Source: Hysterangium stoloniferum (lineage: Eukaryota > Basidiomycota > Agaricomycetes > Hysterangiales > Hysterangiaceae). From it: 64,000 nt of DNA. Below are positions 1 to 64,000 of this stretch, in pieces (positions within the stretch are counted from its first letter, which is position 1; each line of letters begins with the position of its first letter). A model generated the notes under the pieces. That model was not told the origin of the DNA, ran no database searches, and saw only the letters and a list, made by a program, of their open reading frames with translations. The DNA is taken from positions 124,001-188,000 of the forward strand of contig WHVD01000020.1 in the NCBI GenBank assembly GCA_015178975.1. Direction: 5' to 3'. The translations under genes were made by a program, and so were the position numbers.

Positions 1-149
1 GTATGGGTTGGTGTACCCTGAAGAGCTGGCGGCACCTCGAAAGACCTTCTGAAGGAGGTTCCAAAAGGGGAAACCTCTCATTCACCCAGAAGCACTCTTT
101 TTTCCAGAGTGGTTTGAAGGAGAGAGTAGTGGCGATGAAAGGAAGGAAG

Positions 150-2780
150 GATTGTCCAAGGAGATGGCACTCAAGCACCGCCAGGGTGCTAAGTTTAAAT
201 GGTCCGATTGTTCGGAATCTGATGACGATCAGTTAGGGCCGCTCCCAGAAACATGGACATTACCCTACAAGCTGAGTACCGGAGGGATTAGAGGGCTGGA
301 AAGCTCTGGAATATTTTCCCGGTCATCCATAAATCTTAGCGCCATTGTCATTGAGGTAGAGGAAAATGCACCTGTACCAAATGAACCCACATCTTCTAGG
401 TTAGAGCCTGCAAGTGCAGATGGATCTAAACAGACGTTGCCAATGCACACCAGCAGAGGGAAGGAAAGAATGGAAGGCGAGCATCCCTTGAAGAACCTGC
501 ACAAAGGGAGCAAAATGCAGAATAGTCAGCCGCCGAAAGAGCGGAAGCCCAAGAAAGTTACTAGCCGTTATGTATGGGAACCCTCACAAGTGCCGGAGGG
601 TGGGTACTTGGCAGTAGGAGGGCAAGGGAAATTCGGACCACCATCCCATTCAAGCAGCTCATCGTCTAGTAATGGAGATGATGAGTCGTCTGATAGCACG
701 TCAACTGAGTCAGACTCATCAGCCAGCGAACGTAGCACCGACTCCCCTGAGTCTGGATCAGGATCGGAAGGTGCTCCCCTAAGTCACTAGTCACTCTGAA
801 ACAAGAAGGAAGCATAGAAAGAAAAACTCACCTAGCTCTTAGTGCGTAAGACAGGACAAATGCAAACGGTCCAAGGCTGAGGCGAAGCGAATCAAAAAGC
901 TGCTTGCTGGAGTTAAGACTAAGCAAGCTGTGATCTATACAGGCACTGCTGAACTTGACGTTCTCGAAGCATTTATATATGCCTATGATCTCTGGGCAGA
1001 GATCAACGGGTTAGATCGCAAGTGGGTGGTGAAATTGATCATATACTTCCTTGATGGAAAGGCAAGCTCCTTCTATATGAAGCATGTAGCGTTGAGCAAA
1101 CAGAAGTGGACCTTGAAGGCTGTCTATGATGGCCTATTCGATTATTGCTTTCCTGCCGATTATAAGGTGCATCTGCAAAAGCAACTAACATCTGCCAGGC
1201 AGAATAGAAAGTGTTTTCGTGATTTTGCGCGAGATGTTGAAAATGACGCTAGAAGGTTTCCTGATATCCATGAGCGACAACTCAAGCAAATTGTCTGGGA
1301 TGGGGCATATGACTATATTGAAGAAAAATGGTTAGATAATGGACTCAATCCTGACAATATGTCATGGAAGAAACTTATCAAAACTGCTACCCAGTTTGAG
1401 GCTGCACAAGAATTTCGGCTGGCAGAAAAAGGGAGGAGGGAAAACACAGCGTCCAGATCACCTCAGATATGGCCCCAAAAGGAAGACTTAGTGAGTCAGA
1501 CCGGGCAGAAGATGGATACCCAAGGGGTGAAAAATTACCACTCCAAGCCATCTGGACCGAGGGGTACCACTGTCGAACCACGTCCTAAATTAAGTCGGAG
1601 TGAGATGAATCAACTTCGAGCAGAGGGGCAATGTTTCTCATGCAAGAATGAGGGTCACGAATCCCGCAACTATCCCCATGGGAAGTTCGTGTCGGCACCA
1701 AAAAAAGGGGTAACGGTGTCTGCTGGATCTGTCCGAGTAAAACGACTTACCAATTTGGAAAGAAAGAAGGACCGGGCAGAGTTACAACTACATATGGCCT
1801 CATTCGTCCTTAAGGATGAAGAGACACAACAGGAGTTCAATAACTTACACGATCAAATTTATGCCACCTGGCTGCAGAGATCGATCACTGAATATTTTGG
1901 GCCTGATACTGCCATAGCTGAGGGTCAAAATCAGCTGACATGGTTCGAGGTGTCCTATTCAGTCGAAGACTTCAGGGTGACAGACAATGTCATACCTGGG
2001 GATCCTCTTCAAATTAGCAAAATTATATGTCAGGAACCAGGATTTACTGTTGCTCAAAGCATTGTGAATGACCCTGAATGGTTAGGGAAAAAGCTCACTG
2101 ATGACTGTGCAGACCATGTTACAGTGGCAAGGATTATACAACAGTGTTGTTGTACACATTTTTTGCGACTTGAGTCTATGGCAGTGGGAATGCCACACAC
2201 AGAACGATTTCAGGTCTCGTTCGATGGTACGCATTGGGTGTATGAAATCGTGGATCTTTTACAACCCCACTTATATATGGCAATTACGAAACAAGCCCTG
2301 TTCAGTGGTGACTGGGAAATTGCGCAAGTAGTTAGCAATGCTATCCCAATGGCAGGAGGGACTACCCAATGGGAGCCAATAGAGGATGAGGACCCACTGG
2401 GAATAGAGGGAAATAGTCCAGCGCAGTATCTTCTCGAAGCCCTGAAGGAGTACTTTCCACCTGAAGAAGCACTGCAGGAGGGAATTAATCCTGAAGCCCA
2501 GTTTAGGGTACATACAGAAGAATTGGGACTTCTGATATGGGATGAGACCCACACGGACATACCTCTGTTTATGCCATGGTCAGTGTTCAGGCTGAATGAG
2601 AACATGGATAATAAAATAGAGGCCATCTATGAGGAGCACATACCTGGTTTTTCTGAAGATATGCCAGCGTTTCGAAGGTATTGTCAAGGGGTGATGTGCA
2701 ATCTTCTGGATCTCCGTTTCCGAGTCTACTATAAGACAAGTGTTTTTAACGATGTAAATGGAGTGGAGCGGTAGCGATTC
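150..2780 (+). pseudogene. gag-like region of Gypsy element 1
   Basis: The structural-protein part of element 1. The first ~640 bp encode a low-complexity Ser/Asp/Glu-rich leader. It is followed by a capsid-like helical region (WAEINGLDRKWVVKLI, then a zone ending in FEAAQEFRLAE) and a zinc-knuckle remnant around 1630-1685 (CFSCKNEGHESRNYP, with the last Cys replaced). The segment after about 1,730 is acidic and unrecognised; it precedes the protease. Identification rests on position and the knuckle. Fossil. Confidence 0.7.
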
Positions 2781-3059
2781 CAAGTTTCCTTTACTGCAGG
2801 GTTATATGAGATTCATGATCGTGAATTACGGAAAAGATATACTGTGATGACTGACCATTTACAACATGAGGGGTGGACCGTACCTGATATATTGACTCGG
2901 GCAGTATCCCAGGAGGAGTCGTCGGAACCTATTGTTTTCGCAAATGCTGCCCATGTCACCAGGAGGAAAACATTAGGACCTAAAAGGAGTCCATTAAAAA
3001 ATGGAGGTATTGAGACAGTTGAGCATACTTCAATGCAGCCCAAGGATTTTACTTGGTAG

Positions 3060-4860
3060 CTGCCTAAACCAGTTGTCATTGAAGCATTCATAAATGGACG
3101 ACCTGTGAAAACCCTAATTGATAGTGGGTCACTCGCAGATTTTATGTCCATGACATTGGTTGATCAGCTAGGAGTTACTAAGAATCCACTGCTCAAACCA
3201 CTCACTGTGCAATTGGCTGTTCACGGGTCGAGATCAAAAATCAATTATTCGGCAACTGCTCAGTTTGTATACCAGAACATAAATTGTTCATGTTGTTTTG
3301 ATGTCGCCAATCTCGATTCCTATGATTTGATTTTAGGGACCCCATTTATTTTTCAACATAGAGTGATGCTAGGCTTGAATCCTACAAGAGTTAACATTGG
3401 GTCTAGCCAGCCACTACCAATGGAAGGAGACACCATCGAGACACTGCGGTCCACCATTGCTGAAGTTTTCGAGGATGAGCTTGATGGTTTAAAGGCTGAA
3501 TTGCGAGCTGAAGCAGCGGACTTAGACCCAGACACTGCACTGATGGGGCTGCCTCCACTACGGGCAGTGAATCATACCATTCCAATAATTGACGAGGGTA
3601 AAATCTATTTATGGTGGCCTTCTAAGTGTCCAGAAGCAATGAGGGCTCTATGGCAGGAAAAGAAAACAGCGTACCTGAGGAATGGGAGATGGTAAATAGC
3701 CATGGGTAAAAATGCATGTCCTATGCTCATCATTCCTAAACCTCCAAAAGCTGATGGAAAGCTGCGGATTCGCACGGTAGTGGATAAACGTGAGCAGAAC
3801 ACTGACACGTATAAGCTGGCTACACCCTTGCCGGATATTGAAGCCATTCTAAGGAACATTGTGCGGCATAAGTATCGGAGTCTAATAGATGGAAAGGATG
3901 CATACAAGCAGATTCAAGTGGTGCCAAAGCATGTCCATCGGACATTGTTTACCTCTCCAGATGGCACTATGGACAGCTTAACATTACAGATTGGCGATTG
4001 CAATGGGCCGTCCACATACCAGATGTTGATGAACCACCTATTTGCTCCTTACATTGGTGTTTTCATGGATGTCTATCTGGATGATATAGTTGTATATTCA
4101 GATTCCATTGGCGATCATGTGAAGCATTTATGTACCATGTTTGAGGTGCCCTGTCAAGAGAAGCTATACCTGGCTGTCAACAAAATGCACTTATTTGCTC
4201 CCAAATTGCGAGTTCTAGGACATGTGGTCAACGATAAAGAGATAAAAATGGACCCCCATAAGGTGGACTCAGTCGCGAACTGGAAAATTCCGATGAACAA
4301 GTTACTGTTGGCTGGGTTTTTGGGGGCAGTAGGATACCTTGCGAACAACTGTGAAGGGGTAAGAATCCAGATGGCCATCCTGGCCAATCAGACAGGGGTA
4401 AACAGGCCATGGAGGTGGGGCACAACTGAGCAATGTGCCTTTGAAGAAGTTAAGGGGATTGTTCAGTCTCATCGTGACAAGTATTGCATTGCATTAGATT
4501 ACTCACCAGGCCATTCCACTATTAATTTGGTAACTGACGCTTCCTTAACGGGAGCGAGTGGCATCCTCAGCCAAGGGGACGACTTTCAAAAAGTGGCTGT
4601 GGTGTCCTTTTGGTCCAGGAAATTCAACTCGGCTCAACAGAACTATCCTGTGCATGAACAGGAGCTCCTAGCCATTGTGGAATCATTGAAACAGTTTTGG
4701 CCACAGCTGTTGGGGTAAAATTTCAGATTTGTACTGACCATAAGGGCATAGAATATATACTTACACAAAGAAGTTTGTCCCCAAGGCAGACAAGGTGACT
4801 GGACCTGCTCAATGAATTCGATTTCGAGATCCAGTATATCCCTGGCCAGGTGAATACTTT
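3060..4860 (+). pseudogene. protease, reverse transcriptase and RNase H regions of Gypsy element 1
   Basis: The aspartic protease motif LIDSGS lies near 3115, followed by the ILGTPF flap/ALG-type motif near 3330. RT begins near 3700 (MLIIPKPPKADGKLRI), with the catalytic YLDDIVVYS near 4075-4100 and the thumb around 4200-4400. RNase H follows (TDASLTGASG near 4530, SRKFNSAQQNYPVHEQELLAIV near 4615-4680). The order and motifs are diagnostic of Ty3/Gypsy pol. Fossil, in several pieces. Confidence 0.85.
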
Positions 4861-5187
4861 TGCTGATACACTGTCCCGCATTTACAGTGATGAACCACTC
4901 GGAACCATTCGGGCAGAAACAGAATATGTAAGTGAGACCCCTGAGGTGGACAAGGAGGAGAGAGGAGTACCTTACAGGCCACAAGGAGGCTGCCTCAACA
5001 GCATGTTGACACCACTGTATACAGGGTTAGCAGCAGCGGTGTTAACAGATGCAACCAGATGGTCCAGCAGGCTGGCCACACACTCATGCCCATCATATGC
5101 AACTTTTGCAGGGTTGAAGACTCAGAGCAAGAGACATAAGGGACAACCGGGAAAAGGGGTGGCCAACGCAGATACAGAATGGGGTGC

Positions 5188-5731
5188 TGTTACAACCCAT
5201 TCCCGGATGTTTCAATATCCGCCTTCCGATCTCCAACTACGGAACATCATAGTTACCGTATCATCCGCATTCTTCTCTTGTTCCACATTTGGTAATTTGT
5301 CCATTGACAAGTATTCACTCATTTGTTTGTTATATTCCCATTTCGGAATATTGTCTCCCTAATATGTCTTATTGTATTTCCGTTTTAAGAACACTTCTGT
5401 TTCCGTCTTATTATGGTCTTAGTTTGTAGTACAATAACAAGTAGACTTATATTAGTTTCCGCGAATTTGTACTTTACCTTAGATCTGATATCGACTTAGT
5501 TTCTTATTCCTCCTCCCATCTTTCTGTACGCTTGATATTCAGAACTCTTCGGAACTCTGAATATCCGTATCTTCCATTGTAAGCCTTACTTCCGAAATTA
5601 AGGACTTTGAGCGTTTGTGTAGAGGCGTAGCACATAAGCTGAAGCCGACGTCCTGACCCTATCCACTAGTTTCCGACTTCCCGGTGACTTTCCGATAGTT
5701 CTGGAATAAGTTCCCGACACGGCACTTAACA
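5188..5731 (+). repeat. solo LTR, family 1, copy A (544 bp) with TSD GGTGC
   Basis: Starts TGTTACAACCC and ends GGCACTTAACA, with TG...CA termini. It is flanked by perfect 5-bp duplications GGTGC at 5183-5187 and 5732-5736. It interrupts element 1 between RNase H and integrase. Related copies lie at 33096-33679, 41160-41703 and 60675-61237. It holds the shared CATAAGCTGAAGCC block about 85 bp from its 3' end. A solo LTR is the product of LTR-LTR recombination of a once-complete insertion. Confidence 0.95.
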
Positions 5732-5744
5732 GGTGCAGCCTCTA

Positions 5745-7671
5745 GTTTGCAAGAAGGGCCTGATCAGTTAGGCAACAATAATCATCAGGATGACATAGAA
5801 TACACCTCACAATTGGCAATGGAGGGCGAGTTACCGGGGATTCAGACAAACACATGTTCTGAGTTTCCGCTAGTGAGGATAATCTCAGAGGGTCACCCAG
5901 GCATCCACATCCCAGATGCACTTCGACAACAGTATGGATCAGATGACTTCTTCGTGAAGATATGGGCAGCACCCCCTGGAGTATAAGGGGTTTACATTAC
6001 AGGAGGGCCTCTTGTTTCTGAAGTTAGAGAAGGTCAACTTACTGTGTATCCCGGATATTATGGTAGGCATTCGACGGGTGCGGGAAATAATTATCTCGCA
6101 CGCTCACTCGATCCTGGCACACTTAGGGGCAAGGAAAACTGCCACATACCTACGATCTAACTTATGGTGGCCGTCTTTAACCAAGGATGTTGAGTTGGTT
6201 TGCAGGTCTTGCAGTGTGTGCACGACGTCGAAATCAGATACTCAGAAGCCGCAGGGACATCTTCGCTCATTGGAGGTGCCCTCACAACCATGGGAGGCAA
6301 TTGGAGTCGACTTTGTGGGACCATTACCACTGTCCAAGAACTGCCTTGGGGAGTTTGACAACATCTGTGTCATTATTGACCATTTAACGTGCATGGTTCA
6401 CTTAGTTCCAGCACGGGGCAATTATACTGCTACGCAAATGGCTGAAGTAATATTCAAGCATGTTTACAAGCTGCATGGCCTGCCGCTCAAGATAATCAGC
6501 AATCGAGACTCACTATTTACGAGCCTGTTCTGGAGAGACCTTCACTTGTTAATAGGGGTTGAATTGAGGATGTCTTCGGCATACCATCCTCAAACAGATG
6601 GAGTGACTGGGTGAGCAAATAGGACAATGATGCAGATGCTGAGGCAGTGTATAGCACCAAACCAGAAGGATTGGGTGTCAAAACTGCCTGTGATCGAGTT
6701 TGCTATGAATAACGCTACCTCTGAAATGACCGGGTTCTCACCATTCTTCTTGAATTATGGCTGGATGCCACAGCCATTGCTCTGGGAAAGCAACACACAA
6801 TATCCTGGTGTTCTTGCCTTTGCAGAATGCATGAAGTTGGCCATAATGAGTGTACATGATGAAATCCTGGTGGTGAGGGTCAAGCAGACACGACAGGCAA
6901 ACCGCCATAGGAGGGCTGCCAAGTTTAGCATCAATGATTTTGTTTATCTGTCCACGAAAAACTTACGTTTGCCAAAGCATCAGGCATGCAAATTGCTGCT
7001 GAAATATATTGGCCCTTTTAGGATCACTCGCGTATTGGAGCCAGGTGCAACCTATGAGCTGGACCTGTCAGTGGAGCTAAAGAAGCAGGGAATTAACCCT
7101 TCCTTTCATGTGTCTTTACTTTGTATCCATATCCCGAATGACGACCAGCTCTTCCCAGGTAGGCAGCAGACAAATCCCTGGCTTTGGCAGTCAGCAACAA
7201 GAGTGGGTGGTAGAAAGAATTTTGGCTCACTCGGGAAAAGGCATTGATGCCTTGTTTGAGGTGTTGTGGAACACGGGCGAGACGACGTGGTTACCATACA
7301 AGGAGATTCAACACATGCAGCCATTGCAGGCATACATGGAAGCCTTGGAGGTTTCGAGTGTCCGTTTGTTGCCGCGAGGCCGAGGCCAGTCCACCGATCA
7401 CATCAAGGTCACACAAATGTCTGTGATGCCAGGGTGTGGTCGACATCAATCTTTTAGGTCTAGTGCTCAAGAGGGATCTGCTATTTATGTGGGATCAGTA
7501 TGTCCAAGCACCGAGCAGGCCTTACCCACCATGGAGGCACAGGGTCTACCCACACAGGTGTCTATGGAAATTTTGACAGCGACGATGGCCGCTGTCCATG
7601 ACAGCACGCTTAGGGGGGTGCAGGGTGTAACGGGAGCAGATGTGGTGGTGGACGATGAATCGGGCAGGTAA
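5745..7671 (+). pseudogene. integrase and chromodomain-like tail of Gypsy element 1
   Basis: The integrase zinc finger H-H-C-C lies around 6085-6240 (HAHSILAHLG...CRSCSVC). The catalytic core starts at PWEAIGVDFVGPLP near 6290 and continues through AYHPQTDG near 6590. The C-terminal domain (DFVYLSTKNLRLP, YIGPFRITRVL) lies at 6930-7050. A chromodomain-like segment WVVERILAHSGKG...TTWLPYKEIQ at 7200-7310 is followed by a Thr/Gly-rich tail. The chromodomain is known to direct integration of chromoviruses to heterochromatin. Fossil. Confidence 0.8.
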
Positions 7672-7756
7672 CCGCCCTAGTCTTAGATGGTAAGGGGTAA
7701 AGAGAAGATGCTGGAAGTTTTCAATCATTAGAGGGTTTCAGACTTATAAGAAGTTG

Positions 7757-7951
7757 TCAGGGGACATAGCTTACGAGGGCCAGCATAAATAGGTGAACCC
7801 CCCATTAGTTAGAGGAGTCTTTTTTCGAATTGGAGCCTATTCCTACTCTGTGCGTTCCACTTCGTAAAGAGCTCAACTGAAGGATTACGCTATCTATAAA
7901 GCTGAACCTTACACACGGACACCCAGTGAGGCTGATTGATAACAGCCTTAC
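7757..7951 (+). repeat. possible 3' LTR of Gypsy element 1
   Basis: Begins TGTCAGGGGACA just after a purine-rich stretch, has a TATA-like CATAAATAGG near 7785 and ends CAGCCTTACA. Its last 36 bp recur at 9467-9502. The termini do not form an obvious inverted pair and the 5' LTR is off-window, so the call rests on position and promoter-like content only. Confidence 0.35.
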
Positions 7952-8197
7952 ACTTTTTTTTTCAGACTGGCCCTTTTATTCTTTCTGCTTCGCTCTTTCA
8001 CCCTGGAGGTCAACCAGCCCACCCGCTTCACCTGAAACACAGCAGCCACACATCACATTCCTATTCTAGGTCTCCTAGACTTCACCACACACCTCCACAG
8101 GTCCCCAATCAAACCTGACGATGCGCTGTCATCTGACAAAGAATTACCTGCATTTATTGGTACTTTCCCATGCCTGTCCAATTGCCCATCATGCCGC

Positions 8198-9253
8198 GTG
8201 GCACTAAACAAGAAGACTTTTACCCAGCCTCATCACTCAGTAGAATCCATGGCTTTGAGGATAATACCCCCTTTCCTTGGCCCCCTGACTCCAACAGCAC
8301 TTGAGGCTTGGCTTGGCCAGTGTGAGGATGGTTTTGCCATCCATGCATCCACCAAGATGGACAAGACACCTACACTCGATGTCACTACACAAATCCATCT
8401 AACTGGTACACAGTTACTGGAGCAAACAATGGCAACATGGTGGAGTGGTGGAAGGAAAGATTTTTTAAATCTACCATCATGGGAATTGTTCAAGGCAAAG
8501 GTTAAGGAGAGGTTTATGCTAAAGGGTTACAAGATGCTTGCACTGTGGTCATTCTTCCTCTGTGAACAGGGCAAGCTTCAATTCCTTGACTATGCTGCTG
8601 CCCTTGCAGATACCTGGAATGCAGTTGGTATTTCTGTTATTTCAACCCATATCTACAAGTGCCAACTTCTATTCCATTCCCATCCCATCCTCCTCCTTTG
8701 TATCATGGCCATGCCAGAATTCAACATAGACACTATTGGATTCAACGATCTTGTTTCACTGCTCTCTATGCAATGGGAGAGCCTCATTGTATCTGGGCGA
8801 ATATCCACTTATTCTGCATACTCCCAGCCCTTGGCCTCTGTTGTCCCTGTCCCAACCACAGCAACTCTTCACATGGCACTGCCTCATCTTAGAGATGCAG
8901 AGAGAACACACCTCACTGACCTTGGAGGTGGAAGTGCTGAAAGGTTCCCACAGATGAAGGCTGGACTGACCACATTGGCCGAACGTGCCCTGGAGATGCA
9001 ACACTCGGCATCTTACCTGGTCATGACTTTGTCCCTGTCAAAAAGGAGATTGCCGGGTTTGCCCTTACTGACAATAATGGAGAAGATCAACCAGACAGGG
9101 TATATCAGGATGTTGACACTGATTCCGACTATTAACCATTATCCCTGCCAAATTTGTTTCAACCTCAGTTTATTTCATCCCTGGCCACCTCAAACTTCTG
9201 TCACCACTGTGAATCCTAGAATGTGGGCCAATCACAGATGCTGCCAGACTTGA
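8198..9253 (+). CDS. retrotransposon gag-like ORF, 351 codons
   Basis: Begins MALNKKTF. The segment LTPTALEAWLGQCEDGF, followed by TWWSGGRKDFLNLPSWELFKAKVKERF, resembles the gag-like capsid proteins found in agaric genomes: an alpha-helical domain with tryptophans before a 'W..F...V..RF' helix. Similarity fades after about residue 130, and the C-terminal half may not be the original frame. No zinc knuckle is visible. It belongs to the small LTR element around it. No host role is proposed. Confidence 0.5.
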   Translation: MALNKKTFTQPHHSVESMALRIIPPFLGPLTPTALEAWLGQCEDGFAIHASTKMDKTPTLDVTTQIHLTGTQLLEQTMATWWSGGRKDFLNLPSWELFKAKVKERFMLKGYKMLALWSFFLCEQGKLQFLDYAAALADTWNAVGISVISTHIYKCQLLFHSHPILLLCIMAMPEFNIDTIGFNDLVSLLSMQWESLIVSGRISTYSAYSQPLASVVPVPTTATLHMALPHLRDAERTHLTDLGGGSAERFPQMKAGLTTLAERALEMQHSASYLVMTLSLSKRRLPGLPLLTIMEKINQTGYIRMLTLIPTINHYPCQICFNLSLFHPWPPQTSVTTVNPRMWANHRCCQT

Positions 9254-9331
9254 ATGCCATTTTTGCCAAAGATAAACTCTACTTCAGTGGGGTAATTTGG
9301 AGTTGTGGGAAAGTTTTTGTTTGGGGAGGAG

Positions 9332-9502
9332 TGTAAGCCTGGCACTCCAGGCATACTACAGCAGACCTTTAACTACATTAGAGAACACCCTGTTTTTCCT
9401 GTACATCTGTCATAGCTGTTCTGCTCTGAACAATATAGTGTGGTCCTCTCAACTTGTGTGACCCGCGGACACCCAGTGAGGCTGATTGACGACAGCCTTA
9501 CA
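9332..9502 (+). repeat. 171-bp LTR of the gag-only element
   Basis: Starts TGTAAGCCTGG and ends GACAGCCTTACA, giving partly inverted termini (TGTAAG/CTTACA). It is preceded directly by a polypurine tract. No matching 5-bp duplication was found on the 5' side. Confidence 0.5.
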
Positions 9503-12045
9503 GGTATCATATATAACCATTAGCGACTGCAGGTACGTACCACTCCACTCTTCTTGTAACTCTGCATGCTTTTCGTGATGTAATGACGGGGTGGGTAGGG
9601 TGCCACTGCAGCGCAGCGTGGCGCTGGTTATCTGGGTTGCTAAATAGGAGATGGCCTACCGTATTCACAACGACAGCTATGTCTGTGGCGCGGTGCGACT
9701 TTCGCTACCTGTGTGAGGTTGGGCTGGAAGACCGGAGCGGACTTGTCGTAGTCTGCAACGCGGTATAGCGTTGGCGTCCTACATGGAGCTAAGGTTGCAA
9801 TGAAGAACGCAGGCGAGTGGCTTAATGTAGTGACATTGTCATTACCGTCGCCATTATTCTTTGACCCTCACCATCCATCCCACCCCCTTTCCCCTCCTTC
9901 CTCACCCTAATGAGTCAACCGACATTCGTTCAGATTGTGACGTTGTGGTGCTTTGATCTTCGTTCGGCTTCATTATAAGCTAGTATATATAATGGTGGTG
10001 GTGGTGGTGGTGGTGTTAGACGGCGAGTGGGGATTATTGAGACTAGAGATGGTAGGGCCTGGTGACGTGGCGAGGTTGGCAGTTCATCAGCGATCACAGA
10101 TGCTATTGTTGTTGTTGTTGCTGTGCGGCATGCACATGAAACCTAGAATAGAAACAAACCATTAGTAAAAGGCATGTATAGAATGCACTTACAGTGTACT
10201 TAGGATGTAACATAACTGAAAATGTATTCAGTTGTCGATGCTGATGGCAGTCAACGCTGAGTGGAGAGTATGCCACGGTTACGGATACATGAAAGTGAGA
10301 CGTTAGGCAGTGGACTAATAATTACTATTATTATTACATACCTACCGGTGCTTTCAAGATACATATGGTGTCCGTGCATGAGGTGGCGCTGTAGATTGCT
10401 CCTGCAGGAATTCAGACGGAACTGAAGCAAGGGTGACAAGAGGTTGAGCTCCGGGAGTGCATGTGTGCTACCCCAACGTCTGCCACACCTCCCGATTAAA
10501 TACGTAATAAAGTTTAAATACCAATTATACTATATTTTAGCTAATCCTCTTTCGGAGATTTTTTGGCATACGGCGCGGTCACGGTGACTCCACCCCCATC
10601 AAAAAGTGGCTGATTTGTATACAACGTTTTCAGAGAGTTCATTTTATTTTGCATCAAATCAGCGGATGTAGTAAAGTTTTTATATAACCCCTATTGACTA
10701 GGAAAATGGTCGCTAAATATCCCGCAGTGTGACGAAAGGGCGGTTGTGGGAAGTGGGAATGCATCGAGTCTATGGACCATATTGCTTCCCTGCGAAGGAA
10801 AGGAAACTTATTTGGCAATTAACTGCGAAGGCATGGACAAAAACCGGTTAGAGGGTGGCCCGGTGTGACCTTAAGAACTGCCCTGGGCTACGGGTTAACA
10901 GATTACAAAACACTTGGGGGGAAAACAGGATCCTGCTAGGAATCGCCTTTTCGCCAACCTTGCAACGGTTGCTTCCCATCTTACTGTAAGGTGCGTTATG
11001 AGATGCTGGTTGGTACCACAGAAGAACCCATTGGTAAAGTGACGGATCACGAAGTCTGAGACCGATGGGTGAAGGTACTGGCCCAACGAAGTCAGATGGA
11101 CTTCTTAACCACAAATGTAGACGGATATCCTATATATTTGGCAAACAAAACACAGACAATTTCTGGGCAAAGAGGGGCTGGTATATATCTCCGCGAAAAT
11201 ATTACTAGGGTTTTAGTGGGCATGAGTCAGTGAAGGTCTCCAAAGACGGAGAATTACAAGGTGATATCAAACACTATTGTGATGGAGGTAAACAGGCGAT
11301 GCGACATGACGAACATAGATGGCGGCTGGCCCACAAAAAAATAGCTGTCTCTTTCACTATCTCTTTCAACCCTTTTGTCAACATTTGGCTTCGATAATCA
11401 CCCTCGTTAAGCCCCGAACCTTTTACCGTTCTGTTTCCTTCAATCGGTACTACTCTCAGTAATTAAAAATATTGATAGAACATTCCCTCTGTGTCGGGTT
11501 GCTGACCTGCAGGATACGTCTTCAAGTTGTGTACCTGAAGAGTTACAAAGTCAACCAGAAAATTGGATTGTGCCTATAGAATGTACCGGGAGTAGTTCGG
11601 CTCTCAACGTCCAGCTGACGTATGAAGGACTCTCACGCCTTTGTTCTCTTACGACTGTCAATCCACGGTCCTTTGGGTTTTCTCAATATTGACATCTAAT
11701 CTTTCCTCTACATATCTATCCAATTAATTTTTACCCACCCACCCTGCCCCTTCCCTTAGGCAGTGGTAGTAATAAACTTCCTCCATTTCAAAGTAATATA
11801 TTTATCGGACTATACAATAACGAGAGCTGTAAATGCGCTAGGATTACCCGCCCTTCTGAGCGGCGAGTCTTCCCACGCACACGCGGAGAGCTAACACTCT
11901 CCCTCCACCCAACCACACAACTCTGATAGCGTTAGTCCGAAATAGTTGACGCTGGAATGTGAGTATGTCCGCATCGAAGCAAAGGTTAAGGGACCAATAG
12001 ACGCCCTCAACTTGGACAGCTTCTAGCACCGCCACTTTCATTATT
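9503..12045. other. intergenic region with short microsatellites
   Basis: No gene recognised. It contains a (GGT)n run of about seven units at 9993-10014, a (TTG)5 run near 10106-10120 and TTA/ATT repeats near 10321-10336. The stretch from about 11,350 to 12,045 is pyrimidine-rich and is the likely promoter and 5' leader of the PARP-E2 gene. The ORFs here are short and look like chance. Confidence 0.5.
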
Positions 12046-15000
12046 ATGTATTTCACTAGATCACAATCTAAACGACCTGCTAAACGAGCAGCTGGGTATA
12101 TCGCCTCGGGCTTAGATCGCAAAATAGAATCGCTTCCACCAAAGCGACGCAGATCAACAAGAGCAAGTACTCTAAAGTCCAATAACCTCATAACGTTAAC
12201 ACCCCAGACGGAAACTGTAAATTTTGGGTGGTTTTATCCAAACGTGCAACTACTGATGGCTTTCTCTAGGAGCTGATCTCATCCGGCGAGGACGCGATGG
12301 ATGTCGGTGAATGGAGCTTGCCGGTACGAACCCCTAAAGTGCCAAAACCGCGCAAGTCGCACAAGAATGGCCATTTGAAGGGTCGGAAGCGATACACGGC
12401 AGATCTGAAAGATCTTATTGCGGAGACGCCATTCCATTTTCATAGGTTAGAACTCCATAGTGCGTAGGATTTGCTATGAGGTCTCTTAATTGCTTACCCC
12501 TATTTAGGTGTTAGAGCGGGAGACGAGGAGGAGTCCGTGGAGTTGATAATTCAGAGAGACGGGGCACAACTCATCACTCTTCATCTTCTCATAAATGATT
12601 CATCTTCTTATCCTCATGAGCATACATTTATTTCTTTTGCACAAGACCCAGATATTCCCCCCCACATTCTTCAAGTCGTTGAGAATATGGCGACGTCCAC
12701 CCCTAAATCGCTTATTGAAACGGTGAAGAGTCTCATGGCGAGCCTGTCCGAGTCGTACATTCAAGGGAAATATATTACTCAGGACGAAATATACATCCCA
12801 GAGGATACGGGAGAGTCTCACGACGATGCGTCTGACAGCGATGATGGCAGTCATTATGAAGAGTATATCGATTATGACGATCATATTAGCAATGATAGCA
12901 TGCTTTCTGAAAGATTTCTTCTGATAAAAGAGTACGTAAAGGTGATAACCTTATTTCTCCGTTTTTCTAACCATATACTTCAGACAATTTATAGAAATCA
13001 TTGCGGCGGGTTTTAAGCCCGGAATAACACGTCTCAGCGACTCTGAATTAGTTTTGTCCGTGTCATGCCCCATCCCAAGTCTCAAAATCCCTCCGAGAGC
13101 GCTCGTAGCATGGGATCGTCGTCTCCTTCAATCATATAACAATTTGACTCTACTAATTTCTGGCATCCATTCTACCTACCCGGTACTCTTACGGGACGGT
13201 ACGGTCGCGCAAAACGCCATGCTTCGGTTTCATGTAGGACTATCCCCACAGTACAAGCCAAGTAAGGAAGTCGTACTTCAAAAAGTACGCAACTTCAACA
13301 TAAAATCGGTCAATGAGCCTAAATATACAGCTGCGTCCGACGCAGAGGCCAACGACGAGGAAGAAGCAATCGAGAAAGAGAAGGAAACAAATGTACTGCC
13401 TCCACGCGATCCTGGATGCTTTGACAGCTTCAGCTTAAGTTCGAGCATGGAATCTGTACTCGACACTCTGAGTGCGATTTTGCAACTGCGACTTAAATTC
13501 CATCTTGGGTGGGCGGGTGCTGAAACGCTGTATGCGCGAATCATGCAGATGCAGAAGAAACCTGAAGATGTTCTCATGCACTATAGACAGGTTGGGCCGT
13601 TTTATCTCTGCTTTGTCGATGGCTCATACTTAATTATTTTATTTGCTGACCTCTCCTTTGTGCGTTAGGAAGTGGCTGCTGCGGATAGCGAGGAGATGCA
13701 ATTAAGATCTACGTATTCACTCCCTCCCGATCCGATAGCGAACCATACTCAAGGGCAGTTGAACCTTCCCCTAATTGCGTATTGCTACCTCGTACGACGA
13801 TTCACGGTTGGTGATATTCGACGCTTCTCGTCGCGGTATCTCACATACATCATATATAGCTTTGTCCACGGTACTGCCTCGTGTGTCATCGCAAAATCGC
13901 CACCAACTTCGAAGCATTGAAGCCTTACGTCTGCGATGACAAGCTCTGCACTTACCAATATTTTGCACTAAATTTTGGGCCTTCAATTGAAGTGAGTCTC
14001 ATTTATCCCCATTTCACTGTAGTCATTTCCGCAAACTCAACTACCCCGCACTTCAGTATGAGATATGCACCAATCCCAAAGTCGTAGATCTTCTTGTTTC
14101 ACTTACCTATGTCAGCGCGAATGAGGGGCAATTGTCGGAAGGTCTGCCTATAGGCTTAGGGCTTAGGGTTCCTCCACCAAAGGCATTGCCCACAGCGGTC
14201 GTCACATATGCGTGTACGAAACAACAACCACAGGCATTATCCGTCGGTGAGCTCCCCACGGGGCCGGATGGTATGGTGGAATTTGATGCCTTAAATTTGC
14301 CCTTGGTGAGGACCTTTTTCTTCTTACTTTGTATTCTCGCTTTCATTGATGCTTGGATATATAAGATGCAAGCCGCGATTGTGGAAATGTTAAATCGGCT
14401 ACCCCCGGTATGAGATGCATCGTGAAATATTAGAATATTTTTTTCATATATTCGGTAGATTGCGCAGATGAAAGAACATTTGGAATGTAAAATCCCTGGC
14501 AAGGCTTCCCCTCAACTTCGGACCATGGATGACAGTATTCCAGCCGCAGCTTGGGCCCTGTTACGGTGGTGAGCATGTTAATTTTATCCTTAGCATAACA
14601 CGGTGTTAAATTTGGACGCTTATAATTTGTTGCAGGTGTGTTGCCTCATCAACTGCATATCTAGAAGAAATAGAAGATTCGGACGAATTAGTGTACAATA
14701 TCAGTATGCTCTCGTCCTCAGTTCTCTTGTCCTCTTAATGGCATATTTCTCTTTAGGCTCCAATTGGCGCCAGTTTAGATTCAGCGTTGGCGCTCCAGAT
14801 AAAGAAGCTGTTAGAGCCACACGTCCGCTAACCCTTGCCGTTCTCTGAACTTATACTCGTTTTTAGAGATTCCAAGCTGGTCTGACGGCCGTCAGCACGC
14901 GCGTTGCCAATGCATGCAAGTTTCCCGTTCTCTATGTATGCAATCTGGCAAGAAATGCACACTCATTATTAACGCGCCTTTGCATCCTCCAGGGATTCCA

Positions 15001-16823
15001 CGGGAGTGCTCTAAAAAATTGGTGAGTTAATGTAGTACATGGTCCTGTTACATTGTCTAACTTTATTCAATAGGCATTCGGTTGAGGATTTCGCAACAAT
15101 TCAGCCATTGAAATTTCTCACATAGTTTTAGATCATACGACAAGGCCTCCTCATCAAAACAGTGGTAAATGGGCGTGCTTACGGAGATGGTAGGGCTCTA
15201 TTGAAGCTAACATATCTACCCACCTGCATTGACCCTGCATCCAGGCATCTACTTCGCCAAGGACGGGGGCATATCCATGGGACATTATGCACAAGTCAGC
15301 TCATCGCGTTGGATCAATTCTGATACTCACCCTGTTGCATGTGTCGCTCTGGCTGAAATCGTGAATGCTCCGGCGGAATTTACGAGCAATTATCCGTATT
15401 ACGTCGTTCAGCATGTAGATTGGGTTTTGTGGTATGTAGATTTCCTACCATTTAGACTCACTCCCCCGACAAAATCCTCTTTTTCAGTCGTTATCTCCTG
15501 GTTAAGCAAGATCCCGGGACGACCCAGGTCGAAGCCGAGCACAACACTGAAGAGTTGAAAGAGGCGTCCTACATTAAACTTGACCCCGTAAACACACTCA
15601 CTTTGGCAAATAAGGCCATCCGCATCCCTGAACAGTCTTACAAACTCCAGATGCTTCTCGCCGCACGTAAATCCGAACAACCGCAGGATGAATCTTTCGA
15701 CGATGAAGATGCTGGCATGTTGTCAGGTACACTCACCCCCCTCCTGAATCACTCATCCGTCGTGATGCCACAAGGCTCGGAGGCCAATATTTCTGAAATT
15801 CGAAAGGCTAAGGATGATTGGCAGCACAAGGATAACTGGTGTGATGAGGCGACATATGAATTACTTCCGCCTCCCACAGATTCAAGTCCTCGTGCCACGT
15901 TAACATTGCAGAAGGAGCTTAGGGCAATGTTAACGGATCAGGAGCATGCGATGAAGAGGAATGGTCTTACGGAGCTGGGGTGGTATATGCCACCAGAGCT
16001 TATGGACGACAATTTATTTAGGTGGATGATTGAGTATGTTTCACATCTTCTTGATGATTTGGTGCCGCTAACAAGATTTATTAGGCTTCATTCTTTTGAT
16101 CCAGCACTTCCCATCGCAAAGGATATGGTTTCCAAGTTCGTTTTGTGTCTCGAACAGTTTTCAGTTGCAGCCAGGCTAATAAATTGTGTAGGAAGGTTCC
16201 TTCTCTCCTCTTCGAGGTCAGATTCCCAGGAACGTTTCCCATTCAACCGCCGTTCTTCCGGATCGTCAAGCCACGGTTTTTGCCATTCAGCCAGGTCAAG
16301 TCCCCTAATCTAGTCTCCCCCCTATGGTATTAATGTGTCTGACAGGGTGGAGGAGGACATATTACTGCTGGCGGCTCGATTTGCATGGATCTCCTCGTCT
16401 CTGATGGTAAGCATTATCCTTTTCCGTTATATTTATAATTATTTGACCTTTGTTTTGTATTAGGGTGGCTCCCCAGCTACAGGTAAATATTCTTTTACCA
16501 TGGCCAACTCAATTAGTACTGACATATGGTCTAGTATCTCCGCCATTCTATTGCAAATAAAACTCGCAATTTCAAACCTCGATCCGAGGCCTGCTAGACT
16601 CGCAAATAACTGGGATGTGTATGTTTCTATCGTGCCTGAAATTGATAGTCGATACTTAGTTTGAGATACTCCGTATTAGCCCATACACTTCGGTGGAAGC
16701 CTTGAAGGGGTTTCGTCGAGCTGCCGGAACTCACGGCTGGACGGTGAGTTATAATATCCCTTCATCGTCCTGATTTAACCTGTTTTAAAGGTCCCCGAGG
16801 GATTGGATAAGCTCGTTCGCTGA
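12046..16823 (+). CDS. PARP catalytic domain / ubiquitin-conjugating enzyme (E2, UBE2Q-like) fusion protein, 24 exons
   Basis: Exons: 12046-12216, 12270-12445, 12515-12931, 12984-13590, 13669-13806, 13860-13991, 14057-14305, 14366-14407, 14459-14568, 14636-14703, 14757-14809, 14867-14935, 14993-15021, 15074-15080, 15132-15189, 15245-15431, 15488-16033, 16085-16135, 16192-16294, 16346-16406, 16464-16482, 16535-16616, 16666-16743, 16791-16823. They sum to 1161 codons plus stop with all phases consistent. The N-terminus is basic (possible nuclear signal, PPKRRRSTR). Around residues 505-532 lies a cysteine set (CPRYCLVCHRK...YVCDDKLC) typical of PARP6/8-type proteins. The PARP core has FHGS (~746-749), GRAYGDGIYFAKD (~770-782) and YYVVQH, with His747 as the likely NAD-binding His. 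The E2 fold (~985-1161) has HITAGGSICMDLL with catalytic Cys ~1084. It probably couples ADP-ribosyl transfer with ubiquitin transfer. The acceptor at 16665 (TTTGAG) is the weakest boundary. Confidence 0.9.
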
Positions 16824-17454
16824 TCCTGTTCACTGTAATTTTATTTCAGGGGAAAGAGACGTCATTTGTAAGCCTGGCTTACAACCTTAGCCACGTCCGT
16901 CTTTCCTGCTGTTGTCATCATTGTATTGTATTCGCCGTGCTCGATAAATATATGCTGGTTCTATCAGTATTTCGACCGACGCAAATGTGGGGCTGCATTG
17001 ACAGCAGCCTTTCATAATTGGAGTTTGGCGTCAGCGGGAGGGCTGAGCAACGACAAAAAAGAAATAAAGGTAAAGCTGAGCTAAAGACTATTTTCCCGTC
17101 AAATTTATGCTAAATACTTAATGACCACAATAAGCCATGCCGGTCTCGCCACGGGCTATTGTTGTAGCTATAAATATGCATGGGTAGTGCTCAAACTCTT
17201 ACATTTATAGAGTGGACCATTACTTACACATATTCAGCCATCGAGAATGCAGTGTATTTGCAGCGTGTTTATGAACGAGGATGTTGACTATTTGAAAGTA
17301 AAACTATTGCCGGGACACTTTATCTGTACGATAATTGTGGTGGATCCAAAAATTAATACATGTTATTAATCTCCATTTCACAACGTGCCATCTCATCTAA
17401 TTTCCCACTGAAATAATACCCCTTTTATTTATTTTCTCTCAACAGCTAGAGGTC
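16824..17454. other. convergent intergenic region
   Basis: About 630 bp between the 3' ends of the PARP-E2 gene (+) and the F-box gene (-). AT-rich, no ORF of note. It should contain both polyadenylation sites; no repeat or structured element was seen. Confidence 0.5.
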
Positions 17455-19184
17455 TCATTCCAATACCCTCAACCTTTCACTCCCTGCTTCCCTCGCTGCA
17501 ACTAAATATGGCAAGTCTTCATCCACCATCTCCCAAATCTCACAATTTTTCCATATGGCGTTCTTCCTCTCTCTGGGAATATCATCATAGAGGACAGGAT
17601 CCCAGGACGGGCCGCTCTCTACATTAACCTGCAGCCGAAGTTGCTTTGATGGGCCGACAACGAGAGACGACGTGCTGCAGAGTAGGCTAATGAACAGGGC
17701 TGTGGGCTTGGCGACTTCTCTTGATATCGGGGAGGTGCCGACATCGATTAACTGGATATTGGAGAGGCAGGATGTAGGGCTAGAGGGGAAAGGAGCGGTG
17801 AGGTCTAGGTAAAGGGTCACATGTCTCAGTCTAGGACAGTGAGTTGCCAAAGAGACCAGGGCAGAAAGTGTCAGCCGAGGATGAGATTCAATGTACGGGT
17901 CAGACGTCAAGCTGAGGTGTGTCAAATCAGGCCATCGTTGTGCGATTTCTTCCAAATTGGCATCTGTGAAAGGGAGTTGCTCTGGGCACCATAGAGCAAA
18001 GCTTCTGATGGTGGGAATGGCTAGAATCGGTTGAAGTGTCTCGAAGCTGATTATATCGTAGTAGAATATCAGCGGATCTTTGCCAACCGGAAAGAGGTGC
18101 AGCACCAAATCAGTGAGGGCAGGATAACATGCGGCACAGAGCTGGAAAAAGTGTTGCAAGGTGCGGGGCATAACAACATCAATTGTGCTGATCATTATAG
18201 ATGTCAGCCGGGTTGGAAGTGTTCCGTCTTCCAGTAGCCTTGTCACACAAGTGAAACTGGTTTCGAGACTGATATGATCCAACTCAGGGAATGATCTGTC
18301 GGGTTCAGCAAAGTTGATAATATCAACATCGTTGGCGTGTTCTGTCCATATGGCAAAAGGCTCCCAGCCAATTCTCTCCAGGTACGGGAGGTCGGCGACA
18401 ACAGCCAGCACAGAAGTCGTAATCCAGAATCGCGGAAGTGACAGCTTCTTTAAACGCCTAAAACATCGTAGCATACCCAATAATTGGGCTTCTACCTCTG
18501 AGACTGAGAAAGAGGCACGTAGATCTAGCTCGGATAGGTCGGGTAGCCTCGACGCACATTCGCACAGAAATGTGGCGGCGGCTTCAAATCCATGTGCGTC
18601 CATTGGAAACCGATCGAGAGAGACAGTTAATTGTGACAACTCTGCATGCATGAATAAGGTCGCATATCCCAGGTGGACACTTTGCCATTGTAGGTGTTGC
18701 AAGTATGGAAGTACAACAAGGTGGCGGCGTGTTCGAGCTATCTCCGCAAAAACAGAGATGTCGAAGATAGCCCTCGAGGCAGCTGTACCATCTTCAATAT
18801 AGATAAAACGCCTTATGCGACGCGCGTAATATTGGAATCGGGTCCAGGCGGAGGGCAGGACGAGTGCAGAGTACACCCACTGAGGTCACCAAAAAACGAC
18901 AACATTCAAGGAAAGTCGAGGATCACCACGTCAGAACAATTTAAAAGTATAATATATGGACATACAATATGGAATGCCATCCACCGAGTGAGGTGCATTG
19001 GGCCGAGTAAACGGAACAATGCCACTGGCTGCTCAATGACCCTCCATAGTTCGTCGAGAGCAGGCTCGAGCCACGCCTTGCAAACGAGTGCACAGGCATA
19101 ACATGTTTTGATATCCGCACTGTTAAATATAATGGATGTAACATAAGGTATGTTGTGGAGTCTGTGGGGTGTCATCGATGTCAT
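17455..19184 (-). CDS. F-box / leucine-rich-repeat-like protein (547 aa, 2 exons)
   Basis: Exon 1 19184-18966, intron 18965-18880 (GTATGT...CAG, 86 nt), exon 2 18879-17455; the frame is preserved. The N-terminus (HRLHNIPYVTSIIFN, ALVCKAWLEPALDELWRVI) is the F-box form common in mushrooms, where an 'LVCK.W...ALD.LW' helix follows. The remainder has irregular leucine-rich segments (LSELDLRASF, LKKLSLPRFW, LTHLSLTSD, LRHVTLYLDL), giving a solenoid-like substrate-binding region. F-box proteins recruit substrates to SCF ubiquitin ligases. The start was chosen at MTSMTPHR because it is the first Met before the F-box outside the basic, Cys-rich upstream frame; MTPHR three codons later is equally possible. 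It faces the PARP-E2 gene convergently. Confidence 0.8.
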
Positions 19185-19666
19185 TACGGATATCAATGAC
19201 AAGACAAACTCGCGCTCGAACAACCTTTTACCTTTTTCGGAAAAGCCTCCGGACAGTCGATCTCTGCAATAGGTATTCCAACAATAAAATTGCGTTGGTG
19301 ACGACTTTGAAGTAGATGCACAACACACGTGCTTTATTGAGTGTAGCTTTGAAAAATCTACTTGAAAACTAATCTAACGACAAAAGTCAATAAGAAATGG
19401 TAAAATCTACAAGAACCTGAAGTCTAATGGTTATATCAAGAATTCGATGTCGCATTCACACTTTGGCGTCATCTCGGAGATGAACCTATCCAAGATAACC
19501 ATGGCAGCATTGTTGGATAAGAAATATCGTGGTCAGGACTCACGGAATGTTTTTGGGGCACACCCTAGTTCAGATTGCAGAAATGTCATGCATTAGTGTT
19601 CGAGTGATTTTTGCTGCCTCGAATTAAAAAAAAATCAATTTGGCATATGTAATTTGGCATATGTAA
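19185..19666. other. intergenic region with a 15-bp tandem duplication
   Basis: Upstream of the F-box gene and downstream of the next minus-strand gene. Near 19637-19668 the segment AATTTGGCATATGTA is repeated twice in tandem. Nothing else recognised. Confidence 0.45.
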
Positions 19667-20617
19667 TTACTTCCTAAATCTCGTCATTTTCCTCCACCAT
19701 GACGTCGCCTCCTCCATAGTCTCCGTCTCCTGCGGCGATTGTTTCTCCCCTTCGCTTCCCTCCGACTCCGCGTTCCTAGTGTTTTCTGGCCGACTAAACT
19801 CCCACAGGTCACCATAACCCTCTGGCAAAGGTTCCCCGACACGGCTTCCCTCGGCACCCGATCCTTTCATACCCACTTCTGGGTGTTCTCGGTCGTCTGC
19901 CCCATCATAATCCCGCCACACGTCGGTGGAATCCCTTTCTCCCCTTTCCTTTCGACTCGATACTTCCGCGGCGCCAGCTTGTCGCACTGCGAGGAGCATG
20001 CGTTCGCGTTTCGAGAGTGTAGGCTGCTTTGGTGCAAGTGCGGGTTTTGATTTTTGCCGCGGGGTCGATGTGCCCGCGTTTTCATGGGGAGCTGTGGATA
20101 ATGGCGTATCGCTGGGTGGTGGTTGTGATGCGGGTGTAGATTCGCGCGCATGTGTATGTATAGGTGTAGATGTAGTCAATGGCTCAGAAGTTGAAGCGGC
20201 TATATGGGATGATTCGGAAAATAGGTGTGACGACGACGACGATATGTTTGATGGGTTGAGAGTGCCACCCAATACGCGTTCCGCGCCACCCTGCTGCGAC
20301 ATCTCGACATCATCAGCATGTGAACCCGAGCCCGACTCAACCGCGTCTTGCTTCGAGGAAACACTAAGGTCCCTCCTGTTTTTGGCCGGTAGCATCCCCG
20401 ACCAACGCGCAACCAGCTGCTCTAGCGGCGCTGCAGAGTCCTTAGAAGCGTCCTCGATCCCGCTATAGCTCCGTCCAAAAGTAACGATTTCTTCTGCCAG
20501 TTCTCTGGTGCGCCTGGCATGAGGACTCCGGTAGGCGGTTTGACGGATGCTGTGGCTGTTTTGTGTAGTGACCCGTTTAGATACGTCTAGTGCACAGCAG
20601 GCGCGAAAGACGGACAT
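19667..20617 (-). CDS. unrecognised low-complexity protein (316 aa)
   Basis: A single open frame starting MSVFRACCALDVSKR and ending KMTRFRK. The first ~75 residues are basic and Ser/Arg-rich and could be a targeting peptide. Then come RRTRELAEEIVTFGRSYSG and PLEQLVARWSGML, which look like short helices. The middle (~residues 115-200) is Ser/Thr/Pro/Ala-rich and probably disordered. A KQPTLSKRERMLLAVRQAG helix and an acidic C-terminus with tryptophans follow. Only 41 bp separate its ATG from the stop of the upstream minus-strand gene. The two may be exons of one longer gene, but I found no splice pair that keeps frame. Confidence 0.5.
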   Translation of the reverse strand: MSVFRACCALDVSKRVTTQNSHSIRQTAYRSPHARRTRELAEEIVTFGRSYSGIEDASKDSAAPLEQLVARWSGMLPAKNRRDLSVSSKQDAVESGSGSHADDVEMSQQGGAERVLGGTLNPSNISSSSSHLFSESSHIAASTSEPLTTSTPIHTHARESTPASQPPPSDTPLSTAPHENAGTSTPRQKSKPALAPKQPTLSKRERMLLAVRQAGAAEVSSRKERGERDSTDVWRDYDGADDREHPEVGMKGSGAEGSRVGEPLPEGYGDLWEFSRPENTRNAESEGSEGEKQSPQETETMEEATSWWRKMTRFRK

Positions 20618-20658
20618 AATGCTTCAAAAACCGCGGAACGAACGATACTGGTGCGTAG

Positions 20659-21403
20659 CTACACACCTGCGTGCTCAACCTTAACATCTATGACCTTAAC
20701 CTCCTTCGGAAACGGCGGTATCTCCCGCTTCGCCGCCCGTCGTGCTGCGCCTTCATGCAAGTAACTCTCTCTGCTACCCGCATCGAGGTACTCCTGAATA
20801 TCACGGATAGACACTCCTCCTAACAGGGTCGCATCGACGTTGGGGTCTGGCACCTGGATCACTTTGCCTTCTCGCGGAATGGCTGCCACGTCTTCAGACC
20901 GGGCAAAAGTCGCGTGGATGTAGCCTACGTACGTTCCTTTCACATCCGAGTCCTATATATACGGCAAGTGCAGAAGAAAACGGCATTAGCTATGTATGTG
21001 GTCCGACAGCGCACACAGCAAACGCGACAAGACTGACCCTAGGAGCCGTAAAATCAGCAATTCTCCCAAAGTGTTTCTCGATCTGCGCAACAATAGCAAA
21101 CAGATCCGCCATGCTCCCGATGCCGTCCCAAACCCTGATAAACACGGCTCGCGAACGCACACCAGGTACTTCTGCAACATTTGCTGGAGACGTCCGCATT
21201 TGAGGTGCTTTGGACTGTTTTTTAGGTACAATGACTTCTGCAGTGGAGATTATTCTTTTGGTACATGTTGCCAAGCGAATCGGCCGCTGCCTTGTGAGGA
21301 CTTGACTGCCTCGGAGCATGGAAGAGTAGCGATTTGGGATTTTCGCGGAGGCAGGATCACGTGATCCGATGGGTATGCCGTACTGCTTACGACTGGCGAT
21401 CAC
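20659..21403 (-). CDS. small protein with RRM-like fold, possibly mitochondrial (219 aa, 2 exons)
   Basis: Exon 1 21403-21038, intron 21037-20953 (GTCAGT...TATAG, 85 nt), exon 2 20952-20659. The N-terminus (MIASRKQYGIPIGSRD, then many Arg/Lys/Ser and few acids) looks like a mitochondrial presequence. Residues ~95-150 (AVFIRVWDGIGSMADLFAIVAQIEKHFGRI, then DSDVKGTYVGYIHATF) follow the beta-alpha-beta-beta pattern of an RNA-recognition motif; this is my inference from pattern only. The first ~28 codons are duplicated near 40,980-41,065 as part of the inverted segmental copy. Confidence 0.55.
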
Positions 21404-21771
21404 TGTGGAACTGCAGGTTTATTAAATACAAAGGCTGTTGTGTTTGATTTATTATAGGACGAGGGGTGGCATTTCGAAATTGATAATCTGGAAACGAGAC
21501 AGTATGTCTCGGAAAGAGGTCATTATTTAATCTCCCCCAAATGTACTTTTATATACACGTAGTATAGTTAGTAAATCTCAGTGAACTTTAACCGCTGAGA
21601 GTAAGTGATGTGATTATGGCTTCAATCCAAAGTAAAACTTATCTCATGTATTTAGTATTCAAGTCGTCCACGATTCCCCCCTGTTCAATCGTTTTACTTC
21701 AAATCATTTTTATTTCTAGTATTAATAATTACACTAGTACTGGTAAAATACAGTATAAGAACGTTACACGA

Positions 21772-23164
21772 TCAAGACATAGGCACGCCTTCCCTCCACT
21801 GCTCCATACGCTGAGAGTTCTCTTGTACCTTCTTGTCATGGCGTTCTCTCGCAGCCTGTGAATTTCCCCAAAAGAACAACATCACGTCGTCCTCATCCCA
21901 CTTTGGCTGGCCCTTTGAATCCACCAATTCTCCTTCTTCAGTTGCAGCTCCAGCAGTGGAAGGTCCAGCAGCGGCATTCCCAGCACCAGATCTACCGGCA
22001 GCCCGGGCTGCGTGAAGCTTGTTAATTACAGTCATTCTATCGTGAGTAGTCCTCGACGGTCCCGATGGTGCAGGCACGGGTGGGCGAGGAGGCTGGGCGA
22101 GCTTTCGAAGGGTCTCTGTGCCATTGCCCCACCATTTGACGGCTGCAGCACCATAATTGTAGTGCAGCAACAAGTCAGATGGCTTTGGTTTCGTGGTACC
22201 TTTCATGAAAGCGGCGTCTCTATTGTCTGGAAGCACTTGGTGTATGGCCGGGTCGTCCGGGTTTAGCCATTGCAGCGTATATCGGCTATTTGTCGGATAT
22301 GTGACGCTTGTCGTCATATTGGGTCGTTTGTTGCGAGGGGGGATGTCTTTGGTGCTAAGATAGCGGTTGGGAGTCTTGATTATATCGGGGAGGTTGAGAT
22401 GAAACAATGACAAAGAGATTGACAAATATGACAAACCTTCAGGATGGCTATGTCGCGTGAATCAAATACGTGGTGTATCATATGACTTGCGAACACGCCA
22501 TTGCGAATATCATTAATGTCGTCGAGATCTCCCACATTCTCGCTGTAGTTTGGTCGATTGCCTACGATAAGCTGGAACCACTGAAATAGCCGAAGGGAGA
22601 TGGTCAGATGTTTCCCAAGCCAAAGATTGTAGAACTTACTTCGGAACCTCGACTAAAGGGAATGATATGTAAACCAGCTCCATTCTTTGGAGCAACTCCT
22701 GTCCACACACAAAAACCATCACGCTCCAACAAATTAGTGCAAAATTCATTGTGACTCTGCGTGGGTTCTGAAGGCACGCTTGTCCTCATCTTGATGACCT
22801 CAAGGTCAACAGCCTGGTAGGAATCTTTGTTGGATAGAGTACAAGTGTTATGTGTGCACGCATGATAGTAACAGCATCCGTAAAAAAACGTACTTGTATC
22901 CGTAATATAATAGTAGATCCCCCCATTGTCCAGACCTCCATCAGTACTAATGCTATCACTGTCAGAATCGAGCGCCAGACTGCCTTCAACACCGAGGATA
23001 GACCATGCAAGGTAGCGAAGATACTTCCGGGGTTTCAAACATAAAGATTCAATCGTGTCTAACGGTATTTGGAGATAAAAGGGTGAGTCTTCATCATCTA
23101 GAAGAACCAACCCAACAAAGTGATCAGGAATAGAAAGGGCATTGGATCCAGCAGACGAAGACAT
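21772..23164 (-). CDS. HNH_2-type nuclease-domain protein, copy I (400 aa, 4 exons)
   Basis: Exons 23164-22894, 22824-22640, 22580-22437, 22374-21772. The introns are 69, 59 and 62 nt; the first and last end in AAG. The HNH domain spans roughly residues 115-200: LLERDGFCVWTG (C129), GLHIIPFSRGSE (H143), NDIRNGVFA (~175-183) and HHVFD (H188/H189), matching the fungal HNH_2 layout. A conserved region follows (YTLQW, LLLHYNYGAAAVKWWGNGTE), then a Pro/Ala-rich linker and an acidic C-terminal helix (WDEDDVMLFFWGNSQAARER). This family is abundant in agarics; its cellular role is not known to me. It is the only one of the three local copies with an uninterrupted frame. Confidence 0.85.
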
Positions 23165-23997
23165 CTACGTAGAAAGTTGTTGACGATGAACAAACAAAAT
23201 TGTAACGTTTGTATGTCACGTGCCACTGGGCGGCGTAGAAACGGCACAGTTTTAACCCATACCTCCATATACAGTACCCAACGATGGGATTTTCGTATTG
23301 AAGAATTGTTCAATACTATCAACAGGCCCGCTTAGGGCCTTATAAGCGCGGGGAGAAACGCTGAAATGTAGCAATGGGGTGGTTATTTCCCCCATACAAA
23401 TGCATAGCCGATCAATTCCAGTGATTGCCATTACAATGAAATTTACTGGACAGCTGATCTGATCAATATAAGATAAGATTAATCAAAGGTTCATATTTCT
23501 TGCACTAATACATGGAATAAATTTGAAAAACTCAAATAAAATATATTAACTTTGTTGTTTTGCATGATCTGGCCTATTCAACAATGTGTTCTGTTGGAGA
23601 TGCAAAAGTGCTTCTGCCACACTCAATGACCTTGTAAAGTTTGAATGGGAAATATGTTTTAGTTGTTCTGTGTTGGAATTTACATCATGGACAACAGATT
23701 CTGAAGATCAGATCTATTTTTACGACAACAAAGGAGTTATGTCACTCACCCTTTCCTTTGTTCTACTGCTTATTGTTCTCAGTGTTTTATTGTTCTACCA
23801 AAGATATATACAGTAGGCAACAAAACCATTCAGATGTTTCTTTGTTTTGAAAAGATCCTTTAGCATTAGCCCAAAATAAATTCTAAAAATTCTGAATAAA
23901 TTATGATAGATGCTCTAATATCATTAAATGTTGATTACATAACCATGATGTCATATGTCCATTTATTGCCATGCAATAATACCATGAATACAGCCTC

Positions 23998-24148
23998 TAC
24001 ATCCAAATGGTTTTGTTGCCAAGATTCACAGAGCAAAGAAGTGGTCTAAAAATATTCATGATCACATGACTTTACTTCCACAACCTAAAACCTAAACCTT
24101 AAACCCAAAAGTCACATTATTTGTTCATGTTCAAGTATATATACAAGG
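23998..24148 (+). mobile_element. Tc1/mariner end fragment
   Basis: TA then CATCCAAATGGTTTTGTTGC (24000-24019) is the terminal repeat of the Tc1 element seen whole at 36.1-37.9 kb, and the next ~130 bp are its subterminal region (reverse complement of 37801-37945). The rest is cut off by an LTR fragment at 24149. A related but different inward-facing terminus (GGCAACAAAACCATTCAGAT) lies at 23816-23836. Confidence 0.7.
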
Positions 24149-24329
24149 ATGATGTGTGCGGGTCCCGGCAGGTATTCCGGTGACTGGTTCATAAGACAAT
24201 GAAGGTCGGCATGGACAGGATCGACATCCGGGTCCTGGCAGGTATTCCACTTGACTGAAAACGATGTAACTAGAGTGCAGGTGCATATAGGTTGGTGCCC
24301 AGAGTCTGGCGGGAGTTCTGGTTGTAACA
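24149..24329 (-). repeat. LTR family 3 fragment
   Basis: Matches the end of the family-3 LTR at 35424-35606 (GGTCCCGGCAGGTATTC, CATATAGGTTGGTGCCCAGAG) and ends TAACA. The other end is missing where it abuts Tc1 sequence. Confidence 0.75.
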
Positions 24330-24333
24330 GTAC

Positions 24334-25069
24334 TGTTAAGAACTGAAAACTGACTAATGTCGGTAGGCCGATGGGGACCGATCGGAAGGACTTGGCTTCA
24401 GCTTATGTGCTGCACCCTCACAATTATCCGTGGGGTGTCCTTGAATTTTGGATGGGTGAAGACTAGTCATATTGAGTACCTCTCGGCAAACTACCAACCG
24501 AAGGATAAGTTGAGTGTCCGGCCAAGGGGTCAGAAACCGAAAGTGGGTGAGCACATGCGAAGGTGGATAGCAGAGTACTTAGTATGAGGCTTCTAGAGGT
24601 GTAGGAGGGTATTATGAGTTGATATTCTGATTGCCTAGTAACTACAACTATAGCAGGTTCATATACAAATATTCAGTGTCTAGAAAATACTAACTAGGAG
24701 AAGAGTGGGAAACAGTATTGACAAATAAGCTTGACTAGGAATGGGAAGGTTACGATTAGTTTGGAGGCCGTGAGATAACTGAGAGCGGAATTACAAGAAA
24801 AGGAAATAGTCTGAGGGTTACAAGTATATATAGACATATGTGAAACATAGAGTAGAACAGATCATCATAATAAAAAGGGACGTATCAGAGTTTAACCAGA
24901 TAGTACGAGTATATTTTGACGGGGGTGTAAACAGAGTTTGATCACCGCGAAGGCATACGTCAGCATTGGGAAACCGACAGTTTCTGATGTGAGGACTTGA
25001 ACGATGACTTGAATTGTCAATAGGTGGTGATAACCTCGGGGACCGTCGGGTTGTGACACAGTCATAACA
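24334..25069 (-). repeat. solo LTR, family 2 (736 bp) with TSD AGTAC
   Basis: Reads TGTTAAGAACTG...GTCATAACA on the + strand, flanked by AGTAC at 24329-24333 and 25070-25074. It is the same family as the LTR of Gypsy element 4 (59573-60294) and the insertion at 47060-47783. The shared GCTTCAGCTTATGTGCTG block is at ~24393. Confidence 0.93.
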
Positions 25070-25074
25070 AGTAC

Positions 25075-25553
25075 CCTCCTGTTATGTATTTCTAAGTTTT
25101 TTCCAATTTTTAAACAATTTCCCCTAACAAATTGTGAAAACAAATATTCAAATGTAATTATATTGCGACGATAAAATTTTACAATATTTGTTTGATTTAT
25201 CTTGAATTTATACAATTTATTTTGTATTTTTATCTAATAAATTAAGCAAGTTATTGAATTTCTACTTTTAATTCTTTTTTGATTAATATGTCGGCGACTC
25301 AGCACTTATTCACAACATGCGAGTAATCATGTGATATTCACATGACATTTCAAATGCCGATGCCGACAAAACGCAATGTGAAATAATTGTGTATAATCAA
25401 GGTAATATATATATTTATATTATTATAATAAAATATTATATTTATAAATAAATATAATAATTATAATAATATAAAGCCGGCCACCTGTGTTTATTATACG
25501 GTGCACGGGAAACTCCTCACAACAGGTGACAGCCATCACAACAAGTGACAGTT
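25075..25553. other. very AT-rich spacer
   Basis: Long A/T runs, including an almost pure AT segment at 25,400-25,475. No gene or terminal repeat recognised. Confidence 0.5.
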
Positions 25554-25722
25554 GTCACAAGGGCGCACGACGGTCACAGAGGCGCGGGATGGTCACAGAG
25601 GTGTGGGATGGTCACAGAGGCGCACGATGGTAACAGAGGCGCGTGACTGTCACAAAGGCACGCGACAGTCACACAGGCGCGTGACTGTCACAATGTGTGA
25701 CAGTCACAAGACGCGAAGGGTG
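25554..25722. repeat. 19-bp minisatellite, about 8-9 units
   Basis: The units follow GTCACAGAGGCGCGGGATG with substitutions, in register every 19 bp from 25554; the last two are shortened. Unlike its AT-rich surroundings it is CpG-rich. The GTGAC/GTCAC pairs make short inverted repeats between units. Because 19 is not a multiple of three, the ORF through it is a by-product. Confidence 0.85.
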
Positions 25723-26179
25723 TCATGTGCGCACACAGGTGTGAGAGCATTATATAATCATATATGCTACTACAGCAAAAACCGGAAATTCCCTGGAATA
25801 TTTCAGTGGCTTCCAAAGGAATAGTAGATAGTAGATACTAATAATAGATAGAATATTGTAGAATATTCTATAAGATTCCAGTAAGTTCTATTATGCCAAG
25901 AATATTCTATAGTGTCTTAGAAGTAGTTAGAACCTTCCACAATCCTCTAGAAAATTCTAGAAAATTCTAAATGACATCATTCCTTCCAGAATGACATCAT
26001 TCAATCTTCTAGAATCTTCTAAATGTCTCACACCAAAATGTATATAAGGAGCTCAGCTCCAGCCTTGAAAATAAATCAATCTTTACTACATTTTATCAGC
26101 CACATCAGTGTGCCACTGCAGCAAGCAGTTTATTCCACCCCTAGTTGGGCTGTTAGATAAATATATACAAACACTTAGT

Positions 26180-27592
26180 CACCTCTAGTTGAGCTGCTGA
26201 CCTAAGTTAACTCAGGATTCCTTTGTCACCTCTTGTTGAGCTTCTAACAATAATCCTACCAATCAGGATTGTCAGTCACCTCTTGTTGAGTAATTTGACT
26301 ATAATCCTACAATCAGGATTCCCTGCCACCTCTTGTTGAGCTTCTGGTATTATATTAAGTTCCCGAACACACGCTCCACGGATAGTCCCGCGGAGGTTTC
26401 CGGTAACTATTCCGAACACACACTTGCTTCCGGGAAATAGTCCCACGGAGTCCCCGGGCAATAGGTCCCGGGAAAGTTCCGGGGATTATTAGTACAAGGA
26501 ACAGGGCGATATCAGAATAATTACCAGAAAGTCTGGTGATACGACTGAGATGGACTTGGCTTCAGCTTATAGGCTGCGCCCTCGTACACTCATTCGGGTG
26601 TCCATATTTCGAGCTGACATAATGCATACAGGAAGGTATAGATTCTGGAGTTCCCGTGGGAGTTCCGGGAATCGAGTGTGCAGACAGACAAGAGGACTAG
26701 AGACTGTTCAAGGATCAAACTTGTTCGGGGGAAAACTAGTTCGAGATTGAAACTGGATTCTAAGTACATGAATATAGCGGACTTATATAGACTGTGAAAT
26801 GTAATAATACCAAATCCGGTATTAATGAGAGGCAGAACTATTAAACATAAAATGAAACAAGTAAATACTAAACTGGGAATAGGGACGGAATGGAACGGGA
26901 GCGGAGAACGAATCATGACAGATCATTTAACCATAACTGGAGCGGGGCTCAGTTAGAGGGGTTCCGGAAGTCCGGTCGGAGTCCGGTGACTTGGTGCACA
27001 AGATAGTGTCGGGTATAGACAGGCTTGATGTGCAGGAGGTCCGGTGGAGTCCGGTGGGTTTTCCAATGACTGGTGTGTGAGATGCAGAGACAGATAACAG
27101 GAGTGGGGTTCTATGCTCTGTTAGAGGGGTTCCAGGAGTCCGGTCGGAGTCCGGTGACTGGTACATAAGACACAGAGTGTCGGGTGTATGTAGGGTGGAG
27201 TCCGGAGTCCGGGGAGTCCGAGGACTGGTGTATGAGACATAGAGGGTTAGGTGCAGACAGGTGGGGTGCGTACAGAGAGTCAGGCATAAACAAGTTGACA
27301 TGCAGGCTCCCGTGGGAACTCCGGTTGTTACTATACAATATAGAGGGTCGGGAGCATGTAGGACGGGGTCCGGGGGCCCGGAGGCCGGCGGGTTTTCCGG
27401 TTCCTGACATATTAATCCTTTATACTATAGTCATCTCTTAATTGAGTGTTGATTATTAGTTTTCTTTACATTGTTATTTGTAATCTAAAACTTCAGTCAC
27501 CTCTTGTTGAGTAATTTGACTGTTAAATACATTGCAAATAATCCCTCTACATTGTTATTTGTAGTTTAAGACTTCAGTCACCTCTTGTTGAG
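26180..27592. repeat. 47-50-bp repeat array split by an LTR
   Basis: The core CACCTCTTGTTGAG recurs at 26180 (one change), 26227, 26277 and 26327, then after the LTR insertion at 27498 and 27579, with diverged units near 26130 and 27431. The upstream segment has a promoter-like TGTATATAAGGAG at ~26039, so this may be the regulatory end of an older element that I cannot name. Confidence 0.65.
26353..27409 (-). repeat. solo LTR, family 3 variant (1057 bp) with TSD TATTA
   Basis: Starts TATTAAGTTCCCG (first dinucleotide changed from TG) and ends GTTCCTGACA. It is flanked by TATTA at 26348-26352 and 27410-27414. The block GGCTTCAGCTTATAGGCTGC lies at ~26558. The right half has internal tandem duplications built on AGTCCGGTCGGAGTCCGGTG at about 26965, 27040 and 27138, which explain its extra length. 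Confidence 0.85.
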
Positions 27593-28280
27593 TAATTTGA
27601 CTGTTTATTGCATTACAAATAATCCCTGTTCTATTGTTCATTCATTGTGAATCAGTAAAGCATATTCACATAAACAAATACTGAGAATATCCTTGCAAGA
27701 TCCTAAGACTACATTAAGATCCTGATAAGTTAATATCACAGTAGACCTTGTAGGTTAGTGTAAATAAAGCATATATTATCCAAATAGTGTTTTATTCTAT
27801 ATCTAATCTTTTGACCTGTTTATAAATATTTTTACTGTTTGATAAATAGTATAAAATATATATAAACTAGCTAGTATTGAAGTTAAATCTAGCTTTGGAA
27901 TCAGTAAATTCTTATTCTTATTTTAATAGTTGTTGTCACAGAAAAAGAACAAGCTTGCACAAGCAGCTCTCAAAACCTTCTTTGCGAAGTAGGGTGCATA
28001 TATTCAAGTAAACTCTTGACTTCAGGGGTTCTAAGTCTATTTAGGCTGCCACTGATTAATATCAAATACTTAAATTATTTTACCTTGCAGTGAATTGAGT
28101 ATTTGCACATTTTGATAGAGCATTGGACTCCTTTTTTGGAAAATAGTATTAAAGTAAGGCTAATACATCACACCTCCCTTTATGCCGAAGTCCCAAAGAG
28201 GCTCTAGAACTTGATAAAGTTTGTTAGTTACACACATGTGTCAAAAATCATGTCAGTTACACTTATGTGTCAAAGAGTCA
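27593..28280. other. AT-rich spacer with a segment repeated at 35608-35766
   Basis: No gene seen. About 27989-28175 recurs at 35608-35766 (GGTGCATATATTCAAG... through ACATCACACCTC), so these copies bracket Gypsy element 2. The 35.6-kb copy lacks ~30 bp between two ATTG repeats. Confidence 0.6.
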
Positions 28281-28383
28281 TGTGATCTGGAAGGTAAGGT
28301 TCAGACGTGATGAGCCTATATAAAAAAAATCGAAAAAATGAATTTTCTTCTTCTTTATTACCCCCATCATCACCTTCTCAAGA

Positions 28384-29351
28384 CATGGGTCCAGAACCAA
28401 CACCTCGCAGGCCAATGCCAACTGCCAGGTCCTCCACGGGCTCCCAATATCGGGTGCGGGGGGGTGCCACTCACCGCTGCCCAAATCTTGGTGCAGTGGG
28501 AGGAACAACGTCAACAATGAGAGGAGGTGGCATGGGAGGCCAAGGAGGCCAAAGAGCAGCTGGACAGAGAATACCAGGTGGCACTGGTCATGGAAAAAGA
28601 GGCTGAGGAGCAAAGGAAGAAGGATGAGGAGGAGGCTGCATGGGTAGCCGTGGAACAAGCCAAAGCAGCCACAGTGAGAGCTGCGGTTGCTGCAGAAAAG
28701 GTATGTCCCAATGTTCCACAATGTCAACTTGACTGACTTTGCATTTTTAGTGCAAAGTGGCAGAGGTTGAGTCTGAGTCTGAGGGGGAGTTGGAGAGCCC
28801 CCAAAAGGTAAGTCTTGGATCCGTGGGTATTCTGGGAAACTAACCACTTCAACAGAAAGCAAAGAAAATGGCTCCAGTCTGCCTTTCAGTGAGGAATGAC
28901 CTGTGGTGTTCTGGTTGTAATGACCGGAACACTGAGTGCAATCGGAAGTCTGGGCAGGGACTGGGCTGCTGGCAATGTGTGCACCTCAAAGCGAGGTGCT
29001 CACTTGTTCACGAGCCTCATGGGGTCCATGGCATGGGATGTGAGTGGGTCAGATGGGCTGGGGGGCTTGGAGGAGGTTCTGGGACAGATAGCTGAGGGCA
29101 TAGAGGCCCAGAATGATTTGCTTGAGGGGGAAAACCAGTTACACATGATCATGGCCAAAGATCTCTGGAAGCTCTGTGGGGAATTCTGGGAGTTCCTAGT
29201 GGAGTATGGTAGTTATGTCTATGTTGAACTGCAAGTTGGGAGCTCTGAGGAGCCTGGCTCAGATGAGGATGGGGTTCCTGCAGAGATAGCAGAGCTCCCT
29301 GAGGAGATGGCTGAGGTTGGGCAGAAGCATAGCCCCATGAATGTAGATTGA
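28384..29351 (+). pseudogene. antisense ORF of Gypsy element 2: coiled coil plus Zn2Cys6-like cluster
   Basis: Lies on the strand opposite to gag-pol, between integrase and the missing 3' LTR. It contains an Ala/Glu/Lys-rich helical stretch (EAKEQLDREYQVALVMEKEA) at ~28530-28700 and short introns with GTATGT/GTAAGT donors. The cysteine set CSGCNDRNTEC...CWQCVHLKARC at ~28905-29010 has spacing C-X2-C-X6-C-X9-C-X2-C-X6-C, that of fungal Zn2Cys6 binuclear clusters. A second helical segment and an acidic tail ending HSPMNVD follow. It corresponds to the ORF in element 4 (60468-62014). Fossil copy. Confidence 0.6.
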
Positions 29352-29519
29352 AAAAATAATAAAAGTTAATTTTTTTTTTTTTTGAGCATGATAAGATGAA
29401 AATGGGAAACATAAAAATGAAACATAAAAGAGTCTGTAGGGAGTTCTGCTAGGACTTAACAGAAACCTGTAAAAGAAAAGAGAGACATAGGGTGACAGGG
29501 AAAAATGAAAATGAATCCA

Positions 29520-31110
29520 TCATATTACGGGGTCTGTGGAGTGCAGTCAGAGAGAGGATAATGGTCCAGGTTTGAGCGGGTAAGCTGTGTGAAAGTCAGT
29601 AACAATTTCCATGGTATTACTGAATTCCATCGCCAAAATCCATGAATTCTCTTCATCGGTGCCCTCGTAACCTGCCCACTTGACCAAGTAAAGCAGTTTA
29701 CAAGTGCGTCAATGCTTATCAATTTTCAAATCTAAAATTTGTGAGATTTCAAACTCAGGTTCTCTGTCAATAATGACCGGAGGAGGTGGAGATTGCATGC
29801 GATCTGGGATAGTGTTAGCAGTACAAGGTTCTAACATTGAAACATGAAATACCAGGTGTACTGTGTGCATGCTATCCAGAAGCTGTAGGGTCCATGAGAC
29901 TGAACCTACTTGTGCTATTATTTCAAACGGACCTAAATATTTTTCAGCAAGCTTCTTTGATGGACGGGTAGTCCAAAAGAATTGAGCTTTGACAAAAACA
30001 CAATCACCAATTTTGAAGTTGGGTGGCAGAAGCCGGTTTTTGTCTGCTGAACACTGATATTGCTCTTGGGTGGATGTTATTGCAGTCCGGAGTTCCTTGT
30101 AAAGCTTGTGGAGGTCCATGACAAACTCTTGAGCACGGGCAGAGGTGAGATTTCTTTCTGGGTGTACTGTAATATTTGGATTGTACCCTTTATTTGCAAA
30201 GAATGGGGAAATGCCAGTAGTGGCTGAAGGTACATTGTTGTAAGCAAATTCTGCGAGTGGTAACAAGGATTTCCAATTGTCCTGTTAATAATTGCAATAT
30301 ACACGGAGATATTGTTCCAATGTCTGGTTGACACATTCGGTTTGTCTGTCGGCTTCTGGGTGATATCCAGATGTGAAATGCAATTCGATGTCCAAGGATT
30401 TCCCAAGGGATCTAAAGAAGTGAGATATGAACTCTGATCCTCGATCAGAAGTAATGTGGGACGGAACTCTGTGCTTGGAAAATATGTGGATAATAAAAAG
30501 CTCCGCTAACTACATGGACATGATGGTGTCATGTGTGGGAATGAATATACCTTGTTTTGAGAATCTGTCAACAACGACTAGAATGGTGGAAAAGCCTTCA
30601 GAGTCCAGTAGGTGTTCGATGAAATCCATATAGATAGAATTCCACAGGTGTTCCGGTACCTGGGAGTTGTTTCAAAAGGCCGTATGGTTTGTGTCGCTGT
30701 GATTTAGAGCATGGACAAGTAATGCAAGATTTACAATAGTGCTTAACGAATCCTTGGAGTCCAGGCCAAGTATATTCTCTTCTTATTATTGATAGAGTCT
30801 TTTTGAACCTGAAATGTCCCAAGAGTGGATGATCATGTTTGTACTGGAGAATCCTGAGGTGGAGGCTGGTGGAGTCTGGTACATAGATATGATTGTCAAG
30901 TCTAATGAAACCATGCTGATCAAGAGACCACCAGGGTTGACTGGGATCCATGGGATTGTCAAGGTGAGCTTTAGTGATCGGGTCTAGCGGAATTGCCGAT
31001 AGAATATCTTGATGTAACTTCTCAATATCCATAATGATAATTCCACAGACAATGGGATTGATGAGGAAAGTTGCATGGACTGATGTGGTAAGTTGCTGGT
31101 TCATTTGAGG
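29520..31110 (-). pseudogene. integrase and chromodomain region of Gypsy element 2
   Basis: The H-H-C-C finger (HDHPLLGHFRFKKT...CKSCITC) is near 30690-30830. The core and C-terminal domain contain LAEFAYNNVPSATTGISPFFAN at ~30190-30260 and EKYLGPFEIIAQVG. A chromodomain-like end (LLYLVKW, WILAMEF) lies at ~29610-29710. Fossil. Confidence 0.8.
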
Positions 31111-32480
31111 TTGTGCGGGTTTACCATGGCATAGTCATTGCTCCCCTCTTTAGGGTAGATGTCCCATTGGCTAGTTAAAGTGTCGGGTTTGCTGCTGAGA
31201 TGGCCAGGTTGAAAGCGGATAATCATATTGAAGGCTGATAGATATTCAGACCAGCGGGCCTGCTGATGGGTCACAATTTTCATGGTTGAAAAGTATTCCA
31301 GGTTTTTATGATCTGTTACAATGTCAATTGGAGTTCCTGAGCCTTTCAAATAGTTGCCACACTTTGAAAGCTGAAAGAATTGCCAGGAGTTCCTTATCAT
31401 GAACATTGTAATTTAGCTCTGCTCCAGTGAAAGTCTGGGACAGAAAGGCCACAGGGTGGACTTCTCTGTTGGAGTCCTGGATTGACAGAATGGCTCCAAG
31501 TGCATAGTCCGAGGCATCCATTTCAACAATGAGCAGGAAGTCCGGTTTCCAATGCGACACAATTGGAGCTGAGGAAAAAGAATCTTTTAAAAGATTGAAA
31601 GCTTTTTGACACTTATCATTGAAATTCCACGGAATGCCCTTGTGAGTAAGATGAGTAAGGGGACTGTGATTTTGGAATATCTGCAGATAAACCGTCAGTA
31701 AAAATTGGCAAAGCTGAGGAAAGCTTGTATGTCTTTCACCTTTCTCAGTTCCAGCCAATCTTTGATGACTTGTACTTTAGTTTCATCCATTCAGAGTCCA
31801 TCAGGTCCCATAAGGAAACCTAGATACTCCACAGAGTCCATGTCAAAGTGCATTTTTTACCATTTGCAAATAAACCATGTTTTCTCAGTCTCCAGAGAAC
31901 TTCACGGACTTGTTTGTCATGTTCCAGGGGGTCCTCAGAGTAGATAAGAATGTTGTCCAAGTAAACAATAACGCATACATCGAGCATGTCGGAGAAAAGG
32001 TCATTAATAAAACACTGAAAAACAGACAGAGCATTGGTGTGTCCAAAGGGCATCACCAACCACTCAAAGGCCCCACAACGGGTTCTGAAAGTGGTTTTCC
32101 ACTCGTCGCCCGCAGAGATCCAGACCAAATGGTAGGCATGTTTGAGGTCTATTTTCGTGTAAATCCGGGTATTCTGTGGAGCATCAAGCAGGTCAGAAAT
32201 GAGTGGAAGTGGATACTTATCCTTTTTTGTAACAGCATTGAGTCCTCTGAAATCAACACAAAGTCTAAGAGATCCATCCTTTTTCCGGACAAACAGAACA
32301 GGTGCTCCAAAAGGAGATTTTGAGGGTCTGATAAAACCTATGAAAAAATGTTCATCTAGGAAATCATGAATTGCAGAAGGTTCCGTGGAGGAAAGCAGGT
32401 AAATATGTCCAAGGGGTGGCTGGGCACCATCTTTTGAGGTTGATTTTTAGGTCATAATCTCTGTGGAGTGGAAGCCGGTC
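31110..32480 (-). pseudogene. reverse transcriptase / RNase H region of Gypsy element 2
   Basis: The RT signature VYLDNILIYSED is near 31930-31970, with [23 protein letters not shown] upstream. RNase H residues include MDASDYALGAILSI and the GHLSSKPDTLTSQWD end. Fossil. Confidence 0.8.
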
Positions 32481-34754
32481 AGCTTTTCGCTTACTAAAAA
32501 CATCCATGAATGTCATGATATTTCTCCGGGACACCTTCTAGATCAGCAGTTTGCTCAGATGTGGATACTGGAATTGAAAAATGACCAGTTGCTTCATCAA
32601 TTTTCAAATTGATAGTGAACGCCTGGGATCCATCCATTTTTGTAGCCCTAATAAATGCTGCAGCATTAATGAGAGAAATATATGGAGGTGCCATGGGGTC
32701 TGGGGAAGCCATGGGTGCCATAGGGATCATAGGGGCTACTGAAACTGGAGGTGCTGGGAAGGCCGTGGGTGCCAAAATGGCTAGAGGTGACGAGATGGCT
32801 ATGGGGATCACAGGAGCTACTGAAGCTGCAGGTGCTGTGGAGGCCGTGTCACACACAGTTAACTCATGCGCCATGGGTGTCTGGAAAATTATACTGTTGG
32901 CTACCCAGTCAATCAACGGAGTTATGTCCTAGGACAACTGAGCAACTTGAATCTAACTGGGTCACATAGAAAGTGACCAATTGAGATGTTCCACAGGGGA
33001 ACTTGATGGATAAATCATAAGCTTGGGTGATAACCAAATTGCTTGTGCCATCGAAGAGCTGGAGTCTGACCAGATTGATCGGATAAGTTGGCAACTGTTA
33101 AGTGCCGTGTCGGGAACTTATTCCGGAACTATCGGGAAGTCACCGGGAAGTCGGAAACTCGTGGATAGGGTCAGGACGTCGGCTTCAGCTTATGTGCTGC
33201 ACCTCTACGCAAACGCTCAGTGTCCTTAATTTCGGAAGTGAACTTAACGACGGAAGATATGGATATTCAGAGTTCCGAAGAGTTCCGAATATCGAGCGTA
33301 CAGAAAGACGGGAGGAGGAATAAGAAACTAAGTCGATATCAGATCTAAAGTAAAGTACAAATTCGCGGAAACTAATATAAGTCTACTCGTTATTGTACTA
33401 CAAACTGAGACCATATTAAGACGGAAACGGAAGTGTTCTTAAAACGGAAATACAATAAGACATATTAGGGAGACAATATTCCAAGACGGGAATACAACAA
33501 CAAACGAGTGAATACTTGTCAACGGACAAATTACCAAATGCGGAACAAACGAAGAACGCGGATGATACGGTAACTATGATGTTCCGTAGTCGGAGGTCAA
33601 AGTCGGAAGTCAGGGATCGGAAGTCGGGAATGGGAGACTGGAAGTCGGATATTGAAACATCCGGGAACGGGTCGTAACAGCAACAGATTACTTGCGTGAA
33701 TTTTGTATCTAAAAAACAGTGGGTTGAACCGGAATCTATAAGTGCTGAGAAAACAAATTTCGGGATCATATTAGACATAAGTTTAATAAAAAATGAGTCA
33801 GAGTACAAAAGAGCGGATGCATTGAGATGAGTAGATTGTTGTTGTTTTTATTGGCCATGGACTTGACCTTGTCTGTGGAAGTCTCACAGGCAACTTCTGC
33901 GTGACATTCCCAATAGTGTGCATCCACATTTTGAGCCTTGAGGTGCATATGGGACAGTGTTGGCTTGCCATCTTCTCCTTTAGAGACTTCATCCTTGAGG
34001 TGGGAGGGCAGACCAGCATAGAATTAGTGGCAGAGAGCGGGATCGCCCCACTGACATGTGTGGCGAGATTATTGAATTGGACAATGTAATCCATGATGCA
34101 CTGGTTGTCCTTCATATGAAGATTGGTGAGACTATTCTTGGCTTCTCTGGTAGGGTCATACAGGCCGAAGTTGGTTTCTAGCTCCTCAACAAATGCATCC
34201 CAATCTTCAAGCCAGAGTGGCTCATCCTCAGAAAGTCCACTAAAGGCCAGTTTGAACCATTTCAATGTGGATCCCGAGAGGTATGACAGTGCATAGTTGA
34301 CTTTTCGGGAGTCCATGGAAAATGCGGTGGATCAATTATGGAGATTGAAGTGACATTGCATGAGGAAGGTGGAAGGTTTGTTGGGGTTGGAACCTGTGAA
34401 GGGTTCTGGAGTGTTGACTTTTGACCATGGAGGTTCTTGTTCTCTCTTCTTTCATTCATCAAGCAGGTACATCATAAATTTATCTATAGTGGCTGCTAAA
34501 AATTCAGAAGTAGGATCCCCCATGTGCGGTTGATCTGAAGCTGGGTTTTGTTTGACACCCTTGCCCTTGTCAGGGGCCATGGACTCGTCCTCATGGTCGG
34601 ACGTATCCAGGATTTCCGGGATTTCTTCAATGTGGGCTTTGTCCATGGCATCTGACTGGTTTGTGAGTGCCTGACTAGTGTACAAAGCAAGCGGGGAATG
34701 CGGAGTAATGCGTATAGGTGCTTTTCTTTTTGGTGGCATGTTGACAATCTGCAA
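32480..34754 (-). pseudogene. gag and protease region of Gypsy element 2
   Basis: The gag start MQIVNMPPKRKAPIRITPHSP is near 34754. The capsid-type segment VNYALSYLSGSTLKWF...WDAFVEELETNFG is at ~34140-34310. The protease motif SALIDSGSTHCFLDTKF is at ~33690-33760, split from its downstream half (SSCSVVLGHNSVDW at ~32905-32945) by the solo LTR at 33096-33679. Fossil. Confidence 0.8.
33096..33679 (-). repeat. solo LTR, family 1, copy B (584 bp) with TSD GCAAC
   Basis: Reads TGTTAAGTGCC...GGTCGTAACA on the + strand. Perfect GCAAC flanks at 33091-33095 and 33680-33684. Inserted in the protease region of element 2. It is the longest of the four copies, partly through near-repeats of GGAAGTCGG at ~33600-33650. 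Confidence 0.95.
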
Positions 34755-34772
34755 GTCTTAGTCAGAAAATAC

Positions 34773-35606
34773 TGTTAAGTGGTGCATACACGGAGGGTTC
34801 CGGGGAAAGCCAGTAGGACTTGGCTTCAGCTTATAGGCTGCACCCTCACGAGATCGTGTTGTCCAATTTCAGACGGGCTGACAGGGAACCCGGGGAGTCC
34901 AGGGAGACAGACGATAGGTCGGGAGTTGGTGGGACTGATGGTGGGAAAGCCACGGAGGTCAAGAGGTGAAGAGTCAGAGGTCGAGTGACAATAAAGTCAG
35001 AGGTCAAGCAGTAGGAGAGTCGGAGCCCATGGGCTCCGATGAGAGTGAAGCAGATTTCTCAGAAAGGAGTTTATAGCAGGAAATCTAATCTGATTTTCTG
35101 ACTGGATTGTATGTACAACATTAGCTAGTTTATATAGACTGCTGAGTGTATGCATTACCAAATCCAGTAATAATGAAATCTAAACTAGCAAACATAAAAT
35201 GAGAGAAGTAAACACCAGATTTGGTGTTAGGAACGGAATGGAGCGGAGCAGAGTCCAAAATGTGACAGGTCATTAGACTGTAAACAGGAATGGGGCGGGA
35301 GTGGAGTCCGAATCGTGACAGGTCATATGTCCATAATGGGAATGGGGCTCAGTTAGACAGCTGACGGGTATTCCAAGTGAGGTCCAGTGACTGATACATG
35401 GGAGAGGGTCAGAGATAGACAGGAGATGATGTGTGCAGGTCCCGGTGGGTATTCTGGTGACTGGTTCATAAGACAACGAAGGTCGGTGTGGACAGGATTG
35501 ACGTCTGGGTCCCAGCAGGTATTCCAGTTGACTGAAAATGACGTAACTAGAGTGGAGGTGCATATAGGTTGGTGCCCAGAGTCCGGCAGAAGTTCCAGTC
35601 ATAACA
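34773..35606 (-). repeat. 5' LTR of Gypsy element 2 (LTR family 3, 834 bp)
   Basis: Reads TGTTAAGTGGTGC...GTCATAACA on the + strand and lies ~20 bp outside the gag start. The sense strand has CAGCCTATAAGCTGAAGCC about 45 bp from the LTR 3' edge, a plausible TATA-type core. The outer 5 bp (AGTTG) have no partner because the 3' LTR is lost. Confidence 0.85.
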
Positions 35607-35607
35607 A

Positions 35608-35766
35608 GTTGGGTACATATATTCAAGTAAACTCTTGACTTCAGGGGTTCTAAGTCTATTCAGGCTGCCACTGATTAATATCAAATACTTAAATTATTTT
35701 ACCTTGCAGTGAATTGGACTCCTTTTTCAGAAGATAGTATTAAAATAAGGCTAATACATCACACCT
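35608..35766. repeat. copy of the 27989-28175 segment
   Basis: Same sequence as the spacer left of element 2 (ATATATTCAAGTAAACTC... to ACATCACACCTC), with a ~30-bp internal deletion. See the left copy. Confidence 0.75.
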
Positions 35767-35781
35767 CTCAACCAACCAACA

Positions 35782-36086
35782 CCCTGGACTCCCCGGGATT
35801 CCTGTTTGCCCATCTGAAATTGGATGACATCATCTCGCGAGGGTGCAACCTATAAGCCAAAGCCAAGTCCTACTGGCTTTCCCACAGGTTTCTCTGGAAA
35901 CCCTCTGATAAGCTCCCTGACTCCCAACTTATCATCTATCCCTGGACTCCCCAGGTTTCCCGTCTGCCCATTTGAAATTGGATGTCATGATCTCGTGAGG
36001 GTGCAGCCTATAAGCTGAAGCCAAGTCCTACTGGCTTTCCTGCGGGTTTCTCCGGAAACCCTCTGATAAGCTCCACGTGCACTCCT
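35782..36086 (+). repeat. two tandem 158-bp copies of an LTR family 3 promoter-end segment
   Basis: The unit starts CCCTGGACTCCCC at 35782 and again at 35940. Each copy contains TGCARCCTATAAGC near its middle and GGAAACCCTCTGATAAGCTCC near its end. The second copy is cut by the Tc1 element at 36087. A further scrap (GGTTTCTCCAGAAACCCTCT) lies at ~41066-41085. Confidence 0.75.
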
Positions 36087-36088
36087 TA

Positions 36089-37946
36089 ACATCCAAATAG
36101 TTTTGTTGCCTGTATTTTATAAACCCTATATACTTGGTATACCCTCCCTTGGCCTTAATTACAGCTTCTACTCTTCTAGGCATACTTTCTATCAAGTTCT
36201 GACACACCTCCTTTGGTTTCTCCTCCCATTCCACTTGACAGTGCTCCCAAAGCTCCTCCACTCCACTAGGTAATGTGTTATAGTCAGTTAGCCTCCTTTT
36301 CAAGGGTTTAGATCTGGAGACTGTGCTAACCATTTCATAATAGTCTAGCCATGGTCATCAAACCACTTTTGAGCTAGTTTGCTAGTATACTTTGGATCAT
36401 TATCCAGCTAGAAGATGATATCAGATGGATTTTTTTTGTAAAACTCAAGGGATTGCTGAAGTTCATCCTCCAAGATAGAGCTGTAAAGCTGTGAATCCAT
36501 CTTCCCTTCAATTCTTGTGGCATATCCAATGCCTTCCAAAGGAGGATAGTCACAATTCATTGAATACACAAAGTTTTATGAAAAACTCCTCATATTTTCA
36601 AGTGAGACTATTTCTCCTGGCTATGACTACATGTTTTAGGGATTTATATTTCATCAACCCAAAACTTCATCTTTAAGACTTGTACACTCCCTTAAAATAT
36701 GCACAAATGTCATGGTTATACAAGATTATCTGGGTTGTTACCTAATCTTTGGGATAAAATACATTCTCTAGTATCTCCATGACTTTTAAAATGTCCACAA
36801 ACATTATATGTAGTTAACCAAAATTACTTGGGTTATGACTTAATCTTTGGGATAAGATGGATTCTCTTGTATATTATGCAAACTTTCAAATGTAGTTCAT
36901 ATAATTCAAATTTATCTGGTTGAGAAAGTTAACCAGAACTATCTGGCCAACCAATCCATGTTGTGGAATTTATCCCCAAAAGGATAATCTATATATGTTT
37001 GTTTGACTAACTTTTGTCAGATACAAGATAAATATTAATATTTCCTTATTCTCCAGAGTATCACCTGATAAACTGAATTTGATTAAATATTAATTCTACA
37101 ACAAACAATATAAATATATATACTTTAGTGGACAAATAACTTTTAAAGATTTGGGTTATCCTCCAAAGTATGCAACCCCACATCAACACACTACCACCAC
37201 CAAACTTCAATGTTCCCTCCACCTGCCTATCAGTCAACCCCTCCCACCCTTTTCTACACCTACTTCCTTCCATCTGACCTAAGATGATTGATTTCGGTCT
37301 CATAAGAGAATACAACTCTCTTCCAGTGCTCTAGAGTGTACTTCTGATGTCTTTGCCCACTGTAGCCTCTCCCTCCTGTGAGATTGCCTCAGAAGAGGGC
37401 ACTTCTTCTTCCCCACAGGTTTTAGGCCAGCCTTGTGTAAGATATGACAAACAGTTTGGGAGGAGAAGGATTGATTTGTGACATCCTGAAGAGACTTGGT
37501 AACTTGCACTGCATTATCAGCTTTCTGCCTGCAAATGAGATGCTTAGCATAGCTGATATGTACATATGTACATGTATGTATTGGCAGATGTAAGTTTAGT
37601 TGGATGACCACCAAAGACCTTGGGAGCCTCAGGACAGTATTCAGAGTGTATTTTTGAGATAATTCCACTGCTAACATCAGTGGTGTGAGGAATAGAGTGC
37701 CCAGAGACATTAGAGAGGAGCAGAGTAATGATGTGTTCATGAATAGTAGGGGGAACAGTATGCATGGTGAACTGTGGGGACAAGCATGCTAAAAGGCCTT
37801 GTATATATACTTGAACATGAACAAATCATGTGACTTTTGGGTTCAAGGTTTAGGTTTTAGGTTGTGGAAGTAAAGTCATGTGATCATGAATATTTTTAGA
37901 CCGCTTCTTTGCTCTGTGAATCTTGGCAACAAAACCATTTGGATGT
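36089..37946 (-). mobile_element. Tc1/mariner transposon with both terminal repeats
   Basis: Left end ACATCCAAATAGTTTTGTTG (36089 on), right end CAACAAAACCATTTGGATGT (ending 37946), so the ends are inverted with one mismatch. TA is present at 36087-36088 and 37946-37947. The ~1.86-kb length and the minus-strand transposase fit Tc1. The element is also present as an end fragment at 23998-24148, and this one is inside or next to the inverted duplication. Confidence 0.85.
36100..37790 (-). pseudogene. Tc1-type transposase, degraded
   Basis: The N-terminal helix-turn-helix region reads GGHPTKLTSAN and VTKSLQDVTNQSFSSQTVCHILHKAGLK at ~37430-37640. The middle has WEGLTDRQVEGTLKFGGGSVLMWGC at ~37150-37235, the strand carrying the second catalytic region. 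The C-terminus KEVCQNLIESMPRRVEAVIKAKGGYTKY is at ~36120-36215. Several stops and frame changes separate these blocks (for example between ~37300 and 37240, and through 36,340-37,060), so no active protein is expected. Confidence 0.8.
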
Positions 37947-38585
37947 AGAGGCTGTATTCATGGTATTATTGCATGGCCATAAATGGTCATATGACATCAT
38001 GGTTATGTAATCAACATTTAATGATATTAGAGCATCTATCATAATTTATTCAGAATTTTTAGAATTTATTTTGGGCTAATGCTAAAGGATCTCTTCAAAA
38101 CAAAGAAACATCTGAATGGTTTTGTTGCCTACTGTATATATCTTTGGCAGAACAATAAAACACTGAGAACAATAAGCAGTAGAACAAAGGAAAGGGTGAG
38201 TGACATAACTCCTTTCTTGTAAAAATAGATCTGATCTTCAGTATCTGTTGTCCATGATGTAAATTCCAACACAGAACAACTAAAAAATATTTCCCATTCA
38301 AACTTTACAAGGTCATTGAGTGTGGCAGAAGCACTTTTGCATCTCCAACAGAACACATTGTTGAATAGGGCCAGATCATGCAAAACAACAAAGTTAATAT
38401 ATTTTATTTAAGTTTTTCAAATTTATTCCATGTATTAGTGCAAGAAATATGAACATTTGATTAATCTTATCTTATATTGATCAGATCAGCTGTCCAGTAA
38501 ATTTCATTGTTATGGCAATCACTGGAATTGATCGGCTATGCACTTGTATGGGGGAAATAAGGCCACCCCATTGCTACATTTCAGC

Positions 38586-39010
38586 ATGTCCACCATCGTC
38601 TTGCTGTATGGACATCGACAAATCCGATCCAGCAGGGAAACCTGCTGGCCTCGGTACTCACTCCCAACCGTATACTACCCACCACTGGGTCACCAAGATT
38701 CTCAGAGTTCGATGCACACGTAGGTCGGCACGAATCAACTATCTTATCACTCCCTTTGGACCAGGCTCAGTAGTAGACTCCTAATCAGTAATTCTGGATG
38801 GGCAAAATGGTCGGGGTAGCGGTATCCCCTGATGAGAGCTCTCGTCGGCTCGAAACCATTACTATCCTGTTTCCCCTAGCCACCCTCTACACTAGCTGAC
38901 AAAGTTCAATCTTCAGAGACAACTGTTTGCGGCGAGTGATAAGGTGGTGGTTCACCCAGCAGCGCTTTGGTGGACGCTGGTGACCTCGCGTTGTCAAGGT
39001 CACCTGGCTA
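38586..39010 (+). mobile_element. ~425-bp repeat carrying a hammerhead ribozyme, copy A (insertion)
   Basis: Absent from the otherwise matching flank at locus I (empty site near 23,360: CATTTCAGC then TTTCTCCCCGC), so it inserted after or during the duplication. A second, CpG-depleted copy lies at 54481-54966. It has no coding capacity or poly-A tail, and I could not define a target duplication. It contains the ribozyme at 38806-38860. It could be a non-autonomous RNA-propagated element of the retrozyme kind; that is inference. Confidence 0.75.
38806..38860 (+). ncRNA. type III hammerhead ribozyme
   Basis: All core elements are present in order. Stem III is 38806-38811 (AAUGGU) paired with 38855-38860 (ACCAUU). 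The cleavage-site C is 38812 (GUC). Stem I is 38813-38818 (GGGGUA) with 38823-38828 (UAUCCC), including one G-U pair and the GCGG loop. The CUGAUGA core is 38829-38835. Stem II is 38836-38839 (GAGC) with 38848-38851 (GCUC) and an 8-nt loop. GAAA is 38852-38855. Stem III is the open stem, so type III. Self-cleavage would fall after 38812. Confidence 0.88.
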
Positions 39011-39203
39011 TTCTCCCCGCACTTATAAGGCCCTAAGCGGGCCTGTTGATAGTATTGTACAATTCTTCAATACGAAAATCCCACCGTTGGGTATATGGAG
39101 GTATGGGTTAAAACTGTGCCATTTCTACGCCGCCTGGTGTCACGTGACATACAAACGTTACAATTTTGTTTGTTTGCGGCATCGTCAACAACTTTCTACG
39201 TAG

Positions 39204-40263
39204 ATGTCTTCGTCTGCTGGATCCAATGCCCTTTCTATTCCTGATCACTTTGTTGGGTTGGTTCTTCTAGATGATGAAGACTCACCCTTTTATCTCCAAA
39301 TACCGTTAGACACGATTGAATCTTTATGTTTGAAACCCCGGAAGTATCTTCGCTACCTTGCATGGTCTATCCTCGGTGTTGAAGGCAGTCTGGCACTCGA
39401 ATCTGACGGTGATAGCATTAGTACTGATGGAGATCTGTACAGTGGGGGGATCTACTATTATATCACGAATACAAGTACGTTTTTTTACGGATGCTGTGAC
39501 TGTCATGCATGCACACATAACACTTGTACTCTATCCAACAAAGATTCCTACCAGGCTGTTGACCTCGAGGTCATCAAGATGAGGACAAGCGTGCCTTCAG
39601 AACCCATGCAGACTCGCAATGAATTTTGCACTAATTTGTTGGAGCGTGATGGTTTTTGTGTGTGGACAGGAGGTGCTCCAGACATTGGAGCCAGTTTACA
39701 TATCATTCCCTTTAGTCGAGGTTCCGAAGCAAGTTCTACAATCTTGTGCTTGGGAAACATCTGACCATCTCCCTTCGGCTATTTCAGTGGTTCCAGCTTA
39801 TCGTAGGCAATCGACCAAATTACAGTGAGGATGTGGGAGATCTCGACGACATTAATGATATTCGCAATGGCGTGTTCGCAAATCCTTTGATACACCACGT
39901 ATTTGATTCACGCGACATAGCCATCCTGAAGGTTTGTCATATTTGTCAATCTCTTTGTCATTGTTTCATCTCAACCTCCCCAATATAATCAAGACTCCCA
40001 ACCGCTATCGTAGCACCTCAGACATCCCCCTTCGTAACAAACGACCCAATATGATGACAAGCATCACATATACGACAAATAGCCGATATACGCTGCAATG
40101 GCTAAACCTGGACGACCTGGCCATACACCAAGTGCTCCCAGACAATAGAGACGCTGCTTTCATGAAAGGTACCAAGAAACCAAAGCCATCTGACTTGTTG
40201 CTGCACTACAATTATGGTGCTGCAGCCGTGAAATGGTGGGGCAATGGCACAGAGACCCTTTGA
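39204..40263 (+). pseudogene. HNH_2-type protein, copy II, truncated by an in-frame stop
   Basis: Exons 39204-39474, 39544-39728, 39788-39931, 39994-40263. Spacing is identical to copy I (introns 69, 59, 62 nt). The HNH residues are conserved (CVWTG, HIIPF, NDIRNGVFA, HHVFD). The second intron has a GC donor (GCAAGT) where the other copies have GTAAGT. At 40261-40263 a TGA replaces the CGA (Arg290) of copy I, ending the protein at 289 aa. The original frame continues open to 40602. The truncated form keeps the whole HNH domain, so a functional short protein cannot be excluded. Its promoter region contains the ribozyme repeat. Confidence 0.8.
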
Positions 40264-40602
40264 AAGCTCGCCCAGCCTCCTCGCCCACCCGTTCCTGTCC
40301 CAGCACCATCGGGACCGTTGAGGACTACTCACGATAGAATGACTGTAATTAACAAGCTTCACGCAGCCTGGGCTGCCAGTAGATCTGGTGCTGGGAATGC
40401 CGCTGCTGGGCCTTCAACTGCTGGAGCTGCAACTGAAGAAGGAGAATTGGTGGATTCTAAGGGCCAGCCAAAGTGGGATGAGGATGACGTGATGTTGTTC
40501 TTTTGGGGAAATTCACAGGCTGCGAGAGAACACCACGACAAGAAGGTACAAGAGAACTCTCAGCGTATGGAGCAGTGGAGGGAAGGCGTGCCTAAGTTTT
40601 GA
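40264..40602 (+). pseudogene. downstream remainder of HNH copy II
   Basis: Corresponds to residues ~291-400 of copy I: Pro-rich linker, VINKLHAA helix and acidic WDEDDVMLFFWGNSQAARE end. Still open in the original frame, which suggests the stop at 40261 is recent. Confidence 0.7.
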
Positions 40603-41159
40603 TCATGTAACGTTCTTATACCGTATTTTAGTACTAGTGTAATTATTAATACTAGACACAAAAATGATTTGAAGTAAAACAATTGAACAGGGGGGAATCG
40701 TGGACGACTTGAATACTAAATACATGAGATAAGTTTTACTTTGGATTGAAGCCATAATCACTCTCAGCGGTTAAAGTTCACTGAAAGATATACTAACTAT
40801 ACTACATGTATATACATAGGAGTACATTTAGGAGGAGATTAAATAATGACCTTCATTTGGTCTTTCCGAGACATACTGTCTCGTTTCCAGATTATCAATT
40901 TCGAAATGCCACCCCTCATCCTATAATAAATCAAACACAACAGCCTTTGTATTTAATAAACCTGCAGTTCCACAGTGATTGCCAGTTGTAAGCCAGTGTG
41001 GCATGCATACCCATCGGATCACGTGATCCTGCCTCCGCGAAAATCCCAAATCCCACTACTCTTCCGGTTTCTCCAGAAACCCTCTAATAAAAGTCAGTGA
41101 TGATTTCCATGGCATTCCCAAGTTCTGTGGCCAAAATCCAAGATGTTTCTTCATCTGTG

Positions 41160-41703
41160 TGTTAAGTGCTGTGTCGGGAACTTATTCCGGAACTATCAGA
41201 AAGTCACCAGGAAGTCGGGAACTATCGGATAGGGTCAGAACGTCGGCTTTAGCTTATGTGCTGCGCCTCTACGCAAACACTCAAAGTCCTTAATTTCAGA
41301 GGTGAGACTTACAATGGAAGATACGGATATTCAGAGTTCCGAAGAGATCCGAATATCGAGCGTACAGAAAGACGGGAGAAAGAATAAGAAACTAAGTCAA
41401 TATCAGATCTAAGGTAAAGTATAAATTTGCGGAAACTAATATAAGTCTACTCGTTATTGTACTACAAACTAAGACCATACTAAGATGGAAACGGAAGTAT
41501 TCTTAAAACGGAAATACAATAAGAAATATTAGGGAGACAATATTCCGAAACAGGAATACAACAAACAAACGAGTGAATACTTGTCAATGGACAAATTACC
41601 AAATGCAGAACAAGGGAAGAAGGCGGATGATACGGTAACTATGATGTTCCGTAGTCGGAGATCGGAAGTCGGATATTGAAACATCCGGGAATGGGTCGTA
41701 ACA
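41160..41703 (-). repeat. solo LTR, family 1, copy C (544 bp) with TSD CTGTG
   Basis: Reads TGTTAAGTGCTG...GGTCGTAACA on the + strand, with CTGTG at 41155-41159 and 41704-41708. It lies in the chromodomain end of element 3. Confidence 0.95.
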
Positions 41704-41717
41704 CTGTGCCCTCATAA

Positions 41718-41923
41718 TGTTAGATTTTCAGGTAAGGCGAGCAGCTGGAGTCATATAGTGACTGGGGGCACTAATTCTCACATTAATTAGCGCTCTTGTT
41801 ATTAGTATATAAACCCCATAGTTACACATGTGACCCCCCATGCATTTATAACCAACAATATCACTCAGACAGGATTGCACTCATCACCTATAGGTCTGGT
41901 CATATTTTCACTGAAAGGTTAAC
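41718..41923. repeat. 206-bp solo LTR of a different small family, TSD CATAA
   Basis: Starts TGTTAGATTTTC and ends AAAGGTTAACA, with CATAA at 41713-41717 and 41924-41928. It has a TATA-type box (GTATATAAACCCC) near 41815. There is no second copy in the window. Only 14 bp of element 3 separate it from the neighbouring solo LTR. LTRs this short are typical of TRIM-like or Copia-like elements. Confidence 0.85.
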
Positions 41924-44892
41924 ACATAACCCACCCACTTGACCAAGTAAAGCAGTTTACAAGTGCATGGATGATTATCTATTTTTGAGTCTAAAATTTG
42001 TGAGATTTCAAACTTGGGTTCTCTGTCTATAATGACCAGAGGGGGCAGAGGTTGCATCTGGTCCAGGATAGTGTTAGCAGTACATGGTTCTAACATAGAG
42101 ATATAAAATACTGGGTGTACCATGTGCATGCTATCCAGGAGCTGCAAGGTCCATGATACATAGCCAGCTTGTACTATGATTTCAAATGGGCCTAAGTACC
42201 TTTCAGAGAGTTTTTTAGATAGACGGGTAGTCCAGAAGAATTGAGCTTTAACAAAAATGTGATCACCAATTTTAAAGTTAGGTGGCAGAATTCAGTTTCA
42301 GTCTGCTGAATGCTGATACTGTTCTTGGGCAGATTTTATTACTTTCTGGAGTTCTTGATGGAATTCATCAAGGTCTGTGACAAACTCCTGAGCATAGGCT
42401 GAGGCAAAGTTCAATTCTGGATGTATTGAAATATTGGGATTATAACCTTTATTTGCAAAGAAAGGAGAAAGGCCAGTAGTGGCAGATGGTGCAAGGGGTA
42501 ACAGGGATTTCCAATTGTCCTGCTGATAGTTGCAATATATGCAGAGATATTGTTCCAGTGTCTGATTGACATGCTCAGTTTATCCATTGCCCTCTGGGTG
42601 ATACCTGGATATAAAATGTAACTTTATGTCCAAGGATTTTCCAAGGGATCTAAAGAAATGAAACACAAACTCTGAACCTCAATTGGAAGTTACATGGGAT
42701 GGGACTCTGTGCTTGGAAAATATGTGGATTATGAATAGTTCTGCTAACTGCACAGATGTAATGGTATTGTGCATGGGGATAAAAATACCTTGCTTGGAGA
42801 ATCTGTCAACAATGACTAGGATTGTGGAAAAGCTTTCAGAGGCCAGTAGGTATTCACTGAAATCTATAGAAATGGAATTCCACAGGTATTCTGGTACCAG
42901 AAATTATTTCAGAATGCTGTATGGCTTGGGTCACTGGGATTTGGAGTGTAAAAAGTGATGCAAGATTTACAATAGTGCTTAATGAAATATTAGAGTCTGT
43001 GCCAAGTATATTATTCTCTGTAACATTGTCAAAGTCTTGTTGAGCCCAAAATGTCTGGAGAGTGGGTGATCATGTTTGTACTGGAGGATTCTGAGGTGGA
43101 GGCTGTTGGAGTCCAGTACATATATGTGATTGTCAAGTCTAATGAAACCATGCTGGTCTAGAGGCCACCAGGGTCCATGGGGTTGGTTACAGGACCTAGT
43201 GGAATTTCCAATAGAATATCTTGATGTAATTTCTTGATATCCATAATGATAATTCCATGCATGACTGGATGAATGAGGTAAGTAGCACAAAGTGATGCAG
43301 TAAGTTGCTGGTTCATGAAAATAGGTTTCAAGTTGTGTGGGTTCACTGTGGCATAGTCATTACTCCCCTCTTTGGGATAGACATCCCATCATCTAGTTAA
43401 AGCATCAGGGTTTCTGCCAAGGCAGCCAGGTCAAAAATGGATGATCATATTAAAGCCAGATAGATAGTTGGACCACCAGGCTTGCTGGCAGGTCAAAAGG
43501 TTTGTGGTCAAAAAATATTCCAGGTTTTTGTGATCTGTAACAATATCAACCAGAATTTCCATGCCCTCTAAATAGTGTCTCTATGCTCTGAAGGCTTCAA
43601 AAATGTGAGAAGTTCTTTGTCATTGACATCATAATTGAGCTCCAGTTCAGTAAAAGTCCAGGAGAGAAGAGCAATTGGGTGAATATCTCTGTTGGAGTCC
43701 TGGATAGACAGAATGGTGCCTAATGCATAGCATAGTCTGAGGTGTCCATTTCAACAATGAGTGGGAGGCCCAGTTTCCAATGTGAAAGGATGAGAGCTGA
43801 AGAAACAGAATATTTTAAAAGATTAAAAGTGGCACAACACTTATCATTGAAATTCTATTGGGCATCCTTACAAGTGAGACAAGTAAGGGGAACCATGATT
43901 TCAGAATATTTGCAGATAAACCACCAGTAAAAATAGGCAAATCCAAGGAAAGATTGTATGTCTTTAAATTTTCAGGGTTCAGGCCAATCTTTGATGACTT
44001 GTACTTTGGCTTCATCCATCTGGAGTCTGTCAGGTCCCATGATGAACAAACATTCCACAAAGTCCATGTTGAAAGTACATTTCTTACTGTTTGTGAATAG
44101 TCCATGAGAGTCTCTGGAGAACCTCATGGACCTGTTCATCATGTGCCACAGGATCCTCAGACTAGATAAGAATGTCATCCAAATAAACAATGATGCATAC
44201 ATCAAGCATGTTGGAGAAAATATCATTAATAAAACATTGAAAAACAGATGGAGTGTTGGTTAGCCCAAAGGGCATCACCAACCATTCAAAAGCTCTGTAA
44301 CAGGTCTGGAATGTGGTTTTCCACTCCTCTCCCCCAGCAATATGGACCAACTGGTAAGCATGTTTGAGATGGATCTTGGTATAGATCTGGGCATTCCACA
44401 GAGCATTGAGTATATTGGAAATAAGTGGGAGCAGATATTTACCCTTCCATGTGACAGTATTGAGTCCACAGAAATCAACACATAGTCTAAGGGATCTGTC
44501 CTTCTTTCTGACAAAAAGAATGGGTGCTCTGAAAGGAGACTTTGATGGCCAGATAAAACCTATATACAAATTTTGTCCAGAAACTCCTGGATTACAGAAC
44601 GTTCTGTGGAGGACAGTGGGTAAATATGTGCAAGGGGTGGCTGAGCCCTATGTATCTTCAAGATTGATTTTCTAAGTTGTACTGTTTGTGGGGTGGAAGC
44701 CAGTCAGTGTTTCACTTACTAAAAACATCCACAAAGTCATGATATTACTCTGGGATGCCTTCTAGGTCTGTGATGTGCTTGGATTCTGGAGTTGCAAAAT
44801 GTCCAGGTGTTTCATCAGCTTTCAAGTTGATTGTGAACAGCTGAGATCCATCCAATTTTGTAGCCCTCATAAAAGCTGCTGCATTAATAAGG

Positions 44893-45575
44893 GAAATGGA
44901 TGGGTTACTCAAGCCCTCCCCAGTCTTTTTCCAGACCCACTTCCTCCCATCTGACCCCAACCTGCTGATTTTGGTTTCATCAGACCACACCACCTTCTTC
45001 CAGTCCTCCACAGTCCAATGGTGATGTGCTATAGCAAAGTTTATCCTTGCCTTCCTATGCTTCTTGCTAAGAAGGGGCTTTTTCTTCTTCATCACAGCCT
45101 TCATCCCAACCATCTTGAGATGATTGTGCACAGTTTGGGTAGAAATGGACTGGTTGGTGAGATTCCTAAGGGCTTTGGTCACATCAACAGCAGTGTCAGC
45201 CTTCCCAGAGCTGATGAGATGCTGTGCATAGTGAATGTTGGTAGGGGAAAGCTTTGGGGGATGACCACCAATGGACTTAGGGAGATGAGAACAATGCTTA
45301 GAGCAAAGCTTTGAGACTGTGCCAATGCTATAACCAGTAGAAACTGCAATGTGGCTAGCTGAATGACTAACATCAAGCAGTGAGAGGATATGATTCTGGC
45401 TGGCAAGAGACAAAGTGTGCATCTTGGGAATTGGGGTATTACTAGTTGCTAAAGGTGATATATTTATACTCCAGTACAACATTGTAATGTATTTAGGGGT
45501 TTCTCTTAGATTGCTCAATATATCTATAGTGTCACAGAGCTTCAACAACAAAACAAGCAAAGGTCCAGTAATTTA
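44893..45575 (-). mobile_element. second Tc1-like element, 3' part missing
   Basis: The minus-strand transposase N-terminal half is open: SLASQNHILSLLDVSHSASHIA (HTH), GGHPPKLSPTNI, VTKALRNLTNQSISTQTVHNHL (second HTH), LLSKKHRKARINFAIAHHHWT and WKKVVWSDETKISRLGSDGRKWVWKKTGEGLS with the first catalytic Asp (WSDE). It stops at ~44,900, where the frame runs without interruption into Gypsy element 3 sequence. Distinct from the Tc1 at 36.1 kb (clearly different HTH sequence). Confidence 0.8.
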
Positions 45576-46168
45576 AATACTGATAGATTAATGAGCTGTG
45601 CTATTAAGCTTAAACAACTCAAATCAATGCTTATTTTGATTATTGAAAGGTTCAATAGAACAATATATGACTCTTTTAGCAAATAAAAGAACTATTCCTT
45701 GAGAATAGGGGCTAGAAGCTGAGTATATGCGCAGTAACTTAGTAGAGACTTGATATAAAGCTTCGGTTTCTTGTATGCCTATTTGGAACTATTAATAGAT
45801 ATTTTAAAAAGTGTTAAATAATTTATTAATAGAGAAAATAATTTGTATTGTACTTGATTAATTCAATAAACTTAGGTATGGGCCTTGAATAATCTAGTAT
45901 TGGCAGGGATTTCAGTAAGGATACTTATTTTAGGTTTACTATGTATTTAGTAAGCCTAAGGGTAGCTGTGAGGCTGGGGGAACTTAGATGATTAGCTAAG
46001 TTCAAGAGTACTGACAAAGAGTTCTAGATTCTGCAAGTGTAGGTGCTTGCAGTTAGTGTATCAGACTAAGGCTATTATTGTCCTTAGGATGATGAGATAA
46101 GCTTCTGAGCTGTGCAGTAAAATATGTATGATAAGATTGGATTTTATTGGAAACTTGGCCCTCCTTAT
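45576..46168. other. AT-rich spacer
   Basis: No ORF or recognised repeat; ends in the 8-bp hAT target sequence CTCCTTAT (46161-46168). Confidence 0.45.
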
Positions 46169-47059
46169 TAGTGATGTGCCAGCCCAGCTTGGCCTGAAAG
46201 CCAGGTGCTCGGGCCTAGCATATTCTCAGGCCAGGCCGTAGAGGAGGGCTTGGGCTCGGCTTAGGGCTCCGGCTCCAGCTCAGGGCTCGGGCTCGGCTTG
46301 GGCCAGGGCTTATTGCAACATGTATATATGTGCAGATACTCTAGTTGATGTCAGTAATAACAATGTCATGGCTTATTGCAATATATATACATATACATAT
46401 ATGTACTTTAGTTGATGTCAGTAATAACAACATCATCATCATCATCATTACTTTCCATGTCGAGAACAGCACCTTCAATCCCTGCATTGACATCCTCTAC
46501 CAGATGATCCCAGCCCTCCTCAGTCTCATTTGAACCCTCCAATGCCATTTTTCTGTCCAACTGAGTCTCAGATACAATTGAAGGGTCATCTGCCTCACAA
46601 AAGAGGAGGTCACATTGATACAAGCACTTCAGAAATTGGAGTGCCTCGACAACATCTCCTCCAAGCCTATTACACCGTTTACTGATTGTGATTCCTGCAG
46701 CTGAGAAGGTGTCACGAACGTAAAAACTCAAATTTCAATAATATTCAATATTATATTTCTTCGACATTCCTTCGACTTTCCGACTCGACTTCCGACTCGA
46801 CTATTCTTCGACAATATCTTCAACAATCTCGAATATCTTCGACTTGTCTCAGGTTGATGTCATTGATGATTTCACTTTGATATCATATTATCATCATAGG
46901 TAAATGATATATAGTATATAAGGGCAATGATAGGAATGAAGGAAGTCAGTCAGAAAACCTGTATTATATTATTACTGTATTACATAATCGCCGAACTTTT
47001 CCGAATCCTTCTTGGACTTATTTATTCATGAGCCTCTGTGTCCTATCTTTGCCTCGTGC

Positions 47060-47783
47060 TGTTATGACTGTGTTGCAACCCTATCGGTCCTGAGGTTATC
47101 GCCACCTATCAATGTTTCAAGTCACCATCTCGGAAACCATCGGCCCCGAAGCTGACATATGTTTTCACGAAGATCAAACTCCGTTTACGCCCACGTCAAA
47201 ATAACTCGTATTGTCTGGTCAAACTTTGATACGTCCCCTTTTATTATGTTGATCCGTTCAATCTTATGTTTCATATATGTCTATCTATATTTGTAGTCCT
47301 TGAACTATTTCCTTTTATTGTAATCCCGCTCTCGGTTATCATCGGCCTCCGAACTAATCATAAACCTCCCGTTCCTTGTGAAGCTTATTGTTAATACCGT
47401 TTTCCGCCCTTCTCCCCATTAGTATTTTCTAGACGCCTGTTACTTGTATATGAACCCACTGTAGTTGTAGTTATGAGGCAATCAGAATATCGACTCAGAA
47501 TACCCTCATACGTCTGTAACAGTCTCATACTAAGAATCCCCCATCCGCCTTTGCGTGCACTCGCCCACTCCTGGCCCTGACCCTCTTGGCCCGACGCTCG
47601 ACTTGTCCTTCGGTTCCGATCGGTATCTCGCCGAGAGGAGCTCTTTAGGATTAGTCTTTGCCCGCCCGAAATTTAAGGACACCCTACGGATATTTGCGAG
47701 GGCACAGCACATAAGCTGAAGCCAAGTCCTTCCGATCGGTCCCTGTCGGCCACCGACATTTAGTCAGTTTTCAGTTCTTAATA
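47060..47783 (+). repeat. solo LTR, family 2 (724 bp) with TSD CGTGC, nested in the 5' LTR of the TRIM-like element
   Basis: Starts TGTTATGACTG and ends CAGTTCTTAATA (last CA changed to TA). CGTGC at 47055-47059 and 47784-47788. Same family as 24334-25069 and 59573-60294. It is the innermost of three insertion layers. Confidence 0.93.
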
Positions 47784-48283
47784 CGTGCTTTATCAACAGG
47801 ATGAATTAATACTTCGTCGAATGAGGCATCTTTATTCAATATTGTTGAATATTCTTCAATTGTTTATTCGACTTTATTGAGTAAAATTTGATTCGTGACA
47901 GTGTTTTCTGACTGCCAACTGTTGATGAAGTATAGGACACTGAGCACACACCATAAATCCGATTCGTTTCACATCCCCTTCATCCATCATTCCCACAACC
48001 ACATAATCTCAACTTGTCTTGTCAAGTGGTATTAGGACCCAATTGGCTGAAGCAATACAATCCTGAGATTGACTAGCGATCTGGCCATTACATTGTTCAA
48101 ACCTACTTTGACAATCTTTGAGAAATCCGAATCTGATTCAAATGTCAATCACGACTTTATTGGAAAAAGAGAAGCATGCTTCGATCTGGGCAAGTCAAAT
48201 CATTATTTCCGAGAAGATTTACAAGAGATCAAAATCCGAGACTTTTCAATTCTTCTACCACATGATTATCTTCTGACTTCTTC

Positions 48284-48482
48284 TTTCCGACTTTTGAAGA
48301 TTTTCCGACTTTCAAAGGTTACTGACTTTGGAGGATTTTCGACTTTTAAATATTTCGATTTTTGAAGACTCGACTTTTCGACTTTTCGAACTTTTCAAGA
48401 TTTCCAATTTTCAAATATTTCCGACTTTGAAATATTTCCGACTTTCGAAGATTTTCAACTTTCGAATATTTCCGACTTTTTG
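48284..48482. repeat. degenerate 17-bp tandem repeat inside the TRIM-like element
   Basis: About eleven units close to TTCCGACTTTCGAAGAT. The same TTCCGACTT / TTCGAC words recur near the start of the element's LTR (~46760-46845), so they may be a functional or slippage-prone part of this family. Confidence 0.75.
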
Positions 48483-51400
48483 ATTTTCTTGATCAAATCG
48501 ATATTCAAGTGAAATCTGGGACTATTAATTCAACCTCGTGGGCTCGGTCATAAAAGGGGAATACTGTCACGAACGTACAAACTCAAATTTCAATAATATT
48601 CAATATTATATTTCTTTGACATTCCTTCGACTTTCCGACTTGACTTCCGACTTGACTATTCTTCGAAAATATCTTCGACAATCTCGAATATCTTCGACTT
48701 GTCTCAGGTTGATGTCATTGATGATTTCACTTTGATATCATATTATCATCATAGGTAAATGATATATAGTATATAAGGGCAATGATAGGAACGAAGGAAG
48801 TCAGTCAGAAAACCTGTATTATATTATTACTGTATTACATAATCGTCGAACTTTTCTGAATCCTTCTTTGACTTATTTATTCATGAGCCTCTGTATCCTA
48901 TCTTTGCTTCGTGCTTTATCAACAGGATGTCTTAATACTTCGTCAAATGAGGCATCTTTATTTGATATTGTTGAATATTCTTCGATTGTTTATTCCACTT
49001 TATTGAGTAAAATTTGATTCGTGACAGAAGGCATGTTCACTTGACACTGATGTAGCCATGATAGCAAGGAAGTCTCTTGCTAGTGAAGCCCAGACAGGGT
49101 ACTGCTCATAATTGATCTAACATCAAAGTAGTCAACAGATTGCTTTTAGAACAAGAAGTTAAAAAATTCCTTACCCCCCACCACTGAACAATCGTCAACT
49201 TTCCGAGCTGATCTGGTGAATTCAGATAGCCACGGAAATCCTCCAGCCATGGTTCCATCAGTGAACCCACCCCAGCATCCACACCCATCTCATCCTCGTC
49301 ATCAGATAGAACTCTCAAGAGCTCATGAAGCTTTTGTGAGGTGCCAGTATAACCAGATGTCTGAGTTAAACTGGTTGCATTTCCATACATCTCGATATAA
49401 CAAGCTTTATACTGGAAAGATAAAGTGAAGAAATATTTTATGAACCATTATAATTAAATGAGAGATGGTCTGGCCAAACTTATGAGTGTCTGTGCTTGCT
49501 GTAATGCTTTATTTAATAAGTCAATACCCCAGTGCTTAAGAATGTGCTTTTCCTTTTTTGATGGATCAAGCACTAACATTAATAGAGTCATTTCATTCAT
49601 TGAGATAGCCATTGAGATGAACTTACACATTGCAAATGTATAAGCATCAGATTCAGCAGTACAGTGGTAGTATTCGTTAATCTTTTTGGTCCCTGCATTC
49701 AGAGCATCTTTGAACTTGAAATACTTGGGGTGTTCAATTCAAACAAACCATGCCCGATGAAGGGCTTCGAGGGCAGGAGTAACAAGGTGAAGTGATGGGC
49801 CTTCATCTGATGAGAATGCTTGTTGTGCATTATCAGCATGCTGTAAAGTAAATTAGGTTCCATCTGCCATGTGAAATAACCATTGCTCACTGCAAGGAGA
49901 TCCAAGAAAGACTCAACTCTTGTCCATTCCTCCTCTGACAACTGAAGGTCGTTGAGTTTCTGTCGCTTGGTGCAGTCCATTTCTGCTGAGACCAGTGACA
50001 CGATGAACTGGTCAATGATCTGAAGAATCACACCAGTTGAAGTCATAAAAAATCTGAGATGATATAACACTACCTTCTTCAGAGAGGTAGTACGTTTGAG
50101 CATTACATAGGTGGAGGACCACCAAACTGGCATGTCCAGCAGAAGTTGTTTTGTGTACTTGAGGCCAGATTCAGTTTGAAGGTCAAGGAAGACCTGCTTG
50201 CGTCTACTAGATGAGCACTCCTTTAATTGCTGGTTAGCAACAACTCAGACATAAAGGAGTAGTTAAAGACTATACCTTCACTGCAATAGAGCGGACCAAT
50301 CCCACTTCGTCATGTTCAACTCCATGATCAACAATGAGGTTATCATCAGGCTTTGCAGGTTGTAGTGTTTGGATTTTGTATAGGCTGTGATTAAAGCTTG
50401 TGTTGTGAGGTTAACAATGTGTGCAATGCAACTAGTAAATGTCTGGTTGGTAGTGCTGGTTCACAATAATGAGTAGATGACCTACCGGATATGCCGGTTC
50501 TTATGATCACAAGGCTTCCCAGTCACCCCCTTGATCAGTTTTGAAAAGCGAGCCATCATTGTGTCATTATTTGTGGCATTGTCACAAGTCACCCATCCAA
50601 TCTGCATAAATTAATATATATTGTTCACAAAAGGTTAAAAATTTATTAACCACTTTACCTTACATATTTGCAATGCCTAGGCATGCAACAACTTTATAAA
50701 GAGCCATACCCAGCCGACTTCAATTGTGTGCACTGTTCATACGAACAAACCCAAATAGTACTGTTCACTTAATCCACTGATTAGCTACTGTTTCATCAAT
50801 CCAAAAACCAGCAACAGCAAAATAACCGTCAGTATTGCTCGCTTGCCATGCATTGCAGGACAAACTGATCAGCCCTTTAACATGCTGACTCTAGTGCACT
50901 TTATATAAAATCTGTAAACTCCATATACAAGATACATACATTCAGGTGGTTGTGAAGCTCACTCAGTTGAGCCTTGAACATATTGACAATTTCCTGTCGT
51001 GTTTGCTTACGATTGGGAATCTTGACACCATCCTTTGCATGGGCAGCAATGTTCATCATGTTCTGGAATGCAGGGTGTTCAAGGGCCTGAATTGGCTACA
51101 CAGGTTTTGATTAAGAATTACTGAAATGAGAACCAACTAAACATACCTGGTCAGTTGAGACCAACCATTCAATCATAGCTTTGCAAAAAACAGGATCAGT
51201 ATAAGGGACAATACATTCTTCGATGGGTTGTTGTTGTAAATAGGAGTCAAGGGTCAACTGAGCTTCAGCCCCAGCTTTGGCTTCAGCATTGTGATGTTTC
51301 GTATCTCCTGGCAGCATTGACATGAATCTATTCATTGCTGCCCATGAAAGATATTCGACCTAAAAATATTTGTTAGTACATCAGTAATGAAAAGTGAACT

Positions 51401-53495
51401 ACAAGTGAACATATGTAGTACCTTATGGTTTGCCTCAATGTGGTGTCGGCATGTTGTTGCTTTGGCTACAATCACCACATCTTTTCTTTGTTGTTTCCTA
51501 ACATAAGATAAAATAGATTCAGCTTACGAGTATTTACAGCACTTGCAAACCATTTTCCCACTTACTCGCTTGAAAGGTGTGGAGAAAAAACATTCCAAAT
51601 CCCGAGTGCGTAGTTCCCGTGAGACACAACTGGAGGGCTGAGGATCAATGGGCTGGATCTCAACATCGTCATCACCACCCCAAACTTGGCAAGTCAGCTC
51701 AGACTGCTGGGTGGAAGATAGTTTGCTAGCAGTTGTAGAATGCACTGTAGAAGAAGTTACATATTAAATAATAGCATAAAAAATACTGGGAAGACATTGA
51801 TGATCTCACATACCTGCATGATCATCTCCCTCTGTGCCCCAATTTCTCACCTGAATATCATCATCATCTCCTATCACCTCAACAGAAGCACTTCATCAAA
51901 TACCTATTCAGCAATGAGCTCAAGATCTAGATATCAGTGAGGTATGTACAACGTATACTTTGGGTCACCAGACTCTACACTATTGATGGATGCCTGAGCT
52001 GATGAGCACTTTGATGCAGTTGGAGTAGGGTCTGGCAGCGACTGAGGGGATGATGCAGTGGATACAGGAGTGGGCCCACTCGCAGATTTCTCCCATTGCT
52101 TCTTGGCAACCTCCTCCTCTTGTTGTCTGGCAAGGGCAAAGGCATTGCGATGAGAAGTGACTTGTTTCTCACCATCATTCAATGGATCAATAACACGTGC
52201 AGATGGAACAGCTTTGCGCCTAGGTCAAGCATTACCACTGCTTGTCATCATACCTGGAAATAACTCCGTATGAGAAGGAAGGTTTGCAAGGTTGAAAACC
52301 TAACCCAAAACAAGAGATATGGCTTCATCGAGTGTTGAATACTTGTGTACCTATACCAAGCAATATAGTCAACAAACAAATAAGCATGTGTAAATCAATG
52401 AGAAAAAGGGACATCTGGACACTTACCTCAGTCTAGTGTAGAAACAAGAGTGTCATGTACATAGTTGGTATATTTAAGGAGGATATCTGAAAACTATTAA
52501 GTATACCAAATTTTAATATACTCTAAAGGTCATTTAAACATCTGGGATGTGATTCAAACATAATTTGGTTTTAAAAAGTTTTAAAAAGTTTTAAACTCTC
52601 TCATACATTACAAACTAATGAATCTTTCCGGACATGAGTAGACAATAAAAAAAATTAGTAGTTTGAAACACTAATACTTTTAAAAAATAGATACCTTTAG
52701 ATAGTCCATTCCATGCATATGTATACATATCATTGGCACCTCTAAATACATATGTATTACTTCAGAATGGAGCTGTCAATCTGAACAGATTTCTACTTGA
52801 TTCAACATACCCAGAATATATAGGGGGTTTTACTTAGTAAAGACAGCTGTAGTATGAAAAATTTTCAATAATATTTTACATATTTTACATGGAAATAACT
52901 ACATTACAACTTTTAAAAAACAAAGTACTAATAAAAGTATTAGTAGGCATCTGTAAAAGGAAGGAAATTATATACAATGGAATTTGTTAAATAACTATGG
53001 GTTGTATAAGATGTAATATGGAGAACTATTTCTGATGGTTGTTTTTTGATGATATAATTGTTTCAGAATAGATATCATTATTTAAAGACGGAGTTTTGTA
53101 AAAATATGACTTTTATTAGTAAATATTTGATATTATAGTAATTATAAACACCCTCCTAAGTATTAGAGGATATGAAGCACAGGAGAAATGGATCAAAGTA
53201 TCGAGGGTGTCCACCATTGATTAGATCAAAGTATCAATGATGTCTGCCATTGATTGGATCAAAGCATGGATGGTGTTCACACATGTGATGGTGGCAAAGC
53301 CGTCCCAAAGCTGGCCCAAAGCTGTGGCTTGAGCCTGGGGCTCAGGCTTTGCTGGAACACAAGCTGGGCTTTCAGCCCTCACTGAGCTGTCTAGTGGGCC
53401 TGGCCTGGCCCGGCTCAACAGGGCCCGGCTTGACGGCTTTGGGGCTTTGGGGCTTTGGGGCTTTGGAGCGGGCCTGGCACATCACTACTCCTTAT

Positions 53496-54480
53496 ATACA
53501 TTTTGATAACTAAATAATTAACTATTTATTTATTTCATGAGGTCATTATTATCTCAATAATGACCTCATATTGTACTTATTTTTTAACCTTTATTTATCA
53601 TATGACTCCCCTCTCTGAGACAAGGGTTCCAACCCTTTGCTTGAATATGAAGGTTCAAGGCCACGGTCCTGGAACGGAAGCAAATGCTGAGTCGGCAGAA
53701 TCAAATAATAGTCACATACATCCGTGACTTGTGTGATATCCTGACACCGGAGGCTTATCTAATAAGTCACATGACACCAAAAACAGTGCAAACAAGGCTG
53801 CAGCAAGGTGCCACAAGGCAATAACTAAGTAAATAAATGCAAATTAATTACTTAAAAATTATAATAAATTGAATAAGTAATAATAGCATAATATGACCCC
53901 ATTATTTATGTGAAGTTAAAAGGAATAAGGCCTATTTTTCACAATAAACATAGTAAAAATTCAATAAATTCAATAGAAAATTAAATAATTCAACAGAAAA
54001 TTAAGAAAAAATTATGAGATAATGCCAATACCTCACAAACATGGTCATGTGACATCACATGATTTTGTTGATATGAACCTAATTGGAGGTAAACAATCAA
54101 CAAGGTCACATGGCTATAAGCATTTATAGTCATCAAAGTTGCTAGCAAAAAAACCCTTCACATGAGTCTATTGTATATAAATATTTGTAATATTTCCATA
54201 TTTGGAGCATATGTATTGGCACCATACAATTAGCTCCAATCAACACATACAAGGTCTGCAACATGTCTTCATGTACACTGAGTAAATTGATGAGTAGAAT
54301 AAACAAGTATTTCTTGATCACTTGCATTCCCTTTTCCTGGGAAATTGCCACCTCATCAGACCACTCTGGAATTAGCTTAGTGAGGTTATCAAGGTTCCTT
54401 ATTGCATAAACAGGTTTCATGCAGATAAAATACTGTGATATCTACCCAACCAGGCCACTGTTGTCATGGGCATGGATGGA
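53496..54480. other. AT-rich spacer with weak ORFs
   Basis: No convincing gene. A minus-strand frame at 54142-54420 (KPVYAIRNLDNLTKLIPEW) is not recognised and may belong to a decayed DNA transposon. Confidence 0.4.
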
Positions 54481-54966
54481 TATCTACCATCATCTTGCTG
54501 TATGGACACCAACAAAATCCATCCAGCAGGGAAACCTGCTGGCCCTGGTCCATGACCTGTCAGCTTCAGTGACCATTGATCACAGGTTGAAGCCTCCCTC
54601 CCCTGACAGATGCACCACAACCATATACTACCCACCACTGGGTCACCAATATTCTCAGAGGGCGATGCACACATAGCTTGGCACAAATTGATCATCTAAT
54701 CACTCCCTTTGGACCAGGCTCAGTAGTAGACTTCTAATCAGTAATTCTGGATGGGCAAAACAGTAGGGGTAGCAGTATCCCCCTGATGAGAGCTTCATCA
54801 GCTTGAAACTATTACAGTCCATTTCGCCTAGCCACCCTCTACCTTAGGTGACAAAGTTCAATCTTCAGAGACAACTGATTGTGGTGAGTGATAAGGTGGT
54901 GGTCTGCCCAGCAATGCTCTGGTAGATGCCAGTGACCTTAGCATTGCCTTGGTCACCTTGCTACTC
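54481..54966 (+). mobile_element. ribozyme-bearing repeat, copy B (decayed)
   Basis: Aligns along its length with 38586-39010 (CATCTTGCTGTATGGACA, ACCACTGGGTCACCAA, CCCTTTGGACCAGGCTCAG, GTTCAATCTTCAGAGACAAC) plus an extra ~60 bp near 54555-54615. CpG positions of copy A are mostly TG or CA here. Confidence 0.8.
54760..54813 (+). ncRNA. hammerhead ribozyme, degenerate copy
   Basis: CUGAUGA at 54783-54789. Stem II is GAGC/GCUU (one G-U) at 54790-54793 and 54801-54804. GAAA is at 54805-54808. Stem I is GGGGUA/UAUCCC at 54766-54771 and 54776-54781, with one extra C before the core. Stem III is shortened to about three pairs and the cleavage triplet is GUA. The core is intact but the folding is weaker than copy A. 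Confidence 0.65.
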
Positions 54967-55451
54967 TTGCCTTGTAATATTGCATGATGGCTGTAACTTC
55001 CTCCTCAGTGATTTGGGAGGTGTAGTGCATGTCACATCTATCATTAATGGGTTCAGCATAAACCAATTGGCCCCAGTACATCTGTTGAAGCATAACTTGT
55101 TGTGGTAGGAAGTCCAAGATGATGTCAGTATATTGAACAAATGGTGTGTCAACTCCTGGACCACTCAATTGTTCTGGTTGGCCAGGAGAAGCATTTGGTG
55201 ATGGCTCAACTTCAACCTGAGGGTACCATTCAATAAAGGCTTGCCTTTGGGAAGTCAATGAAGAGTTTCTCATTGTGACATTGCATCGCAGTTCAAGACC
55301 AGTGGGTCTTTGTCATGGGAGAGAAATACCTGCATTGTCAGAGACTTGTAGACATGGATCAGAATGGTGACAGGGGAGCCCCTTTTCACACCTCCAATGA
55401 TATTTGATTTACTATGAGTGTCATTCATGAGAGAGTGACTGTATAGGAAAA
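54967..55451 (-). other. unrecognised minus-strand ORF region
   Basis: An open frame at 54953-55273 (QAFIEWYPQVEVEPSPNASPGQPEQL...) and a shorter one after it. The composition is gene-like but I recognise no domain. It lies between the ribozyme repeat and MULE-like fragments and could be part of the same decayed DNA transposon. Confidence 0.3.
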
Positions 55452-56346
55452 TCAGCTTGAACAAATGAATGAATGAAAATCTATGGTAACAGAGATCAAC
55501 AATAAATAATAAAACCAGTAAAATAAAATTTGCTGAAAATAATAATTCACTGTAGTGTCAGAAATTCCCTGAACTTTCTCCTTGGCTTCCACTCCATCTA
55601 ATTCATAAGCACTTTTCTTCCCTTGCCTTTCTGCCTTGCACAAGGTATGATTATTGAACCCCATTCCAACTTGAACATGTGCATGGAAATAATGGTCAAC
55701 TTCTTGGGACAGCACACATATTAAGAAATTGACACATTGATAACAAATTTGGTGTAGATAATTGCACTTGAGATTTGAATGCCTACTTTCAATAAATTTG
55801 GTGGTATCAATAGCATAATGTGCATGATAGATGGAAAATAATTAGCAACATGTGATTGGATGAAAATAAAGAGGACTGACTTTGTGCCAAGCATGACACC
55901 AACATTTCCTATGTGGAATCCATTGATTTGCCATATATTTGAGCCAAACCTTCTGTTCTGACCATGCCTCTCGGCTCTCTGTCCATCACTCTTCAAATTA
56001 TTCTGGGATTTCTGTCACCAGAAGGATACTGCTTTTTGTCAGACATCATGTAAACATCCACCATGATCTTCTTTATCATGGCCTTTAATTCTGATGATGA
56101 TCTACAAACTGTTAGGAGTTTAAGTATAAATTGAGCTTTAAGAAATACCTTTTTCTTTATATTTGCAGCCCAAGCCTCCCATAAGTGCCAATAACAATGC
56201 AAAATACTGACAGGGGAGTCTGCAAAGATCAAATTAGGTCCAAGTGCTTCTGTATCTGAGAAACCATTAATGAATGTGTGTGGGGACCAGACATATTTGC
56301 CCCTGAGCCATGTAAGGAAATGAAGTAAGGGATGATTGAAAAACAA
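55452..56346 (-). mobile_element. MULE-like DNA transposon fragment
   Basis: Minus-strand pieces. FSDTEALGPNLIFADSPV followed by ILHCYWHLWEAWAANIKKKV (~56180-56270) resembles the 'D..x..CxxHxxxAW' block of MULE transposases. ~55,460-55,800 matches a second fragment at 59214-59345. Several stops are present and no terminal repeats were found. Confidence 0.45.
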
Positions 56347-56515
56347 TAAGATCAGTACTGGTGATAGGCATGGGTAGTTTTTTATTGATTTTTGTTACGC
56401 TGTGGCGTGAGTGGTGCATGCACACATTTTCCATGTTGTGCACACCCATGATTCACATGGTCTGGTTGCATGCACTCTGTCTACAACGCATACACACAAC
56501 CATGCATCGCTCACG

Positions 56516-56599
56516 CCACAGCACGCGCAGGGTACACCACAGCGTGCACGGGGCAAACCACAGCATGCACGGGGCAAACCACAGCGTGCGCGGGTTACA
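56516..56599. repeat. 21-bp minisatellite, 4 units
   Basis: Units CCACAGCGTGCACGGGGCAA plus A, in exact 21-bp register, preceded by degenerate CACGCCACAG-type sequence. Being a multiple of three, it stays open in all frames, which explains the overlapping ORFs here. Confidence 0.9.
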
Positions 56600-56639
56600 C
56601 CAGATAATTAATTACTACATACCTCTCACAGTATCACAA

Positions 56640-57540
56640 TGAACATAACATGTTCAGATGAACCACTGTACAATACCTTCGGCAAGCGTCACAAAAATCC
56701 CCCACTTTCGTGGCACCATTCAATTCCAAAGATATAACACAAAGCCCTGGAACCTGTGCTGGGTCACCTTCCAGGAGAAATCTATTCTACATTGATGCCT
56801 TTTCTGTTAGCGAAAGTGGCTGGCCGGTGACCTTTTCGAGAAAACCAACCTGCCATGCCAGACGACCAATAACGAGTCTTCGGGAAGTTGTAACTTGACA
56901 TTCTCGTCTCACTCGTCGTAAGTCCCACCTGGATTGAAATATTACTATCAAATTCTAATATTTTATTCAACGTGTGGTTGTTGCACATCTGTACTCAAAT
57001 AGAGGGAGCAGACAAGCTTTTCACCTAATGTGGCATGCACTAACTTTGCTCCGCAGTCTTCATATGGATGTCTAATGTGGGTAGGATTTCGCGTCCCACC
57101 ACCCCACCCACACACTTTGTGGATTACGGTAGCGGATCCTAATTGGAAGAAGGTGAGAAATAGAGGTACAGAGACGATGTGCCTGAACTGAATACGGACT
57201 GGTGATAACGCCTTGGCCAAGCAGCCAATCCTTCCAACGCAGCTGCAAGGACCATACCTTCGCGACTTCATTGGACAACGAGGCCAGTCTTGGGAAGCTC
57301 ACACCCGAACATTCCAATATGAATCCGGCGCGGTCAAAAGAGACTATAGACTCCATCAATCTAATCCGCGTAGCCTCTCTTATGAGAAAGTCAGTCCCAT
57401 CTTAATCTATATGACTCTCAAGGCACTAATTACCTATAACTGTATGTGTTAGGACAGTATTATCGTTGAACAAGCCAGATCGGCCTGTACGCTGAACATC
57501 GGCCTAAAATTGGGTGGGTGGAGACTGCTCAGTTGTCTGC
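56640..57540. other. region without recognised gene
   Basis: CpG content is higher than in the neighbouring repeats, and overlapping minus-strand ORFs (56963-57271, 57072-57359) exist, but no domain is recognisable. It may be a host remnant next to HNH copy III. Confidence 0.35.
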
Positions 57541-57645
57541 GAGGTCACGATTCCGCCCTCTTCAATCGTTTTACTTCAAATCGTGTTTATTTGTAGTATT
57601 ACACCAATACTGGTAAAAATACAGTTTAGTAACATTACACGTAGA

Positions 57646-58964
57646 TCAAAACATAGCCACGCCTTCCCTCCACTGCTCCATACGCTGACAGTTCTCTTGT
57701 ACCTTCCTGTCATGGCATTCTCTCGCAGCCTGTGAACTTCCCCAAAAGAACAACACCACGTCGTCCTCATCCCACATTGCCTGGCCCTCCGAATCCACCA
57801 ATTTTCCTTCTCTAGTTGCAGCTCCAGCAGTTGAAGGTCCAGCAGTGGCATTCCCAGCACCAGATCTACCGGCAGCCCGGGCTGCGTCACGCTTGTTAAT
57901 TGCCGTCTTTCTATCGTGAATAGTCCTCGACGGTCCCGATAGTGCCGGGACAGGCACGGGTGGGCGAGGAGGCTGCGCGCTTTCGAAGGGTCTCTGTGCC
58001 ATTACCCCACCATTTGACGGCTGCAACACCATAATTGTAGTGCAGCAACAAGTCAGATGGTCTTGCTTTCTTAGTACCTTTCTTGAAAGTGGCATCTCTA
58101 TTGTCTGGGAGCATTGCTTGTGCGGCCAGGTTCGGGTTTAGCCATTGCAGCGTATATCGGCTATTTTTCGGATACTTGAGTATATCGGTGAGGTTGAGCT
58201 GAAACAATGACGGGAGGTCGACAAATATGACAAACCTTCAGGATGGCTATACGGTGTGAATCGAACACGTTGTGTATCATAGAATTTGCGAACACGCCAT
58301 TGCGAATGTCATTAATGTCGTCGAGATCTCCCACATCCTCGCTGTAGTTTGGTCGATTGCCTACGATAAGCCGAAACCACTGAAATAGCCGAAGGGACAC
58401 AGTCAGATGTCTTCGAAGCACAAAATTGTAGAACTTACTTCGGAGCCCCGATTAAAGGGAATGATATGTAAACCAGTTGCCATGTCTGGGTCAATTCCTG
58501 TCCACGCACAAAAAACATCACGCTCCAACAAATTGTTGCAAAATTCATTGCGACTCTGCGTGGTTTCTGACGGTACGTTTGTCCTCATCTTTATGGCCGC
58601 GAGGTCAACAGCCTGGAAGGAATCTTTGTTGGATAGAGTACAAATGTTATGTGTGCACGCATGCCAGTAACAGCATCGGTAAAAAAAGCGTACTTGTATC
58701 CGTAATATAATAATAGAACCCCCCACTGTCCAGATCTCCATTATTACCAATGCTGTCACCGCCAGATTCGAGCGCCAGACACCCTTCAACACCGAGGATA
58801 GACCATGCAAGGTAGCGAAGATACTTCCGGGGTTTCAAACACAAAGATTCAATGGTGTCTAGCGGTATTTGGAGATAAAAGGGTGAGTCTTCATCATCTA
58901 GAAGAACCAACCCAACACAGTTATCAGGAATAGAAATAGCATTAGATCCAAGAGATGAAGACAT
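57646..58964 (-). pseudogene. HNH_2-type protein, copy III (broken)
   Basis: Exons 58964-58694, 58623-58439, 58379-58236, 58174 onward; introns 70, 59 and 61 nt. The one-base difference in the T run of intron 1 (70 versus 69 nt) supports that intron being real. The HNH core is present (CAWTG, LHIIPF, NDIRNGVFA). Compared with copy I it lacks 75 bp (25 codons, in frame) at the start of exon 4 and has a 2-bp loss near 57,980 that shifts the frame, ending the protein at 57911. The original C-terminal frame remains visible down to 57646. A pseudogene, though the HNH part could still be translated. Confidence 0.8.
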
Positions 58965-59213
58965 CTACGTAGAAGGTTGTGGCGACGCCGCGGACGAACG
59001 AAACTGTGACACGTGCCGGCGGCGTCGAAACGGCACAGTTTTAACCCATACCTCCGTACTCAACGATGGTACAGTACTTTCAACAGGCCCATCTAAGTGC
59101 GGGAAGATATGTTGGCCTTATTCATACGAATGCATAGCCGATCCATTTCAGTGATTGCCGCTACAATGAAATTTACCGAACTGGTGATCCGACAATATAA
59201 GATTAAATAATCA

Positions 59214-59572
59214 TCATGAACAAATGAATCAATGGAAATCTGTAGTAACAGAGACCAAGAATAAATAAGAAAACCAGTGAGTCAACACATTGATGACTAT
59301 TTGGTGTAGATAATTGCACTTGATATTTGAATACCAACTTTCAATAAAATTGTTGGGATCGATACCATAATGCACATGCTTGTTAGGACCAGGAACCCAC
59401 CAGGACCTGGATCCTATCATCTCAGCACCTACCTCTCTGCTTACAAGACAATCTACCAACTGGTCCATGACCAGATATCCTGGACCCTGTAAATACTTGA
59501 AGATCTCTTCCCTGATCTGTTCCTGAGCTGGTTTGATATCTGGTTTATTATGCTTCTGCATTTGTTCCTATT
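59214..59572 (-). mobile_element. MULE-like transposase fragment, second copy
   Basis: A minus-strand frame ends IDPNNFIESWYSNIKCNYL, which resembles the 'TNNxxESWHxxLK' block of MULE-type transposases. Its left part repeats 55460-55800 with a ~190-bp gap. The right end is cut by the LTR of Gypsy element 4 at 59573. Confidence 0.5.
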
Positions 59573-60294
59573 TGTTAAGAACTGAAAACTGACTAATGTC
59601 AGTGGCCGACAGGGACCGATCGGAAGGACTTGGCTTCAGCTTATGTGCTGCGCCCTCACAAATATCCGTAGGATGTCCTTAAATTTCGGGCGGGCGAAGA
59701 CTAATCCTAATGAGTACCTTTTGGCATGATACCGATCGGAATCAAAGGACAAGTCGAGCGTCGGGCCAAGGGGTCGGGGCCGGGAGTGGGCGAGTGCACG
59801 CGAAGGCGGATGGGGGGATTCTTAGTATGAGACTGATACAGGCGTATGAGGGTATTCTGAGTCAATATTCTGATTGCCTAGTGACTACAACTACAGCGGG
59901 TTCATATACAAGTAACAGGCGTCTGGAAAATACTAATGGGGAGAAGGGTGGAACACGGTATTAACAATAAGCTTGACTAGGAATGGGAAGTTTATGATTA
60001 GTTCGGAGGCCGATGATAACCGAGAGCGGGATTACGATAAAAGGAAATAGTTCAAGGACTACAAATATAGATAGACATATGCGAAACATAAGATTGGACG
60101 GATCAACATAATAAAGGGGACGTATCAAAGTTTGACCAGACAATACAAGTTATTTTGACGTGGGCGTAAACGGAGTTTGATCTTCGCGAAAACATTCGTC
60201 AGCTTCGGGGCCGATGGTTTCCGAGAGGATGACTTGAAACATTGACAAGTGGTGATAACCTCGGGACCGATAGGGTTGCGACACGGTCGTAACA
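59573..60294 (-). repeat. 3' LTR of Gypsy element 4 (family 2, 722 bp)
   Basis: Reads TGTTAAGAACTG...GGTCGTAACA on the + strand; same family as the solo LTRs at 24334 and 47060. The outer flank is CTATT (59568-59572); the partner duplication is off-window. The CATAAGCTGAAGCC block (sense) is ~65 bp from the LTR 3' edge. Confidence 0.92.
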
Positions 60295-60467
60295 GTATCT
60301 CCCCTTTTGGCTGAAATCCCAAGGAGGCCGAAAATCTAGATTCCGTACATAAAACTTGTCGGGTACAGCTGGGTGTGTCAAAACAACATGTGACTCGGCA
60401 AAATTTTGCATATAAAAGTTTGAGGGTTCCTGGCGCTTGAAATTTTACTTCCCTTCCTTTAACCACC

Positions 60468-62014
60468 ATGACTATAGGCTCGGGGTCAAAACCCTTCCCG
60501 GTTAGGTTAACAGTTGTGCCCATGTTGGTGCTGAGTGGTACGGCGAATGCGAAGGAGCGTCGGTGTATACTCGAGCAGAAGAAAAAGGCGCGTGAAGAGG
60601 AGGAGCGGAAGGAGAAGGAGGAGTTGGTGGCCATCGAGGCCGAGGAGAAGAAACAGGCGGCAGAAGAGGCCGCGTGTTACGACCCATTCCCAGATGTTTC
60701 AATATCCGACTTCCGATCTCCCACTTTCGATATCCGATATCCGACTACGGAACATCATAGTTACCGTATCATCCGCGTTCTTCGTTTGTTCCGCATTTGG
60801 TAATTTGTCCGTTGACAAGTATTCACTCGTTTGTTGTTGTATTCCCGTCTCGGAATATTGTCTTCCTAATATGTCTTATTGTATTTCCGTTTTAAGAATA
60901 CTTCCGTTTCCGTCTTATTATGGTCTCAGTTTGTAGTACAATAACGAGTAGACTTATATTAGTTTCCGCGAATTTGTACTTTACTTTAGATCTGATATCG
61001 ACTTAGTTTCTTATTCCTCCTCCCGTCTTTCTGTACGCTTGATATTCGGAACTCTTCGGAACTCTGAATATCCATATCTTCCGTCGTTAGTTCACTTCCG
61101 AAATTAAGGACATTGAGCGTTTGCGTAGAGGCGCAGCACATAAGCTGAAGCCGACGTCCTGACCCTATCCACGAGTTTCTGACTTCCCGGTGACTTCCCG
61201 ATAGTTCCGGAATAAGTTCCCGACACGGCACTTAACACCGCGCGCAAGCACTGGGAAGCAGTGCTTGCAAAGAACAAACAGCAGGAGGCCGATCGGGCAC
61301 GGGAGGAGGCGGCGAAAAAGAAGCGGGAGGGAAAGGTAAGTTGGCTCTGGTTTCTTTTGTGAACCCTACTGACAATATTTGTTAGCGCAAGGCTGCAACG
61401 CCTTCGGAGTCTGATGACAAAGAGGGAGAGGAGGACGAGGAGGATGCACCGGGGCCGTCGAGCCCCAAGGTGGGTTCGATTTCCTTAAATAAAACTTCCC
61501 TAAATAATTTTTCCTATAGAAACAAAAGCAGGCCCCCAAGGCGGGGCCCGAAAATGACCCCAAGTGCAATCAGTGCACGAAACGGGGTCAAACCTGTCAT
61601 CCCCGGACCAATGGTCGGGGCCGCACTTGTCAAGAGTGCGCCGATCAGAAGCTTGGGTGTGTTTTCCCGGGGGCCGATGGTTCATTCCAGGAGCGACAGG
61701 CCGATGCTCTAGAAGCGCAAAGCCGCCTCATGCGGACCTACTTCTCGGAGACGAGTCGGTTCCGATATGAGACGTTGCGACAACAAGGGCTCATAACTGA
61801 GCAATTGCGACTCTTGGGCGTCGGGCTGGAGAAACAGACCAGTGTTATCGAGTCTCTCGGTGGTCAACTTGAGCAGTATTTGGAAGTCTCGAGTTGCGAT
61901 GGGCATGAAATTGGGGTTTTGGAGAAGGTCGGTGGTGTGGTATCGGTGGCTGTCGGTGCAGAGGAGGGTTCGGAGGCCGGAGAGGAGGGAGAAGTTGTAG
62001 AGGGAGAAACTTAG
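60468..62014 (+). CDS. antisense accessory ORF of Gypsy element 4: coiled coil plus Zn2Cys6-type cluster
   Basis: Opposite in strand to gag-pol. It starts MTIGSGSKPFPVRL at 60468, then a Lys/Glu-rich helix (KKKAREEEERKEKEELVAIE), continues with KNKQQEADRAREEA around 61,265, and has introns with GTAAG/GTGGG donors near 61,335 and 61,470. At ~61,562-61,655 lies C-X2-C-X6-C-X10-C-X2-C-X6-C (CNQCTKRGQTC...CQECADQKLGC), the Zn2Cys6 pattern of fungal GAL4-type DNA-binding domains. A predicted helical segment (TYFSETSRFRYETLRQQGL, LEKQTSVIESLGGQLEQYL) and an acidic tail ending at 62014 follow. A solo LTR (60675-61237) interrupts it. A DNA- or chromatin-binding role is inference. Confidence 0.6.
60675..61237 (+). 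repeat. solo LTR, family 1, copy D (563 bp) with TSD CCGCG
   Basis: Starts TGTTACGACCC and ends GGCACTTAACA, with CCGCG at 60670-60674 and 61238-61242. It lies in the antisense ORF of element 4. CpG-rich, so probably the most recent of the four copies. Confidence 0.95.
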
Positions 62015-62110
62015 ATAATGAAATTATATCGGTTTTTCTTTAAAACAAACAAATCATAGCGTGAAAACATAAGGCATAGTTGGAAAAAGGTCGGGTACCG
62101 CGTGATAGAC

Positions 62111-63193
62111 TTATAAAGAATTGAGAGGACCGGGTTTGTTCGGATAAGCTTGGTGAAACCCTAAAACGATTTCCGAGGCATTACCGAGCTCTGTAGCTAG
62201 GATCCATGAAGTTTCTTCATCTGTACCTTCATAGCCAGCCCATTTGACCAAATAAAGTAATTTGCATGAGTGTCGGCGATTGTCGATTTTTGAGTCTAGG
62301 ATCTCTGATATCTCGAATTCGGGTTCCCCATCAATAATCACGGGTGGAGGTGGTGGTTGTATGCGATCGGGTATACTGTTAGGAACACAAGGTTCTAACA
62401 TAGATACATGAAATACCGGGTGCACTGCACGCATGTTGTCGGGGAGCCGAAGCGTCCATGAAAGCGTGCCGGCTTGTGCTATAACTTCAAACGGACCTAA
62501 ATATTTTTCAGAGAGCTTCTTAGAAGGTCTAGTAGTTCGGAAGAACTCGGCTTTAACGAATACTCGATCTCCGATCTTGAAATCAGGAGGCGGAAGTCGG
62601 TTTTTATCCGCAGACCGTTGGTATCGTTCTTGGGCCATTGCGATAGTTTTACGAAGTTCTTGATGTAGCTCGTCAAGGTTGGTAACGAAGTCTTGAGCAC
62701 GGGCGGATGCGAGATCGCCTTCCGGGTGGATTGCGATGTTGGGGTTGTAGCCTTTATTTGCGAAGAAAGGTGAAATGCCGGTAGTGGCATTTGGTGCATT
62801 GTTATATGCGAATTCAGCTAGCGGTAGTAGTGATTTCCAATTGTCTTGTTGATAGTTGCAATAGACACGGATGTATTGTTCCAAGGTTTGATTCATGCGT
62901 TCGGTTTGTCCATCGCCTTCTGGGTGATAGCCTGAAGTGAAATGTAGCTTCATGTCTAGTGCTTTTCCGAGTGACCTAAAGAAGTGAGAAACAAACTCGG
63001 ATCCGCGATCAGATGTGACATGCGACGGAACGCCATGCTTGGAGAATACGTGGGTGACAAATAATTCAGCTAACTGTACAGATGTTATCGTGTCATATGT
63101 TGGAATGAAAATACTTTGCTTTGAGAGCCGATCCACAATAACTAGGATTGCTGTGTGACCTTCGGATGCCGGTAGGTGCTCGATAAAATCCAT
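62111..63193 (-). CDS. integrase core, C-terminal domain and chromodomain of Gypsy element 4
   Basis: An open stretch of 360 codons beginning MDFIEHLPASEGHTAIL. The catalytic triad context is visible: D near IVDRLSKQ, D in TSDRGSEF and E in GDGQTERMNQTLEQY. GPY-type C-terminal motif EKYLGPFEVIAQAG follows. The chromodomain is at the end (FEISEILDSKID, LLYLVKWAGY, ETSWI), probably targeting integration to methylated-histone chromatin as in other chromoviruses. Part of a larger gag-pol frame; the ATG here is just an internal Met. Confidence 0.85.
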   Translation of the reverse strand: MDFIEHLPASEGHTAILVIVDRLSKQSIFIPTYDTITSVQLAELFVTHVFSKHGVPSHVTSDRGSEFVSHFFRSLGKALDMKLHFTSGYHPEGDGQTERMNQTLEQYIRVYCNYQQDNWKSLLPLAEFAYNNAPNATTGISPFFANKGYNPNIAIHPEGDLASARAQDFVTNLDELHQELRKTIAMAQERYQRSADKNRLPPPDFKIGDRVFVKAEFFRTTRPSKKLSEKYLGPFEVIAQAGTLSWTLRLPDNMRAVHPVFHVSMLEPCVPNSIPDRIQPPPPPVIIDGEPEFEISEILDSKIDNRRHSCKLLYLVKWAGYEGTDEETSWILATELGNASEIVLGFHQAYPNKPGPLNSL

Positions 63194-63199
63194 AGAAAT

Positions 63200-64000
63200 T
63201 GAGTTCCAAGGTTTTTCCAGTATTGGTAATTGTTTGAGTAGGCCATATGGTTTGTGTCACTGTGATTTAGAGCGTAAACACGTAGTACAGGATTTACAAT
63301 AGTGCTTAACAAAATCTCGGATGCCGGGCCATGTATATTCTCTTCTAATGAGTGAGAGGGTCTTATTGAGGCCGAAATGTCCCGAGATTGGGTGGTCGTG
63401 CTTATGTTGTAGGATTCGCAGCCGAAGGGTGTCGGAATCCGGTACATAAATGCGATTGTCAAGTCTAATGAAACCTTGTGAGTCTAATGACCATCAGGGT
63501 TGATCGGGGTCAGACGGGTTATCGAGGTGTGCTTTGGTGACTGGGTCTAATGGAATTGCCGATAGTATATCTTGATGTAACTTTTCGGTATCCATAAGGA
63601 TAACACTTCGCAAGACTGGATGAATGATGTAAGTGGCTCAGATAGATGCGGACAGTTGTTCCGATGAAAACATAGGCTTGAAATTATGCGGGTTAACTGT
63701 GGCGTAGTCGCTACTCCCCTCTTTAGGATAGACGTCCCATCGTCTAGTCATAGCGTCGGGTTTTCCACCAAGGCGGCCGGGGCGGAAACGAATTACCATG
63801 TTGAAAGCAGAGAGGTATTCGGACCATCGAGCTTGTCGATGGGTGAGAAGTTTTGTGGTTGAAAAGTAAACTAAATTTTTGTGGTCTGTAATAACATCTA
63901 CCGGGTGGGCCGAGCCTTCCAAATAGTGTCGCCATGTCTTGAAAGCTTCAAATATTGCAAGTAATTCCTTATCGTGAACATCATAGTTGAGTTCAGGTGC
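63200..64000 (-). pseudogene. integrase zinc-finger and RNase H regions of Gypsy element 4
   Basis: The right part shows RNase H end motifs ([46 protein letters not shown] at ~63,720-63,900). Then comes a linker and the H-H-C-C finger region at ~63,240-63,420. It continues off-window toward RT. Confidence 0.75.

What the first reader, a model, noticed from the sequence alone, without database searches (positions are those of the whole stretch)
38806..38860. A complete type III hammerhead ribozyme in a fungal nuclear repeat
Every core nucleotide and all three stems are present in 55 nt: stem III AAUGGU/ACCAUU, cleavage GUC, stem I GGGGUA/UAUCCC with tetraloop, CUGAUGA, stem II GAGC/GCUC, GAAA. 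Finding seven plus four invariant nucleotides in register with three pairing stems by chance is very unlikely. A second copy in the window retains the core. Hammerheads are established in plant and animal retrozymes, Penelope-like elements and some fungal RNA viruses; I know of few in short fungal genomic repeats.
Basis: partly seen in the sequence, partly recalled or inferred. Interest (0 to 1): 0.9.

Follow-up and report, generated by a model that had tools for sequence, protein, structure and literature searches.

The report
Hammerhead ribozyme inside a mobile repeat
A short jumping DNA element, scattered in many copies through what looks like a fungal genome, carries in its middle a well-preserved RNA motif of the kind that can cut itself, which makes it a good case for learning what such self-cutting RNAs do for small mobile elements.

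Summary
The 55-nt motif at 38806-38860 is real and complete: a type III hammerhead core with all three helices, cleavage expected after 38812. Rfam RF00008 matches end to end at 28.3 bits, E 9.7e-5, below its curated 48.5. A hammerhead descriptor gave 4 hits in 4.44 Gb of random sequence. The motif lies in a dispersed element (window 38589-39011; older copy 54483-54963). The genome holds 107 exact matches to a core pattern and 145 element 5' ends. Ends are fixed; of four filled/empty comparisons three show precise insertion without duplication, one lost 11 nt. In 19 older copies the ribozyme changes slowest (core 1 change in 208 sites, 15.6 expected). Activity is not shown: predicted folds hide the CUGAUGA core in a hairpin, by 2.4-4.9 kcal/mol. 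Best reading: a SINE-like non-autonomous element whose RNA is processed by its own hammerhead; what mobilises it is unresolved. Known kin: type I hammerheads in Yarrowia repeats and five little-described type 3 hits in Pleurotus. New variant of a known kind.

The parts
38806..38860 (+). type III hammerhead ribozyme motif; cleavage expected between 38812 and 38813
   Evidence: read directly; RF00008 28.3 bits E 9.7e-5; family model R1 82.4 bits, this copy being one of the model's own sequences
38589..39011 (+). dispersed non-autonomous element (young ~425-nt class) carrying the ribozyme in its middle
   Evidence: 40 scored genome matches, the other 39 starting at query 28-39 and ending at 460-468; ends of the fetched copies; bounds
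38829..38848 (+). rival hairpin CUGAUGAG/CUCGUCGG that would hide the catalytic core
   Evidence: MFE structure; 99.5% of cells paired in 26 copies
38979..39011 (+). 3'-terminal hairpin GGTGACC..GGTCACC followed by TGGCTAT, the element's 3' end
   Evidence: alignment fold, aligned rows, sequence
38589..38594 (+). 5' end TCCACC, pairs with GGTGGA (38969-38974) in the consensus fold
   Evidence: one pair C-G in 51 and U-A in 4 of 55 copies
54483..54963 (+). older, longer copy of the same element
54757..54815 (+). hammerhead of the older copy: core kept, GUA cleavage triplet
   Evidence: family model R1 75.6 bits (this copy is one of the model's own sequences); sequence
59000..59192 (-). inverted copy of the host sequence that lacks the element (diverged empty site)
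   Evidence: repeat pairs I11 and I16, alignment

Best explanation
The repeat is a SINE-like, non-coding, non-autonomous mobile element (about 425 nt in its young form, about 482 nt in its old form) whose RNA contains a type III hammerhead that cleaves it once, near the middle (after 38812 in this copy). Shown: the motif, the copies with fixed ends, insertion without target duplication in the four empty-site comparisons made (three precise, one with an 11-nt loss), and slow change of the ribozyme. Inferred: (1) the element is transcribed; (2) the ribozyme cuts element RNA or read-through RNA, the halves staying paired by stem III and a helix joining the 5' end to the 3' region; (3) a protein supplied in trans by another element copies it into new sites, probably through RNA; (4) the rival hairpin over CUGAUGA may keep part of the RNA uncut and thus full length.
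For: 107 exact matches to a core pattern, 0 for the reversed control; 145 5' ends with up to 3 mismatches, 0 control. Fixed ends at 56 distinct sites. Empty sites: 3 of 4 precise, 1 with an 11-nt loss. Ribozyme constraint: 19 old copies, non-CpG core changes 1/208 against 15.6 expected (P 1.6e-6) and whole motif 20/832 against 62.4 (P 1e-10). RNA structure: double changes at columns 51-58 (G-C 36, A-U 17) and 6-464 (C-G 51, U-A 4). The same ribozyme occurs in a different repeat context at 5 places; R1, built without them, scores the 4 fetched loci at 68-71 bits. One copy reduced to its 3' 77 nt looks like the 5' truncation that RNA copying gives.
Against: No cleavage or transcription data. The predicted best fold hides the core: young family -22.3 against -17.4 kcal/mol, window copy -20.9 against -17.2, old family -20.0 against -17.6; with 91 nt of context the hammerhead stems I and III are not predicted either, and the folds are only mildly more stable than shuffles (z -1.90 and -1.28). 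Pair counts do not separate the hammerhead from the rival hairpin. Five of 22 old copies and one of 33 young ones have lost a core base; copy L042 lacks the 3' strand of stem I and L072 the cleavage site. No RNA-copying partner was identified: LINE 3' ends could not be fetched. Lack of target duplication is unusual for LINE-driven SINEs (recalled). Copies share ancestry, so the constraint P values are optimistic.
Confidence: 0.55

Rival explanations
1. Helitron-like DNA element: rolling-circle transposition moves the element and the hammerhead is cargo or acts only in transcripts.
For: 5' TC in 54 of 56 sites, CTAA in 31 and CTAT in 22 of 56, a hairpin close to the 3' end, no target duplication; at least 151 Helitron_like_N matches in the genome.
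Against: Insertion is not between A and T (12 of 56). The 3' ends that could be determined, 5 of 9 autonomous Helitron 3' regions fetched, all of one related group, differ. CTAT does not fit CTRR (Helitron rules recalled).
Confidence: 0.25
2. Inactive relic or pure hairpin: what is conserved is the CUGAUGAG/CUCGUCGG hairpin and the overall fold, not a working ribozyme.
For: Nearest-neighbour energies favour it by 4.9 kcal/mol in the young family, 3.7 in the window copy and 2.4 in the old family; its 8 pairs hold in 99.5% of cells; below Rfam's cut-off.
Against: It does not explain slow change outside the hairpin's 5' strand: HHR minus CUGAUGA changed 19/700 against 52.5 expected in old copies, and GAAA 0/57 against 4.3; the alignment fold picks hammerhead stems II and III, though with stem I out of register by about two bases.
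Confidence: 0.17
3. Retrozyme-like element that spreads through circular RNA made by two ribozymes in tandem or in LTRs.
For: Type III hammerhead in a dispersed non-coding element of viroid-like size with a shared RNA fold.
Against: No head-to-tail junction with up to 1 mismatch in the genome; no two of the 100 listed core places (of 107) lie within 500 bases in the same orientation; no shared TG..CA ends and no target duplication.
Confidence: 0.07
4. Chance resemblance to a hammerhead.
For: Not found in Rfam scans of longer stretches.
Against: 4 hits in 4.44 Gb of random sequence; slowest-changing part of the element; kept in a second repeat context.
Confidence: 0.01

Closest known systems
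Yarrowia lipolytica hammerheads (Perreault et al. 2011, PMC3088659; RNArobo paper PMC4870747)
   Same: hammerheads tied to interspersed repeats in a fungal genome (passages read)
   Different: searched and found there with a type I descriptor; here type III, in an element with mapped ends and empty sites
Hammerhead_3 hits in Pleurotus ostreatus (PMC5040776)
   Same: five Rfam type 3 hits of 55 nt in a basidiomycete genome (passages read); may be the same family
Plant LTR retrozymes
   Same: type III hammerhead in a non-autonomous dispersed element (passages read)
   Different: retrozymes have a ribozyme in each LTR and a circular RNA; here solo copies, no LTR, no head-to-tail junction
Metazoan non-LTR retrozymes and Penelope-like elements
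   Same: mobile elements with hammerheads
   Different: type I, usually in tandem repeats or in pseudo-LTRs
Ambiviruses and fungal viroid-like RNAs
   Same: hammerheads in fungal RNA agents (listing, passages)
   Different: circular RNA replicons; nothing in the passages read ties them to this genomic repeat; two exact motif searches of viral contigs found 0

Membership tests
Hammerhead ribozyme, type III | CUGANGA and GAAA core, U-H cleavage site, A15.1-U16.1 pair | tested here: met
   sequence, descriptor
Hammerhead ribozyme, type III | three helices with stem III open | tested here: met
   alignment covers model 1-54; 96.4% of cells pair in 26 copies
Hammerhead ribozyme, type III | score above Rfam gathering threshold | tested here: not met
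   28.3, 31.9 and 30.2 against 48.5 bits; it is called a hammerhead here by its core, helices and conservation, not by Rfam's cut-off
Hammerhead ribozyme, type III | self-cleavage | not testable with these tools
   none
SINE | short, dispersed, non-coding, fixed 5' and 3' ends | tested here: met
SINE | target-site duplication | tested here: not met
   no excess over shuffles; 4 empty sites without duplication; hence 'SINE-like', not filed as a SINE
SINE | pol III promoter, LINE partner | not tested
   33 LINE-type endonuclease matches exist but their 3' ends could not be fetched; promoter boxes were not scored
Helitron | 5' TC, 3' CTRR, hairpin near the 3' end | tested here: inconclusive
   TC 54/56; CTAA 31/56, CTAT 22/56; hairpin 7 nt from the end
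Helitron | insertion between A and T | tested here: not met
   12 of 56
Helitron | ends shared with an autonomous Helitron | tested here: inconclusive
   different in the 5 copies whose 3' end could be determined, of 9 fetched 3' regions and at least 151 matches; other groups untested
Retrozyme | paired ribozymes in LTRs or tandem units | tested here: not met
   0 head-to-tail junctions with up to 1 mismatch; no close same-orientation pair among the 100 of 107 places listed

The most novel reading that the evidence does not exclude
A new kind of ribozyme-bearing mobile element: a monomeric, TSD-less element whose hammerhead is held in an off state by a built-in hairpin against its own CUGAUGA core and is switched on only in certain RNA states, so that self-cleavage regulates rather than merely trims its own transposition.
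Probability: 0.12. Interest if true: 0.75.

Novelty: new variant of a known kind. Interest (0 to 1): 0.52.

Why it matters
Many genomic hammerheads have no proven job (passage; also recalled). Here is one with many young copies, sharp ends, empty sites and an older sister class, so what the ribozyme does for a small mobile element can be tested directly. It also shows that a type III hammerhead family with over a hundred genomic copies can stay far below Rfam's cut-off, so such elements may be overlooked in other genomes.

Tried and rejected
LTR or solo-LTR reading: no shared TG..CA ends and no target duplication. Tandem/circular unit: no head-to-tail junction. Helitron partner: 3' ends of 5 related autonomous copies differ. 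The 41 places of the old-type 3' end were compared by eye with the listed 5' ends, ribozymes and BLAST places (the lists are capped at 100): 29 of 41 have a listed partner; of the other 12, three were fetched, two carry a ribozyme (L125, L127) and one is a 77-nt 3' piece fused to another repeat (L126). Cross-species search: exact motif 0 hits in viral contigs and in bacterial/archaeal genomes; no fungal genome other than the window's own was available. Rfam RF00008 over the own genome scored only 68 of 19387 candidates and gave one weak hit (24.5 bits, E 0.333), itself a copy of the element. A pattern for other hammerheads (CTGATGAG not followed by A, then CGAAAC) gave 3 places against 2 in the reversed control; one of the 3 is element copy L075. 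Stem III C-G/U-A changes were not taken as proof of pairing, because both sides are CpG sites.

Full report
Observation. The sequence at 38806-38860 is exactly as described: stem III AAUGGU/ACCAUU, cleavage site GUC with C at 38812, stem I GGGGUA/UAUCCC around GCGG, CUGAUGA, stem II GAGC/GCUC, GAAA. Rfam does not report a hammerhead in the whole-window gathering scan, in a 1.6-kb E-value scan or in a 461-nt E-value scan. Given 91 nt it reports RF00008 over all 54 model positions at 28.3 bits, E 9.7e-5, under the gathering score of 48.5. A young family copy scores 31.9 and a copy in another repeat context 30.2. A descriptor of the type III hammerhead, written after seeing the motif, hit once in the window (both strands) and 4 times in 4.44 Gb of random sequence with the window's dinucleotide make-up, so about 1e-4 is expected in the window.

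The repeat. The window lies in an unnamed 111-Mb, 554-contig genome. A tight core pattern has 107 exact places, the reversed control 0. The element around it runs from 38589 to 39011 in the window. Of 40 genome matches that were scored (199 candidates), the 39 besides the window copy start at query 28-39 and end at 460-468, that is, at the same ends (ends of fetched copies). A pattern for the 5' end has 145 places with up to 3 mismatches, control 0. In 56 distinct insertion sites two size classes appear, 33 of 410-425 nt and 22 of 471-491 nt, plus one of 693 nt. The young class has GUC, sometimes GUU, at the cleavage site; most old copies have GUA. The window's second copy, 54483-54963, is of the old class.

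Insertion. Left and right flanks share no more than shuffled flanks do (mean longest match 1.79 against 1.61; 19% of shuffles as high). A query of 16 joined flank pairs found uninterrupted relatives for 4 sites; the tool scored 40 of 629 candidates, so this is a lower bound. Three are exact insertions with neither duplication nor loss (one with a substitution beside the joint) and one lost 11 nt. Flanks show some bias found after the fact: purine at -1 in 44 of 56, T at -6 in 30, T at +2 in 29. In the window, an inverted copy of the host sequence at 59.0-59.2 kb lacks the element.

Constraint. Excluding four copies chosen by the ribozyme pattern, the window copy and the window's second copy, 19 old copies differ from their majority at 7.5% of non-CpG sites outside the ribozyme, but at 1 of 208 core sites (15.6 expected, P 1.6e-6) and 20 of 832 ribozyme sites (62.4 expected, P 1e-10). 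In 30 young copies it is 0 of 330 core sites (4.4 expected, P 0.011). The ribozyme window ranks third-lowest of 428 overlapping windows, the two before it being shifts of itself by 3 bases and by 1; a second block near the 3' part is nearly as slow. Copies are related, so these P values are optimistic. With no exclusions, the core is intact in 32 of 33 young and 17 of 22 old copies; four of the six losses are G to A in the CpG before AAA, one is a deleted G and one an A to T change. Some copies are damaged outside the core: L042 has lost the 3' strand of stem I and L072 the cleavage site.

Structure. The alignment fold of 55 copies contains hammerhead stems II and III, a stem I out of register by about two bases, a helix joining the 5' end to the 3' region, a hairpin CCAGCARGGAAACYTGCTGG and a 3'-terminal hairpin. 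Two pairs carry non-CpG double changes: G-C 36 / A-U 17 (one copy unpaired) and C-G 51 / U-A 4. Each could be a single inherited event. Against activity, the single-sequence minimum-energy fold pairs CUGAUGAG with CUCGUCGG: -22.3 against -17.4 kcal/mol for the young family, -20.9 against -17.2 for the window copy, -20.0 against -17.6 for the old family. With 91 nt of context stems I and III are not predicted either, and z-scores are modest (-1.90 for 56 nt, -1.28 for 91 nt). Pair counts on 26 copies support both structures alike. Energy models omit the loop-loop contacts that stabilise natural hammerheads (established knowledge, recalled).

Second context. The same ribozyme, with homology to the element confined to about 50-80 nt, lies beside a 96-bp minisatellite at C1, C303, C441 (identical over the 266 nt searched), C99 and C30 (C303 was seen only in the listing). 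R1, built without them, scores the four loci fetched at 68-71 bits. In C30 one stem III pair is G-C where the main family has A-U (read by eye).

Mechanism. I commit to a non-autonomous SINE-like element whose RNA is cleaved by its own hammerhead, mobilised in trans, probably by RNA copying. For RNA copying: the RNA fold, the ribozyme, and one copy cut down to its 3' 77 nt. For a Helitron: no target duplication, 5' TC, CTAA in 31 of 56 and at least 151 Helitron_like_N matches. Against a Helitron: A^T insertion in only 12 of 56 sites, and different 3' ends in the 5 related autonomous copies whose end could be determined, of 9 fetched 3' regions. LINE-type endonucleases exist (33 matches, two of them just below the family's cut-off), but their 3' ends could not be fetched.

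Literature seen. Listings of eight searches and passages, found by search terms, of six papers. PMC7761336 places type III mostly in plants and circular RNA agents, type I in metazoa, and all types in prokaryotes; neither it nor PMC6155905 holds the words fungi or fungal. PMC3088659 reports hammerheads with interspersed repeats in Yarrowia; PMC4870747 finds those with a type I descriptor and adds a second family; PMC5040776 lists five Hammerhead_3 hits of 55 nt in Pleurotus ostreatus; PMC10162972 covers ambiviruses. In these searches I saw no description of a short fungal mobile element with a type III hammerhead; the library is open-access only.

Verdict. The finding is right about the motif and the repeat. 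The motif is not an isolated curiosity but the slowest-changing part of a mobile element family. Catalysis, transcription, mobiliser and host species remain untested.

Noticed in passing
window 39204-39764 (+), 22604-23164 (-), 58682-58980 (inverted): A repeated ORF beginning MSSSAGSNALSIPDHF; the two copies tested have no Pfam match. The ribozyme element sits about 190 nt upstream of one copy and is missing from the inverted copy.
   Followed up: partly
own genome: At least 151 Helitron_like_N matches, many in open frames over 1000 aa; the 3' ends of 5 related copies read AGCAAGGGTTCCYARGCTTGT(C), with a long hairpin upstream.
   Followed up: partly
L005, L089, L090, L095 (C1, C99, C30, C441): A 96-bp minisatellite abuts the same hammerhead in a second, low-copy repeat context.
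   Followed up: partly
L126 (C57:161400-161725): The element's last 77 nt are fused to an unrelated repeat also seen in L095 and L046: a possible 5'-truncated copy.
   Followed up: partly
L048, L065, L068 and relatives: Copies with a 3-nt deletion in loop 2 can still form the hammerhead helices but not the full rival hairpin; the predicted best fold is then a third one. The three named share their left flank, so probably one event.
   Followed up: partly
L094 (C531:175200-177200): A copy of the element split by about 1.27 kb of other sequence inside the stem I loop.
   Followed up: no
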